Below are positions 1-64,000 of a stretch of DNA of 64,000 nt, piece by piece (position 1 is the stretch's first letter; the number at the start of each line of letters is the position of its first letter). The stretch is from Sthenelais limicola (Eukaryota > Annelida > Polychaeta > Phyllodocida > Sigalionidae): NCBI GenBank assembly GCA_942159475.1, contig OW804094.1, forward strand, positions 22,667,323-22,731,322, in the 5' to 3' direction. The position numbers and the translations under genes are program-made. The notes under the pieces are model-generated. The model worked only from the letters and a program-made list of their open reading frames with translations. It searched no databases and was not told where the DNA came from.

Positions 1-345
1 CCCCCCCCCCCCCCCCCCCCCCCCGTCAGATGAAGGGTGGACACTTGGACCAAAATTGTTATTTAGACCCTAAGCTTTCATTTGATACCAAAACCAACAC
101 TTTTAGACAAATCTGAAGTGACTGTCACTCCATGCACCTTATTTATATATATGGTCATATTCTGCATTTGGTCAGCCATCTTGAAAAATGGCCGAATGAA
201 GGTGTTCCAGTGGGTTTTTTTCTTGTTGCAAGGGAAAATATTGAAAGGCATACCCTTGTCTACATGTGTACCAAATTTGGCACTTTTATCCACAAAATAA
301 CGGTTTCATGTTTTTTTGACCTTAAGGCACCTGACTATAAATAAT
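1..345 (+). mobile_element. Partial relative of the 4.2-kb element
   Basis: After a 24-bp C run, GGACACTTGGACC and ACCCTAAGCTTTCATTTG match the arm at 20260-20310. The match fades after GAAGTGACTGTCACTCC at about 150. The rest, with ATGGCCG and GTACCAAATTTGGC words, resembles the same element style but is not alignable by eye. Confidence 0.5.
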
Positions 346-1032
346 TATTCAAAATATGAGGCCCTGGCCCATGGACTAATGCTAGCTGTAGCTTAAATTC
401 CCTAGAGATTGCAAGCCAATCAGAACCTCCCTAACAAATGACATCATCATGAAGAGTTTTGTTAATTGTCATGTGACACAGACACATGACCCCTATCATC
501 ACTAGTAGAGAGGCCGCCAGGCGGCATGTCCATTGATCTGTCAACCAATCAGAGCAGGCCATTTGGTGGCTATGGGGCAGCTAGCAGATCGAGGCTCCCT
601 CTGGTGTGCGCGACGGTCATTAATCCATGTCAGAACAAGGCTGGTTGTTAATGTGTGCTTAGTTGACGGCAGGTAGTGCTAAAATTAGCTTAAATTTAAG
701 TGGTCTAGTGAAACAGCCCTCTGGTTTCACTCTTTTTTTGTTTTTTAAAGATTTTATTTATGAATCAGATCCCCATTAGGAGTTTTTTTCGTCTGCCCCA
801 AACATTTGATATATACAGAGGGAGGAGATCATTCCAATTCAGCTGTACATGAGGTCTATTGAGACGAGATAGGTTTTCATATGTAACTTCATGTTATTAT
901 ATACATAGTGATATGCGTCAACTAGCTAGTAGAGGTTGATTTACATCACTCACTTGCCACTCAGACTGCTATAGCCGAGTGTTGTCGGTGACTTAGGAAT
1001 GTAAGTGAGAGTATAAGAGATAAGGAATATAC
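346..1032. other. No recognised feature
   Basis: Unique-looking AT-rich sequence. Nothing supported on either strand. Confidence 0.5.
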
Positions 1033-1271
1033 GGGTCAGATTTTCAGAAAAAGTACAATTGGCAGCTATACGGTACACATTTAGTAAATTCTCCTAAATT
1101 AGGCTCAAAATGAAGAATACCAGGTATATCTGAGTATATTTGGTATCGCATTGATTTAAAGTATCAGTTCTGTTATGTTAAACTGTATTTCGAATCTCAT
1201 TCTTGTCTTAAATGTGGGTAATTTGGGAGGATTGGTGAAGGCGAATCGTACATTTTCTGAAAATCTTACCC
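1033..1271 (+). mobile_element. MITE-A copy
   Basis: Full length, between GGGTCAGATTTTCAG and its inverted copy. It belongs to the subfamily with the AAAGTATCAGTTCTG core. Confidence 0.85.
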
Positions 1272-1429
1272 ATATATAAATATCTCTATTTGCCAGATCA
1301 ATCACTTGCCACTTCACCATTTTAAAGATCATACTCATTGCTATTATATATGAAATTCATATGATTCCCACTCTTTGAACCAAGTGTTTAAGTCAGTCAC
1401 TCGGATTTAAACGAGAAGTATTGTACACT

Positions 1430-1835
1430 GTGATGTGTTTCAGGAAAATGAGCCACAAGTCGCAAAATTGATATTTTTCAAAGTGATTTATTCACAAGAT
1501 CTCTTTATTAAAACGTTCTAATTCTGATAGAGTTTAGCACTTGTAGTCATATAAATCTATGTACCCAATTTTAGGACATTGTATTAAATATATTCTTGCG
1601 TTTTGAAGGACTTCGTGTGGAGTATTTCTAATTACTTTACTGGACATTATACCCACCAAGAAACATTGCAAACTTTTCTTTTCAAAGAAATATCAAACTA
1701 AAAATATAGAAATACATATTAGGTTTCCTAGTGTTTACTATCATTGGAATCAGCCTGATCTCCTCTTTTCAAATATGGTGATATCTCAAAATCCATAAAT
1801 TGCGATTTATGACTCAATTTCCGAAAACGGATCAC
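1430..1835 (+). mobile_element. MITE-B copy
   Basis: Ends GTGATGTGTTTCAGG and CCGTTTTCGG-type inverse; full length, about 400 bp, noncoding. The inner ends also pair (TCAAATATGGTGATATCTC against the other arm). Confidence 0.85.
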
Positions 1836-2670
1836 ATTTATAACTATCTGCTAGAATATGGCTAGAAGCAACGGGAAGTTAATCAATATCATTCAATTGA
1901 TATCTAAATGAAATGAAGACAAGAGATATAAATTTGTAATACCCAACTTTAATGTTCGTGCTAATGATTAAATTCATCATAAATATCGACTGCCTTTTAA
2001 CAAATAGAGCATACATACATACATGTAATCATCATAAAATGGCCATCAATCAGAGTCTATACATTTTTCGATAATAATAATTACATTTCATGGCTCTATT
2101 AAATCAAAAGAACAATAGCCAAGGTAAGTTTCAAACCATAGAAGATAAAATGAGTAGATATGAACCTTTAAGGCAAATGCACTTCTAACAACGAAAGCTG
2201 CCTTGCAAATATGATAAAATCTGGCTACTTTTGTACAAAACCTAGTTTTCCTATTTTGGTGCTTTCTGTCTCTCTTTTTCTGAAAATAGGGATTATCGTT
2301 AATATGATATAGTGACTATATAGATTAAGTATACGCCTTTATATATATAGGGGATCTAATCAAGTATACTTCTTTCTCCATAATCAAAGAGAAAATGTTA
2401 ATAACTTAACATTGTGCGTCCCTCGTCATCATCGTCATGAATCTCAGTTGGAATAAACAATGCAATGGTATATCTCAAATACATAGAATAACAATATATT
2501 AGGTATTATATATATATACAAAACGATCATATTATATAAAGACATGTATATATGTTAAATAACTAGTATAATATAGACCAAGGTCACTGTCCATACGTTC
2601 AATTCTTTTCTATCTTTTTGTTTGTTGGTGATTCCCATAAAATCTTCCACAATGAATTGAACGAGGTCTT
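1836..2670. other. No gene seen; AT-rich intergenic or intronic sequence
   Basis: Contains short ATATAT runs and nothing that reads as an exon. Confidence 0.5.
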
Positions 2671-2909
2671 AAGGCCCTAGTCCACCAAGCCGATTTTCAT
2701 GCGATTTTGTGACGCAGAGGACCCTTTTTCACTAAGTTCCGTGAGAATCGCTTGAGAATCGGCTTAGTGGGCCAACCCTTTATATATATACAAATGCAAC
2801 GTGTGGTATTTTATTATACACTCTTTAAACGGAAAGGTCCACAAAGGACCTTCAGATGCCCCTTTATCGTAAATAGCCTAATAGCCTAAATAGGAGGACT
2901 AGGGCCATT
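2667..2909 (+). mobile_element. TTAA-flanked short inverted-repeat element
   Basis: TTAAGGCCCTAGTCC on the left and GGACTAGGGCCATTAA on the right. The TTAA duplication suggests mobilisation by a piggyBac- or Kolobok-type transposase. Noncoding. Confidence 0.65.
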
Positions 2910-3324
2910 AAAGAACTGTGGGGAAGCCCCTAGACAAGGTTTCTGGGGGGAAGTTGCAATGCATTTAAGAGCATTCTCTTGCAAGTTGAAAACACGATGA
3001 AATTATAAATCAGTACACTTGAGATTTAGGAAAAACAATTCAAAATCCGTCGGTTCAGTGTGTCAGGTCTTTTACTGAGTGGAAACAAAGCTCGACACTG
3101 TATAATTCCATTGTTTTTCCTACATCCGTCGTTCAGTCGGCTTGGTGTACGTGTTTCTTGCTTAATCCGATAGATTGACCTTCCAACATGAATCGCCACA
3201 ATTTCGAATCCAACAGAAGTCATCAAAAAACCTGTATTCTCAGCCATTACACCCAAGAAAGATCTTAACGAATTGACTCATTGTTTGATCTATGACACTA
3301 AAATGATCAACCATGTTTTTTTAT
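2910..3324. other. No feature supported
   Basis: A 76-codon minus frame at 3256-3026 was inspected; no splice sites or family match were seen. Confidence 0.4.
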
Positions 3325-3478
3325 ATGTTTATGCAGTAATTTGAAGTCAAATCAGGCAATAGAAAACGTACCGGTGAGCGATAATAAGGGAAGCCTCCTT
3401 CTCAAATGATTTTGGCGGTCACCGTAATATAAAGGTGATGTATTTTGAAGCCCTACAGCAGCAGAAACTGAATGATAC
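3325..3478 (+). repeat. Repeat E fragment
   Basis: Contains CCGGTGAGCGATAATAAG and AGCCCTACAGCA words of repeat E (full form at 11660 and 60015). Confidence 0.5.
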
Positions 3479-3717
3479 GGGTCAGATTTGCAGAAAATGT
3501 ACAATTGGCAGCTGTCCACATGTAGTAAATACTGCTAAAACAGGCTGCAATTTTGTCTGTCAATACTAGGTAAATTCGAGTAAATTCAGCATTGCATTGA
3601 TTCTAGCAATCTGTTGGGTTGGGTTGAGCTGCATTTTAAATTTTATTTTCGACTGAAATGTGAGTTATTTGAGAGAATTGGTGAAGTTGAATTGTACATT
3701 TTCTGGCGACTTCACCC
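3479..3717 (+). mobile_element. MITE-A copy
   Basis: Full length; right tip altered to TGGCGACTTCACCC. Confidence 0.82.
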
Positions 3718-3769
3718 ATATATCCTCCAAAGCTTTGGTGTAATAACTTTCAGGTGCGTACGAATAGAA

Positions 3770-3850
3770 CAGAACAGAACAGAACAAAAAGAAGAGAAGC
3801 TTTAGTTTTTGAGCGTTGTCAACTGAGAATACAGCTTTAATAGGATTCAG
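3770..3850 (+). repeat. Repeat E 3' fragment with GAACA microsatellite
   Basis: GAACAGAACAGAACAGAAC followed by the repeat E end CAACTGAGAATACAGCTTTAA. Confidence 0.45.
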
Positions 3851-4039
3851 CACTCAGCCCCAGTCACTGGCACGAACAATCGCGTGTTAAAAGTTCATTA
3901 TGAAGCTCATTGTCACAGTGGGCCTAATTGTGACAAAATGTTTTGGAGTGGCACACCCTTATTGTAGTGTGGGTAACAGGGAAAACATCCCCCAGGAGTG
4001 AGGAGACCTCAGTCAGTCTCATACAGGCAAATGACACAA

Positions 4040-4272
4040 GGGTCAGATCTTCAGAAAATGTACAATTCACCCTCACCATCTTTCTCAAAAAACCCAAATT
4101 TCTGACGAAGATAAAGTTCAAAACAAAGTTCAACCTAGCCAACAGATTGCTAGAATCAATGCAATGCCAACTATTGTCGAATTTACCTAGTATTGACCAA
4201 ATTGCAGCCTATTTTGTGGAATTTACTAAATGTGTACAGCTGCCAATTGTACATTTTCTGAAAATCGGATCC
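4040..4272 (-). mobile_element. MITE-A copy, 4-bp duplication ACAA
   Basis: Flanked by ACAA on both sides; full length, inverted relative to the copy at 1033. Confidence 0.85.
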
Positions 4273-4571
4273 ACAAGTAGGTTGCTGTTCCATTTATTCC
4301 AGGATCAATTAATTTCCATAATTTATTATCAATTTGTAGATTAGGCGTTGGAGGATATGATTAACAGAGTCAAAACAAAATTAAAAGCTTTTTTTTCAAG
4401 ATACATGAAGAACCAATTCACTCTTAGTAAGGAACCAAACAGAAAAGGCTAATGCCTTTTCCAGACTTTGGTTCATATTATGATAATCCCAGTGGGTACA
4501 CTTTCAAAAACCATGCTATGAAAGCAGATTCAGAGATAATTCTATTTGCAATAATAGATATTTGCCTCAGA

Positions 4572-4804
4572 ATCAGATTTTCAGAAAATGTACAAGTCAA
4601 CTTCACCAATCTTTTCAAATAGCCCACATTTCAGAGGTAAATAAAGTTCAAAATACAGTTTAACCTAACCAACCAGATTGCTAGAATCAATCCAATGCCG
4701 AATATACTCGAATTTACCTAGTATTGACCAAATTGCAGCCAAATTTTGCAGAATTTACTAAATGTGTACAGCTGCCGATTGTACATTTTCGGAAAATTTG
4801 ACCC
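4572..4804 (-). mobile_element. MITE-A copy
   Basis: Full length; left tip eroded to AATCAGATTTTCAG. Confidence 0.82.
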
Positions 4805-5484
4805 AAAAGTATCAGAAAGTCACGAGATGTACACCTAGCAGCCCTAAACCACTTTCCAAAATTTCCAAATTTAGATGTTAAAGATGCATTCGCTACAAAA
4901 TCGACCAAAATATTTTTCCAATTCTTCTATTACACAATGATAAACAGTAATACGTAGTATGTTAAGTTATACACAGCAATGGAAAATGTTGACAATTTTG
5001 AGGTCCTGATGCCAAATATTTTCTGATTAAGAGAAAAGGTAGGGGCAAATGGTAGAAAGCTTTATTTTTGTTTGAAGTCAGCTGAGGCTGTAGCTTTAAT
5101 CCTTCACTAACTGTGCAGTGAAAGTGTCACTCATCCCCGTTAGGACATAAACCAAATGTGCCAACGTCTTTATAAGCTTCACAAACATTTTTTTCTCATT
5201 TGCTTTGTATTGCGCCACCCCTGGAAACTACAGTTTATCAATGTTATCAATTTTACTACCTGGGGCATGTGAAAAACCCTAGTTTGGGATTTGAACTTCC
5301 AGAATAAATAAAGTTTTAAAAAAAAATGTCTACCCGTGACACACGGGGGGCTTCTAGTGGAATAATAATATTGTGAGGATAGACAGAATGAAGAAGATAT
5401 AAATGTGTATATACAAGATGAGGCATAACCTTAACATTCTATGTGCCTTCTCTTGATGGTGGCAGGGAAAACTACCAACCAGGT
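4805..5484. other. Repeat E 3' traces and an AATAAA/poly(A) end
   Basis: 5045-5102 resembles the repeat E tail. AATAAATAAAG followed by an A-run at 5303-5325 looks like a retroelement 3' end. No gene. Confidence 0.35.
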
Positions 5485-5700
5485 GGGTCAGATCTTCAGA
5501 AAATGCACAATCGGCAGATCTATACATTTGGCAATTTCTGCTGAATTAGACTGACAAATTGTCAATACAGTTTATCTGGGTATATATTTGGTATTGCCTT
5601 GATTCAAAACATCTGTATGGTTATGTTGAACTGAATTTCTAACCTTATTCTTGTTTTAAAGTAAGATTATTTGAGAATATTTGTGGAGGTGGAGGTGGAC
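5485..5700 (+). mobile_element. MITE-A copy, right end degenerate
   Basis: Starts GGGTCAGATCTTCAG; the last 35 bp are replaced by a GGAGGT/ATAT tract. Confidence 0.75.
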
Positions 5701-5806
5701 ACATATATATATATACATGTGTAATGACCCTGATGTAAAGTAACGACTCTTCCCAAGTTGGAATCGAACCCCAAACCTCTTGATTGTTTGTTTGCTGTTC
5801 GTACAC

Positions 5807-6041
5807 GGGTCAAATTGTCAGAAAATGTACAATTCACCTTCACCAATCTTTTCAAATAACCCGAATTTCAGACGAAAATAAAGTTCAAAACACAGTTATA
5901 TCTAACCAAACAGATTGCTAGAATCAATGCAATGCCAAATATAATTGAATTTACCTAGTATTGACCACATTGCAGCCTACTTTAGCCAAATTTACTGAAT
6001 GTTTTCAAATGCCAATTGTACATTTTGTGAAAATCTGACCC
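5807..6041 (-). mobile_element. MITE-A copy
   Basis: Full length, flanks ACAC and ACAT. Confidence 0.83.
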
Positions 6042-6463
6042 ACATAGTGATTGCGTCGCTCAACCTCATCCCAAATCTAGCACTGGTCACCCATGCATAT
6101 TGCCATGAAGCTATTCGTTGAAACATTTTTTTCTAAATGACACCACCAATTGTAATTCTAGCTGTACATGACGCAATAAATGGCCCTCATTATTTTACCA
6201 CACCTCAGTTCATAACTTTTGCTTTACTCAAACTGCATGGCTGATACAAGTGTCCCTTTAGCTGGGCGCAATGGTGTTTTCCTCTGTTGTACTTTTTATT
6301 CACTGCCTTGTGCAGTCCAGGGGCTATAAAACCATGGGCAGAGACTAAACAGATTAATAACCTCTATTTCGGGCCAATTCGGTGCACTGTTCGAGCATTA
6401 TAAGTCTACACCGAACAGTGCACCAGCAGTCCCTCAATGTCGGTTATTAATCCCTTAGTATAT
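6042..6463. other. No feature supported
   Basis: Contains a short inverted pair GTGCACTGTTCG / CGAACAGTGCAC at about 6380-6424, recurring near 29404; otherwise nothing. Confidence 0.4.
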
Positions 6464-6674
6464 GGGTCAGATTTTCAGAAAATGTACAATTCAACTTCGC
6501 CAATCTTCTCAAATAACCCAGATTTCAGACGAAAACAAATTCAACCTAGCCAGACAGATTGCTAGAATCAATGCAATGCCAAATATTCTCGAATTTACCT
6601 AGTATTGACCAAATTGCAGCCTATTTTGTAGAATTTACTAAATGTGTATTGTGCATTTTCTGGAAATCTGACCC
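6464..6674 (-). mobile_element. MITE-A copy with internal deletion
   Basis: About 25 bp shorter than full length; flanks ATAT and ATAT. Confidence 0.83.
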
Positions 6675-7313
6675 ATATGTCAAGATATATATATTTAGGT
6701 TGATCTTACCACTACATATTAATCAATCTATAGTACGTCTCATCATTAGTAAAATGATATGCAATTGAATGTCAATAGTAATTTATGCTCTGTATATGTC
6801 ATTGTACATATAGTGCATAATCCCTGTTGTCAAGACTTATTTAATTCTTCCAATCTCCACTAGGTGGTTACCTGGGAGATATAGGAAGATCGTATCATAC
6901 ACTAACACCACCTATGTACGAACAAGACACCTAAAGACAATAACCATTCAAACAATGACCATCCAAACGTATCATAGCAAAAGGTCAATTATCATTAGTA
7001 TCATAATTAATAATCCCACAGGAAAAACACATAGATCTAATCATTTACCATTTATATATACCAATATTTACAGAATTTTAAAAAAAAGAAACGGTCCACC
7101 ATTACATACCGATGCTGCAGTAACGATTGTTCTCCCTTGGTATCATTATTATTATTACTATAACTATTACCCTATTCTTCACAACCTTTATGCAAAAGCT
7201 GAAATTGAATCAGAATATCCTGCATGTACTGTTGTTGATATATATCATGTATTGATAATTTCTATACAGATATTCATACACTAGCATGTCAAAAATGGTG
7301 GTAACAATATTGA
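6675..7313. other. Probable 3' UTR or downstream region of the cyclase gene
   Basis: Lies downstream of the cyclase stop on the minus strand. A variant signal ATTAAA is at 6845-6840 on that strand; no AATAAA was seen. Plus-strand frames here are AT-rich and unconvincing. Confidence 0.3.
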
Positions 7314-7479
7314 CTATAGGTGGGTTGGTGGTGAGAGTAGGAGGACTAGTGTTAAACAAAGAGTAGCTAGATGGGTAAGGTGTGTATGTTGGGAGGCGCT
7401 CCGTCTTGGAGCCGAGCTACTCGAGCCTTGACACTCAGGGTTGTCGCTGCTGTCAACACATTGTAAATATCGGACAGCT
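7314..7479 (-). CDS. ADP-ribosyl cyclase, last exon with GPI-type C-terminus
   Basis: The acceptor is TTTCTATTTCAG, and the frame runs to TAG at 7316-7314. It encodes AVRYLQCVDSSDNPEC, aligning with CD38 FLQCVKNPEDSSC, the last disulphide pair. It then has a Ser-rich stretch (GSSSSAPRRSAS) and a short hydrophobic end, LATLCLTLVLLL, before SPPTHL and the stop. A small-residue linker plus a C-terminal hydrophobic tail with no cytoplasmic domain is the layout of a GPI-anchor signal, as in BST1/CD157, so an ectoenzyme on the outer cell surface is inferred. No clear AATAAA is visible soon after the stop on this strand. Confidence 0.87.
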
Positions 7480-7582
7480 CTGAAATAGAAACAAGAAGAA
7501 TATTATTGTAAATACATTGTATAGAAATATTTGCCGTGATATGTCCAGGCTGAGATTTTCTACTTTGGAATTTCCCACCTAG

Positions 7583-8372
7583 AAACTAACCCTGAAATGT
7601 ACCACCCAGAAAACGTACACCTTGAAATGTACCACCCAGATGAACTCCCACCTTGAAATATACCACCTAGATAAACTCCCACCTTGAAATATACCACCCA
7701 GATAAACTCCCACCTTGAAATGTACCACCCAGAAAACTTCCACCTTAAAATGTACCACCCAGATAAACTCCCACCTTGAAACCTACCACCCAGATAAACT
7801 CCCACCTTCAACCATACCACCCAGAAAACTTCCACCTTAAAATGTACCACCCAGATAAACTCCCACCTTGAAACCTACCACCCAGATAAACTCCCACCTT
7901 CAACCATACCACCCAGAGAACTTTCACCTTGAAATATACCACCCAGAAAACTCCCACTTTGAAACATACCACCCAGAGAAATCTCACCTTGAAATATACC
8001 ACCCAGATAACTTGCACCTTGAAATCTACCACCCAGAAAACTCCCACTTTGAAACATACAACCAAGAGAAACCTTACCTTGAAATATATCACCCAGAAAA
8101 CTCCCACTTTGTAATATACCACCCAGAAAACTCCCACTTTGTAATATACCACCCAGAAAACTCACATATTGAAATATACCACCCAGAAAACTCCCACTTT
8201 GTAATATACCACCCAGAAAACTCCCATATTGAAATATACCACCCAGAAAACTCACTTTGAAAACTACCACCCAGATAAAACTTCCACCTTGAAATATACC
8301 ACCCAAAGAAACCTTACCCTGAAATCTACCACCCAGAAAACTCCCACTTTGAAATATACCACCAAGGAAAGT
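7583..8372 (+). repeat. Minisatellite, 30-31-bp unit, about 26 copies
   Basis: Units of the type CCACCCAGAAAACTCCCAC plus TTTGAAATATA. It lies in the last intron of the cyclase gene, 100 bp from the final acceptor. Long frames on both strands are artefacts of the near-multiple-of-three unit. Confidence 0.95.
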
Positions 8373-8586
8373 TAACGGCCAGAATATCAACTGTCTATCG
8401 TATGTACAACAAAGGAAGAGATTATAAATATTTCTAATTATCATATTTTAGGTTTAAACTATTCACGAAATAAGGAGTTTTACTCTCGCAGAATAAAAAC
8501 ATGTATTCTGAGGGTAGTTCCCTGTCATAGCAAAACAAGAACCTCCATTGTTTATAGTGATTCGGGAATGAATTATTTCTACTTAC

Positions 8587-8673
8587 GGAGGATCATCCGT
8601 GCACTTATATTGAAGGCCTTTGGCAAGAACCCTTTTTTCTAACTCAATCAGACTGCCTGTTCCACAAGATTCT
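8587..8673 (-). CDS. ADP-ribosyl cyclase, sixth recognised exon
   Basis: The 87-nt exon has acceptor CTCTTTCAG and donor TCC|GTAAGT. It encodes ESCGTGSLIELEKRVLAKGL followed by QYKCTDDP, aligning with the CD38 segment containing LCxxPTIxELESIISKRNIQFSC. Two conserved cysteines are present. The 919-bp intron upstream consists mostly of one MITE-B and one MITE-A copy. Phase 2 exit is completed by A of the last exon to give Pro. Confidence 0.88.
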
Positions 8674-8698
8674 CTGAAAGAGTTATGTAACATAATTT

Positions 8699-9090
8699 TT
8701 ATGTGTTTCAGGAAAATGAGTCATAAGTCGCAAAAAGGATATTTTTCAAAGTGATTTATTTATAAGATATCTTTGTTGGAATATTCTAATTTTTGGGGTA
8801 CTTCATGCTGCTAGTAACAATAATACGTGTATACAATTTCAAGGCAATGTATTAAATATGTCTGTGCATTTCTAAGGTCATTTTATGGAGTATATTTAGG
8901 TACTTTATAAGTAATTATCGACCCAACAATATTAATAACTTTTTTTTTCAAAAATAAAGATATCAAATTTAAAATATAGAAACACTACTTAGATGTCCTA
9001 TTGTTTACTACCATTAGAATCGGCTTGATCTCATCTTTTCAAATATGATAATATCTGAAAATCGATATTTTGCGTTTCCATGTATAACGC
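8699..9090 (+). mobile_element. MITE-B copy, right tip lost
   Basis: Left end ATGTGTTTCAGG intact, right end breaks after ATATTTTGCG. It begins 25 bp upstream of a cyclase splice acceptor. Confidence 0.8.
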
Positions 9091-9328
9091 GAGAAAAAGA
9101 CCCAGTCTTCGAGACTTGTATAGTATGTGGTATTGTTTAGATTGCTTTAAAAGATTTTAGGCAGATCTATACAACAGGATAATATTAGAATTAACATATA
9201 AACTGACGCATACGGATTTGACACTTTTCGAAGGGTTGGGTCAAATTTCAACATCACCAGTTTTAAAATTGAATCAAATAGAGATCATATTATATTCTGA
9301 AAAAATGGTGGTCGAGGTAAGCCCATGT

Positions 9329-9565
9329 GGGTCAGATTTTCAGAAAATTTACAACCGTCACATCTACATATTGAGTAAATTCTGCTAAATTAAGACTGAA
9401 AAATGGTCAAAACTAGGTATATCTGAGTATATTTTGCTATTGGGTTGATTTAAAGGATGTGTTTGGTTGTGTTAAACTGAATTTTGAACATCATTATTGT
9501 CTTAAATTTGTGTTATTTGAATGGATTGCTGAAGACAAATTATACATTTTCTGAAAATCGGACCC
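9329..9565 (+). mobile_element. MITE-A copy next to a splice donor
   Basis: Full length; ends 21 bp beyond the donor of the exon at 9593-9685. Confidence 0.84.
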
Positions 9566-9592
9566 ATATAGTTGGTGCCTCGTGGTACTTAC

Positions 9593-9685
9593 ATATGTGG
9601 CTTCCCTAAATCATGAATTACATATGTGTGAAGTAAAGACACTTTCGTCGGATCAATATTGGTCAACTCGTACATAGCGAATACA
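9593..9685 (-). CDS. ADP-ribosyl cyclase, fifth recognised exon (catalytic Glu)
   Basis: The 93-nt exon has acceptor GTTCTTTCAG and donor TAT|GTAAGT. It encodes VFAMYELTNIDPTKVSLLHT and then YVIHDLGKPH. The Glu in MYELTNI aligns with the catalytic Glu226 of CD38 (VEVHNL), and KVxxLxxYVIH matches KVQTLEAWVIH. It enters in phase 2 and leaves with AT, completed by A of the next exon. Directly upstream of its acceptor is a 28-29-bp tandem array whose unit is homologous to the acceptor itself. A MITE-A copy ends 21 bp past the donor. Confidence 0.88.
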
Positions 9686-10175
9686 CTGAAAGAACAACAT
9701 TAATTCATCAGTTTCTCAAATAACAAAATTGATTCATAAGTTTCTGAAAGAACAAAACTAATTCATAAGTTTCTGAAAGAACAAAATTAATTCATAAGTT
9801 TCTCAAATAACAAAACTAATTCATAAGTTTCTGAAAGAACAAAATTAATTCATAAGCTTCTGAAAGAACAAAATTAATTCAAAGGTTTCTCAAATAACAA
9901 AACTAATTCATAAGTTTCTGAAAGAACAAAACTAATTCATAAGTTTCTGAAAGAACAAAATTAATTCATAAGTTTCTCAAATAACAAAATTAATTCATAA
10001 GTTTCTGAAAGAACAAAATTAATTCATAAGCTTCTGAAAGAACAAAATTAATTCAAAGGTTTCTCAAATAACAAAATTAATTCATAAGTTTCTCAAATAA
10101 CAAAACTAATTCATAAGTTTCTGAAAGAACAAAATTAATTCATAAGTTTCTGATAGAACAAAATTAATGTATAAG
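9686..10175 (+). repeat. Tandem array of 28-29 bp derived from a splice acceptor
   Basis: About 17 units of GTTTCTGAAAGAACAAAATT plus AATTCATAA, some with CTCAAATAACA instead. On the minus strand each GAAAGAAC-type unit reads as a pyrimidine tract with AG (TTTTGTTCTTTCAG), matching the true acceptor at 9686-9700. Confidence 0.9.
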
Positions 10176-11157
10176 TTTCAAGCCAACGGTTGTTGGTTTG
10201 CTATCACTAGATTTTAAGTAGCGTATTGAATGGACAACTATAAAGGATCATGCGAAATATGTAAGAAAAAAATATAAAATAAAATTCAGACAATGAAATT
10301 GTTCAGCGAAGGTAACATCAGCTTCATTGAAATGTTAGTTGAAATCAGACAAATAATAAAACTAACAATGAGGGGCGCCAGAAATAAAAGTGACAAAATA
10401 AAAAGAAAAGAAAAAAAAGAAGAAAAAAAAGAAATAAAAGTGATGCTGCAAAAGAGATTCGATTTGAAAAATATTTTTATTCAGGACTAAGGACATCACT
10501 GATGCTATTCTCAGAATTGCCTGATGTTACACAAAATTAATACAATACTTTAGAACATACTCTACGAGATGACATTGCAGAAGTTAATAGTTATATACAG
10601 AAATAATCTAAATAATACACCAATTAAAAAGGAGAATGATTAATTAAAAGTTTAAAGAAGAATGGAATTTCTTTCTTGATTTCCCAGGTTAATAACCACT
10701 CTTTCTATAATTTGAAACTCAGGAATAAATAGAATGTTGTGAAGGAAAAAAAAGAGTTTCATTATTTCTCATCCTTTGCACTGAACTTGCACCGTACTTG
10801 TATTTATTTCAATCTCTGTGATGTGACGGTGAAAATAAACCCCCCAAAATATTGATGTGTTGCAATCACCCTTCTCAAGGGTCTAACGAATATGATTGTT
10901 TCGATTAAAAACAAATGTCAGTAACACGAAACTGACTAGCAGTGTCAAATGACTTATTAAATATTAATGTTTATCAAACCTATAAATATTTGTATTGTAC
11001 ATTGAATCTGAAACGAAAGGTTTGTATTGTTTTTGACTTGAGTCTGTGGGAATATCATTGTACCACCAAAACCAGCTCAATAAAACTTCTTTTAAAAAAA
11101 ACTATTTCTCATCGTGCACTGGCAGTTGGCCAACGCTTAATTGCAAGTAAACCATAT
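10176..11157. other. Intron sequence with retroelement 3' end traces
   Basis: TTTTTATTCAGGAC at 10476 and CTCAGAATTGCCTGATG resemble 50990-51055, probably a LINE 3' end on the minus strand. CAATAAAACTTC with an A-run at 11079-11102 is a second one on the plus strand. No exon found. Confidence 0.35.
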
Positions 11158-11313
11158 GTGATGTGTCATGGAGATTGAGTCGTAAGTGACACAAAAAAAC
11201 TATTTTCAGATACCATCATATTTGAAAAGATCAACATTTCTACAAAGAGCTTTGCGAAAAATCATTTGGAAAATATTAATTTTGCGAATTTAGATTTATC
11301 TGTGTCACATCAC
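11158..11313 (-). mobile_element. MITE-B copy with large internal deletion
   Basis: Both ends recognisable (GTGATGTGTCATGG...TGTGTCACATCAC) but only about 156 bp remain. Confidence 0.6.
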
Positions 11314-11473
11314 ATACAATAATTTGTGGCATTCATAGGAAGAACTGGCACGCCAGAATTAAACAACCAATTGTTTTGTAACAAACCGGCAATAAAGAAT
11401 GTTTGAAATGAATTGAATTGCATATAAACCACACTTTAGGTCCAATATGTACAATACTTTATAATATACCAAC

Positions 11474-11550
11474 CTATCATTCTTAAAGGCTCCCGAATTT
11501 CGCGAACCATTCAGCATAAGAAACGCGGTACCCCTGGCTAGACTGGCGAA
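11474..11550 (-). CDS. ADP-ribosyl cyclase, fourth recognised exon (MLNGS motif)
   Basis: The 77-nt exon has acceptor TATATTTCAG and donor ATAG|GTTGGT. It encodes FASLARGTAFLMLNGSRNSG then AFKND, aligning with CD38 FAEAACDVVHVMLNGS. The LNGS block contributes to the nucleotide pocket and an N-glycosylation sequon (NGS) is kept. It enters in phase 0, leaves in phase 2, and the two bases AG join T of the next exon to give Ser. Confidence 0.88.
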
Positions 11551-11659
11551 CTGAAATATAGAGGCACTTGAATTAGGGAATAATGAACATGGCTCAATTA
11601 ATAAGGCTGCATTCGCAGTTATTACGACAAAAAAAATCCTAGCGATTTTACACATATAT

Positions 11660-11945
11660 TAACATGACTGAATTCATCAATATTCTACTGCTGCTGTTAT
11701 ATGTTTATACATGGAGATGAAGCCCATTTAGCCGAGCAAAAACGGTCGCCGGTGAGCGATAATAAGTGAAGTCTTCGCAGGAAAGGACTTTAAATGAGCT
11801 TTAGAAGCTATGTAGCAAAATCTGACTGAACAAAATCCTCCAGAATGTTGGTCAAATGACTTTTAGATGTTTGTTAAAGAATGGAACAAAAGGTAGAAAA
11901 TATTCAGTTCTTGACCAATGTTAAATGAGAGTGCAGATTTAAAAT
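11660..11945 (+). repeat. Repeat E, near full length
   Basis: Order: TCAATATTCT, CTGCTGTTATATGTTTATAC, CGGTGAGCGATAATAAGTG, TCCTCCA, GGTCAAATGACTTTTAGATG, AAAGGTAGAAAA, and a tail GAGAGTGCAG. No coding frame. Likely a SINE-like or other short retroposon. Confidence 0.6.
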
Positions 11946-11964
11946 AAAATATATAAAACACATA

Positions 11965-12182
11965 TGGGTCATATGTTCAGAAAATGTACAATTCAACTTC
12001 ACCAATCTTCTCAGATAACCCAAATTTCAGACGAAAGTTCAACCTAGCCAAACAGATTGCTAGAATCAATGCAATGCCAAATATTGTCGAATTTACCTAA
12101 TATTGACCAAATTGCAGCCTATTTGGTAGAATTTACTAAATGTGTACAGCTGCCGATTGTACATTTTCTGAAAGTCTGACCC
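11965..12182 (-). mobile_element. MITE-A copy
   Basis: Small internal deletion; flanks ATAT and ATAT. Confidence 0.83.
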
Positions 12183-12228
12183 ATATAAGAGAATAGCGAA
12201 AGAGCCGCCTAGAAGAGTAAAGCATATA

Positions 12229-13342
12229 GGCCATCAGCTGAGCCTCAGAATATGGCTAGAAAATGATTTTCGTTCCGGATTTTGGGCACTACTTTTTGAC
12301 ACCAGTTTCCAATTGCTTATACTATATATTATAATATCCCAAAAGTTCTCCATGATATTCCTGCCAGTTTTTGAGAAAATGAGCAATCAATCAGACAGTG
12401 CAAAGCCTATGGAGCTTATGGTCTGGCTTCATTTTTAATGGTAATTTTAATAGTCCATCATTTATTTGGTAAATGTTGAATTCTCGGTCCTACTAAATTT
12501 TTATGATTGATTCGAAATCTCCAGAATCTCCTGATTTCGAATCTGCCAATTTCCACTTTGTAATTTTTGAGGAATTTTAATTATTGACGCTTGAAAAAAA
12601 AAGTTAAAAAATAATTAAATTATTTATTTAATTATTTATTTAAAATAATTAATCAATGAATAAATTATCTAATGGGTTTAGAATCAAGTGACTGATATGA
12701 ACTGATAGGAAATGATGTCCCTTAAAACTGTTTTTATTTGACCTAATATGTCAGTGCATTATTGTCAGAGTTATTTGCAAAATACCTCCCGATTAATGAC
12801 CTTTGACCTTGACCTTTATGAGGCATTTTGCTAATAACTCTGAAAATAATGCACTGACATCTTAGGTCAAAAGAAAACAATTTTAGGGCACAGTATTCTC
12901 TATTGATTGATATCAGTCACTTCATTCTACATATAGAAGATAATATTTTTTATTATTTATTTATTTAATTTTTTACATTTTATTTTCCAAACATGGAGAA
13001 CTAAAATTCCTCAAAAGTTAGAAAGATAAAAATGGCAGATTCAGAATCAGAAGATTCCGGAGATCTGGAGTCAATAAAAAAGTCATTGGTATGACCGAAG
13101 ATTCAACATTCATCAAATAAATGATGTTCTATTAAAATGACCATTAAAATGAAGCCAGACCGTTGGCTCCATAGGCTTTGCACTGTCAGAAACAATGCCC
13201 AATTACTCAAAATCTGGCAGGAATTGCATGGAGAATTTTTGGGATATTATAATATAGGGTATTAGCAATAGGAATCTGCTACTAAAAAGTAGTGCCCAAA
13301 ATCCGGAACGAAAATCACTCTTTTGGGGTACAGCTGATGGCC
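12229..13342. repeat. 1.1-kb fold-back palindrome
   Basis: Ends GGCCATCAGCTG and CAGCTGATGGCC. Paired blocks include TTTTCGTTCCGGATTTTGGG / CCCAAAATCCGGAACGAAAA, GTGCAAAGCCTATGGAGC / GGCTCCATAGGCTTTGCAC and GACCTAATATGTCAGTGC / GCACTGACATCTTAGGTC. The centre is near 12785. Noncoding; a fold-back transposon is the likely origin. Confidence 0.85.
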
Positions 13343-14031
13343 TAATAACATTGGGGCTTAGTTTAGCGCTCCTTTCCTTTAGAGGGAAGGGGGAAGGGAT
13401 GAGCTGGTAGGGGAGGAAAGGCCTTAACTTTGGGTCATTTAGGTGGCATTTTATGATTTTAAGTACCATTAAACGTCGCCTACTTGATATGTGCTATTAT
13501 GACCTGGCTTAGAGGGGAGAGGATTACATCTAAGACAGGAGGAACTTCCCCACAAATTGGGTCGAGGGAGGTGAGCCCAGCTGTTTTTTATGGGGATGTG
13601 AACTGATTAACAGGGACTAATGGAATATGCCTTCTTCCACACCTTGACATCAGAGAGAAATCCCCGCTCTATAATTACCCTGCCATAAACTAGTGACGCT
13701 ACGGCCCTCGTCATCATCTGGCCTACAGTCCCCTCCCGCCCAAAACATGAACCGATCTAATACCCTATAAATAACAAATAAATGATAATTAATAAATAGT
13801 ATATGAAAAATTTGACTGTGTCGATGTTGACTTTATTATTCGTATAGCTACTATTATCATTGTCTAGGAGGATAAATTGAGGGAAAACATTGTTTTATAT
13901 ATCGTATTGAAACAAATGAAACTATATTCTATGTTTAATATTACTTCTCATTGTTTAAATTGTTCAAATAAGTATTGAATTAATATACATTCGATGTCAT
14001 AAATGCTTAAAAGAGTAAATACCTCACATAT
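13343..14031. other. Intron sequence, nothing recognised
   Basis: An 88-codon minus frame at 13469-13203 runs into the palindrome and is not convincing. Confidence 0.4.
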
Positions 14032-14427
14032 GTGATATGTTTTAGGAAAATGAGTCATAAGTCGCAAAATATGGATTTTGAGATATCACCATATTTGAAA
14101 AGAGGAGATCAAGCTGATAGTAAACATGAATGACATTTAAGAAGTATTTTTATATGTTATGTTTGATATTTTTATTTTTGGAAAAAATAGTTTGCAATGT
14201 GGATGGATAATTATCAGTAAAGTAACTAAATACACTTCATACAAATGCCTTCAAAACTCAAGGATATATTTAATACAATGTTCCGAAATTTGTTACATGG
14301 ATTTATATGACTATAAGTGCCAAACCCTCTAAATATGAGAACATTTCACTAAATGGATCTTGTGAAAATAACACTATGAAAAATATCAATTTTGCGACTT
14401 ATGACTTATTTTCCTAAAACACATCAC
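14032..14427 (-). mobile_element. MITE-B copy
   Basis: Full length with both tips; flanks ATAT-like. Confidence 0.86.
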
Positions 14428-14832
14428 ATATTATATACTTGTAACAAAGCCAGAAATTGTCAATGGGTTCTACGAGAATAGCATGAATATGTAATTTGAC
14501 CCAATATAATTTATTAAAAAAAAAATAGTATCATGATTTGCTTACGCAGTGTTACGTAATTCTGACATACCAGTACTATAATACAAAATCCATTTGCTCA
14601 ATATTATCCTAGGTTTTCAATAATCTAATGACAATGTAATTATAACCTTATCAATCTATTTTATTGTATATCGTGGACATCGAAGAGCACGTAGGTGAAT
14701 AAATATTGATAAGTCGTGGATACAAACTATAAATATGAATGGGCCCCTCCCTGCTGATAAAAATGAGATATTGAATCTGAAATCTGTATGCGAAACTAAT
14801 AATTATTTGCTGTTTTGAATGCGAATACTCAC

Positions 14833-15032
14833 TCTAGGACCAACCCCTCAGATCAGATAAGAATAGTACATGTCAGCCTACCTCGCTAATCTGTTTCTTG
14901 TCCTAGAACTCGACGTTTTAATGGAATTATAATGACATTTTGCGGTCTTAATGGAATTATAATGACTCTTTGCGGTTTCAGGAGAGACGCTTTCCCTTTG
15001 TTTGAAGGGACATTTCAACTTTGGGCCTAGAC
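14833..15032 (+). mobile_element. MITE-F copy
   Basis: TCTAGGACC ... GGGCCTAGA inverted tips. It contains an internal doublet, AATGGAATTATAATGACATT repeated as AATGGAATTATAATGACTCT. Confidence 0.7.
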
Positions 15033-15382
15033 TGTACTGTCCTAATCTTTCTGTAAGAGCAATCTCTGTGGTAACCTTATTAAATGGCAAAAAGGCTGGC
15101 AATGCTTCTCCTGAGTGTTCAGTCATCGGTGCCAATACCTCCTCATTAAACTTAATTATCTCTAATTCTCCACCCCCGACTGTCATTTTCTACTCTAGCG
15201 TCATGGATCATCCTTTTAAAAAGCGTTTTTAGAAAGCATGGGAGAACTAGTTCACTTCTTATAGCTTTGCACTGGAAGATGGTCTAATTTAAGAAAAGCT
15301 TCACTACAACTTGAGCTGATCAATTATTCACCACATGTCCCTAGCTTCAATAGGGGGTTTTCATAGCCGCCATTTTGATTCC

Positions 15383-16143
15383 CGAGTGAGTGAGATTGGT
15401 TGCTTTATGCCTTTATCAACACATTTAATATGGTTATATCAAGGGCGGGAGAGCTGAGAGTGGGTGAGTGAGATTGGTTGCTTTATGCCCTTATCAACAC
15501 ATTTAATATGGTTATATCAAGGGCGGGAGAGCTGAGAGGGAGGGAGTGAGTGAGATTGGTTGCTTTATGCCCTTATCAACACATTTAATATGGTTATATC
15601 AAGGGCGGGAGACCTGAGAGGGAGTGAGTGATTGAGATTGGTTGCTTTACGCCCTTAACAACACATTTAATATGGTTATATCAAGGGCGGAAGAGCTGAG
15701 AGGGAGTGAGTGAGTGAGTGAGATTGGTTGCTTTACGCCCTTATCAGCACATTTAATATGGTTATATCAAGGGCGGAAGAGCTGAGAGGGAGTGAGTGAG
15801 TGAGTGAGATTGGTTGCTTTACGCCCTTATCAGCACATTTAATATGGTTATATCAAGGGCGAGAGAGCTGAGAGGGAGTGAGTGAGTGAGATTGGTTGCT
15901 TTACACCCTTATAAACACATTTAATATGGTTATATCAAGGGCGGGAGAGCTGAGAGGGAGGGAGTGAGTGAGATTGGTTGCTTTATGCCCTTATCAACAC
16001 ATTTAATATGGTTATATCAAGGGCGGGAGACCTGAGAGGGAGGCAGTTTATGATCATACCCAGGAAAGAGATAGAGAAGAAAGGAGAGAGAGACAGAGAA
16101 AAGAGACAGAAAGGCACTCAATGGTCTTATCCAGGACCAGGTT
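15383..16143 (-). mobile_element. CACT-tailed SINE with its tail end amplified into a tandem array
   Basis: On the minus strand this is the SINE seen at 32.6, 45.4, 52.7 and 61.7 kb. About seven units of 90-120 bp (GAGTGAGATTGGTTGC...TTAATATGGTTATATC...GAGAGCTGAGAGGG) repeat the 3' portion before a single body at 16043-16143. It is flanked by TTTGATTCCCG and TTTGAATCCCG, a target duplication inside element D. So the array grew from one inserted SINE. Confidence 0.7.
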
Positions 16144-16177
16144 TGAATCCCGATTCGCATGGAATTATGGGACTATA

Positions 16178-19100
16178 GTAGGGTGCCAGGATGGGCAGTC
16201 ACTTCAAATTCATGTAAAAGTTTCGTTCTTGGTACCAAATGAAAGCTTAGGGTCTAAATAACAATTTTGGTCCGAGTGTCCAGCCGTCATCCCACTAGGG
16301 GAGCCGTGAGGGGGCTTTTAATATAGGGGCTGGACCCCCCTTTCACTGGTTATGTAAAATTATCATAACTTTTGAAATAATTGTCCAATCTGAACATAAC
16401 TGGTATCATTAGGTGGGGAATTAAGAGACAAAAGCATTTTAGTAAGTATTATTTATCTAGTGGGGTCACAGACCCCCTAAATTTGGGGGAGGGGGCTGAA
16501 CACAGCTTAAAAGCGTTGAAACTGCTATAACTCCTGTAATAATACTCTGATTTGAACATGGCTGTGGTGAATAAATTTGTACTGCAGAGATAATATCATA
16601 TATTCAAATGTATTTAACCTCTAGTGTGACCCAAACACCCCACCCCCACCCCCTTTCTGGGGGAGGGGGCACCGGGTAAGACAAATCTTTAAAATCCTAT
16701 ATAGTCAGGGAATATTACAAAAATCTGTGAACAAATTCCTTATTAAGAAATTTTTTCACCAATATGTTTTGGTAAAGGTATCTAATAACATACTTCAAAA
16801 AATTTAAATTCAACTCTCATAGGAAAACCCGTAACAGCCGAAAAACAAAAATGGCCGCCACTTAAACTTTGAAACTCCATAACTTGGGGTAGAATAAACA
16901 TGTAATCAAGTGTGAATACACTTTTTCTATGTTTTAAGGCATGGGGAATCCATTGGAATATGAAAAAGGTTGATACAGAGTATATTTAGCAAGTTAATCT
17001 ACTGATACTGAAAAAAAATGAACAAAAAACCCATAAATAAATCCTCCCAAATGTACCCTGTGATGTAAACATCTAATTCAGGTTTATGAAGGCATTCATG
17101 ACAAAGGGCACTAGGAAGCACATTTTTGCAGTCCAAAATGTAATGTAATAGTTTTATTTGTGACTGCGATATCTGAAATGAGGACCAAAAAGAGTCAATT
17201 TGTCTATAGCAAGACAGTTTCTTACTTTGATCATCAGCAACTGAGCTGTTTTCATAATCACCGTTGCAATAGTCTGAAGCTGGAGTACTTCCAGGTTAAT
17301 TTTAGCTTTCTGGAAGAAGACTGGAAGAAACTGCTACATTGGGAGTGAATAATTGTGTACTAGCTGGTCAGGGCTAGGATACAATGACAGTCGATATATG
17401 TTGGGATTGTCACCTTTGAATGTACTTGTAGAATCCGGCCCAGCTTTCACTATATATACTTTTTGGAGGCTCTGTCATTGGTAAACATCTAAACTTACTT
17501 TTGCTATACAAGCACTCAAGAACAACTAGGAAAAACCTTTTCCCTTGCCCCAAAATACTTTTTATATTACTCTAGTACCACATGGATAAATATGGTCTGC
17601 AGATCTGCTATCCTAGATTCTTTCTTCCAATGTTTTTCCATTCACTTTCCTCTTTGGTTGTCAGAGTTGTTGTGCATTTGTTTTATCACTGGCTAAGGAC
17701 AGGTAATTGTGAACAATTTTGTACCTTGATTATTTCTGCACATATAACCTTTCTACACTTGATTTGATGTGATGATAGCCATTGCTTTAGAGGATTGCTC
17801 AGAAAGATATAAATGCACCACTAAATGCTGTGGTGTGCATGATTGAAGGAAATGCCAATTCAAGAGAATGTAGCTCCAAACTTACTGGGAATACCAGTTC
17901 AAATGATCTATGAGCAGCAAAATAACGAAGAGCCCTTCTACACAGCTGATGAAATTGCCCCTGGGTGTCACTCACAGTAATGTGAAAGTAACTTAATTCA
18001 ATACATAAATCCTACCAAAATATAGATTGAAGGATATATTCTGATGTTTTACATAAATTCTGATGTTTTGAGGAACAGCTTGTAAAGAAGCTTTGTTCTC
18101 AAACTGCAAAGATCTTGTTAAAATCTGAAGATCTTCAGTATGCTTAGCAGATTTGGCAAAGAGGAATAGGCTTGCAATCCATACCAGAAATGCTTCCATT
18201 CCTTACGGCATCAGCCATGTAAAAAGGGAAAAAGTTTCCAGTTGCTTCTGCAGTACATGAGTGTTGTTGTGGAGCTAGTTCTGTAGGTGGAGAGGGGTGG
18301 TAAGCTCCTCCCCACATTGTTCACTGGCCTTTCGATTTGGTTAGAACATAAGTGAATTAGAACAAAGAATGAATATACATGTGTATGCCAAGTGAGTATG
18401 ATAAGTTCCTGATGGAGTAATCAGTCATAGGTTGTACTATCAACTGCCCTTGTAATTGAGCTTGCAGTACCACTTATATCTGTTTATTGAAATCAAATGG
18501 AGGCATGGCAAGAGGGAAACCTAACAAAGAGCTGTTTAACTAATAAGTTTTGCCTGTATGTGTTGAAATCAACATTCTTCTATTAATTATGCAGGTGACC
18601 ATCTTTAAAATATATCAGACCAAAAGATAAAGTGAGAAGAGGGAAGAGAATTGCTCTTCTTCACATTTTCATGGACGGAAACCCCTTCAGCAATTACCAA
18701 ACCTTGATAACTTTTGCTACCAGTGTGACAGCACATATTGCTTCTCAATATTGATGAGGCAAAAAGAGTAGAGAAGCATATTCTAGAGTCAAGGAATGGG
18801 TAAACTGTCCCAAACATTACATAAAGGATATGATAACCCTCAGATGGCAATTTGAAATTAGAATTTAAGGTCATTCAATGCCAATAGATCTCCAACTTGT
18901 TTCAATGCATCAACATTAATGAAGTATTTTGGGCATGAGAAAGGGATTCTTTTTTGACATTGCCAACATGCCTGGATTACAAGAGAAAGCTTACATGGTT
19001 TCCAATAATAGAGCTGGAGAAGATACTTTTTGTTTTAAAAAAATACTGTGAATCCACAGATCATAAACACTACCATCTACTTCTGCTGCCAATAAGAACC

Positions 19101-20372
19101 ACCACTATAGAGTACATCACCAAATTAAAAAGTTGGGAAGGTGTTAACCTTCTATCTATGGGGGCAAATTCAGTATCTACTTGAAGCCCAGAATTTGCTC
19201 CTTAGGATGATGTTTTAATATTTATTGATTAAAAAAGGAGGGTAAATAATACAACCCCACTGATGAGTCTATTATTTCAGCTGAGTTGCCCTATTTCTTC
19301 CACATTTTCTCTTAATTTATTCAACAATTTTCTGAGAGTATTTTCGTTCAATGTAAACTTGTTGTACTACATGTTTCCAAATAATTCAATGTGAAAAATC
19401 AGCATTTATGTCAGCATAGTAAGGCTGATGTCCAAAGAATTCCAAAAAGAAACATAAGAATTGATTACATATGATATATTGTTAAAAGGAGCTAGGGTAG
19501 GATATCTCTGTTTCCTGGTGCCATCCATGATACTCTTTGATCCTGAAATTGACCTTGAAGAAGGAAAACAATTTCAGAAATGGATTCCGCACACCTGAAA
19601 ACCTAGATAAACAGGTGTCATACATGAATGAAGAACTAACAGGAGCTGAGATATGATATTCAAGTTTCGTGCCAGCAGCCATATTGGATTTTGACCTTGA
19701 GAATGAACTTAAAAGAAAAAAATGATTTCCGAAATGAATTTCCCAGATCTTGATACATAGGAAAACTGGTGTTGCACAAGGATATCTTACTAGCATGACC
19801 TGACATATGACATAGATTATGAGTTGAACCTGAGATAGTGTGTACAATTTCAGCAGTGGATATTTTGTTTTTTGCAATTTTGGGGGTGTTCCCCCCCCCA
19901 TAGATTTTCTTGGACTTTAAGTATATTAATAAGGGTATTAATACTACCTATAACTGTTGAGAAACCTGTTGGAATTTGCCCAGAATCAGTGTATTATAGT
20001 AGAACTTATAGCAATTTTAACATTTTCAAGGTTTGTTCAGCCACTCCCCCCGAGTCAGGGGTTTGTGACCCCCCCCCCCCCCCCGACGAGAAATATTTAC
20101 TAAAATGCTTTTGTCTCTTAATTCCCCACCTAATGACACTAGTTATGTTCAGATCGGACTATTATTTTAAAAGTTATAATAATTTTACTTAACCAGTGTA
20201 TGGGGGGTCTGGCCCCTATATTAAAAGCCCCCTCACGGCCCCCCTAGTGGGATGACGGCTGGACACTCGGACCAAAAATGTTCGTTAGACCCTAAGCTTT
20301 CATTTGGTACCAAGAACGAAACTTTTACACGAATTTGAAGTGAAAATCAAATTTTGCATTGGCCAGGAACCC
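16178..20372 (+). mobile_element. 4.2-kb element with long terminal inverted repeats, degenerate or non-autonomous
   Basis: Left and right ends are inverted copies for about 350-400 bp: GGGTNCC, CACTTCAAATTC, TTTCGTTCTTGGTACC, GGACACTCGGACC, AAAGCCCCCTCACGG and GAATTAAGAGACAAAAGC all occur in both arms. The left arm lacks about 12 bp near the tip. The interior (16560-19990) has no frame above about 140 codons and no transposase was recognised; low-grade frames occur at 17160, 18605 and 18954. Sequence at 1-130 is related to the arms. Confidence 0.7.
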
Positions 20373-20779
20373 TACTACTAATGGTAAAGAATAAAATCTA
20401 TAGAAAAGATGCCATGTTCTGCATGGACTATTTATCAGTGCTCTGATGTCCCCAGCTTTCCCATCATGCATTTGGCTAACATAAATCATTTATACAAGCT
20501 GCGATATTGGTGAAAAGATTCTTGCAATTTCATTAAAAATGTTGCCAGATTTTGTACGTCAGATTAATTCAGAATCCATCCCCCAGGATGCACTGTAACA
20601 GACATACGCAGTGGCACATGCAACTCTCCTATTAATTGTGGACAGGATTGTTTTGCTGGTAAAGTATGTGAATGAGCATGCCTACCATTTTAACCCCTTA
20701 TCGTCCCAGTGTTGAAAGATGGTTTTATCAGCAGGGAATCAATCGCCTGCAGTGTTTGGAAGGGACCAAGTCACTATCT
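20373..20779. other. Right part of element D, then unique flank of the retrotransposon
   Basis: D ends at 20634. 20635-20779 is unique-looking and adjoins the retrotransposon A-run. Confidence 0.6.
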
Positions 20780-21644
20780 TTTTTTTTTTTTTTCACGTTT
20801 GAAAAATATTTTATTCAGAAGACATCAGACACGGGTCTCACAGATTCGAGTGATTTTCGTGGCGCACTGATGTTGACATCTTTTTACAATTTGCAGTGCG
20901 GAGAGAACGTAAATATATATATTATGATACACAAAACAATTCATTATAGTAAGATGGATACCGTTTTTGACATAGTTAATCTGTTACTACTGATGATAAA
21001 CTTGGCGAGATTTGATGATGTTAGAATTTATGAGATGAGATGGGGTGATAATTACTGGCTATGTTTTAATTAATATCTTCTCTATGCAGAGGGAGTTAGG
21101 TGGGGTTGAGGACCAAATGTCAGGACCTCGGTTGTAAAATTTGCCAGTTTATATTCAGTATAACTTATAGTTATGGATAACAAATATTGAGTAATATACA
21201 GGTTTTTGTGACATTTAGGGCTTTCATATGTACAAACTTTTTGGAGAATTTATAAAAGAGGTAAGAAATAGTGTTATAATTAGATTAGACCGTATCGTTG
21301 ACCCTTAGTGGTTATCTAGATGGAACATATTTACACACATGAGCACGTCTATCACAGCTGTACATTGAGACATGAGACCAATAGAATAAATCAGATAGGA
21401 GAGGGTAATACAATTATGCTCGGTACCTGTAATTTGCAATCTGATTGTGAATTTGTCGCTAACCAACTATATTTAGCATGCTGACCGGTCGATATTTACA
21501 CAATAAATAGTACCCAGCTAGTGGGTGTACACAGGTATTGATTGGTGGTTATACACATTAGTTTTTACGTACCTGGCTTCTCATCGCATTTCCATTACAC
21601 ATGACACTTTGATAGGTGAGTTTATAACAGATTTCATTTGTGGT
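20780..21644 (-). other. Retrotransposon 3' untranslated region and poly(A)
   Basis: About 850 bp without a coding frame follows ORF2. It ends in AATAAA at about 20815-20808 and an A-run at about 20796-20780 on the minus strand. The terminal words TTTATTCAG (plus strand) recur at 10478, 46386 and 50998, which suggests related truncated elements there. Confidence 0.6.
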
Positions 21645-22136
21645 CTACCCATTTAGTATGTGTCTTTTTAATAGAATGTTAAAGTAGTTTTTGTCGTTTA
21701 CATTTCTTAGGTCCGCTGGTAAGGAGTTCCAGGTACTAGACATAAAGTTTATATAACAATTTCGTTCTTTCTCCGTTTTTGGTGGGAAACCCTGAAGTGT
21801 CGGAGCGTTCGCCTGGCGTGTGGCCCGAGGAGGGGCCGTACCTTTATTTTTTAAGTACACGTTGTCATGAGCTATTTTGCTAAGATTAAATTTCATACGG
21901 GCACTGATATTCATTACTCTCGCTTCATTATACATGTTAATGGTTGGAGTCAATTGATCACATTGCAATGCCACTCTTAATATTTTATTCTGAAGTATTT
22001 GTAGTTTCTTATTCTGGGTTGTGGTTAGGGGGGATAGGCTAAATAAACTATAGTCAAAGATAGACATGAGTTTGGATTTAGCTATGATTATGGCTGCTGA
22101 TTTGGTCAAAAAAGGCCTAATTTTTAAAGATGTAAA
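21645..22136 (-). pseudogene. Detached C-terminal part of retrotransposon ORF2
   Basis: This frame continues ORF2 after the 8-bp duplication, reading IFTSLKIRPFLTKSAAIII, then LQNKILRVALQ and FMSSTWNSLPADLRNV. The KLQNKILR...WNSLP pattern is typical of the C-terminus of CR1/L2-like reverse transcriptases. It has no ATG start of its own near the junction. It ends in TAG at about 21645. Confidence 0.75.
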
Positions 22137-24493
22137 GATTTAAAGATGTATAATTTCTGGTTTATTTGACTTATGAGGCTATTGTATTGGGTTACCATTG
22201 TAGTACCGTTATCAAACATTACACCGAGGTAACAATATTTATTTACTTGTTCTAATTGTACGTCATTCAGTCTTATGACAACCTTGGCCCTGTCGACCTT
22301 TTTCTTTCTACCTGACACCATAATTTTTGTTTTTTTTTCATTTACCTTTAACTTGTTACTTGTGCACCACGAATTAAATTTCTTCAGATCATCATTTAGT
22401 TTTGTACATCCTTGGTCTAAATCTTGCGTTGAGGTATATAGTATGGTATCGTCTGCGTATTGCAGTATATTGGAGTTTAAGTTTACATGCTTCAGATCAT
22501 TAACATATAGCAGAAATAGGGTGGGGCCTAGAATTGACCCTTGGGGTACACCATAGTCTATGTTCTTCATATCAGATTCATTTGCATTCAGAATCACTTT
22601 TTGTTTTCTATTTGTTAAGTAGGAGTCGAACCAGAGCGTTATAGGGGGAGGGAGGCCACAGTCAGATAGTTTCTCCATTAGCACTTTAGGAACCACAGTG
22701 TCAAACGCCTTACTTAGGTCTATGAAACATGTTAGCATGTAGTTATTTTTGCTTTCCGATACATTAAGGTCAGTTATATATTCTGCGAGCGCCTCAGTAG
22801 TAGAGTGCCCTGTCTGGAAGCCAAGTTGTCTTTTGCTCAATATATTGTTTTCAAGAAGGTAGGATTTTAACCTCTCCGATACTAATTTTTCAGTGATTTT
22901 TCCAGCTATGTGGCATATGGATATTGGTCTGGTGTCTGAGGGTGAGGCCGGGATTTTTATTTTGGGTATAGGGGTGACTCTGGCTCTCTTCCATAGATCG
23001 GGGAAAATACATGTGTCTATCGACCTATTTATTAATAATGTGAATTCAGGTAATAGTATGGTAAATACATCCTTGTATATTCTGCTGTTGATATTGGGAC
23101 AGCCAGAATTTTTGTTACAATCAATTTCATTTATCTTAGTCAAAACATCATTTTGTGTGAATGGAACATTTCTCCAAGGAATAGGAGTATTTTCTGGGTA
23201 TCTTATCCGAGTGACCATATCAATTTCTTTGTTGATTTTAGATCCGACATTACAATAAAAATCATTTATTTGCTGACTAAGCTCTGCCCCTTCAATTTGT
23301 TTACCATTTATTGTGAGACTGTTAAACGATGGTTTATCTTTGCCTGACACCTCTTCAATAACCGACCAAAATTTCTTGGAATCCTTTTTATACATCCAGA
23401 GCAGGTTTTTATAGTAATCTGCCTTTAGCCTGCGAATAGTTTGGTTACAAATTTTTCTACAGTTTCTAGCTATTTTTACATCTTCCATGTTTTTGCTATT
23501 TTTTGCCTTTTTGTAAGCTTCTTCTCTGTTCTTATGTAATATGGATAGTTCTTTTGTGTACCATTTAGGTTTCTCAGGTCTATTTTTAAACTCTTTATAG
23601 GGAGCAATTCTATCAACGCACGAGAGGACATTATTGTACATCAAATCCCAACCTTCATTGACATCCTGGGCAGCATGAAAGCTCTCCCAGTCTCTAGACG
23701 AAATAACATTTTGAAGTCTTTCATAATTATAATCTTTCATATTTCTCCCCGTGAAATTTGACTTTATATTAGAGTTACATATCTTCTTAAGTATTGTGAT
23801 TACCGGTTGGTGATCAGACAGCGAGTATGATATGGTGTGGGTCAATCGATCAATATTGGATCTAATCATGAAGATGTCAAGGATAGAGTCTTTTTGTATG
23901 CCGAACCTAGTACACCCAGTCTTTTCGATCACAAAGCTGTGTTTGTTTACAAAGGCATTCAGGCTTTTACATTTGTTATCATCTAACATTAAATCAATAT
24001 TTAAGTCACCACATATGATGATATTTTTATCATTCCTTACAATCCAATTGCTTAGTATTTGCTCTAGTTCACCAATACAATTCATAACGTTCCCATTAGG
24101 AATCCTATAGGCCATTATTAGTTTTAGTTTCGGTACATTCTCTTTATACACTAGTAGATTCAGTATTTCACTATCAGGAGACATAATATTTTCATCCTCT
24201 TTCGAAACAAATTTGAAGTCATTTCTTACGTAGCAACAGATCCCCCCCCCTCGCTTGGGCAGGGGTCTATCTAGCCTTATTAGGTTGTATCCTTTACAGT
24301 GAATTAAACTATCAGGAATCAATTCATTTAACCATGATTCAGTAAAGACTATTACCTCTATATTCAGACTCATGATTTCATTTCTAACTATATCAATTTT
24401 TGGTAGTAAAGATCGAATATTGTATTGGAGTATCTTTATTCCTTTCATGCTTTTAATGTCAGACCAGTCTTTATCACTTATGTCATTATTCAT
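22124..24493 (-). CDS. Retrotransposon ORF2: endonuclease and reverse transcriptase (frame broken at its end)
   Basis: From ATG 24493 the frame gives 789 aa; an open extension upstream has only GTG. The APE-type endonuclease covers about residues 18-240: LQYNIRSL, VFTESWL with the catalytic Glu, CGDLNID and SDHQP. The reverse transcriptase covers about 500-750: FIDLSKAFDTV, YGVPQGSILGP, LLYVNDL and the catalytic QYADD. This is the enzyme for target-primed reverse transcription. The frame stops early at HL*, where an 8-bp tandem duplication (TCTTTACA) throws it out of phase; the rest of the C-terminus continues at 22136-21645. Both catalytic domains are free of stops, so the copy is young. Confidence 0.92.
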   Translation of the reverse strand: MNNDISDKDWSDIKSMKGIKILQYNIRSLLPKIDIVRNEIMSLNIEVIVFTESWLNELIPDSLIHCKGYNLIRLDRPLPKRGGGICCYVRNDFKFVSKEDENIMSPDSEILNLLVYKENVPKLKLIMAYRIPNGNVMNCIGELEQILSNWIVRNDKNIIICGDLNIDLMLDDNKCKSLNAFVNKHSFVIEKTGCTRFGIQKDSILDIFMIRSNIDRLTHTISYSLSDHQPVITILKKICNSNIKSNFTGRNMKDYNYERLQNVISSRDWESFHAAQDVNEGWDLMYNNVLSCVDRIAPYKEFKNRPEKPKWYTKELSILHKNREEAYKKAKNSKNMEDVKIARNCRKICNQTIRRLKADYYKNLLWMYKKDSKKFWSVIEEVSGKDKPSFNSLTINGKQIEGAELSQQINDFYCNVGSKINKEIDMVTRIRYPENTPIPWRNVPFTQNDVLTKINEIDCNKNSGCPNINSRIYKDVFTILLPEFTLLINRSIDTCIFPDLWKRARVTPIPKIKIPASPSDTRPISICHIAGKITEKLVSERLKSYLLENNILSKRQLGFQTGHSTTEALAEYITDLNVSESKNNYMLTCFIDLSKAFDTVVPKVLMEKLSDCGLPPPITLWFDSYLTNRKQKVILNANESDMKNIDYGVPQGSILGPTLFLLYVNDLKHVNLNSNILQYADDTILYTSTQDLDQGCTKLNDDLKKFNSWCTSNKLKVNEKKTKIMVSGRKKKVDRAKVVIRLNDVQLEQVNKYCYLGVMFDNGTTMVTQYNSLISQINQKLYIFKSLHL

Positions 24494-25157
24494 TTGTGTA
24501 TCTAGTATACTGAGTAATGAGTCGATAATAGGGTAGGCGGTCAGATGGTCGCCAGACGACACATCCTACCGTCACCCAAAACCTTCTCATTCGATCCTCT
24601 ATTAGATGAAACAGCATGCACTGAGTGTAAGGCCTCAATACAGGGGAATATATCAAATAACATAACATAACTGACCAGGTATCCAGGGAGAGTCTGTAGT
24701 TCATTGCAGATGCACAGTGTGTCCGGGTGAGCTCGCTCAGATAGGTAATATTATTAGAGAAAGATTCATAGGTGTCCCTTATGGTATAGTCCAGCGATAC
24801 AAGGTATGAGTATGAGCGGGTGCTCGTGTCAGACCGCGATAATTTATGTAAAACTAGGTTTAGGTAGTAGTCCCTATTTGGTCTGTGTACTTCGATAGTA
24901 CCTATGTTCGTTGGAGTGTAAGGGCAGGTGTATAAGAATATAGGGAGCGCAGGTGAGTGCCAAGGGTAAGTGGGTGCAGGTAACCCAGTAGCCCGGGTGA
25001 GTGGGTCGCCAGACGACACCTCCAACCTATAGGCCACTAGGTCCCCCACCCCAGGCCCCCGGCACATGAACACAAACAAGGTTTGTAAACAAAACATGGG
25101 ACGGATCACGTGGAGCTGGAGTATGTAATCAATTTGGGTTTCCATTGTGTGGATCAT
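24486..25157 (-). CDS. Retrotransposon frame of unknown function, 223 aa
   Basis: The frame starts at ATG 25157 inside the end of the SGNH frame and ends TAA at 24488-24486. The ATG of the EN-RT protein is at 24493, so start and stop are interleaved as ATGAATAA. The protein is rich in Tyr, Leu, Ser, Thr and Arg and has no recognised domain. VSSGDPLT here and VSSGDHLT at the head of the next frame come from two copies of TGTCGTCTGGCGACC. It is long for a chance frame in AT-rich DNA and is positioned as a translational coupler, but it could still be a spacer that happens to be open. Confidence 0.35.
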   Translation of the reverse strand: MIHTMETQIDYILQLHVIRPMFCLQTLFVFMCRGPGVGDLVAYRLEVSSGDPLTRATGLPAPTYPWHSPALPIFLYTCPYTPTNIGTIEVHRPNRDYYLNLVLHKLSRSDTSTRSYSYLVSLDYTIRDTYESFSNNITYLSELTRTHCASAMNYRLSLDTWSVMLCYLIYSPVLRPYTQCMLFHLIEDRMRRFWVTVGCVVWRPSDRLPYYRLITQYTRYTNE

Positions 25158-25836
25158 GATGGTAGTTGGTAATCTGTTTTATCCAGGTATCACGCACAAC
25201 AGAGTCAAAGTGGACTCCGTCTGGCAGTCGTTGGAGGTGATGACGAAACCTTTTACAACCCTTAGCGTGGACTTTATTAATCAAATGGATGTGTCTTACA
25301 CCCCTAGATCTATTCAGACCTTGCAGATTCTGGTTTATCCTGATTATGGCCGTATTTAGCATGTCTTGGTGTGGTGATATTGGTATGACATTATTCGCTT
25401 TTGCGATATCTATGCCTATCAGGCCGCCGAAGCTAACATTACATCTGTCAGATATGCAGGCAAGTTTATCAATCGATTGCGTGTAAAGTGAGGTCATGTA
25501 TTCCACCAGTTCATTCTCATTGTACTTTATGAGAGAAATCGCCCGAGTATCTCTATCCATAACAGATAAATTGCATATGCCACCAATGATCAGAATATTG
25601 GCCGGTCTAAGCGCATGAAATAGTGATATAGCTTCAGAGCATAGGTAATCCAACTTCGCACCACTATATACAAACACTCTAATATTGAGTTTCCTAAGGC
25701 GATTGTCCAGGTATTTGCCCCTCGAATCAGTAATGACAAACGTGCTCATGATGATGGGCTTTCTGCTAGTCGTAGGATCCAAAGGTTCCTTCATGAACGG
25801 GGAAGTAGCTATCAGTGGCTTCAGTACGCGCTGCAT
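25129..25836 (-). CDS. Retrotransposon SGNH/GDSL-type esterase-domain protein
   Basis: There are three in-frame ATGs, at 25836, 25794 and 25749; the last, 16 nt after the NADAR stop, gives MSTFVITDSRGKYLD. Family blocks are visible: TDSRG with the nucleophilic Ser (block I), YSGAKLDYL (II), IIGGICNLS with the block III Asn, and DGVHFD carrying the Asp-His pair (V). SGNH esterase domains are known in ORF1 proteins of CR1-type elements, where they aid association with lipid or membrane. Here the domain is a separate frame rather than fused to ORF1. It ends in TGA at 25131-25129, overlapping the next frame by 29 nt. The block I Gly of GDS is Thr here. Confidence 0.75.
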   Translation of the reverse strand: MQRVLKPLIATSPFMKEPLDPTTSRKPIIMSTFVITDSRGKYLDNRLRKLNIRVFVYSGAKLDYLCSEAISLFHALRPANILIIGGICNLSVMDRDTRAISLIKYNENELVEYMTSLYTQSIDKLACISDRCNVSFGGLIGIDIAKANNVIPISPHQDMLNTAIIRINQNLQGLNRSRGVRHIHLINKVHAKGCKRFRHHLQRLPDGVHFDSVVRDTWIKQITNYHHDPHNGNPN

Positions 25837-26911
25837 ATGCGTAGTTCATGTTGTGATGTTGCCTGGCTACCGGCGGGTAACAATCACTGTTGTAGGAGAG
25901 CAATCTGTTTTCCATTACCTGGGGATCTGGTCTAGCCCTGTCGATGTAGGATTGTGATGTATTTCTAGGGCTATTTGCTCTTTTCGCCGGGTTGAAGAGA
26001 TAGTCGTCCCCACTCCTAAATCTCTTCCTTTGCTCTTGCATCGTATTCATGCGAGAGCTACCTGTGCCTCTCCCTTTTCCCCTGTTTCCGTTACCTCTCC
26101 TGCCTCCACCTTTATATTTGGATCTGGATTCTCTCTTGCTTGCATATGTGGCGGTAATCCCTTCTCCAGTGGCATTTGATACTGCATCTTCTCCGATTTG
26201 GGCACTCTCATCCTCGTTATCTCTATCTTGGGCTGATTCTGATGGTACTTTATCTTGAGTGGCCTCCACTGACAGCTTCTCTTTTCTGTGAGGGGAGTAG
26301 CTTGCGGATGGTTGGATGGTTTTACCCTGCGCATCAGTTATTTGGTAGTCTGCTGGTGTATATTGGGTTCCATCTATTAGGTAACGACGATAATCAGATA
26401 GTAGTTTTCCTACCATGTTGCCACCATTGTGTTTACCATCCGCAACTTCCTTCGAATTCAGAGTACTACCACAGGCCCAGAAGGGGCATTTGGTAGCTTC
26501 GTAGAGTGGTAAGTCTCCGGTTGCTATCAATTTATGTTGGAGGTGAGGGTTCTGTCGGAATTTTGCCTCGATTAAGACATTCATCACATTTAACTTGTCC
26601 TTGTCCCACCTGGGAGACGAGGACGCTTGATGTGATAGACTTTTCGCTTCTCTTGCATCGTGGCAGTCATAGACTTGCTTAGCTAAGTCTGGTCTTTTGG
26701 CTGCGTTAAAACGGGCATATTGATATGCCTGTTCTACTGAATGGAAGAGTAGTCCATTAATTTCTATGTCACTGGGGTAGAAATTTGAGAGCCAGCTATG
26801 TGATGAGTGGAAGTAAATCTTCCCATTGATGGTCTTGGTCTTTGCGTCAGATATCTTGTGTCCCTCTTTCAAATTCTCTAGTTCATCGTAGCGATAGGAT
26901 GAGCCCTGACT
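25766..26911 (-). CDS. Retrotransposon NADAR (YbiA-like) domain protein with basic RG-rich tail
   Basis: The open frame spans 26911-25766 with no ATG before the domain; from TTG at 26872 it gives 368 aa. Residues 27-165 match the NADAR fold: SNFYPSDIEINGLLFHSVEQ with the conserved Glu, AYQYARF, IEAKFRQNPHLQHKLIATGD, LYEAT, FWACG and GGNMVGKLLSDYR. NADAR enzymes cleave N-glycosidic bonds; known activities are removal of ADP-ribose from guanine in nucleic acids and hydrolysis of riboflavin intermediates. The tail (about 245-290) is Lys/Arg/Gly-rich (KYKGGGRRGNGNRGKGRG) and probably binds RNA. It overlaps ORF1 upstream and the SGNH frame downstream. Expression must use -1 frameshifting, a non-AUG start, or a fused ORF broken here. 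The domain call is strong; its role in retrotransposition is inference. Confidence 0.85.
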   Translation of the reverse strand, partial: SQGSSYRYDELENLKEGHKISDAKTKTINGKIYFHSSHSWLSNFYPSDIEINGLLFHSVEQAYQYARFNAAKRPDLAKQVYDCHDAREAKSLSHQASSSPRWDKDKLNVMNVLIEAKFRQNPHLQHKLIATGDLPLYEATKCPFWACGSTLNSKEVADGKHNGGNMVGKLLSDYRRYLIDGTQYTPADYQITDAQGKTIQPSASYSPHRKEKLSVEATQDKVPSESAQDRDNEDESAQIGEDAVSNATGEGITATYASKRESRSKYKGGGRRGNGNRGKGRGTGSSRMNTMQEQRKRFRSGDDYLFNPAKRANSPRNTSQSYIDRARPDPQVMENRLLSYNSDCYPPVARQHHNMNYAYAARTEATDSYFPVHEGTFGSYD

Positions 26912-27648
26912 CTAATACGATCCCTAATGATCTGGCAGTCATTGATACCCTTGCTCTTCAGGTGAGATTGTACAGTGCTTAGCATTTCCTTTCTCTCGAC
27001 AATTGGCTGGGGTAAATCGGCATTTAGATAGACTCTGTAGAATTGATCCGATTTGCTTAGAAGAGCTCTTCTGGAGTAATAGAAATTTCTTGCTGCTTCT
27101 CCACAGAGGCGTACTCTGATTATGCGGGAACTCATTTGTCGACGGTCAATACGTCTTGCAAAAATGACCTCCTGATCAGAAGTTCTCTGGTCTATATCTT
27201 TGAGGATGCGAATAGTCAACGCTTTTGTGTCTTCGTATCTAGTTTCTGTCGCTCCCGTGATTAGAAGATTCATTTTTCTATTTTCTATCTCAGACTCTAG
27301 GAGAATATTTTCCATTCTGATGCTATGCCTTTTCACTGCCATTAGCTCTCTTTCCATTGTTCTGTACTGTTCACATCGGGTCCTGTCTTTTTCTACTATT
27401 TCCGTCATTTTTTCTAGAACTTCTACCTGATTTAACTGGGTGAATTCCAAAGATTTTCGTAGCTCCTCAATAGAGCATGGATCGGTTTTAATCTTTGTAT
27501 CTTCCTTCGAATACAGTTTGTGTATGGGCATTGGATTAAGAGGTAATCCCTTGTCACGCAATAGGGCACGCTCCGTCGCCTCAGCGCTCGGGTGTGCAAA
27601 CAAATCCGGTTCCTGGTTGTTTGTATCCATTTCTGAATGCTCGGACAT
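26878..27648 (-). CDS. Retrotransposon ORF1: coiled-coil / RRM-like nucleic-acid chaperone
   Basis: The first ATG begins MSEHSEMDTNNQEP and gives 256 aa; a TTG eight codons upstream is also open. Residues about 55-115 are rich in Glu, Lys, Arg and Leu in heptad-like spacing and look like a coiled coil. Then NLLITGATET and VIFARRIDRR, IIRVRLCG and FYRVYLNADLP resemble the RRM and C-terminal domain of L1-type ORF1 proteins. Such proteins trimerise, bind the element RNA and act as chaperones in the RNP. The stop TAG is at 26880-26878. The next frame overlaps its 3' end by a few dozen bases in the -1 phase. Confidence 0.75.
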   Translation of the reverse strand: MSEHSEMDTNNQEPDLFAHPSAEATERALLRDKGLPLNPMPIHKLYSKEDTKIKTDPCSIEELRKSLEFTQLNQVEVLEKMTEIVEKDRTRCEQYRTMERELMAVKRHSIRMENILLESEIENRKMNLLITGATETRYEDTKALTIRILKDIDQRTSDQEVIFARRIDRRQMSSRIIRVRLCGEAARNFYYSRRALLSKSDQFYRVYLNADLPQPIVERKEMLSTVQSHLKSKGINDCQIIRDRIRVRAHPIATMN

Positions 27649-27705
27649 GATCGATAATGAGGTAAATGTCAAAATTTTCCGGAAAGAATCGTCTTTGCAC
27701 AGAAA

Positions 27706-28027
27706 ACCAAAGTCCTGATCATATGATCAACCCCCTCACCAGACTCCCTGTGGCGTTATCATGTTGGTGGGATGAAAATGATTGAAATCGCCTGGGTAGA
27801 TCTGGAGATATATGTGGATATGCACGGAGTGTGTTTAGGCACGTCCGTCTCTCTCTGCGTATATATCTCTTTTTGTTATTTATTTATTTATTTATTTATT
27901 TATCTTGTTGTTATTGTTGATACTTTTTATTATCATATGATACGCTTGGCGGGTCTAAGCTCCCTAGGTTACAGTAGGGAGGATTGCAAGACCTGCCGGA
28001 TCACCTCCATACGTTGGTTTAACATTT
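27706..28027. other. Retrotransposon 5' side or intron flank
   Basis: Includes a (TTTA)n run at 27876-27903. The exact 5' end of the retrotransposon cannot be placed; part of this may be its 5' UTR. Confidence 0.35.
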
Positions 28028-28427
28028 GTGATGTGTTTCAGGAAAATGAGTCAAAAGTCGCAAAATTGATATTTTTCAAAGGGTTTTTTCACAGGATCTC
28101 TTTATTGAAATGTTTTGATCTTTAGGGGGTCTAGCCCTTATAGTCATATGGATCTATACAACAAATTTCAGGACATTGTATTAAATATATTCTCGCGTTT
28201 GAAGGCCTTCAGATGGAGCATATTTAGTTACTTTACTTTACCCACCCAGAAACATTGCACACTTTTTTTTTCAAAATTAAAAATATCAAACTTAAGATAT
28301 AGAAATACTTATTAGGTATACAGTGTTTACTATCATTGGAATCCGCTTGATCTCCTCTTTTCAAGTATTGTGATATCTCAAAATCCATATTTTGCGACTT
28401 ATGACTCATTTACCTAAAACGGATCAC
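28028..28427 (+). mobile_element. MITE-B copy
   Basis: Full length, GTGATGTGTTTCAGG to AAAACGGATCAC. Confidence 0.86.
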
Positions 28428-28552
28428 ATATATTAAGTTTAACAAACCACCAACAAGTCAACGACTTAAAGGTGGCCCTTACTTCTATAGTGGTTTATAC
28501 TTCATTATTTCTATCTTGAACTTGGATCATTATTAACTAATGAAAGAAATAG

Positions 28553-28770
28553 ACATCCAGGACGGATTCAGGCGGGTCCTCCAAATACAAATGAGACATT
28601 TTAGAAGCCCTGTAGCAAAAGCACCCGAACAGAATCCCCCAAACAACTGGACAAAATCCTCCAAAACTTTGGTCAAATGACTTTTAGATGGGTTGGAAAA
28701 GAATGGAACAAAAAGTAGAACATCTGTAGTTTTAACCGACGTTAGCTGCAAGGGCAACTTTAAGAGCTTT
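28553..28770 (+). repeat. Repeat E, 5'-truncated
   Basis: GATTCAGGCGGGTCCTCC, GGTCAAATGACTTTTAGATG, then the tail GTTAGCTGCAAGGGCAACTT. Confidence 0.6.
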
Positions 28771-28923
28771 TGCTACCATGCTGATCAATCAAATTAAACA
28801 TGGCCGACGGATTGGTAATTTGCAGCAGAAGGCTAAGCATAGGGAATTCATGGAGAGCTCAAAATGAGAGGTTCAAAATGTTAACGGTTAATGTTTAGTA
28901 TATACTCAAGACATATTGGATAT

Positions 28924-29158
28924 GGGTCAGATTTTCAGAAAATGTACAATTGGCAGCTGTACACATTTAGTAAATTTTGTTAATTCAGGTTGCAATTTGG
29001 CCAATACTAGGTAAATTCGAGTATATTTGGCATCGCACTGATTCTAGCAGTCTGTTTGGTGAGGTTGAACTGTATTTTGAACTTTATTTTCGTCTGAAAT
29101 TGGGGTTATTTCAGAGAATTGGTGAAGGTGAATTGTACATTATCTGAAATTCTGACCC
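28924..29158 (+). mobile_element. MITE-A copy
   Basis: Full length; core GATTCTAGCAGTCTG subfamily. Confidence 0.86.
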
Positions 29159-29440
29159 GTATGACCTAACAGTTTACCCAGCCAGTGTCCCAAGGGATTG
29201 GCAATTATCACGTGATTGAGTTGTTTGGTCGCAATTTAGGAAACCAAACAAACAACAGACTTGTGCGATAATTTCTTCCGGGTGAGAGACACTCGTTGGG
29301 TAACTGATTTATTTCAGTCTCTGTCTTGAACGGTCCGGAGGCTATAACCACCTACGGACTAAACTGCATGACTAAAGGGATTAATAACCTCCATTTCGGT
29401 CTGAACAGTGCACAGTGAACATGTAGAAAAGAACACATAT

Positions 29441-29677
29441 GGGCGAGATTTTCAGAAAATGTACAATTGGCAGCTGTACACACATTTAGTAAATTCTGCT
29501 AAATTAGACTGCAATTTGGTCAATACTAGGTAAATTCAAGTATATTCCGCTTTGCACTAATTCTAGCTATGTGTTTGGTTAGGTTGAACTGTATTTTGAA
29601 CTTTATTTTCGTCTGACATTTGGGTTATTTCAGAGAAGTGGTGAAGGTGAATTGTACATTTTCTGAAAATCTGACCC
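29441..29677 (+). mobile_element. MITE-A copy, flanks ATAT
   Basis: Full length with one tip change (GGGCGAG). Confidence 0.86.
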
Positions 29678-29872
29678 ATATACTCCCCACTCCACATCTT
29701 AATAACATTTACAAATGATCTGCACACTGCAAGAGAAAGGCATTAAAACCAAAGTGTGACTGATTCTGACGTAATGGGCCCAAGGGGTATTTTAATATTT
29801 GCACCCCTTTGTTGAGCGTTCAGTTCGATTTTTATTTCGTTTCTTTTTCCATAATATAGACCTGACTGTAAT

Positions 29873-29940
29873 CTTTGGTATGCTTTGGTGATTCTGGTAT
29901 GGTTTGGTGATGTTGGTATGGCTTGGTGATTTTGGTATGT
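29873..29940 (+). repeat. Short tandem repeat, about 23 bp x 3
   Basis: GGTATGGTTTGGTGATGTT-type units. Confidence 0.7.
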
Positions 29941-29964
29941 AACCTACTTCAAATACAGTCTAAT

Positions 29965-30199
29965 GGGTAAGATTTTCAGAAAATGTACAATTGGCAGATG
30001 TTCACATTTAGTACATTCTGCTAAATGAGGCTTTAATTTGGTCAATACTAGGTAAATTCGAGAATATTCTGCTTTGTATTGATTCTAGCAATCGGTTTAA
30101 TTAGGTTGAACTGTACTTTGAACTTTATTATTGTCTGAAATTTGGGTTATTTGAGTGAATAGGTGAAGGTGAATTGTACGTTTTCTGAAAATTTGACCC
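29965..30199 (+). mobile_element. MITE-A copy next to a splice donor
   Basis: Full length; ends 21 bp beyond the donor of the exon at 30221-30348. Confidence 0.86.
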
Positions 30200-30220
30200 T
30201 TATGTCAGTGAATGACTTAC

Positions 30221-30348
30221 TGTAATGGAAGCCCTTCTCCAAAAGGACACGCTGGCTTCATGTTCACATGCCCTGTAACTGGGGCAGTAACTCATATCTA
30301 CTCCTGTAGTCGGGGATCCGCACCATTGTAGGTTGTTGACGATATATC
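30221..30348 (-). CDS. ADP-ribosyl cyclase, third recognised exon (WCG motif and catalytic Trp)
   Basis: The 128-nt exon has acceptor GTATTGCAG and donor ACA|GTAAGT. It encodes YIVNNLQWCGSPTTGVDMSY followed by CPSYRAC and SFWRRASIT. The WCG, SCP-like (here YCP) and FWxxxS blocks are the hallmark of the family, and the Trp of SFWRRAS matches CD38 Trp189. At the position of CD38 Asp155 (LADDLTW) this protein has Asn (IVNNLQW). It leaves in phase 0 into the exon at 11550, so the intron between them is about 18.7 kb and holds the retrotransposon. A MITE-A copy ends 21 bp beyond the donor. Confidence 0.9.
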
Positions 30349-30422
30349 CTGCAATACAGTCCAAATAGAAACATATATAAAGCTACATTCTCAGCTATTA
30401 CTACGAAGAAATCTGTCCAAAG

Positions 30423-30630
30423 TTAAGGGTGGTCTCCACTGGCTGCGATAAGCTCTGCGGGAAGCTTGTGATGGTTTGTGCTGGTTCTGTAGGTGGAGAG
30501 GAGTGACGAGGTCCTGCCTACATGGTTCACTGGCCATGTAGGCAGGACCTCGCCACTTCTCACCATCACAGCACCATCGCAAGGCTTACCGCAGAGCTTA
30601 CCGCAGCTAGTGGAGACCACCCTTTAAACT
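30423..30630. mobile_element. MITE-C hairpin, TTAA duplication
   Basis: TTAAGGGTGGTCTCCACTGG on the left and CCAGTGGAGACC-type mirror with CCACCCTTTAA on the right. The two arms of about 95 bp pair almost throughout. Confidence 0.8.
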
Positions 30631-30716
30631 GCATTTGGAAGCTCATTTCTGTCTTAAATGTGGGTTATATGGGAGAATTAGTGAAGGCGAATTGTACATT
30701 GTCTGAAAATCTGACC
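30631..30716 (+). mobile_element. MITE-A right half only
   Basis: ACTGCATTTGGAAGCTC to GAAAATCTGACCC; the left half is absent, cut at the MITE-C boundary. Confidence 0.7.
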
Positions 30717-30888
30717 CTTATCTTTGTTTTACCGAGTATCCTATCTACACACTTGATTGAGGACGAAGTCTTTTCCCTTGGAATTAAAGCTGTATTCCCA
30801 GCTATTACGACGAAAAAACTCTCACTAATTTTTCAACATTTGTTTTATCTATAGGACTGGAGTTATCGGTATGATGCTGCTTGCATAT

Positions 30889-31122
30889 GGGTCAGATTTT
30901 CAGAAAATGTACAATCGGCAGTTGTACACATTTAGTAAATTCTACAAAATAGGCTGCAATTTGGACAATACTAGGTACATTCGAGTATATTTGGCATTGC
31001 ACTGATTCTAGCAATCTGTTTGGTTAGGTTGAACTTTATTTTGAACTTTATTTTCGTCTGAAATTTGGGTAATTTGAGAAGATTGGCGAAGTTGAATTGT
31101 ACATTTTCTGAAAATCTGACCC
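30889..31122 (+). mobile_element. MITE-A copy
   Basis: Full length, both tips exact. Confidence 0.87.
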
Positions 31123-32600
31123 ATGTACGATGTGTATTTTATCAGTCGAGCAGTGAATCGTTCTTGTTTGAGGAAAAAAACCTTAAAAATATCGATGCGT
31201 TTATCATGTATATATATATAATCATATGTAAACCTGTATCACAGATTGTTTCGTAATTTAAAACATCTATTCTATGTCAAATCCTATGTTAAAATGAAAA
31301 CAAATTCTTCTTAGTTTACTTGTTTCGGTATGTTTGAGATTATCATTGTATGAAAATGGCTCCAATAAAATTTATTAAAAAAAAATGACTTTCAGATGGG
31401 TAGGAGAAGAAAACGAAACAAAAAGTGAAACATGTTAAATTTCTTTGGCCTGAATAGCTGAGAATGCAGCTTTAAAACCAGTTTCAATGCACCTCAAACT
31501 ATTTCTCTTGGCCTAACGCTTGGCTTGGTGTTTCGATTTGATTATTAATCAGGGATTTGACTGATGAAGCGACACAAATGACAGAGGTCTGTCAACGTGG
31601 TGCCTTGTTTCCTCTGACAAAGATGAATCATACAGTGTTGCTAAGTAAAAAGAGATCCTCCATCAACAAGGAAAGGAATATACTATAGATCGTGATATCA
31701 AAACATGGCCGATAAAACTTTATCTCTGCTCTGCTGAGAGTAACCCTCCATTATTTGTATTTCCGGATAACTGCTCAGTTACCCTTTAAAAGTACTAAGA
31801 GTAATTATTGATGTATGACATTGTAAAATTCTGGCTTAAACCTTGCAAAGTTTGAAATTTATTTTGGAAGTTTTATTCAGACATACATCTGCCACATCCC
31901 CCCACCGACTCAGAGGCCAACTACCTTTCTACACACTCATGAGTGCCCTTCTAATGTTCAAGAATACAAAATGATTATGGCCGGCCTCATCTACTTGGTT
32001 CGGTTTTGGCTTTGAAACATACATCTCTGTGTGTTGCGTTGATTCATTTCTCGCTCAACTGCTGACCCCGAATATTCATCGGAGAATGACCCTGAATTCT
32101 TTAACATAATACCAGAATCATAATTAAAGATGTGTTTCCTAGAATGTTCTCAATAGGAATTGAGCAGAGACTATAGTGTGGGGGCTTCTACTAAGGGTAT
32201 CTTCCGTGATACCTTTAGCATATATATTTTCTAATATAAATGCTACAAATCCTTTTTAACATATAAACTATATTCTTTACTTTCCTTTTCTGTACCTGGT
32301 ACTATAGTAAAGGCAACGTACGAAGACATCACTGCGTGATACACTACGTTTTTTCAAATGTTCGGATAAATATTATGTAATTGGCCTTTAATACAATAAA
32401 AAAAAAACCCCAAAACCATCCTATTCTTTTAAAGCCAGGTTCTATTTAGAACTATTTCCCTCCCTCTGTTAGGAAACCTTGGAACTAAGTCAGAATATTT
32501 TATTCTTTTCTTATTTCATTAAAGGTCAATAATATGTCTAAGAATGTGTATTACCTGCTGTACGTTTTGGACCTATCTATCTATCTATCTATCCATCCAT
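31123..32600. other. Intron sequence; a repeat E tail and retroelement 3' ends
   Basis: CCAATAAAATTTATT plus an A-run at 31362-31385 is a retroposon 3' end. 31385-31470 matches the repeat E 3' part (TTTCAGATGGGT, GAATGCAGCTTTAA). 31480-32580 shows nothing supported. Confidence 0.4.
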
Positions 32601-32605
32601 CTATT

Positions 32606-32783
32606 GGTATGACCATGAAGTGCCTTTCTGTCTCTTTTTCTCTGTCTCTCTCTCTCCCTACTTCTCTATCTCTATTTCCTGGGTAAGATCATAAACTGCC
32701 TCCCTCTCAGCTCTCCCGCCCTTGATACAACCTTTAAATGTGCTGATAAGGGCGTAAAGCAAGCAATCTCACTCACTCACTAT
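32606..32783 (+). mobile_element. CACT-tailed SINE
   Basis: GGTATGACCATGAAGTGCC, TCTCTGTCTCTCTCTC, CCTGGGTAAGATCATAAAC, GATAAGGGCGTAAAGCAAGC, then (ACTC)n. The AGTGCC-CTCTTT-CTCAGCTCTCCCGCCC order is the same in all copies. A tRNA-like head is not evident. Confidence 0.7.
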
Positions 32784-33279
32784 CTAATTGCTAAATGCTG
32801 GTAATTTACTAAATGATTATTGAGATAGTTAATGATACCAATACCCATTGCAAAGATTACCACATTCTAAGTTGCCGACTTATAGCAAACAATAGAAAGG
32901 ATGTAGTAGAAGTCCCTAAAAAAGGTCTCCCGTCGAACTTGGTTTCCAGTGATAAAAGAATGAGCAAATTAAAGACTTCCGGTTGTGAAGAACGCTGGTA
33001 ACCATGACAACTAACACCAGCCTACCACCACAGAATCCACCACCACTACAACCACCCACCATCGCTACAAACCGAGCAAGCAATGGCTTCAAATTTTAAG
33101 AACCAGCAATAAAGATTATTCCGGCGTGTTAAAAGGATTGACCGGGCACAACTGTGAAGGCACTTGAGTGGTTGCCATGTACACAAGTGAGGGAACGCCG
33201 TGTCTCTGTTTATAAATACTGCGGCGAGGAATGGGAACTAGTGGCTTCGCGTATGGCTTCTAACTGACACCAGATAAGA

Positions 33280-33501
33280 GGGTCAGATTTTCAGAAAATG
33301 CACAATTGGCAGCTGTACACATTGAGTAAATTCTGCTAAATTAGACTGCAATTTGGTCAATACTAGTAGGTAACTTCGGGTATATTCTAGCAATCTGTTT
33401 GGTTAGGTTGAACTGTATTTTGAACTTTATTTTTGTCTGAAATTTGGATTATTTGAGAGAATTTGCGTAGTTGAATTGTACATTTTCTGAAAATCTGACT
33501 C
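33280..33501 (+). mobile_element. MITE-A copy, duplication AAGA
   Basis: AAGA on both sides; about 15 bp of core deleted. Confidence 0.86.
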
Positions 33502-33857
33502 AAGAGCCACACACTGCCTCCTCACGTTGTCTCAACTGCTCTGTCACTAGTGATCATGGGTAGTTTGTTAATAATAATGTTTTGGAGGTTTTGGAGAGAA
33601 AGTGGTTTAAAGGGGTATAAACTGGTAGTAAAACATTCGCATTAATTCCAGAGCAACATTTAGGCTTCCTAATAAAAGAGGAGCATATTTCAGGCTACCT
33701 AATGGACGTATTTATCATGGCAGTTCTGCATTGTCTTTAGTAATGTCCACATTCTACTCACAAAATTAGCCTTCAATAACTGACTCCAAAACCTCGGTTA
33801 TTTCTATTCTTCAAAGCTGGCAATGAACCCTAGTTAAGTGGACGTATATAATTATTT

Positions 33858-34627
33858 GTCATGTGTGACAGGAAAATGAGTCATAAGTCGCAAAAATTGG
33901 ATTTTGAGATAGTATCATATCTGAAAAGAGGAGATCAAGCCGATTCCAATGATAGTAAACATTAGGAAATCCAATAAGTACTTATTTATTTATCATGCAA
34001 GAAGGAAATTGTCAGCAAGATTTCTTGATGGTTAATTCCTATATTAAAATAATTAAATATGCTCCTAGGATTATCACAGATATGCTTAGGTACATTAATA
34101 CACAGCCTCGACATTTGGTACATGTACAAAGTGCAGGCTGTACCTCCACGCTGCCACAAAATACCTCAATTATTCACAAACTAAGAGCATGTGTACCTTC
34201 ACGCTGCCACTAGATTTACCTAACTAATAATTTCTAAATTTATTTCATTTAATTTTGTTTCTGATCTTGACCTTGGGTCTTACTTTGGACTTTGTTAAAT
34301 AGAGTTAGATCTAGATAGACACAGCAGTGGGCGGAAGACCATGGTTATTCTGTATTGGATTGTCATCTGTGAGCCCATATCTCGATGTTAATGCCATTTG
34401 ATTATTGAACTTTACTGTACAATGTACTTGTTTGTTGATAACTCAACTGTCGTTATTACAGAAGATGTGCTGTATAAAAATACTGAATAAAAAAAAAATG
34501 TATGTATGCTACTGGCAGTCTTAAGCACCCCAAATATATAAATGAGTGAGCAAGGGTTTGTGTGAATAAATCCCTTTGAGGAATATAGTCCTTTGCGACT
34601 TGTGACTCATTTTCCTAAACACATCAA
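33858..34627 (-). mobile_element. MITE-B copy interrupted by a retroposed sequence
   Basis: Left arm 33858 to about 34080, right arm from about 34545 to 34627. The inserted part (about 34085-34500) ends ACTGAATAAA plus A10, like a retroposon 3' end. Confidence 0.6.
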
Positions 34628-34734
34628 ATATGTCATGACAATCAAGTAACAAACTCAACTAACCTGACTGAGCACTACTCTCTAAAGTTATATGTTTCTA
34701 TGATTTGATTAATATACATATTATACTGAAAGAG

Positions 34735-34970
34735 ATACAGAGACGAATGAGCCACAAATGGCAAAAAATGTATTTGGGGATATCATCATAATATTTGAAA
34801 CGTTGAGATCAAGCTGATTCCAATGATAGTAAACATTAGGACATTGATAAGTATTTCTATATACATTTTAGGCATGAAAAAGGTTAGCTATACTCCTTGA
34901 TGGTCACTTAATATAATAAAGTAGTCAAATATACTCCTAAGTGTTTATGCTAGTAAGAGCTAACCAGAAT
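34735..34970 (-). mobile_element. MITE-B left half
   Basis: GAATGAGCCACAAATGGC through GTAGTCAAATATACTCC, then truncated against the next copy. Confidence 0.65.
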
Positions 34971-34972
34971 CT

Positions 34973-35381
34973 GTGATTCGTTTTAGGAAAATGAGTCATA
35001 AGTCACAAAAAAATGGATTCTGAGATATCACCATATTTGAAAAGAGGAGATCAAGCTGATTCCAATGAGAGTAAACACTAGGACACCTAATAAGTATTTT
35101 TAGATTCTAAGTTTGATATTTTTATTTTTGAAAAAAAAAGTTTGCAATGTTTCTGGATGGGTAATTACCAGTAAAGTAACTAAGTATACTCAATACAAAG
35201 GCCTTCAAAACGCAAAGATATGTTTAATACAATGCCCCGAAATTTGTTACAGGGACTTATATGACTATAACTGCTAAACCCTATAAAACTCAGAACATTT
35301 TAGTAAAGAGATCTTGTGAATAAATCACTTTGAAAAATATGAATTTTGCGACTGATGACTCATTTTCCTGAAAGACATCAC
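34973..35381 (-). mobile_element. MITE-B copy
   Basis: Full length. Its right end is 36 bp from the donor of the cyclase exon at 35417. Confidence 0.85.
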
Positions 35382-35416
35382 AATTCTGAGTGTAAATGTA
35401 TTGGAAAAGGACGTAC

Positions 35417-35504
35417 CTGTCATGGTATCGGAGATGGTATGAAAGCGTTTTCCCAGATCACTATATCTATGTACCAACTCAAATACACCGATCCAAAACA
35501 TATG
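35417..35504 (-). CDS. ADP-ribosyl cyclase, second recognised exon
   Basis: The 88-nt exon has acceptor TTTGTTTGCAG and donor CAG|GTACGT. It encodes HMFWIGVFELVHRYSDLGKR and then FHTISDTMTG. The Trp in HMFW aligns with the active-site Trp125 of CD38 (LLWSRI). The stretch TISDTMTGY aligns with TLEDTLLGY, so the position of CD38 Glu146, which tunes cyclase versus hydrolase activity, is Ser here. It enters in phase 0 and leaves with one base of a Gly codon, completed by GA in the next exon. A MITE-A copy lies 67 bp upstream of the acceptor. Confidence 0.83.
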
Positions 35505-35571
35505 CTGCAAACAAAGAAAGGAAGACAAATATAAGTCATAATTGCCAAATTGCATGTTTCACTTTTTATAT

Positions 35572-35806
35572 GGGTCTGGTTTTCAGAAAACGTACAATAC
35601 ACCTTCATTAATCCCATCAAATAACCCATATTTAAAACAGAAATGAGCTTGAAAATGCAGTTTAACGTAACAGAACTGATACTTTAAATCAAGGTGATAC
35701 CAAATATACTCTGATATACCCGGTATTCATCATTTTTCAGCCTAATTTAGGAGAATTTACTAACTGGGTAGAGCTGCCAATTGTACAATTTCTGAAAATC
35801 TGACCC
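35572..35806 (-). mobile_element. MITE-A copy close to a splice acceptor
   Basis: Full length, AT-rich flanks; 67 bp upstream of the acceptor at 35505. Confidence 0.84.
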
Positions 35807-35925
35807 ATATATGATATACAAAGCTCAAGAAGGGTTTATTTGTCACGCATGTTCTAGAAATCTGTGATCTCTCCAGCTGTTCTTTTGGTCTCTACAGGTC
35901 CTTCCCTGACTGGAGGACATTGTAT

Positions 35926-36333
35926 GTGATGTGTTTCAGGAAAATGAGTCATAAGTAGCAAAATTAATATTTTTCAAAATGTTTTTTTACAAGATCACAT
36001 TATTGGAATGTTCTGATTTTTGGAGGGTTCATCACTTATAGTTATATCAATCGATGTCTCAAATTTCAGAACAATCTATGTAATGTACTCTTTCGTATTA
36101 AAGGTCCTCATATGGGCTACATTTAGTTACTTTACTGTTTATTGACCCCAAGAAATATTGGAAACCGTTTTTTTTCAAAAATTAAAATAACAAACTTTAA
36201 ATCTAGAAATACTTACTAGATTATTAGACTGTTCACTATCAATGGAATCGGCTTGATCTCATCTTTTCAAATATAATGATATCTCAAAATCCATTTTTTG
36301 CGACTTATGACTCATTTTCCTAAAACACATCAC
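35926..36333 (+). mobile_element. MITE-B copy
   Basis: Full length, both tips GTGATGTGTTT and its inverse intact. Confidence 0.87.
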
Positions 36334-36524
36334 ATATGTGGTTTGTGAAGGTACCTGGGGTGAAAATGCGATTTTGAAGACTTTTTTAAATCGGGATATC
36401 CACAGTCTATTTATAGCCAGGGTAGAAGGTATGATCAAACCAATGATCATGTTCCCGAGAGGCAATGATCAATGGGCCCTTGAGTCAATTGATCATGTGA
36501 CCCAGAAATGCAAGGGGAGTGTAT

Positions 36525-36667
36525 GGAGAGGGGAGGGGGGGGGGGAGAAAAAGAGGGAGAGGGAGAGGGAAAAAGAGGAGATGAGGAAGGGAAGAGAGAA
36601 AAGGGGGAAGGGCAGGAGGACGGGTTCTTTGCTAGTATATATATATTATATATATATATATATATAT
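36525..36667 (+). repeat. Purine-rich tract and AT dinucleotide repeat
   Basis: G/A-rich run 36525-36615 followed by (AT)n to 36667; no coding potential. Confidence 0.8.
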
Positions 36668-36908
36668 GTTTCAGATTTTCAGAAAATGTACAATTGGCAG
36701 CTGAACACATTTAGTAAATTCTGCTAAATTAGGCTGCAATTTGTTCAATACTAGGTAAATTCGAGTATATTTGGCTTTGCTTTGATTCTGGCAATATGTT
36801 TGGTTATGTTGAACTGAGTTTCTGAACTGAACTTCATTTTTGTCTTAATTTTGGGTTATTTGAGAGGATTGGTGAAGGCGAATTGTACATTTATTGGCGA
36901 ATTCACCC
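36668..36908 (+). mobile_element. MITE-A copy
   Basis: Left tip GTTTCAGATTTTCAG; right tip altered to TTGGCGAATTCACCC, like the copy at 3479. Confidence 0.82.
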
Positions 36909-36919
36909 ATAAACGGGTA

Positions 36920-37576
36920 AAGTCATGAGGAAACCTACAATTCACTTTCACCAATCCTCTCCGCAAAGCCATATTTGAAGCAGCTATTTGAGACAAGAAC
37001 AAGGTTCCCTATACAGCTCCATATAACAGAACAGCTTTTTATTGAATCAATGCAACACCAGATGTGATCCGTTTCAGGAAAATGCGTCACAAGTTGCAAA
37101 ATATAGATTTTGAGATATCACCATATTTGAAAAGATGAGACCAACCCGATTCCAATGAATGTAAACATTAAGGAAATCTAATAAGTACTTTTATCTTTTT
37201 AGTTAGATATCTTTATTTTTGAAAAACACGTTTGCAATATTTCTGGGTGGATAATTACCAGTCAAGTAGCTAAATATAGTCAATGGGGTGATCTAAGAAA
37301 CGCACTGATATAATTAATAAACAGTCTTGAATTTTGGTAGATGTATTCATACAACCACAAGGACTAGACACTCCAAAAATGAAAATATTCCAATAAAGAG
37401 ATCTTGTAAGTAAACGACTCTGAAAAACACCAATTTTGCGACTTGTGACTCATTTTCCTGGAACACATCTCAGATATGCTCAAACATACCTAGTATTTAT
37501 CATTTTCCAGTTTAAATTAGCAGAATTTACTAAATGTATAGTGCTGCCAATTGTACATTTCTAGGCGACCTGACCC
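36920..37576 (-). mobile_element. MITE-A copy split by a MITE-B
   Basis: Left part 36920-37063 and right part 37472-37576 join into one diverged MITE-A once the MITE-B is removed. Confidence 0.8.
37064..37471 (-). mobile_element. MITE-B nested in MITE-A, duplication AGAT
   Basis: AGAT at 37060-37063 and 37472-37475 flanks a full-length copy, a clean proof of a 4-bp target duplication. Confidence 0.9.
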
Positions 37577-38314
37577 ACATACTGCTGAAATGCAGCGCAT
37601 CTCGCTTATTCTCGCCCACACATCTCGTGCTGGATGAGACTTGATAAGAGTGCATTTACTCGCTCAATGTAACATAAACAATATTTCATGAATGTCCATT
37701 ACAGTACGTGATAGGATGGGTTCTGGTCAAGTATGACATACAAATATTTGCAAACATTTATTTACAAAATTCCAAGAATGGTTTCCCAAATTTCTTAGCT
37801 AGTATTTACATAAGTAGTTCAGGCAAAGCAAATACACGGGAAAGCTGAGTATGGAAAATATGTTCTATAGTTTTACATTGACATACAACCCCCGTAATTC
37901 CATGGATGCGAATCAAGATTCAACATGGCACACATTGCAAATTCCCTATTGATAATCCAACCATTCACATGTACCGGAAATAGTTGATTATTATTCTTTA
38001 GTTTACTATTCTACTAGTTTACTCGAAACACAAGTCAAGTTCAAAAATGGCACTCGTCGGAAGAGCTGACACCAGTCAGAGATGATCTACTAATTGTAAT
38101 TTACCATCAGCAATAAACAATTTTAGAATTGAATTGAATTGAATTGAATGAGATCGTTTTCAGATATCAAAATTACATGATAGATTCAGCCTCTTTAGTT
38201 AGAGATATTGCATTAACTGCTTTAATTAGAGTCTGAATTAGAGAGGCATGTGAAAGTAGGGGCTTGTGCTGTAGGCCTGCATATGAACATAACAATCACT
38301 AAGCTATACTAAGA
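37577..38314. other. Intron; element D end at about 37888-37957
   Basis: CCATGGATGCGAATCAAGATTC with AATTCCCTATTGA is one inverted end of element D. A (GAATT)n run sits at 38128-38150. Otherwise nothing. Confidence 0.5.
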
Positions 38315-38546
38315 GGGTCAAATCTTCAGAAAATGTACAATTCACCTTCACCAATCCTCTCAAATAAGCCAAATTTAAGAGGAAAATCAGGTTCAAAATA
38401 CATTTCAACATAACCAGACAGATTTATTGAATGAATACAATACAGAATACACTCAGATATACCTAGTATTTATCAATTTTCACTCTATAGCAGAATTTGA
38501 TAGATGTGTAGAATTGTAGATTGTGCATTTTCTGAAAATCTGACCC
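38315..38546 (-). mobile_element. MITE-A copy, duplication AAGA
   Basis: AAGA on both sides; full length. Confidence 0.87.
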
Positions 38547-38574
38547 AAGAACCTCTATGTCTTTGCGTGCACAT

Positions 38575-38806
38575 GGGTCACATTTTTAGAAAATGTCCAC
38601 CAATCCATCAATCCTCTCAAATAACCCAAATTTCAGACGAAAATAAAGTTCAAAATAGAGTGAAAGCTAACTAAACGGATTGATAGAATCAATGCAATGC
38701 AAAATATACTTGAATTTAACTAGTATTGTCCAAAGTTCAGCTTAATTTAGCAGAATTTACTTAATGTATACAGTTGCCAATTGTACATTTTCTGAAAATC
38801 TGACCC
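38575..38806 (-). mobile_element. MITE-A copy
   Basis: 28 bp from the preceding copy, same orientation. Confidence 0.84.
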
Positions 38807-39145
38807 ATGTATCGAGATAGGAAACATAAATAACCTGGATAGGTTACATGTCAAATAACACATTCGATGCAGGGCAATGACATTTAGGAACTGGATATCT
38901 AACATATAGCCTCATGTTCACTGAATATTAACCCCTATCAAGTGGTAGAAATGATACAGACATATTTACACAGTAAGAGCCTCGATATTCCTTTGAACGA
39001 TGGAAATCCTACCCTGGTGTGAATGGTCGTAATGTCCTGTCCCGCTGATTTCATTACATTTAGTCTGATAACAAATATATTGGATTGACTGGGTGAACAA
39101 CCTATATTCAATAGTTGTATATATCCAGGGGCCAGTTTACATGTA

Positions 39146-39406
39146 TGGGTCAAATTAGCTGAAAATGTACAATTCGCCTCGACCAATCCTTTCAAATAAA
39201 CCAAATTTAAGACAGAAATGAAGTTCAAAATACAGTTCAACATAACGGAACTGATATTACGAATCAACTTAATATCAAATATAATCAAATATACATAATA
39301 TTAATATCCATATTAAAATAATATTTATCATTTTCAGCCTAATTTTTACAGAATTTGATCTATGTGGAGAGGGATGTCAATTGTACATTTTCTGAGGATC
39401 TGACCC
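39146..39406 (-). mobile_element. MITE-A copy with internal insertion
   Basis: About 25 bp longer through an ATAATATTAATATCC duplication-like stretch. Confidence 0.82.
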
Positions 39407-39476
39407 CCATGTATAATGTTTATTTACGGAATGCGGGGAGGAGGATCAGGAGATGGGAAGGGGCGCATGATATGTG

Positions 39477-39710
39477 TGTCAGATTTTCAGAAAATGTACA
39501 ATCGGCAGCTGTACACATTTAGGAAATTCTGCTAAATTAGGCTGAAACATGAAGAATACCGGGTATATCTGAGTACATTTGGTATCACACTGATATAAAG
39601 TATCAGTTCTGTTATGTTAAACTGCACTTTGAAGCTCATTTCTGTCTTAAATCTGAGTTATTTGAGATGATTGGTGAAGAGGAATTGTACATTTTCTGAA
39701 AATCTGACCC
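39477..39710 (+). mobile_element. MITE-A copy, duplication ATGT
   Basis: ATGT on both sides; tip GTGTCAG. Confidence 0.85.
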
Positions 39711-40230
39711 ATGTGTGCGTGTGGCGGGCGGGGGGGGGGGGGCGGACAGAGGGAGGGAGAGGAACGGAAGGGGGAAAGCAAGGAGATAACCATGAGGTAG
39801 CGTAGATATGGTCTGGTCGTTTGTCTCAAATATAAACAGTAAAACAATAGGAAACAGAAGACTATAATTCTAACTAATTCTCTTCTTTTAATTAAAGTTT
39901 GACATATATGCAGGCATGATGCTCTTTTATTCTAGAAAAAGGATACCAAGAAAATGCCTATGGCACAATTAAAATATGACCATTTGGAGGAAAATATTCC
40001 ATTTTAAGGTTCTAAATTCGAATTTAATGATACAAAAATCATAATCACTTGGGACTTAGATATGATTCTGGCTCCTAGTATCCATCTTAAGTCTTATGAA
40101 CAACAAAAACCATTTTAATTTTCAATTTTCAATTTTCTTTTTAAAAAGTGGGTAATAAAGCAAAGTCCCTAACTTGGGGTGCAGCACTATAGAAGAGGAA
40201 GTCGATATGGACGGGAAATGAAGAGACCAC
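39711..40230. other. Intron; G-rich run and low-complexity AT sequence
   Basis: G-run at 39729-39742; TTTTCAATTTTCAATTTTC at 40119-40137. No exon. Confidence 0.45.
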
Positions 40231-40430
40231 TCTAGGTCCAAACCCTCAGATCAGATAAGAATGGTATGTCAGCCTACTTTGCTAATCGTTTTCCTGGCCT
40301 AGGACTTGGCGTTTTAATGGGAATATAATGACATTTTGTGGTCTCAATGAAATTATAATGGCAGTTTGCGGTTTGAGCCGAGAGGCTTTCCCTTCGTTTG
40401 AAGGGACTCTCTCAATTTTGGGCCTAGACT
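40231..40430 (+). mobile_element. MITE-F copy
   Basis: TCTAGGTCCAAACC to TTTTGGGCCTAGA, same internal doublet as at 14833. Confidence 0.75.
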
Positions 40431-40629
40431 GAGGCTGCGAAAGTGAAGGAGGGAGTTTGGGCGGCCAACCAATCAGGAATCGGTTATATATTTGATCAAC
40501 CAATCAGAAATATGGGGGTTAAAATACAAGTTCAAAGGGGAGATGGGAGAGAGTGAGAAAGTTGAACGCCATTGGTAGATGATCGACCAATCAGAGTAAA
40601 GATAAGGGGTGAAGGAAGTGAACACTTGC

Positions 40630-40759
40630 CTTATTGATGTCTATTGGGTGAGATGCTGCCTGTGTAAAATTAGCATAATTCTCCAGTCCTACGTCACAAT
40701 GACCGCGGTCTCGGAACGCGTTGATAAATGATTCATACAATAATGTACAGTTCTTCGTC
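40630..40759 (-). CDS. ADP-ribosyl cyclase (CD38/BST1 family), first recognised exon
   Basis: The 130-nt exon encodes, after one shared base, TKNCTLLYESFINAFRDRGH and on to SHPIDINK. This matches the family segment with the first conserved Cys, the aromatic helix (CD38 has CxxVWDAFKGAF) and the second Cys. The acceptor is a clean pyrimidine tract ending in TTTTGCAG on the minus strand. The donor is AAG|GCAAGT, a GC-AG type site, since no GT fits the reading frame. It enters in phase 2 and leaves in phase 0, matching the next exon at 35504. The upstream exon with signal peptide and the GT...GRC segment was not found. The family makes cyclic ADP-ribose and ADP-ribose from NAD, or NAADP from NADP. 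The call is secure as a family assignment; whether the locus is expressed is not shown. Confidence 0.85.
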
Positions 40760-40848
40760 CTGCAAAACACAAGAAAGGAAAACAAATTAAAGTTTGAGTT
40801 GCCATAATTTATGTGATTTAACATGTGTGAGAAAACTAAAGACATCAT

Positions 40849-41085
40849 GGGTCAAGTCGTCAGAAAATGTACAAGTCATCTTCACCAATCTTCTCAAATA
40901 ACCAAAATTTCAGACGAAAATAAAGTTCAAAATTCAGTTCAACCTAACCAATTAACAGATTGCTAGAATCAATGCAATGCTGAATTTACTCGATTTTACC
41001 TAGTATTGACCAAATTGCAGCCTGATTTAGCAGAATTTACTAAATGTAAACAACTGCCAATTGTACATTTTCTGAAAATACACTC
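40849..41085 (-). mobile_element. MITE-A copy
   Basis: Right tip lost its CTGACCC. It lies 89 bp upstream of the exon at 40630-40759. Confidence 0.82.
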
Positions 41086-41310
41086 CGTTCACTCTAATAA
41101 TAAAAGGTGTCCACGAGCAATAAAAGAACTCGATACTGGGTCCAAATGATAGAGCATGTGAGAGAATGGACTTTCCAATAAAGAAGCTGGAGGTGTTAAG
41201 TCCCACCATTAGGGTGCCCCCATGTGGATACTAACTCCCCCTGGTGGTAATGCATGTTAAGCCCCGACGAGCAGCTCCCAAAGGCCACATCTACTCGCCA
41301 CTTGCTCCAC

Positions 41311-41544
41311 GGTCAAGTTTTCAGAAAATGTACAATTCACCTTCACCAATCCTCTCAAATAACCCAAATTTAAGATGAAAATCAGGTTCAAAATACAGTT
41401 CAACATAACCAGACAGATTTATTGAATAATTACAATACAAAATACACTCAGATATGCTCAGTATTTATCATTTTTCACTGTAATTTAGCAGAAATTGTGA
41501 GATGTGCAGAACTGTAGATTGTGCGTTTTCTGAAAATCTGACCC
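41311..41544 (-). mobile_element. MITE-A copy
   Basis: Closest to the copy at 38315 (shared TTATTGAAT and AGACAGATT). Confidence 0.85.
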
Positions 41545-41797
41545 ACCAATGCACTGAGACATGTGCTCATCACGCCCTCTGCTGTCAGCTTCTATGTTTA
41601 TTCTGCTCTCTTCTATTTGCAATGTTAAATGTTCCTAGGGCCGGGAAGTGGGGTGCGGGGAGGGGGGTCCAATCCAATATGTTCCAAGCAGTAAATTCCA
41701 TTTATATTTGGGAGCTTTCAAGCTTACAAATAACTCAACAGAGTAAGTAGATGTAATCTTGGTCATCTCGTTTTATTTAACAGACATGAGATTACAT

Positions 41798-42032
41798 GGG
41801 TCAGATTTTCAGAAAATGTACAATTCACCTTCACCACTTCTCTGAAATAACCCAAATGTCAGACGAAAATATAGTTCAAAATACAATTCAACCTAACCAA
41901 GCACATAGCTAAAATTAGTGCAAAGCGGAATATACTCGAATTTACCTAGTAATGGCCAAATTGCAGCCTAATTTAGCAGAATTTACTAAATGTGTACAGC
42001 TGCCAATTGTACATTTTCTGAAAATCTGACCC
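41798..42032 (-). mobile_element. MITE-A copy, duplication ACAT
   Basis: ACAT on both sides; both tips exact. Confidence 0.88.
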
Positions 42033-42827
42033 ACATATTGTCCAATAAAGGAGTTTTATACCCTAGCTCCGCAAGAGATACGGGACCTACGAAGTTCCGC
42101 AATAAATGCGGCAATGTGCATGTATACTGATACATAATTATTTTCTTCGTTTAATGAAAAGTATCACTATAATGTGAAATTTCTTCGAAATAAAATCTAC
42201 ATACAAAAACCTGTAAAAAACAAGATAATATAACTGAATGGTATAACATTCCAACAATCAAGTATATATTTGATGTTGGGAGGGGATCTGCCAACCGGTT
42301 GAATTTCAATTTCACTTTGCTGTGACTTGTGTTGAGTAAGAGAAGTGGGGGGTGGAGTTTTGCACTTTTTTCTTTGGACTTTTACTGGTCAAGTACAATA
42401 TACAATGCAAGTATATATTTATGATGATGAGTCGAAATCGGTTGAAAATCAGTCAGAAATCGGTTTAGTGTCACCTCAACCGATAAAAGTAGTATGAAAT
42501 CTATACCCTTTTTTAACCCAAGACTTTCGTATGACACCCTATATCTAGTGGTTCTCAACAAATATATGTTATCATGACTTTCTCTCTCCTTTTCCTTTTC
42601 CCCTTAAAACAATTTCTGGACCCGTCCCAAACCACTATGTCTGCTTTCACACCCAGATGGGAAATATGTTATGCACGATAAGGGTGCCAAGAAGATAAGA
42701 GGGTGCTATTTTACAGACAAAAATATAATGTAATATATAAAAACATGCATCTTTTGCTGGTGGGGTGAGGTGGAAGGAATGGATGTACTGAGAATTAGAA
42801 CCAAGCTTAGAAGGTGGGTACACATAT
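42033..42827. other. No feature recognised
   Basis: AT-rich; no frame above 60 codons and no repeat family seen. Confidence 0.45.
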
Positions 42828-43035
42828 GGGTGAAGTCGTCAGAAAATGTACAATTCATCTTCACCAATCCTCTCAAATAACCCAAATTTCAGATGAAAAT
42901 AACATAAAAAATACAGTTCAATGCAATGCCGAATATACTCGAATTTACCTAGTATTGACCAAATTGCAGCCTAATTTAGCAGAATTTATTACATGTGTAG
43001 AGCTGCCAATTGTACATTTTCTAAGAATCTGACCC
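42828..43035 (-). mobile_element. MITE-A copy with internal deletion
   Basis: Lacks the CCTAACCAAACAGATTG block. Confidence 0.84.
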
Positions 43036-43136
43036 ATAACCATTGTTTACTTAATATTTTCTGCTTTGTTTGGTTCTTTTCCTACCCATCTGGAAATAAT
43101 GTGAATAGAGTTGTGGAGGATTTTTATATCGATTGC

Positions 43137-43365
43137 TTTGCTGCAGAATGTATAATCGGTAGCTCTACAAATTTGGTAACTTCTGTTAAATCAGACGAAA
43201 AAACTTATAAATAATTGGTATATCAGAGTATATCTGGCATTGTGTTGGTTAAATGTAAATCTTTTATTGTGTTAACCTGCATTTTAAACCTCACTTTTGA
43301 CTTAAATTTGTGTTATTTGAGACGGTTGGTGAAACTGAATTGTACATTTTCTGACAATCTGACCC
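43137..43365 (+). mobile_element. MITE-A copy, diverged
   Basis: Left tip eroded; right tip ATTTTCTGACAATCTGACCC clear. Among the most diverged copies. Confidence 0.7.
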
Positions 43366-43740
43366 TATTATCACTCACTGAGCTCGTTTACTTCGGCCAA
43401 TTGCACTTCAAATTATTGTACAAATGTACAATAATTATTGTAAAACAGACGCAAGGTGCAGTGCTATAGATCAAACAATTAAATTTGGTGAGATGAAAAA
43501 AAATCAAAATATAAGGGACACTGCATACTTGTTGTTTAGAATTGTAAGAGCCTCGATGGCAGGATATGCTGAATAAAACCTTTACAAATTTAAAAAAAAA
43601 CACATGTGCCATAATAGCTGTAGCGTCGACAAAAGTGTGTAAACTTCTCTAATCAGTGTTCATCCAGTTCGTCCCCTAGCTGCTTACGTTACCTTTAATT
43701 GTGACATTGAGGTTGCTAACTATGGTTTTGATATCTACAG

Positions 43741-43943
43741 TCTAGGCCCAAACCCAGATCAGTTAAGAATCGTATACATGTCAGTACGCCTACTTCGCTA
43801 ATCGGTTTCATGGCCTAGTACTAGGCGTTCTAATGGGATTATAATGACATTATGCAGTCTTAATGGAATTATTATGGCACTTTGCGGTTGGGGCGAGAGG
43901 CTTTCCCTCAGTTTGAAGGGACTCCCATCTTTGGGCCTAGACC
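43741..43943 (+). mobile_element. MITE-F copy
   Basis: TCTAGGCCCAAA to TTTGGGCCTAGA; best-preserved tips of the family. Confidence 0.8.
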
Positions 43944-44532
43944 TGCATTTCTACTCTAAAGAATAACTTATGTAGTTGTAATCGGATAATCAGGAGGAAA
44001 TACCCGATACATGAGGGGATGATGTAAAACCATGAGAAAATGAAAGAAAATGGCGTTCATGCTTATTAGACATGAGGGATAGATTTGGAGCTGAGAAATG
44101 GAATAAACATATGGAATAAAAGACCTTAAGAAAGTGTTGCTGACAAAGAATGGCGAATGGGGGTCAAAGGTTGCACTTCGCGTGATTTAGAGAGTAAGTA
44201 AGGAGAGAGAAAGAATGCCAAAAAAGGAAAGCGAGTGGGGTTTTTCTTGTGATATATGGTACTATAGTCCTGGATGATGTCATACCATATTTATGCCATA
44301 AATTTCTTTTATAAAAAAAGGGCTCCTGGTGCGCTGAAATGGACCTTTTATGGGAGTTTAATAAACCTATCAAAAGAGCCACTAACCGACTGGATTCGGA
44401 CCAAGATCAGCAATATTAAATTAGTGTATCATTTTCTAATGAATAGCATGGAATCATGAAGTTGTAATTGATTATCTAAAGCGAAAATAAGTTGTAAAAG
44501 CGAAAATAAGTTGTAAATGCTGGCACATATAT
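43944..44532. other. No feature recognised
   Basis: Contains a short GCGAAAATAAGTTGTAAA doublet at 44480-44516. No gene. Confidence 0.45.
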
Positions 44533-44933
44533 GTGATCCGCTTTAGGAAAATGAGTTATAAGTCGCAAAATATGGATTTTGAGATATATTTGAAACGAGG
44601 AGATCAAGCCGATTCCAATGATAGTAAACAATAGGCCACCCAATAATGTATTTCTATATCATAATGTTGATATTTTTATTTTTGAAAAAAAAGTTGGCAA
44701 TATTTCTGGATAGGTAATTACCAGTAAAGTAACTAAATATACTCCATACGAATGTCTTCAAAACACAAGGATATATTTGATACAATGTCCCGAAATTTGT
44801 TACATAGATTCATATGATTATGAGTGCTAAACCCTCTAAGAATCAGAACATTTCAATAAAGAAATCTTGTGAAAAAACACTTTGAGAAATATCAATTTTG
44901 TGACTTGTGACTTATTTTCCTGGAACACATCCC
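44533..44933 (-). mobile_element. MITE-B copy, duplication ATAT
   Basis: ATAT on both sides of GTGATCCG...CACATCCC. Confidence 0.86.
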
Positions 44934-45358
44934 ATATTAGCCCCTCCCTAAAAGTCTATGGGAGGTATGTTAGATGCAGTAGCCCTTTGTGTTCCATATA
45001 GATATCGCTAGGGGGCAGCGCAGCATGGCAGGCGACCAATGATCTGCCTGTTTTTACTGCATTAAAAACTTGTATATCAGTTTTAGATCTAAAGTGGGAG
45101 AAGAAGGCTGAAGAGTTTCGTGATCCTATTTTAGACCCGATGTTAAAGTTGCTATCTCAGTTAACATCGATTAAAAAACTAAGGATTTTCTACTTTTTGT
45201 TCGGTTTTATTTGAAAGTCCTTTGACCAGAACTTTGGGTGATTTCATTTTGCCCATCAGATCACATTGCCAATTTCAGATCAGTTCGACTTGCAGTACAG
45301 AAGGCTATTTGTTATTTATTACACACTGAAATGATCATGATTTAGCCAGCCGATGACA

Positions 45359-45531
45359 ATGGTCCTGGGTATGACCATTAAGTGCCTTTCTGTCTTTTTC
45401 TCTGTATCTCTCTCCCTTCTTCTCTATCTCTATTTCCTGGGTATGACCATAAACTGCCTCCCTCTCAGCTCTCCTGCCCTTGATATAACCATATTAAATG
45501 TGTTGATAAGGGCGTAAAGCAACTCACTCAC
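45359..45531 (+). mobile_element. CACT-tailed SINE with target duplication
   Basis: Flanked by CCAGCCGATGACA and CCAGTCGATGACA (13 bp, one mismatch). Shows the boundaries of the family: head GGTCCTGGGTATGACC, tail (ACTC)n. Confidence 0.8.
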
Positions 45532-45539
45532 CAGTCGAT

Positions 45540-45660
45540 GACAGACAAATAAAAGAAACAAAATCCTCCAAAATGACTTTTAGATGGGTTAAAAAAGAAT
45601 GAAACAAAAAGTATAAGATTAAATTAATGAGAGTGCAACTTTAATTGAAAGAGTTCAACA
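45540..45660 (+). repeat. Repeat E 3' part
   Basis: ATCCTCCAAAATGACTTTTAGATGGG through GAGAGTGCAACTTTAA in shortened form. Confidence 0.5.
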
Positions 45661-47570
45661 CACTTGGCTTTTAGAGAGTCTTATTGTCAGTACCGTGTAC
45701 ACATGTTTCAAAACAAAATGTTGCTTTGATATGAAACGGTAGCAACTATTCACATTCAAGTATGTGGGGTGCTTTGATCATGTCTAGTTCTAAAGTTCTA
45801 AAGTTCGGTACTTGTAACACTTGCATAAATACAATTCCTTTCCTATCACATCAAATAATACACTCTGTGCCAGATTCTTCTTCTCCAAACAGATCCATAT
45901 AATATATAGATGGCCACCTTCCACCGTGCACTATACCTAAAATGTGCCTTATGACAGAAAAAAAAATTGAAAGTCGGACGAAAACTGGTGGCGATCATAT
46001 AGTTAACAATGGTAATGTGAAAATCCAGACCACCCTCGAAAGAGAGATAGAAATTATAATATGTGAACATTGTTGTTTTTAACACTCGTGAAGGCTGTTT
46101 TTATTCATTACGTTTAATTCATTATGTTTAATCCATTATGTCTTCGGAGGAAAAGTTAAAAAAAAAACCAGATTATTGGAAAACCATGACATTATCATCG
46201 TGACCATTGTGGTAATTATTGTATTATATTATATTGGTGTAGCAAATTATGCCTGAAACCTTTCTAGATCAAATCACTGGACTGAGTAGTATTTGTATCT
46301 CTATCTTTTAGTATAGAATTTTGTTTGACCACTTCAAAAAGGTCTTGTTAAACGGCTTAAAGTGTATTTGTATTTAAGATTTTTATTCAGCAATTAAACT
46401 TTATGTAACAGTTATACTATTCTCAGAATTTGCTGGTGTACTTACAAAAAGGTAACAATATGTCATGACATTTATCAGAGTCATTCTCTCTCTCTATATA
46501 TATATATATCGAAGCGAATCATTATGAATAAGAACATTGTTAAGAGCCTCGCACATTAGGCATTTTTACTTGAAATAATAAACGGATAGAATGTTATTTT
46601 GAATAATCTTAGAAAATTCTATAGAGTAAAAACTAACCCCCAGCATTGTGTCTGATACAGATATTTCAAAAGGAATCGTCTTGTTTCTCCATTTGAACTT
46701 CATGAGGATATCATGTTATGTGAAATTGAACTCAATAAAATTTATTTAAAAAAACAATAGCATGAAACCGAAATGCAATACACAAAGATGTTACGTGAGG
46801 AAAGAACCTGATTTTGTTCTTCGTTTGGAGCACTATTTATGATTTTTTTCATAAATAGGCAATAGTGTAACGAATAGCAAATTGCCTGCTAGAATGTATG
46901 CTCATAAGATGTTGAATATTTAAATTTGTGTCATAATCTCCTAATTTACCTATATATCTGTTGTAATGTATTTCGTGGTTCTCATGAGAGTATAGATGTC
47001 AGTCTAAATTGAGCCAAAATAAAATGATTTAAAAAAATTAAAAAATTAAAATAAGAAGAGAAAATATTCAATATAAGAAGAGCAAATATAAGAACACCGA
47101 AACCGTAAGAAAGACGATGTCAATAGTATTTTGATTTCAGAGGTTCTTTACTCCTTCATCCTTTATATATATAACAATTATCAGATAAGGCGTGTCTGCT
47201 TCAGAAAACGGTGTAGAAAAGAAACAATTTTCAGATCACAGAATGTCAGATGACAATGATCTATAGCACAGCCCTCAGATCTAGAGGGTATTGGGTTCGA
47301 ATCCCATTAGGAACCTCTCCACTTCACTCTCCTATAAGAATAACAAAGCATCGGCAGGTCACAGTACTAGAGCGTTTATTGTTAGTTATCTAAAACATAC
47401 TTGACATTTACGAGTAGTACCCTTAAATGAGAGAGTTGCTCTGATAAGGGAAACAAACCAAAGCACTTTACAACTCTGTTTAAGCACCCTGAACCTAGGT
47501 GGTCCGTTTACAATACTAAACATACGACCCAGCACCCACTTGGTTTACATAGCTTTACAACGAATAGGGG
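45661..47570. other. No gene; several retroelement 3' ends
   Basis: AATAAAATTTATTT plus an A-run at 46735-46755, a TTTTTATTCAGC LINE-like end at 46380, and a tRNA-B-box-like GGGTTCGAATCCC at 47293. A 79-codon minus frame at 46085-45846 has no family match. Confidence 0.4.
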
Positions 47571-47576
47571 ATGTGC

Positions 47577-48296
47577 ATAGCCGCCATTTTGAATCTTGAT
47601 TTGCATGGAATTATGGGATTAATAGTAGTCTAAAATCTATAGAAAACGTGCCATGTTGATTATGGAATATTTATCAAAGTCTAAATGTGCTGTGTTATAG
47701 GAAAATGAGTCATAAGTCGCAAAATCAATATTTTTCAAAGTGTTTTATTCACAAGATATCTTTGTCCAAATGTTTTTATTCTGGGGCTGCGGAATGCTGT
47801 TTTTAGCATGAAGAAATTTACCACATTTCAAGACTGTGTATCAAATATATCTATGCGTATCTAAGGTCATTGTATAGGGTCTATTTAGCTACTTTACTAT
47901 TCAATGTCCACCCAGTAATACTACAAACTTTCTTTTCATAAATAAAAACATCAAACTTAAAATATAGAAATACTTATTAGAAGCCCAACTGTTTACTATC
48001 ATTGGAATCGTCTTGATCTCATCTTTTCAAATATAATAATATCTCAAAATCCATATTTTGCGACTTGTGACTCATTTTCCTGAAACATATCACAAATGTC
48101 AATATTCATGTGGTATACATGTTCTCACAACACAGTCCCCAGCTTTCCCATCATGCATTTGGTTTTCATAGATCATTAATGAAAGCTATGATATTGGTGA
48201 AAACATTCTTGCAAATATTTGTATGTCAGATTTTAACAGAATCCATCCCAGCATTCACTGCAGTAGACATGCGCAGGGAGACATACAAACCCCCTA
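47577..48296 (+). mobile_element. Element D copy, interrupted by MITE-B
   Basis: ATAGGGGATGTGCATAGCCG to CATACAAACCCCCTATTA. Removing the MITE-B leaves about 320 bp, colinear with the outer parts of the copy at 15349-20634. Confidence 0.78.
47697..48093 (+). mobile_element. MITE-B nested in element D, duplication AAAT
   Basis: AAAT at 47693-47696 and 48094-48097. Confidence 0.9.
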
Positions 48297-48333
48297 TTAG
48301 ACATCACAACACGATTGGGACCGTTTAACATTT

Positions 48334-48566
48334 GTGATGTGTTTCGGGAGAATGAGTCACAAGTCGCAAACAATGGATTTTGAAATATTATCAAGCAGAT
48401 TCCAATGATAGTAAAGAGTAGGTCATCTAATAAGTATTTCTAAATTTTAGGATTGATATTTTAATTTTGAAAAGAAAATAGTTTTCAATAATTTGTGGAT
48501 GGACAGTTACCAGTGAATTAGCTAAATATACTCTAGAGTATGACCTTAGGAATACATGGATATATT
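48334..48566 (-). mobile_element. MITE-B left half
   Basis: Starts GTGATGTGTTTCGGG; breaks at the T-run at 48566. Confidence 0.75.
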
Positions 48567-48771
48567 TTTTTTTTTTATTATTTTTTTTATTACTATTACG
48601 GCCAAACATTTACAATACTAACAAATACGCACATCAACCCTGTTGATACATTACTGCGTTGCCTGTTACATACTATTATTTCAAGGAAAATCAAAGAAAC
48701 AAGATATATTTCATTTCTATTATGGAGTCTTCTACATTGATATATTATACAAAATGAAATGAAATGAAATC

Positions 48772-49530
48772 ATGCTTCCCGACTGTGAAGCCGACTTTAA
48801 CACCCCAATAAAGTCCACTCACTCCACAAGACCAAGACCAAGACCGGACCATCAGACCGAAGGATTGTCAACTCTAATGTACCACCTCCTGATGGGAATC
48901 AAGTCGATCAACAAACTGCTAGCCCGAGACCTTGGAAAAGTCCTAGAAGCCCATGGATACGTGAACCAGACGTATAACCACAGACAATAAACGAACTCTC
49001 ATGGAGGAGACTATTCTAGTCCCCTCCAGATAACCATATTATATATGATAGAAAAATTTTTTTATCTCATCGCTGCTAAGTAACACTAATCACTAGGGCC
49101 TTAAAATTATAGAGCCCTCTCTGCCCCCTTCTCCTTTGAAATACCTGCTAAATATATAATAATCTTCAAGTACTTAATTACTAAGTTATATGGGTCTTAA
49201 AATTATAGAACTCATCTTATCACATCAACTCTCTCATATCTCAGGTATTCTTAAACCACGCCCCCTTATCCCTCAACCAATCGGATCGCTTTAACACATT
49301 TTACACATTTAACACATTTTTACACATGTGCAAATAAAGTGTCACTCTCGAATGCATATATAAACCTGTATTACGCATACTCCACATTCCCCTGACGAAG
49401 GCTACCCCAAGCCGAAACGCGTAGGGTTTTCGCCATGTTTTAAAGGAAAAATAAAACATATAAAAAACTACTTTCGGAGTACTTACTTGTTCGGCGATCC
49501 ACCTATTTCATCTATTATACAAAATTACCA
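48772..49530 (+). mobile_element. Possible Penelope-like or other retroelement 3' fragment
   Basis: A 72-codon frame (48772-48990) ends LLARDLGKVLEAHGYVNQTY. About 400 bp on, CCTGACGAAGGC and GCCGAAACGCGTAGGG form the DEGx...ETR-type signature common near the 3' ends of Penelope-like and related retroelements. An AAATAAAACAT follows at 49449. The frame itself is not recognised. The region from 49000 to 49380 has no other structure seen. Confidence 0.3.
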
Positions 49531-49724
49531 TATAACTCTACTTTCGAAACAATTCTTTCTGCTCAATCTTCACTCAAAATTAGTTATTTTCTGTGTCGTT
49601 ACGTACCATACAATAATCGCCAGTCCTCATAAGGACTTTTTCATCGCATAGGAGATCGAATAGAATATATAAAAACAAATTTTTCCTCCAAAGAGTGCTA
49701 CATTCCATTATAATTCAGACATAA

Positions 49725-50140
49725 TTATAACCTAACCAGGTCATTCAATTCTTCAAACTTTGCTTGGTATAATGCCTTTAGATCTCGTGCAAAACTGTTC
49801 TTATCTTCATTATCTCTTATACTCCTGTCCATCCCATTCCATATGATTAATTCCTGATAGAAACATGATCGACGACTCCTCTCACTCTTAGGTATGAATA
49901 ATTTGAACCTGAGCCCTTGATTATTCCTGAATATACTGTCTTGAAATTCGATATATGTATTCATAAGACGACAAGTGTTGGACACCACAAGGATGAAAAC
50001 ACTCCTACAAAGAGATCTTATAAATAAAACATTTTGACCCCTAAGGCCATATTCCATGTCTTCTGGACCTTCTTTCTCATTGCCACAGCAAGGTTTAGGA
50101 ATAAGAAGCTGGAAAACTCCAGCAGAGGAAGGACATGTGC
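49725..50140 (-). pseudogene. Remnant of a second LINE ORF2 C-terminus
   Basis: A 110-codon frame reads LFIPKSERSRRSCFYQELII and then WNGMDRSIRDNEDKNSFARDLK. The RxxFYQxLxxWNxxxxxIR...F...LK pattern is that of reverse-transcriptase C-termini in CR1/L2-like elements. No endonuclease or RT core remains; a MITE-A begins at 50149 just upstream. It differs in sequence from the element at 20.8-27.7 kb. Confidence 0.55.
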
Positions 50141-50148
50141 ACTATGTT

Positions 50149-50373
50149 GGTCAGATTTTCTGAAAATGCACAATTGGCAGCTCTACACATTTAGTAAATT
50201 GTGGTAAATTAGGCTGAAAAATGATGAATATTGGTTATATATTTGGTATCACATTGATTTAAAGTATCAGTTCTATTATGTTAAACTGCATTTTGAAGCT
50301 CAATTCTTTTTTTAAATGGTTTTTTTTAAAGGATTGGTGAAGGTGAATTATACATTTTCTGAAAATCTGACCC
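50149..50373 (+). mobile_element. MITE-A copy
   Basis: Tip TGGTCAGATTTTC; AAAGTATCAGTTC core subfamily. Confidence 0.84.
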
Positions 50374-50598
50374 TTGTAATGCATGTACGCAGGTTATCCA
50401 TCGGAGTTCCATCGGTCAAAGGAATCCATGTTCTTGCTGTGTTAATATATCGTTATTATATCATTTCTGACACTTGATAGCGGTTAATGTTCAGTGAACA
50501 TGAGGCTATATGTTAGATATCCAGTTCCTAAATGTCATTGCCCTGCATCAAATGTGTTATTTGACATGTAACCTATCCAGGTTATTTATGTTTTATAC

Positions 50599-50826
50599 GG
50601 GTCAGATTTTCAGAAAATGTACAATTGGCAGCTGTGGACATTAAGTAAATTCTGCTAAATTTGGCTGCAATTTGGCCAATACTAGGTGAATTCGAGTATA
50701 TTCGGTATTGCACTGATTCTAGCAATCTGTTTGGCTAGGTTGAACTGTACTTTGAACTGCATTTCTGTCTTAAATGTGGGTTATTTGAGAGGATTGGTGA
50801 AGATAAATTGTCTGAAAATCTGACCC
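50599..50826 (+). mobile_element. MITE-A copy, duplication ATAC
   Basis: ATAC on both sides; lacks ATTGTACAT near the right tip. Confidence 0.87.
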
Positions 50827-50979
50827 ATACACGCACTCTAAGACATAGAGGTTCTTACTGTAAACTGGATTAGAGCTTCATTATAAGTATAGGCTCAGTA
50901 GATAGATAGTGTGGGTTCTAATAGGAACCTCTTGTTTAAGGAGTGTAGATGCTGTTCGTAGATAGGGGGGAAATGATTG

Positions 50980-51250
50980 ATTTAATTTATAAATATGTTT
51001 ATTCAGGAACAACAAAATACATCTCAGCGACCAGCGTTGATATTCTCAGTATTGCCTGATTACTTAAGGCAAAAAGGGCATTAATTGTATACAGATGCTA
51101 TACCATGAAAGTTTTAGATAATATAATAAATTGAAATGATACAACTTTTCTGAGTATAATGGGAACAATCCCTTTCTCAGTAGTTTCATAGTCTTCCAGA
51201 TAGATGACCTCTATTTTTTTTTTATTTATTTTTTTTATTTTCATTGACAG
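50980..51250 (-). mobile_element. LINE-like 3' end fragment
   Basis: TTTATTCAGGAAC and CTCAGTATTGCCTGATT recall 10476 and the retrotransposon tail. A second T-rich run at 51211-51242 may be another 3' end. Confidence 0.35.
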
Positions 51251-51500
51251 TATGTACAATCCATGGGCTCGCCGGGGGCCACATTGACAATTCAGGGATA
51301 TCGCCAGAAATGGCTATCTGTAATTGATAGAATCTATCCCAATCACTCCACCCTGATAATTTATGTGGCTACTGTTCACCATCTGCGGTTATTGCTAAGC
51401 ACCAGATGGCTTCAATGGGGTTTGTAGGTTTGTGATTTTCACGAAACAATTTTGATATCTTCCCTTATTGCTAGAGGTTGATCTGAAATTAACTGAGATC

Positions 51501-51708
51501 TTAAGGGTGGTCTCCACTGGCTGTGGTAAGCTCTGCGGTAAGCCTTGCGATGGTTTGTGCTGGTTCTGTAGGGGTTGAGGAATGACGAAGTCCTTGCCTA
51601 CATGGTCAGTGAATGATGTAGGCAGGACCTTGCCACTTCTCAACAACACAGCACCATCGCAAGCCTTAATGCAGAGCTTAACGCAGCCAGTGGAGACCAC
51701 CCTTTAAT
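51501..51708. mobile_element. MITE-C hairpin, TTAA duplication
   Basis: TTAAGGGTGGTCTCC and GGAGACCACCCTTTAA at the ends. Confidence 0.82.
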
Positions 51709-52031
51709 CAACAGTATTAGCAAGGCCAGACCAAGTTTAGGATATCATCAAGATGGTGATTAAAACATTTCCAAAGAATCTATCTATTAGACAATCCATT
51801 ATGAACCCAACATATGAAATCTATTCCTTCAACAACAACTGCTGAGGATATAATTAAAGCCATCTTTGTATGGTGGATTGAGAATCAGACCACTGTGTGT
51901 GTTTGTGTTTGTGGTCAATGCAGCGCACTAATTGTACGGTTACCTCTATTGGGCCACCATAATGTGGTACTAGTTTGGGCCCCCAAAGTAATGTCGTTAT
52001 CACTGCACCAGGGTGATAATTATCAGCATAA

Positions 52032-52263
52032 GGGTCAGATTTCCAGAAAATGTACAATTGGTAGCTGTACACATTTAGTAAATTCTACAAAATAGGCTGC
52101 AATTTGGTCAATACTAGTAAATTCGAGAATATTTGGCATTGCATTGATTCTAGCCATCTGTTAGGTTAGGTTGAACTTTATTTTGAATTTTATTTTCGCC
52201 CGAAATTTGGGTTTTTTGAGAAGATTGGTGAAGGTGAATTGTACATTTTCTGAAAATCTGACC
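52032..52263 (+). mobile_element. MITE-A copy
   Basis: Full length; right tip CTGACCG. Confidence 0.86.
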
Positions 52264-52550
52264 GATTAACTAAATACTGCCAGTACCAGTCTCTCCCCGG
52301 GCGCAATTAAAGCCTTCCTCATTGGATCAGGCACTAATTGGGAAACTGATTGCGCCTCTATTGCAATCTTCTTCCCTCCAAACGACTCTCTCTCCCCCCG
52401 CTCCCTTTCTCTATCTAGCCCCCTCTTTCTTTAGCTTGCAATAGCATCGAGGGAAGCTACCGGTGTGTTTGAGGATTGGACGACCATCCAGAAATCTACT
52501 GTAAAACTAGCACTTGGGAAAGTACTCTTTAAAACTAGCACCTAAAGCCT

Positions 52551-53012
52551 GGGTTCCACTGCCCCTCTACTTCTCCCGCTACTCCTCACGTTTCTTTGGT
52601 CCCACTACTTAATAAGTAACAGGAAGTAGCCTTTTCAAGTCAAACATGTTTGAATTGAAGCAGCGACTTTACGCTACTTGCTCCCGCTTCTAAAAGTAGC
52701 GGGACCAAAGAAACAGGGCGGTCCTGGGTAAGACCTTAAAGTGCCTGGTCCTGGGTAAGACCTTAAAGTGCCTGGTCCTGGGTAAGACCTTAAAGGGCCT
52801 TCCTATCTCTTTTCTCTGTCTCTCTCTCCCTTCTTCTCTATCTCTATTTCCTGGGTATGATCATTAACTGCCTCCCTCTCAGCTCTCCCGCCCTTGATAT
52901 AACACTTTAAAGTGTTGATAAGGGCGTAAAGCCACCAATCTCACTCACTCACTCACTCCAAAGAAACAGGAGTAGTAGCGGGAGAAGTAGCAGGACAGTG
53001 GAACCCAGTTCT
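52551..53012. mobile_element. MITE-G fold-back element split by a SINE
   Basis: GGGTTCCACTGCCCCTCTAC pairs with the other end, AGGACAGTGGAACCC; TTTCTTTGGTCCC pairs with GGGACCAAAGAAA. The SINE at 52718-52957 interrupts its right arm. Confidence 0.7.
52718..52957 (+). mobile_element. CACT-tailed SINE with triplicated head, 13-bp duplication
   Basis: CCAAAGAAACAGG precedes (52705-52717) and follows (52958-52970) the insert. The head GGTCCTGGGTAAGACC is present three times, 26 bp apart. Confidence 0.88.
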
Positions 53013-53149
53013 AACTATAGGAAACATAGGACCTGAGATATTACACAGCCCTATATTGTTCCACCTGTTGATATCCAATCAAATAAGTAGATAATCTGAT
53101 GGACTTACTGCAAACCGTTAAACCCTTGTTTTACTTTTATAAAGTACAT

Positions 53150-53283
53150 GATGCAGTGGCAATTAACTGACAGGTATGTACCATCTTGATGCAGTGGTTA
53201 TTAACTGAGGAGTATGTAGCACCTTGATGCAGTGGTAATTAACTGTATGTAGCACCTTGATGCAGTGGTAATTAACTGAGGGG
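53150..53283 (+). repeat. Short tandem repeat, about 32-46 bp x 4
   Basis: Units with GATGCAGTGGTAATTAACTG and TATGTAGCACCTT. Confidence 0.75.
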
Positions 53284-53287
53284 TATA

Positions 53288-54015
53288 TGGGTCAGATTTT
53301 CAGAAGATGTACAGTTGGCAGCTGTACACATTCAGAAAATTCCTCTAAATTAGGCTGCAATTTAGTCAACACTAGGTAAATTCGAGTATCTTTGGCATTG
53401 CATTGATTCTAGCAATCTGTTTGGTTAGGTTAAACTGTAATCTCAACTTTATTTCCGTCTGAAATTTAGGGTATTTGAGAGGATTCACTCTAGACAACTA
53501 CCGCGTTTGACCAACCAAATTTGGTTGTTAAATTGGTATGCGGTAAGAAGGGACCATAGAGCGGCTGGTGCCTCGCTGGCTCTTAACCACTGACACATGT
53601 TTGGAGCGTGAGGCTCTCTATGAGGGACTAGACAGGCAACATATTGAGTTTGAATAAATGCTGGCTCACACTATTCTGGTATTGAAATAATTTAAAAATA
53701 TTTAAATATTCGTCCTATTCTTTTGTGAATATTGAAGATATAAATTACACACAGATATAAACAGTGCTTGAAATGGACACTCATAAATGTGTGTCATTTC
53801 GCAATCCTCCCAAATGCTCAGTTAGTATAGTGCAACTTCAAGAGCCCCAGTCTCAGTAACCCTACACCTTGTGGTAACAGCCTAAGAGATGTTATGGGTA
53901 AAACGCGATCAAGCACGCAGGGAGTATGGGAGATGCTATCTGGACCCTCCGGTAATAGGCTGGACTGGATTGGTGACAGTGAATTGTACATTATTTTTTC
54001 TAAAAATCTTACCCA
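53288..54015 (+). mobile_element. MITE-A copy split by a 480-bp insertion
   Basis: Left part ends GAGAGGATT at about 53487; the right part resumes GGATTGGTGACAGTG at about 53964 and ends ATCTTACCC. Confidence 0.7.
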
Positions 54016-54559
54016 TGCAGACCTTGATGCATTGGTAGTTGCTGCTCAGACCTAATCAATAACTAATATTATATCATGCCTTTCATCATCATTAATCAGC
54101 GTTTTTATCGGCCGTGCTTACAAAGGTCGTTCTGATCCTTTGATATTATCATGATGAAGCACCCATGGGAGTCTATATATACCCCATCTCAATATAGAAA
54201 CTTAAATCTCCTGTTAATTGAGTACATCATACCACGTATATAACCCCGTCTACTAGATGGGGAGAAACGGACTGATATAATATCCCATGACTTGAAAGAA
54301 GTAGAGATCTGTTTATAACAGTGACTTCACATATGATTAGAAATCAAAATTGTGGTACCAACTTTCTTGTTATTCTAATGTGTTCATTTTAGAATTAAAT
54401 GTTGCTGTTTTTTATGTTAGGTTATAAAAGTGAAATGTTTAAAAGATATTTATAATCTAATAGATTTTATCTCTTAGCTATGGGATTGTAAGTGCAAAGA
54501 CGTTTTAAAATGTCTGTGAAATAAAGGTGCAAGTCGCGTAAGCTATTTACATGATAAAT
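54016..54559. other. No feature recognised
   Basis: AT-rich sequence without repeat or exon signals visible. Confidence 0.45.
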
Positions 54560-54972
54560 GTGATGCGTTTCAGGAAAATGAGTCATAAGTCATAAAATTG
54601 ATATTTTTCAAAGTGTTTTTTTGCACAAGATCACATTATTGGAATGTTGGAGGCCTCATTTTTGGAGGCCTCATCACTTCTAGCGATATCAATCGATGTA
54701 TCAAATTTCAGGACAATCTATGTAATATATCATTTCCTTTTAAAGGTCCCCATATGGACTACATTTAGTTACTTTACTGGTTATTGAGCCCCAGAAATAT
54801 TGGAAACTCTTTTTTTTTCAAAAACGAAAATATCAAACTTAAAATCTAGAAATACTTATTAGATTATTAGACTGTTTACTATCATTGGAATCGGCTTGAT
54901 CTCATCTTTTCAAATATAATTCTCAAAATCTATTTTTTGCGACTTATGACTCATTTTCCTAAATCGGATCAC
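54560..54972 (+). mobile_element. MITE-B copy
   Basis: Full length; contains a small GGAGGCCTCAT doublet at 54648-54672. Confidence 0.86.
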
Positions 54973-55739
54973 ATATATCATCTTTGGATTCAAATGAAAA
55001 ACGATTGGAACATTGTGCTGTACCACAAAGATACAGGAAAACGTTACAACAAGAACAACAACATTTGTTTGCCTTTAGTTGCTTAAAAAGTTAAGAATTA
55101 TTATTCTTATAATGTATTATTGTTATAACTTATGAGGCATACAACTTCTAATAAGTTGATGACACTTGGATACTTCAAAATACCACCTTGTGTGTTTTTT
55201 GTTTTTTTCAGTTTATTCTAAAAACAATAGGAATTGAGAATAATTTGTTCAGGTCTTCAGATTTTAGCAAAATAGTAATAACTACTTTTGGAGATTGATA
55301 AAAAAGATGAGATGGGAGATGAATATGATAACGAGTATTCAATAAAACTAATATAAAACAGGATAGCTTGAAACAAATCAAGAAGAAGTTACCAAACTTG
55401 ATGGATTTGATATGTATTCCCGCTAGGTTTAGGTTACCACTAGCAGTGCTATATATAGAAGGTGTGTAAGGCCCTCCTGAGAGAGGCCCTATGAAGGGCA
55501 TATCATGTTCTGTCATCCTACCCATGGACCTCCACCCTCTGCTGGCAGTAGCTAATATGAGGTATATCTTTAGTACAGACATACCAGATGCTTCCTCCCA
55601 CTCGCTTTCCCAAGCTGCCTATACGTCAACATGACATGCACAATAGGGAGATTTAGCCATATCCATAACGCACCAACACAACACTAACGCATCCAGTAAT
55701 AGGGAGATTTAGCAACTGCAAAGCACCAATACAACACTA
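54973..55739. other. No feature supported
   Basis: A 124-codon minus frame (55582-55208) starts MSVLKIYLILATASRG, faintly signal-like, but lacks splice sites or a family match. Confidence 0.35.
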
Positions 55740-55953
55740 AAGGGTGGTCTCCACTGGCTGCGGTAAGCTCTATGGTAAGCCTTGCGATGGTTTGTGCTGG
55801 TTCTGTAGGTGGAGAGGGGTGACAAGGTCCTTGCCTACATGGTAAGTGAATGATGTAGGCAGCAGCTAGCCACTCCTCAACAACACAGCAGCATCGCAAG
55901 GCTTACCGCAGAGCTTACGGCAGAGCTTATCGCAACCAGTGGAGACCACCCAT
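55740..55953. mobile_element. MITE-C hairpin
   Basis: AGGGTGGTCTCCACTGG to CCAGTGGAGACCACCC; the TTAA flanks are eroded. Confidence 0.8.
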
Positions 55954-56090
55954 TATGCATCAACTAAATACTTGTAGATTACTACTGATTTTGGGATATC
56001 TCGAGAGGTGCTACGCCGAGGTCATCTGCATTGCAGACCTCTCGATATATCCCCACAATGGTAATAATATACTAAAAGTTAGTGGATGCT

Positions 56091-56305
56091 TTAAGGCTGG
56101 TCTCCACTGGCTGCTGTAAGTTCTGCGGTAAGCTCTGCGGTAAGCCTTGCGATGGTGCTGTGATGGTGAGAAGTGGCGAGGTCCTGCCCACATGGCCAGT
56201 GAACCATGTAGGCAGGACCTGGTCATTCCTCTCCACCTACAGAACCAGCACAAACCATCGCAAGGCTTATCGCAGAGCTTACCGCAGGCAGTGGAGACCC
56301 CTTTT
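56091..56305. mobile_element. MITE-C hairpin
   Basis: TTAAGGCTGGTCTCCACTGG at the left; its inner loop is in the opposite orientation to the copy at 55740. Confidence 0.8.
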
Positions 56306-56314
56306 ATATTGTTC

Positions 56315-56410
56315 AAATGACTTATAGATAAGTCGGAAAAGAACTGAACAAAAATAGAAAATCTTGCGGTTTTTACCGATGTAAGCTTAGGGTGCAGCTT
56401 TTTATAAAAA
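56315..56410 (+). repeat. Repeat E 3' part
   Basis: CAAATGACTTATAGATAAG through TTAGGGTGCAGCTTT. Confidence 0.5.
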
Positions 56411-56763
56411 ATCATTTAAGGCCAATACAATATTTAAAAAGATTATTAATCAATAAACAATTATCGATCATATATGGGCCTGTGTGCCGATGGTGGTACA
56501 TAGATATCGCTATTAAAATTATCTAGGGATACAAGAGAAAAAATGTGTAGGATAATAATAAAAAGATACTTAAAATTAAAAATGTTACTTAATTTAGTAA
56601 GAATACTAATTTTGATATAGGATATAGGTCCAGAAAGTGACCGCACAAGGATAGGAGAGCTTAGGCGCGTTCTGCATGGTTAGTTTTGTAAGATTAAGTT
56701 TGTTATTTCGACGGAAATACAACCCTCCCACCCGCCCTGCCTCTCTCTTCCCTCCTACGCTTT

Positions 56764-57185
56764 TGTTTTTGTTCTGATGCTGTTGTATGTTTATACAAGA
56801 GTTACTCATATTATGACTTATAGGACTGAATCTATCAATATTCTGCTCCTGTTATATGTTTATACAAGAGTTACTCATATTATGACTTATACGACTGAAT
56901 CTATCAATATTCTGCTGCTGTTGTATGTTTATACAAGAGTTACTCATATTATGACTTATAGGACTGAATTCATCAGTATTCTGCTGCTGTTGAATGTTTA
57001 TACAAGAATTAGAAGTAGATTCGGTCAAGCGAAAACAGCCGCCGATAAATTTGGTCATAGGAAGGGATTCGGGCGGGTTCTCCAAATACAAATCATGGCG
57101 TCTTAAAAGCCCTTTAGGAAAAACAACCGGACAAAATCCTCCAAAATTTTGGTCAAATGACCTTTAGAGCGGTGCTTAGCAAGGG
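56764..57185 (+). repeat. Repeat E with its 5' end in tandem, about 72 bp x 3
   Basis: TATGTTTATACAAGAGTTAC...GACTTATAGGACTGAATC units, then the repeat E body (AAACAGCCGCCGATAA, TTCGGGCGGGTTCTCC). Confidence 0.75.
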
Positions 57186-57207
57186 ATATTTTAAGTAAGG
57201 ATTTCTT

Positions 57208-57442
57208 GGGTCAGATTTTCAGAAAATGTACAATTGGGAGCTCTACAGATTTAGGAAATTCTCCTAAATTAGGCTGGAAAATGATGAATACCAGATATAT
57301 CTGAGTATATTAGGTATCGCATTGATTTATAGTATCAATTCTATTATGTTAAACTGTATTTTGAAGCTCATTTTTGCCTTAAATGTGAGTTATTAGAGAA
57401 GATTGTTGAAGGCGAATTGTACATTTTCTGGAGATCTGACCC
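57208..57442 (+). mobile_element. MITE-A copy, duplication TCTT
   Basis: TCTT on both sides; AGTATCAATTCTATT core. Confidence 0.87.
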
Positions 57443-57661
57443 TCTTATGCATCAGGCCCTGCAATGTGCTCCAATCCATAAACACCGGGTATTCATAACT
57501 GGAATACTTTCCCTAACACAATAACAACTTTCTATTTGTCACTCAACGTATGGTCTCCTACCATTAAGATAATATCCACCACATTGGTTGAGGTCAGGGA
57601 GAATGGTCCGTTCCATTGTTAGTGGGAAAGGGGCGGGGGATACCGTTGGTGTACTCTATAT

Positions 57662-57897
57662 GGGTCAGATCTTCAGGAAATGTACAATCTGCAGATCTAC
57701 ATATTTAGTAAATTCTGTTAAATTAGACTGAGAAATGGTCAGCACTAGGTATATCTGTGAGTATATTGGGTATTGACTTGATTTTAACAATCTATTTGGT
57801 CATGTTGAGCTGAATTTTGAACCTTATCTTTGTCTGAAATTTGGATTATTTGAGAGGATTGGTGAAAGGGAATTGTATATTGTCTGGCGTTTTCACT
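57662..57897 (+). mobile_element. MITE-A copy
   Basis: Right tip altered (GGCGTTTTCACTC), flanks ATAT. Confidence 0.83.
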
Positions 57898-57916
57898 CAT
57901 ATACTTGATGCCATGT

Positions 57917-58151
57917 TGGTAAGATTTTCAGAAAATGTACAATTCATCTTCGCCAATCTTTTCAAATAACCCAAATTTCAGACGAAAATAAAGTTCAAAA
58001 TACAGTTCGACCTAACCAAACACATTGCTAGAATCAATGCAATGCTGACTATACTCAAATGTTCCTAGTATTGACCAAATTGCAGCCTAATTTAGCAGAA
58101 TTTACTAAATGTGTACAGCGGCCAATTGTACATTTTCAGAAAATCTGGTCC
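57917..58151 (-). mobile_element. MITE-A copy
   Basis: 20 bp from the preceding copy, opposite orientation. Confidence 0.85.
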
Positions 58152-58159
58152 ATATAATG

Positions 58160-58402
58160 ACATCAAGCGGATTCCAATGGTGGTAATTATTAGGACATTT
58201 AATAAGCGTTTCTATATTTTAAGTTTGATGTAAAAATACATATTTAATACAATGTCTTGGAAATTGGTACATAGATTCATATGACAAAGAGTGCCAAAAC
58301 CTTAAACAAGATCAGACATTCCAATAAAGAAATCTTGTAAATAAAACACTTCGAAAATTATCGTTTTTGCGACTTGTGACTCATTTTCCTGCAACACATC
58401 AC
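58160..58402 (-). mobile_element. MITE-B right half
   Basis: Begins ACATCAAGCGGATTCC and ends with an intact tip. Confidence 0.75.
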
Positions 58403-58796
58403 ATAAAATGAGTCACGAGTAGCTAAATTAATATTTTTCAAAGTGTTTTTTACCAGATCTCTTTATTGAAATGTTCTGATTCTTAGAGGGCTTAACACTT
58501 ATAGTCATATCAATCCGTGTACTAAATTCCAGGACATTATATTAAATATATCCTTGCGTTTTGAAGGCCTTCGTATGGAGTATATCTAGTTACTTTACTG
58601 GTAATTACCCATCCAGAAATATTTCAAACCATTTTTTTTTCAAACTAAAGAAATCAAATTTAACGTATAGAAGTACTTATTAGGTGACCTAGTGTTTACT
58701 ATCATTGGAATCAGCTTGATCTCCTCTTTTCAAATATGGTCATATCTCAAAATCCATATTTTGCGACTTGTGACTTATTTTCCTGCAACACATCAC
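58403..58796 (+). mobile_element. MITE-B copy, adjoining the previous one
   Basis: Left tip missing the first 15 bp; right tip intact. The two copies sit head to head. Confidence 0.82.
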
Positions 58797-59269
58797 ATAT
58801 GAGGCATGTCTGAGGGTGCCTCGCATGTTAAAGCGCCTCGCTCATTGCCAATAATTAGACCTGCCGCCTAGCGGTAGAAAAGCAAAGGGGGCACTTGGCA
58901 GACAATGGTGGAATGTTACACGCTTCTTCCTCAGCGTCTGTTTGACCATGTGCTGAGGACAGATAGATCTATATTTAGATCCAAATTGATATCAGTGTGT
59001 GTGACTGTCTGAACCCATCAGTAAAGAGATGCTCCACCAACCTCTATAGCAGTGGTGTGTGGCTTTGTGTGGGGAACAAGGGGAGTTGGAGGAGGAGGAG
59101 GAGGAGGAGGAGGAGAAAGAAGTGATGTAGGAGGATAAGACCGGCAGCTTTCTCTTCTGTATTCAGTGCTTTATTTGATATCTTGATTGATTGAATTTTT
59201 TTTCCTTCCATTCATAAGTGTACATTACAAGCATGCTATTCCCAGCTTCTGGTTGAAACTAATTCTTTA
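58797..59269. other. No gene; (GGA)n microsatellite
   Basis: GGAGGAGGAGGAGGAGGAG at 59091-59115. Rest unrecognised. Confidence 0.45.
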
Positions 59270-59345
59270 GCACAGATTTATTTAATGTTTATACAAGGGT
59301 TTGATACCGAATCGGTCAAGAGAAAACAGCTAGGAGCGATAATGA
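59270..59345 (+). repeat. Repeat E 5' fragment
   Basis: ATGTTTATACAAGGG and AATCGGTCAAGAGAAAACAGC. Confidence 0.5.
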
Positions 59346-59549
59346 GTGAAACCACACATTGCTATGCCTATGACATTGGTCAGAAGTCGGTGGGTGTCTG
59401 CCCGCCGACATCTGGCTGAATTTACATCCAACCAAGTATAAGTCTAAGAGATGCTCAATACCAGCGCGTCACCATCGTGCCCTCTTGTCACGCCTGATCG
59501 CCCTGCCGTCGGCGGCCTGCCGTGGGACGTGATGTTGGAAGAAATGTGA

Positions 59550-59640
59550 AAAAGCTGCTTGGTCTGGGATTTGACCCAACAATGTTCAGATTGGGAGTCT
59601 TAGAGACTAACCACTTGACCATAGAGGACTGTAGAGATGA
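59550..59640 (-). repeat. Possible tRNA-derived short element or tRNA pseudogene
   Basis: On the minus strand, CAAGTGGTTAGTCTCTAAG resembles an A box, and GTTGGGTCAAATCCC a B box. The cloverleaf does not close convincingly. Confidence 0.3.
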
Positions 59641-60014
59641 TGCATATAAACACTGGGCATACCTGGACTTATAGTAAACCTGTATTAGTAGACCTGTTAC
59701 GTAATAGCTACATTGGCGAATAGCCATGAATATTTCAAGCCTGTTATGGACGTCCATACAAGGATGTTGGGGATATGTAGGTCTCCCAACCGACGCCCAT
59801 ATTCTGAGATTCACAGTGCAGCAGAAAAGGATTGCGGCGAGTCTCCGAAATATAAATGTGCATTTTTATGAAACCCTGCAGCGATCACAACAGGACAAAT
59901 CCTCCAAAATGTTGGTCAAATGACTTTTAGATGGGTTGGATTCTCAGCTAATATGACAAACAAAATCTTATTAAAGATTTACTGATATTATTAGTTATAG
60001 GAATAAATTGAACA

Positions 60015-60232
60015 TCAATATTCTGCTGCTGTTATAAGTTTCTACAAGAATATGAAGTAGAGGCAGTCGAGCAACAACAGCCGTCGGTGAGCGATAATAA
60101 GTGAAGTCATCATAAGTCATAGAAGCCCTGTATAGCAAAGATGACTTGACAGAATCCTCCCAACCTTTGGTCAAATGACTTTTAGATGGGTTGGAAAAGA
60201 ATGGAAGAGAATGTAGAAAACATTTTGTTTTT
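60015..60232 (+). repeat. Repeat E body
   Basis: CAGCCGTCGGTGAGCGATAA, GGTCAAATGACTTTTAGATG and TTTTTACCGACGTTAACTG are all present. Confidence 0.65.
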
Positions 60233-60632
60233 TACCGACGTTAACTGAGAGTGCAGTTTAACTGAGAGTGCAGCTTTAGCTGAGAGTGCAGCTTTAACTG
60301 TGAGTGCAGCTTTAACTGAGAGTAGCTTTAACTGTGAGTGCAGCTTTAACTGTGAGTGCAGCTTTAACTGAGAGAGCAGCTTTAACTGTGAGTGCAGCTT
60401 TAACTGTGAGTGCAGCTTTAACTGTGAGTGCAGCTTTAACTGAGAGAGCAGCTTTAACTGTGAGTGCAGCTTTAACTGTGAGTGCAGCTTTAACTGTGAG
60501 TGCAGCTTTAACTGAGAGTAGCTTTAACTGAGAGTACAGCTTTAACTGTGAATGCAGCTTTAACTGTGAGTGCAGCTTTAACTGAGAGTAGCTTTAACTG
60601 AGAGTGCAGCTTTAACTGTGAGTGCAGCTTTA
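60233..60632 (+). repeat. 18-bp tandem array from the repeat E tail, about 22 copies
   Basis: Unit CTGTGAGTGCAGCTTTAA with CTGAGAG variants and some 15-bp units. It starts exactly where single-copy repeat E elements end (GAGAGTGCAGCTTTAA). Confidence 0.92.
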
Positions 60633-60729
60633 AGATAGAGCCTATGTGGATCAGTTCATATTGTCCTTATGTTAGGAATGCATGATCTCCTCATATTGGT
60701 AAAGTTGCACAAAGCGTCAATGCATGTTT

Positions 60730-60964
60730 GGGTCAGATTTTCAGAAAATGTACAATTGGCAGCTTTACACATTTAGGAAATTCTGCTAAATTAGGTTGAA
60801 AAATGAAGAATACCAGGTACATCAAAGTATATTTGGTATCGCATTGATTTAAAGTATCAGTTCTGTTATGTTAAACTGCATTTTGAAGCTCATTTTTGCA
60901 TTAAATGTGGGTTATTTGAGAGGATTGGTGAAGGCGAATTGTACATTTTCTAAAATTCTGACCC
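60730..60964 (+). mobile_element. MITE-A copy
   Basis: Full length; AAAGTATCAGTTCTG core, closest to 1033 and 39477. Confidence 0.87.
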
Positions 60965-61429
60965 GTATTCATGGTGCACAATTGTGAAATCCATCCTAAG
61001 TGGGCAATGTTAACAACCCAGCATTACAGCCCATAGCCGGCACAGAGACTAATCCATTGTCTACCCTGCAGCCTGATATGATGATATTCAACCATGGGTA
61101 ATGAATGGGTGCCATGATCCCCCCACTCTCTTTCACTTCTTCCTTTAACCACACGTTTTTAAGCATGTAGAGAGGGGGAACTCAAGGACCTGCCTTCTGC
61201 TAAACTAGATTCATCTATAATTCAGCATGGATTAGATTTAATTAAATTATTGTTATCATATTCGTTTTTGTTTTATTAATTTTCCTATTTGATTTAAACA
61301 ATCTGTTTAATATTCCTTAGCCCTTTGGAAGCTTTGGAAGCAATTAAACTTTCAATCATTCACGTGAAAGATATATATACAAAAATATAAACCAAAGCTT
61401 ACAGCTAATATAGAAAGTTTTTCCATGTT

Positions 61430-61660
61430 TTTCTCCTTCTACCCTTTTCCACACTCCTCCACCTCCCCCTCTCCCTCTATTTCTTCCTCCACCACATCCT
61501 CCCACTCGATCGCTCTTCTCCCCTCCTACTCCTGCACTCCCTCCTGCCCTCCTCCACCCCTCCCCTTTTTCCTTTACCACCTCCTCCTCCTACTCCTCTC
61601 CCTTCTCCCCCCACTTCAACCTCCTCTCCCTCCTCCCCTTCCTCATCTCCAACCTCCTGG
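61430..61660 (+). repeat. Pyrimidine-rich tract
   Basis: CCTCC/CTCCTC-rich run with no coding signal; long frames on both strands are compositional. Confidence 0.85.
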
Positions 61661-61915
61661 GTATGGCCATAAAGTGCCTTTCTGTCTCTTTTTCTCTGTC
61701 TCTCTCTCCCTTCTTCTCTATCTCTATTTCCTTGGTATGATCATAAACTGCCTCCCTCTCAGCTCTCCCACCCTTGATATACTCATATTAAATGTGTTGA
61801 TAAGGGCGTAAAGCAACCAATCTCACTCACTCACTCCCTCTCAGCTCTCCCGCCCTTGGTATAACCATATTAAATGAGTTGATAAGGGCGTAAACCAATC
61901 TCACTCACTCACTCA
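61655..61915 (+). mobile_element. CACT-tailed SINE with a second partial tail
   Basis: Full copy to 61836, then a repeated CTCAGCTCTCCCGCCC...TCACTCACTC segment to 61915, a first step toward the array seen at 15.4 kb. Confidence 0.75.
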
Positions 61916-62060
61916 CCCACCTCCCCCTTGTCCTCCACCCCTCCTCCCCCGCCTCCCCTCCCCTCCTCCTCTTCCTCCCCATCCCCTTCACCACCTCCTT
62001 CCCTTCTCCCTTGCCTCCTCCCCCTCTCCCTCCCCCTCTCCCACCTCCTCCCTCGCCATC
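61916..62060 (+). repeat. Pyrimidine-rich tract
   Basis: CCTCCCC-type low complexity. Confidence 0.85.
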
Positions 62061-62288
62061 CACCAATTCACAATGTACCCATTGCCAATGCAACAAGTTG
62101 TCATTACCTCCAGTTCACATTACATGTATTTCCCTTATAGAGGGGAGGGGAAACGGATCTCAGGACTTTCTGCCAGCTATAACTGCTTTTGTCAGCAACT
62201 CTTGGGCCTGCCTTCTGATTGCAGAGCAGCTCATTCATCCACTCAGCCTTTCACTTGAGCACACTAAATATAGCCTGACCTGCGTTAC

Positions 62289-62523
62289 GGGTCAGATCTT
62301 CAGAAAACGTACAATTGGCAGCTGCACACATTTAGGAAATTCTGTTAAATTAGGCTGCGATTTGGCAAATACTAGATAAATCGAGTATATTCGGGATTGC
62401 ATTGATTCTAGCTGTGTGTTTGGTTAGGTTGAACTGTATTTTGAACTTTATTTTCGTCTGAAATTAGGGTTATTTGAGAGGATTGGTGAAGGTGAATTGT
62501 ACATTTTCTGAAAATCTGACCCT
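62289..62523 (+). mobile_element. MITE-A copy
   Basis: Full length; flanks TTAC and TTAT. Confidence 0.87.
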
Positions 62524-62782
62524 TATAGGTTAACCGCCCCCATGCACGCAGATCCAGGCCAATCCATGGATATAGATTGCTATCCCAAAAGCAGTGGTTT
62601 TTGGAATCACTTTTATCTTAAAAATAAAATGTAGTCAAGAAATGCATTGCAGACAAAGTGCTGTTCTCAGCATAGCTGATAAAGTTTAGGACATATTTCA
62701 AAAACTTTTCGGGAATTAACTGAAATATTTTGCCTTTACTTGGAAATACTTTTGGAATACTTTGATTATGCTAAAATCGTAC

Positions 62783-62960
62783 CACCTCCCCCTCCTCCTC
62801 CTCTCCCCCTCCTTCTCCCCTCTTTCTCCTCACCTTCCCCTCTTCCTCTACCACCTCCTCCCCCTTCACCCCTCCTCCCCCTTCACCCCTCCTCCCCCTT
62901 CACCCCTCCTACCCCTTCACCCCTCCTACCCCTTCACCCCTCCTCTCCATCCCCTCCTCT
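62783..62960 (+). repeat. Pyrimidine tract with a 17-bp tandem repeat
   Basis: CCCCTTCACCCCTCCTC units repeated about five times at 62865-62945. Confidence 0.85.
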
Positions 62961-63083
62961 TCTGTATATACCATTGTCCTCACATACTACAAATCACACA
63001 TTACTTTTATATATTTTTTTATTATTATTTCATTTCAGGGCGGCAATATTGTCATCATTAAAAAAAAATCAGAAATTCTTGCA

Positions 63084-63458
63084 ATAGGGGAGTTGAAAGT
63101 GCCACTGTACATTTATGTTACAGTGCATCCTGGGATGGATTCCGATGAAATCTGACATACACATTTTTATCGAAAATTGCAATAAGGTTTTCAGCAATAT
63201 CAAGTTGTATACTTGATCTATAAAAACCAAATGCATGATGGGAAGGATGGAAAACACATGGCTATTTACATGAGATCACTGCTAAATATTACATGCTGAA
63301 CATGTTTTTCATAAGCTTTATGTGGACAGCAGTTGAACATGGGTGAGTCGGTCCTAAGAGATAGGAGAACTCCGTTCTGAAACGGGGAACTGACCGCATA
63401 AAACTCCAATAATTCCATGTGAATCAAGATTCAAGATGGCAGACATGCAAGTGCCCTA
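63084..63458 (-). mobile_element. Element D copy, inverted
   Basis: TAGGGGAGTTGAAAGTGCC at the left and GCAAGTGCCCTATTG at the right. The inner words TGGGATGGATTC and ACCAAATGCATGATGGG match the right side of D. Confidence 0.7.
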
Positions 63459-64000
63459 TTGAGCCTGTGTTCATGGCTGAATGCATGAAGCTGCTCCTGA
63501 GTACACTCTGTTCGGGACCTACCCTAGAGTAAACATCAAAGGGACCCAATGGTAATCCTACAGCAAGCCGCTCCACATAGTCTCGAATAGAGTGTAGTGG
63601 GAGTCACTCAAGTCTCACTCTCTGCATCATTGACTATTGGAACAAAACACGCATGGTTCTTGAGATCATTTCTAAAAGCATTTAGATATCTTTTCTTTTT
63701 TCTTTTTTCTTACCTATCGGCTTGTGGGCCACGAAATAACAAACATCTCGGACAGTGCAATAGTGTTCCTTGTACCACATTCTCATCAGGTTCTATCTAT
63801 ATCTTTGTATTGTCTGATAATTGCTGAATAAACATACTCAATATTTAAAAAAAGTGAGAAGAACCACGTACCATTATTTCTAAGAGTGTGGAAGCGAACA
63901 TAATGTAACTTTCAGAGTCAGCATTTCCGGCGGGCTGCGCATGCGCTGTATGTGAACTGCACACGTGACAGTTTTTATGGACATTCCATGTCGCCATCAC
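63459..64000. other. Retroposon 3' end and GC-richer edge
   Basis: GCTGAATAAACATAC with an A-run at 63822-63853 is a plus-strand 3' end. 63915-63975 is CpG-richer (GGCGGGCTGCGCATGCGC) and could be promoter-proximal, but no exon can be supported. Confidence 0.35.

Follow-up and report, generated by a model that had tools for sequence, protein, structure and literature searches.

NADAR domains in the ORF1 proteins of an old LINE family of the polychaete Sthenelais limicola

The Sthenelais limicola genome (1.13 Gb) contains a large, old family of animal LINEs whose ORF1 protein includes a NADAR domain that is apparently kept by selection, which suggests that the elements need it. The copy described here lies in a 64-kb stretch of contig 1 (64,000 nucleotides, hereafter the window) and is a young, now broken member of this lineage. 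The original prediction that this LINE encodes a true NADAR domain stands, and the domain proves to be a stable, selected part of the lineage; the accompanying statement that no LINE with this cargo had been described is outdated, since a 2025 report (PMC12477816) notes NADAR in the ORF1 proteins of several LINE families from oyster, there filed as Tx1. LINEs with NADAR are therefore already a known kind, and that report is the one paper in the literature found that describes the domain in retrotransposons. New here are the VPQGS motif of the reverse transcriptase (RT), the co-inheritance of NADAR and RT, the selection on the domain and the copy number.

The window copy

The NADAR-bearing frame of 381 codons runs from stop to stop on the minus strand (26911-25766), and the expected number of such open runs in the 64-kb window is about 4e-7. 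The plus strand over the same interval carries numerous stops. The frame had been correctly located, with its strand left unstated, and had been taken for a separate second frame of an intact-looking LINE. Neither part of that description holds. In a contig-5 copy, which aligns over 6502 bases at 99.2% identity, a single 653-codon frame spans ORF1 and NADAR, and the endonuclease-reverse transcriptase (EN-RT) frame of the window copy is shifted near 22125-22150, inside a short tandem repeat. Three places on two other contigs encode a 99-100% identical protein in 653-codon frames, one of them with an internal stop. Given these near-identical copies with a single frame, the split between ORF1 and NADAR is damage of the window copy. 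The contig-5 EN-RT frame is uninterrupted across the shift point of the window copy and is itself broken at other points. The repeat at 22125-22150 has an 8-base unit, which makes slippage a likely cause of the RT frameshift.

Table 1. Features of the window copy (positions are those of the window)
Feature	Position	Strand	Remarks
ORF1p N-terminal half	26878..27672	-	open frame; in-frame ATG at 27648
ORF1p C-terminal half with NADAR	25766..26911	-	381-codon frame, separated from the N-terminal half in the window copy
NADAR domain (ORF residues 14-170)	26363..26833	-	
Gly/Arg-rich basic stretch	25973..26155	-	17 R+K, 4 D+E and 10 G per 61 residues
SGNH-like hydrolase frame	25129..25749	-	DSRG, block-II Gly and D-x-x-H conserved; block-III Asn varies
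Open frame between SGNH-like and EN-RT frames, 230 codons	24486..25178	-	open in the window and contig-5 copies
Endonuclease-reverse transcriptase (EN-RT)	22124..24565	-	RVT_1 2.6e-37, Exo_endo_phos_2 3.3e-07
EN-RT, C-terminal part (shifted frame in the window copy)	21645..22139	-	relative in locus L102 at 5.8e-27

The N-terminal half of ORF1p, which we take by resemblance to be of the coiled-coil/RNA-binding type, has no significant match in a Pfam search, and the Gly/Arg-rich stretch is modelled with low confidence. The endonuclease/exonuclease/phosphatase domain and the RT share one frame, both in the window and in locus L098. The 230-codon frame upstream of EN-RT has no Pfam match and no tblastn match across the 20 loci fetched from the genome. 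No clear target-site duplication between the flanks and no 3′ microsatellite tail were seen, the ends of the element being only approximate.

Several repeats lie in or around the element. Between the SGNH-like and EN-RT frames, 425 bases are bracketed by a 32-base direct repeat (84%; 24539-24570 and 24996-25027). At the 5′ flank lies a SINE-like repeat (28024-28200), to which the window has nine more long matches, of 158-178 bases at 77-85% identity, and several that are shorter. The window also holds tandem arrays of 30-base (7589-8370) and 29-base (9686-10179) units, and an 82-base tandem repeat at 15384-16047 and 61752-61916 whose units appear by eye to be mutual reverse complements.

Genomic copies and common descent with the RT

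A genome search with the NADAR profile PF08719 returned 5561 candidates in a loose first pass; 150 of these were scored, all of which exceed the cut-off and 148 of which have no internal stop, so that the genome has at least 150 NADAR places. The original prediction had reserved the case that other copies lack the frame, and the 150 scored places speak against it. With the window protein as query the genome yields 113 matches, itself included, with identities between about 40% and 100%. Near-identical copies are dispersed, as in a LINE, and segmental duplication may be the source of single near-identical pairs. Between the window and contig-5 copies the stretches covering NADAR and the tail are separated by roughly one synonymous substitution and encode identical amino acids, a near-zero divergence which indicates that the family was copied recently.

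Twenty loci of about 10 kb, all with frames of at least 382 codons, were picked by hand from the 150 scored rows and are thus no random sample. In every one of them NADAR sits in a long frame, and a relative of the window EN-RT lies downstream in the same orientation. An SGNH-like frame lies between NADAR and EN-RT in 12 of the 20 (none by profile in the remaining 8), and a relative of the N-terminal half of ORF1p is in frame with NADAR in 12 by profile (two weakly, at 4e-6), with none found by profile in 8. The SGNH-like frame has no Pfam match and its single-sequence structure model is useless; the DSRG motif, the block-II Gly and D-x-x-H, and with them the residues Ser, Gly, Asp and His, are present in 13/13 rows (the window and 12 loci), while the block-III Asn varies.

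One locus, L102, has two tandem NADAR-bearing ORF1 units on the same strand (4273-8905), each followed by an SGNH-like frame, with one of the two NADAR domains partial. Stand-alone NADAR frames of 162 codons occur at L119 (849-1334), L120 (885-1370) and L123. Near the L119 frame there is a GIY-YIG frame on the opposite strand, and further frames that have no Pfam match and that, by their motifs, presumably resemble a Polinton/adintovirus DNA polymerase and packaging ATPase. The stand-alone frame may belong to another, second type of NADAR-bearing mobile element in the genome.

The window RT and those of 10 of the 20 loci, the ones that give the RT motif with YADD in one frame, carry VPQGS (the other 10 gave no row in the motif scan). 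None has the L1-type RQG at the VPQG position that would mark Tx1/L1. Tx1 belongs to the L1 group. CR1/L2-type LINEs such as ZfL2-1 have a VPQGS-type RT, and for the present elements the motif points to the Jockey/CR1/L2 superfamily rather than Tx1.

RT divergence across families reaches 80% of positions. NADAR is co-inherited with the RT. Pairwise NADAR and RT distances correlate with r 0.96 over 21 loci and 0.92 over 12 hand-picked families of one row each, with 0 of 9999 permutations in either test, a pattern consistent with a single ancient acquisition and subsequent vertical descent. A single branch (100/99) of the RT tree, which is unrooted and for which the program warns of long branches meeting, separates the 13 rows with an SGNH-like frame from the 8 without. 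The NADAR tree is compatible with a single origin, at a support of only 89 and with no animal host NADAR gene knowingly included.

The nearest known elements resemble this family in different respects. The Crassostrea gigas "Tx1" LINEs of Repbase share with it a YbiA-type NADAR in ORF1p; compared by description only, they differ in being filed as Tx1, whereas the window RT is of the VPQGS type (PMC12477816). The same report describes Ectocarpus Gypsy elements (the Gypsy-12_Ec32 lineage) as another retrotransposon lineage with a conserved YbiA-type NADAR. The CR1/L2-type element ZfL2-1 is alike in having an SGNH-like enzyme as LINE cargo, but there the SGNH esterase is part of ORF1p (PMC3905857), whereas the present element has its SGNH-like frame apart from ORF1p, with a variable block-III Asn, and also carries NADAR.

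Fold, pocket and selection of the NADAR domain

Each NADAR sequence block named in the original prediction, and the Gly/Arg-rich tail, is found in the frame. The window ORF scores 82.3 bits against the Pfam NADAR model (cut-off 35.1) and 83.0 against NCBIfam TIGR02464 (cut-off 73.7), the best NCBIfam model for the domain being the riboflavin-intermediate N-glycosidase. The domain has the YbiA fold, which it shares with the Phytophthora nicotianae NADAR (8bau, a structure solved with ADP-ribose) and with E. coli YbiA (2b3w) at 25-26% identity. Equivalents of Glu-43, Glu-125, Trp-89 and Trp-133 are present; Lys-50 is replaced by Arg and Asp-130 by Cys.

No match to the full ORF or its NADAR region appears in the protein database at E 0.001, and the NADAR domain alone gives five metagenome NADARs there. 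Among viral contigs the NADAR ORF and EN-RT find no relatives as single queries; an alignment of NADAR as query finds relatives encoded by 239 contigs, and the best 80 of these 239 contain no match at E 1e-3 to the RT, SGNH-like or ORF1 frame of the window. The 449 phage records that match NADAR indicate the breadth of the family only.

Active-site residues were placed by the alignment with 8bau and by PMC11543638. The genomic NADAR alignment has 38 rows, in which L081, L083, L084, L085, L087 and L088 are the same places as L089-L094, and matches shorter than about 110 residues, including the partial second NADAR of L102, are left out. E47 (equivalent to E43), K77, W89, E125 (equivalent to E125) and W132 occur in 38/38 rows, the six repeated places included. 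A Glu where P. nicotianae has E125, as opposed to Asp or His, defines the YbiA class (PMC11543638), and this class mark is likewise kept in 38/38 rows, again counting the six repeats. Two other pocket positions vary. That of Lys-50 (R54 in the window) has Lys in 64/64 viral and metagenome rows, and in the genome Lys in 16 rows, Arg in 20, Cys in 1 and His in 1; the phosphate-binding Lys is Arg in the window's subfamily. His and Cys stand at this position in L113 and L114, two related copies, which makes it looser than the glutamates. The Asp three residues before W132 (D130 of P. nicotianae) is Asp in 26 of the 38, Cys in 10 and Asn in 2, the Cys belonging to the window's subfamily, the window itself included. 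After W132 a Gly stands in 64/64 viral and metagenome rows, and 19 of the 38 genomic rows have Ala there. The window therefore lacks the canonical Lys-Asp pair (K50 and D130), and because other rows retain both residues, other families of the lineage keep the canonical pocket.

NADAR is under strong purifying selection in working lineages. Between the window and ten genomic relatives pN is 0.000-0.24, and in nine of the ten pS is saturated (0.82-1.0). Twelve pairs were compared, with omega quoted only where it is defined, as many dS values are saturated. Where a dS above 1 is measurable (1.26-2.28), omega is 0.039 (L095/L096), 0.047 (L104/L105), 0.026 (L097/L082) and 0.036 (L113/L114). For two very close pairs omega is 0.084 and 0.137, from 3-4 changes each; in the remaining six dS is saturated, with pN 0.09-0.31 and pS 0.91-0.96. 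For L113/L114 omega is 0.041 in the domain versus 0.168 in the tail. The altered pocket of the window's subfamily is likewise conserved by selection.

A possible role on the element RNP

What such a domain might do for a LINE is suggested by its place in the protein. The ORF1 protein presents, in order, a putative coiled-coil/RNA-binding region, the NADAR domain and the basic Gly/Arg tail; as ORF1p would coat the element RNA, the fused NADAR would stay on the ribonucleoprotein particle (RNP). Packaging of element RNA is what ORF1p is thought to do (PMC3905857). On the RNP the domain would hydrolyse N-glycosidic (ADP-)ribose adducts on guanine in element RNA, in nascent single-stranded cDNA or in nicked target DNA, and reverse transcription would go on unblocked by host ADP-ribosylation. 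The altered pocket of the window's subfamily may have shifted the substrate. We consider it plausible that ADP-ribose is taken off the element's RNA or cDNA; the full reading, that NADAR on the ORF1p RNP removes N-glycosidic ADP-ribose from guanine of the element's nucleic acid, is one we hold tentatively, with confidence a little short of even.

Chemistry of this kind is on record. Hydrolysis of guanine-ADP-ribose in DNA is known for NADARs of several classes (PMC11543638 and PMC11125620), and a Lys-to-Arg mutant of a DarT1-linked NADAR keeps this hydrolysis in vitro and loses rescue in cells (PMC11543638). On the side of the writers, the shellfish enzyme CARP-1 is reported to ADP-ribosylate guanine in DNA and is proposed to act in innate immunity (PMC8053099). 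The DarT-like host defence of the original prediction is weakened, a DarT search of this genome having found no match while its positive control was detected; a search for Scabin-like enzymes also found none, with a control that was equally silent.

Binding without catalysis and soluble ADP-ribose products as the target are serious rivals. NADAR could be a non-catalytic module that binds ADP-ribose, NAD-type RNA ends or guanine-rich nucleic acid, or that helps to assemble the RNP. The Lys and Asp changes in the window's subfamily would suit such a module, as would the nematode protein SNA-3, whose NADAR domains work in an RNP context and in which one of the three lacks the conserved residues (PMC9303266). 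Against the hydrolytic reading stand these Lys and Asp changes and the Ala that replaces Gly after W132; the corresponding Asp of SNA-3 was one of those mutated as homologues of positions critical for the YbiA N-glycosidase (PMC9303266). Yet both Glu and both Trp are invariant in the rows examined, across RTs that differ by up to 80%, and we regard a purely binding role as rather unlikely. Alternatively, the domain could act on soluble NAD/ADP-ribose defence products or signals, or on damaged riboflavin-type ribosides, and not on the element's nucleic acid. The riboflavin-intermediate enzyme as top NCBIfam model points this way, and viral NADARs, phage ones above all, have been argued to act on soluble substrates (PMC9503650); the fusion into ORF1p beside a basic tail argues instead for a location bound to nucleic acid, and we hold soluble substrates to be fairly unlikely. 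That a single ancestor captured a NADAR gene by chance and handed it on as neutral baggage has nothing in its favour beyond the conditional standing of the function and is hardly credible, being contradicted by the selection test, with its low dN/dS and a domain more constrained than the tail, and opposed by NADAR and RT distances that rise together and by the invariant pocket residues.

The role of NADAR in animals has been called an open question (PMC11125620). Other parasites provide a parallel to removal of ADP-ribose from element nucleic acid: positive-strand RNA viruses, which like LINEs are RNA-based replicators, also carry NADAR, and the viral domain is proposed to reverse host ADP-ribosylation of macromolecules (PMC9503650). 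There it sits in a polyprotein and no retroelement is involved, unlike the window element. With at least 150 NADAR places, a LINE context in all 20 of those picked, and a selected and structurally sound domain, this genome would allow a direct test of whether de-ADP-ribosylation of nucleic acid is required for retrotransposition. LINEs also join RNA and DNA viruses as carriers of NADAR. It is conceivable, though we think it fairly unlikely, that an ancestral animal LINE took an ADP-ribose eraser into its RNA-packaging protein before its radiation and has needed it ever since. If so, ADP-ribosylation of nucleic acid, on guanine of cDNA or RNA, would be an old anti-transposon defence in invertebrates, and subfamilies with an altered pocket like that of the window would be shifting substrate in an arms race.
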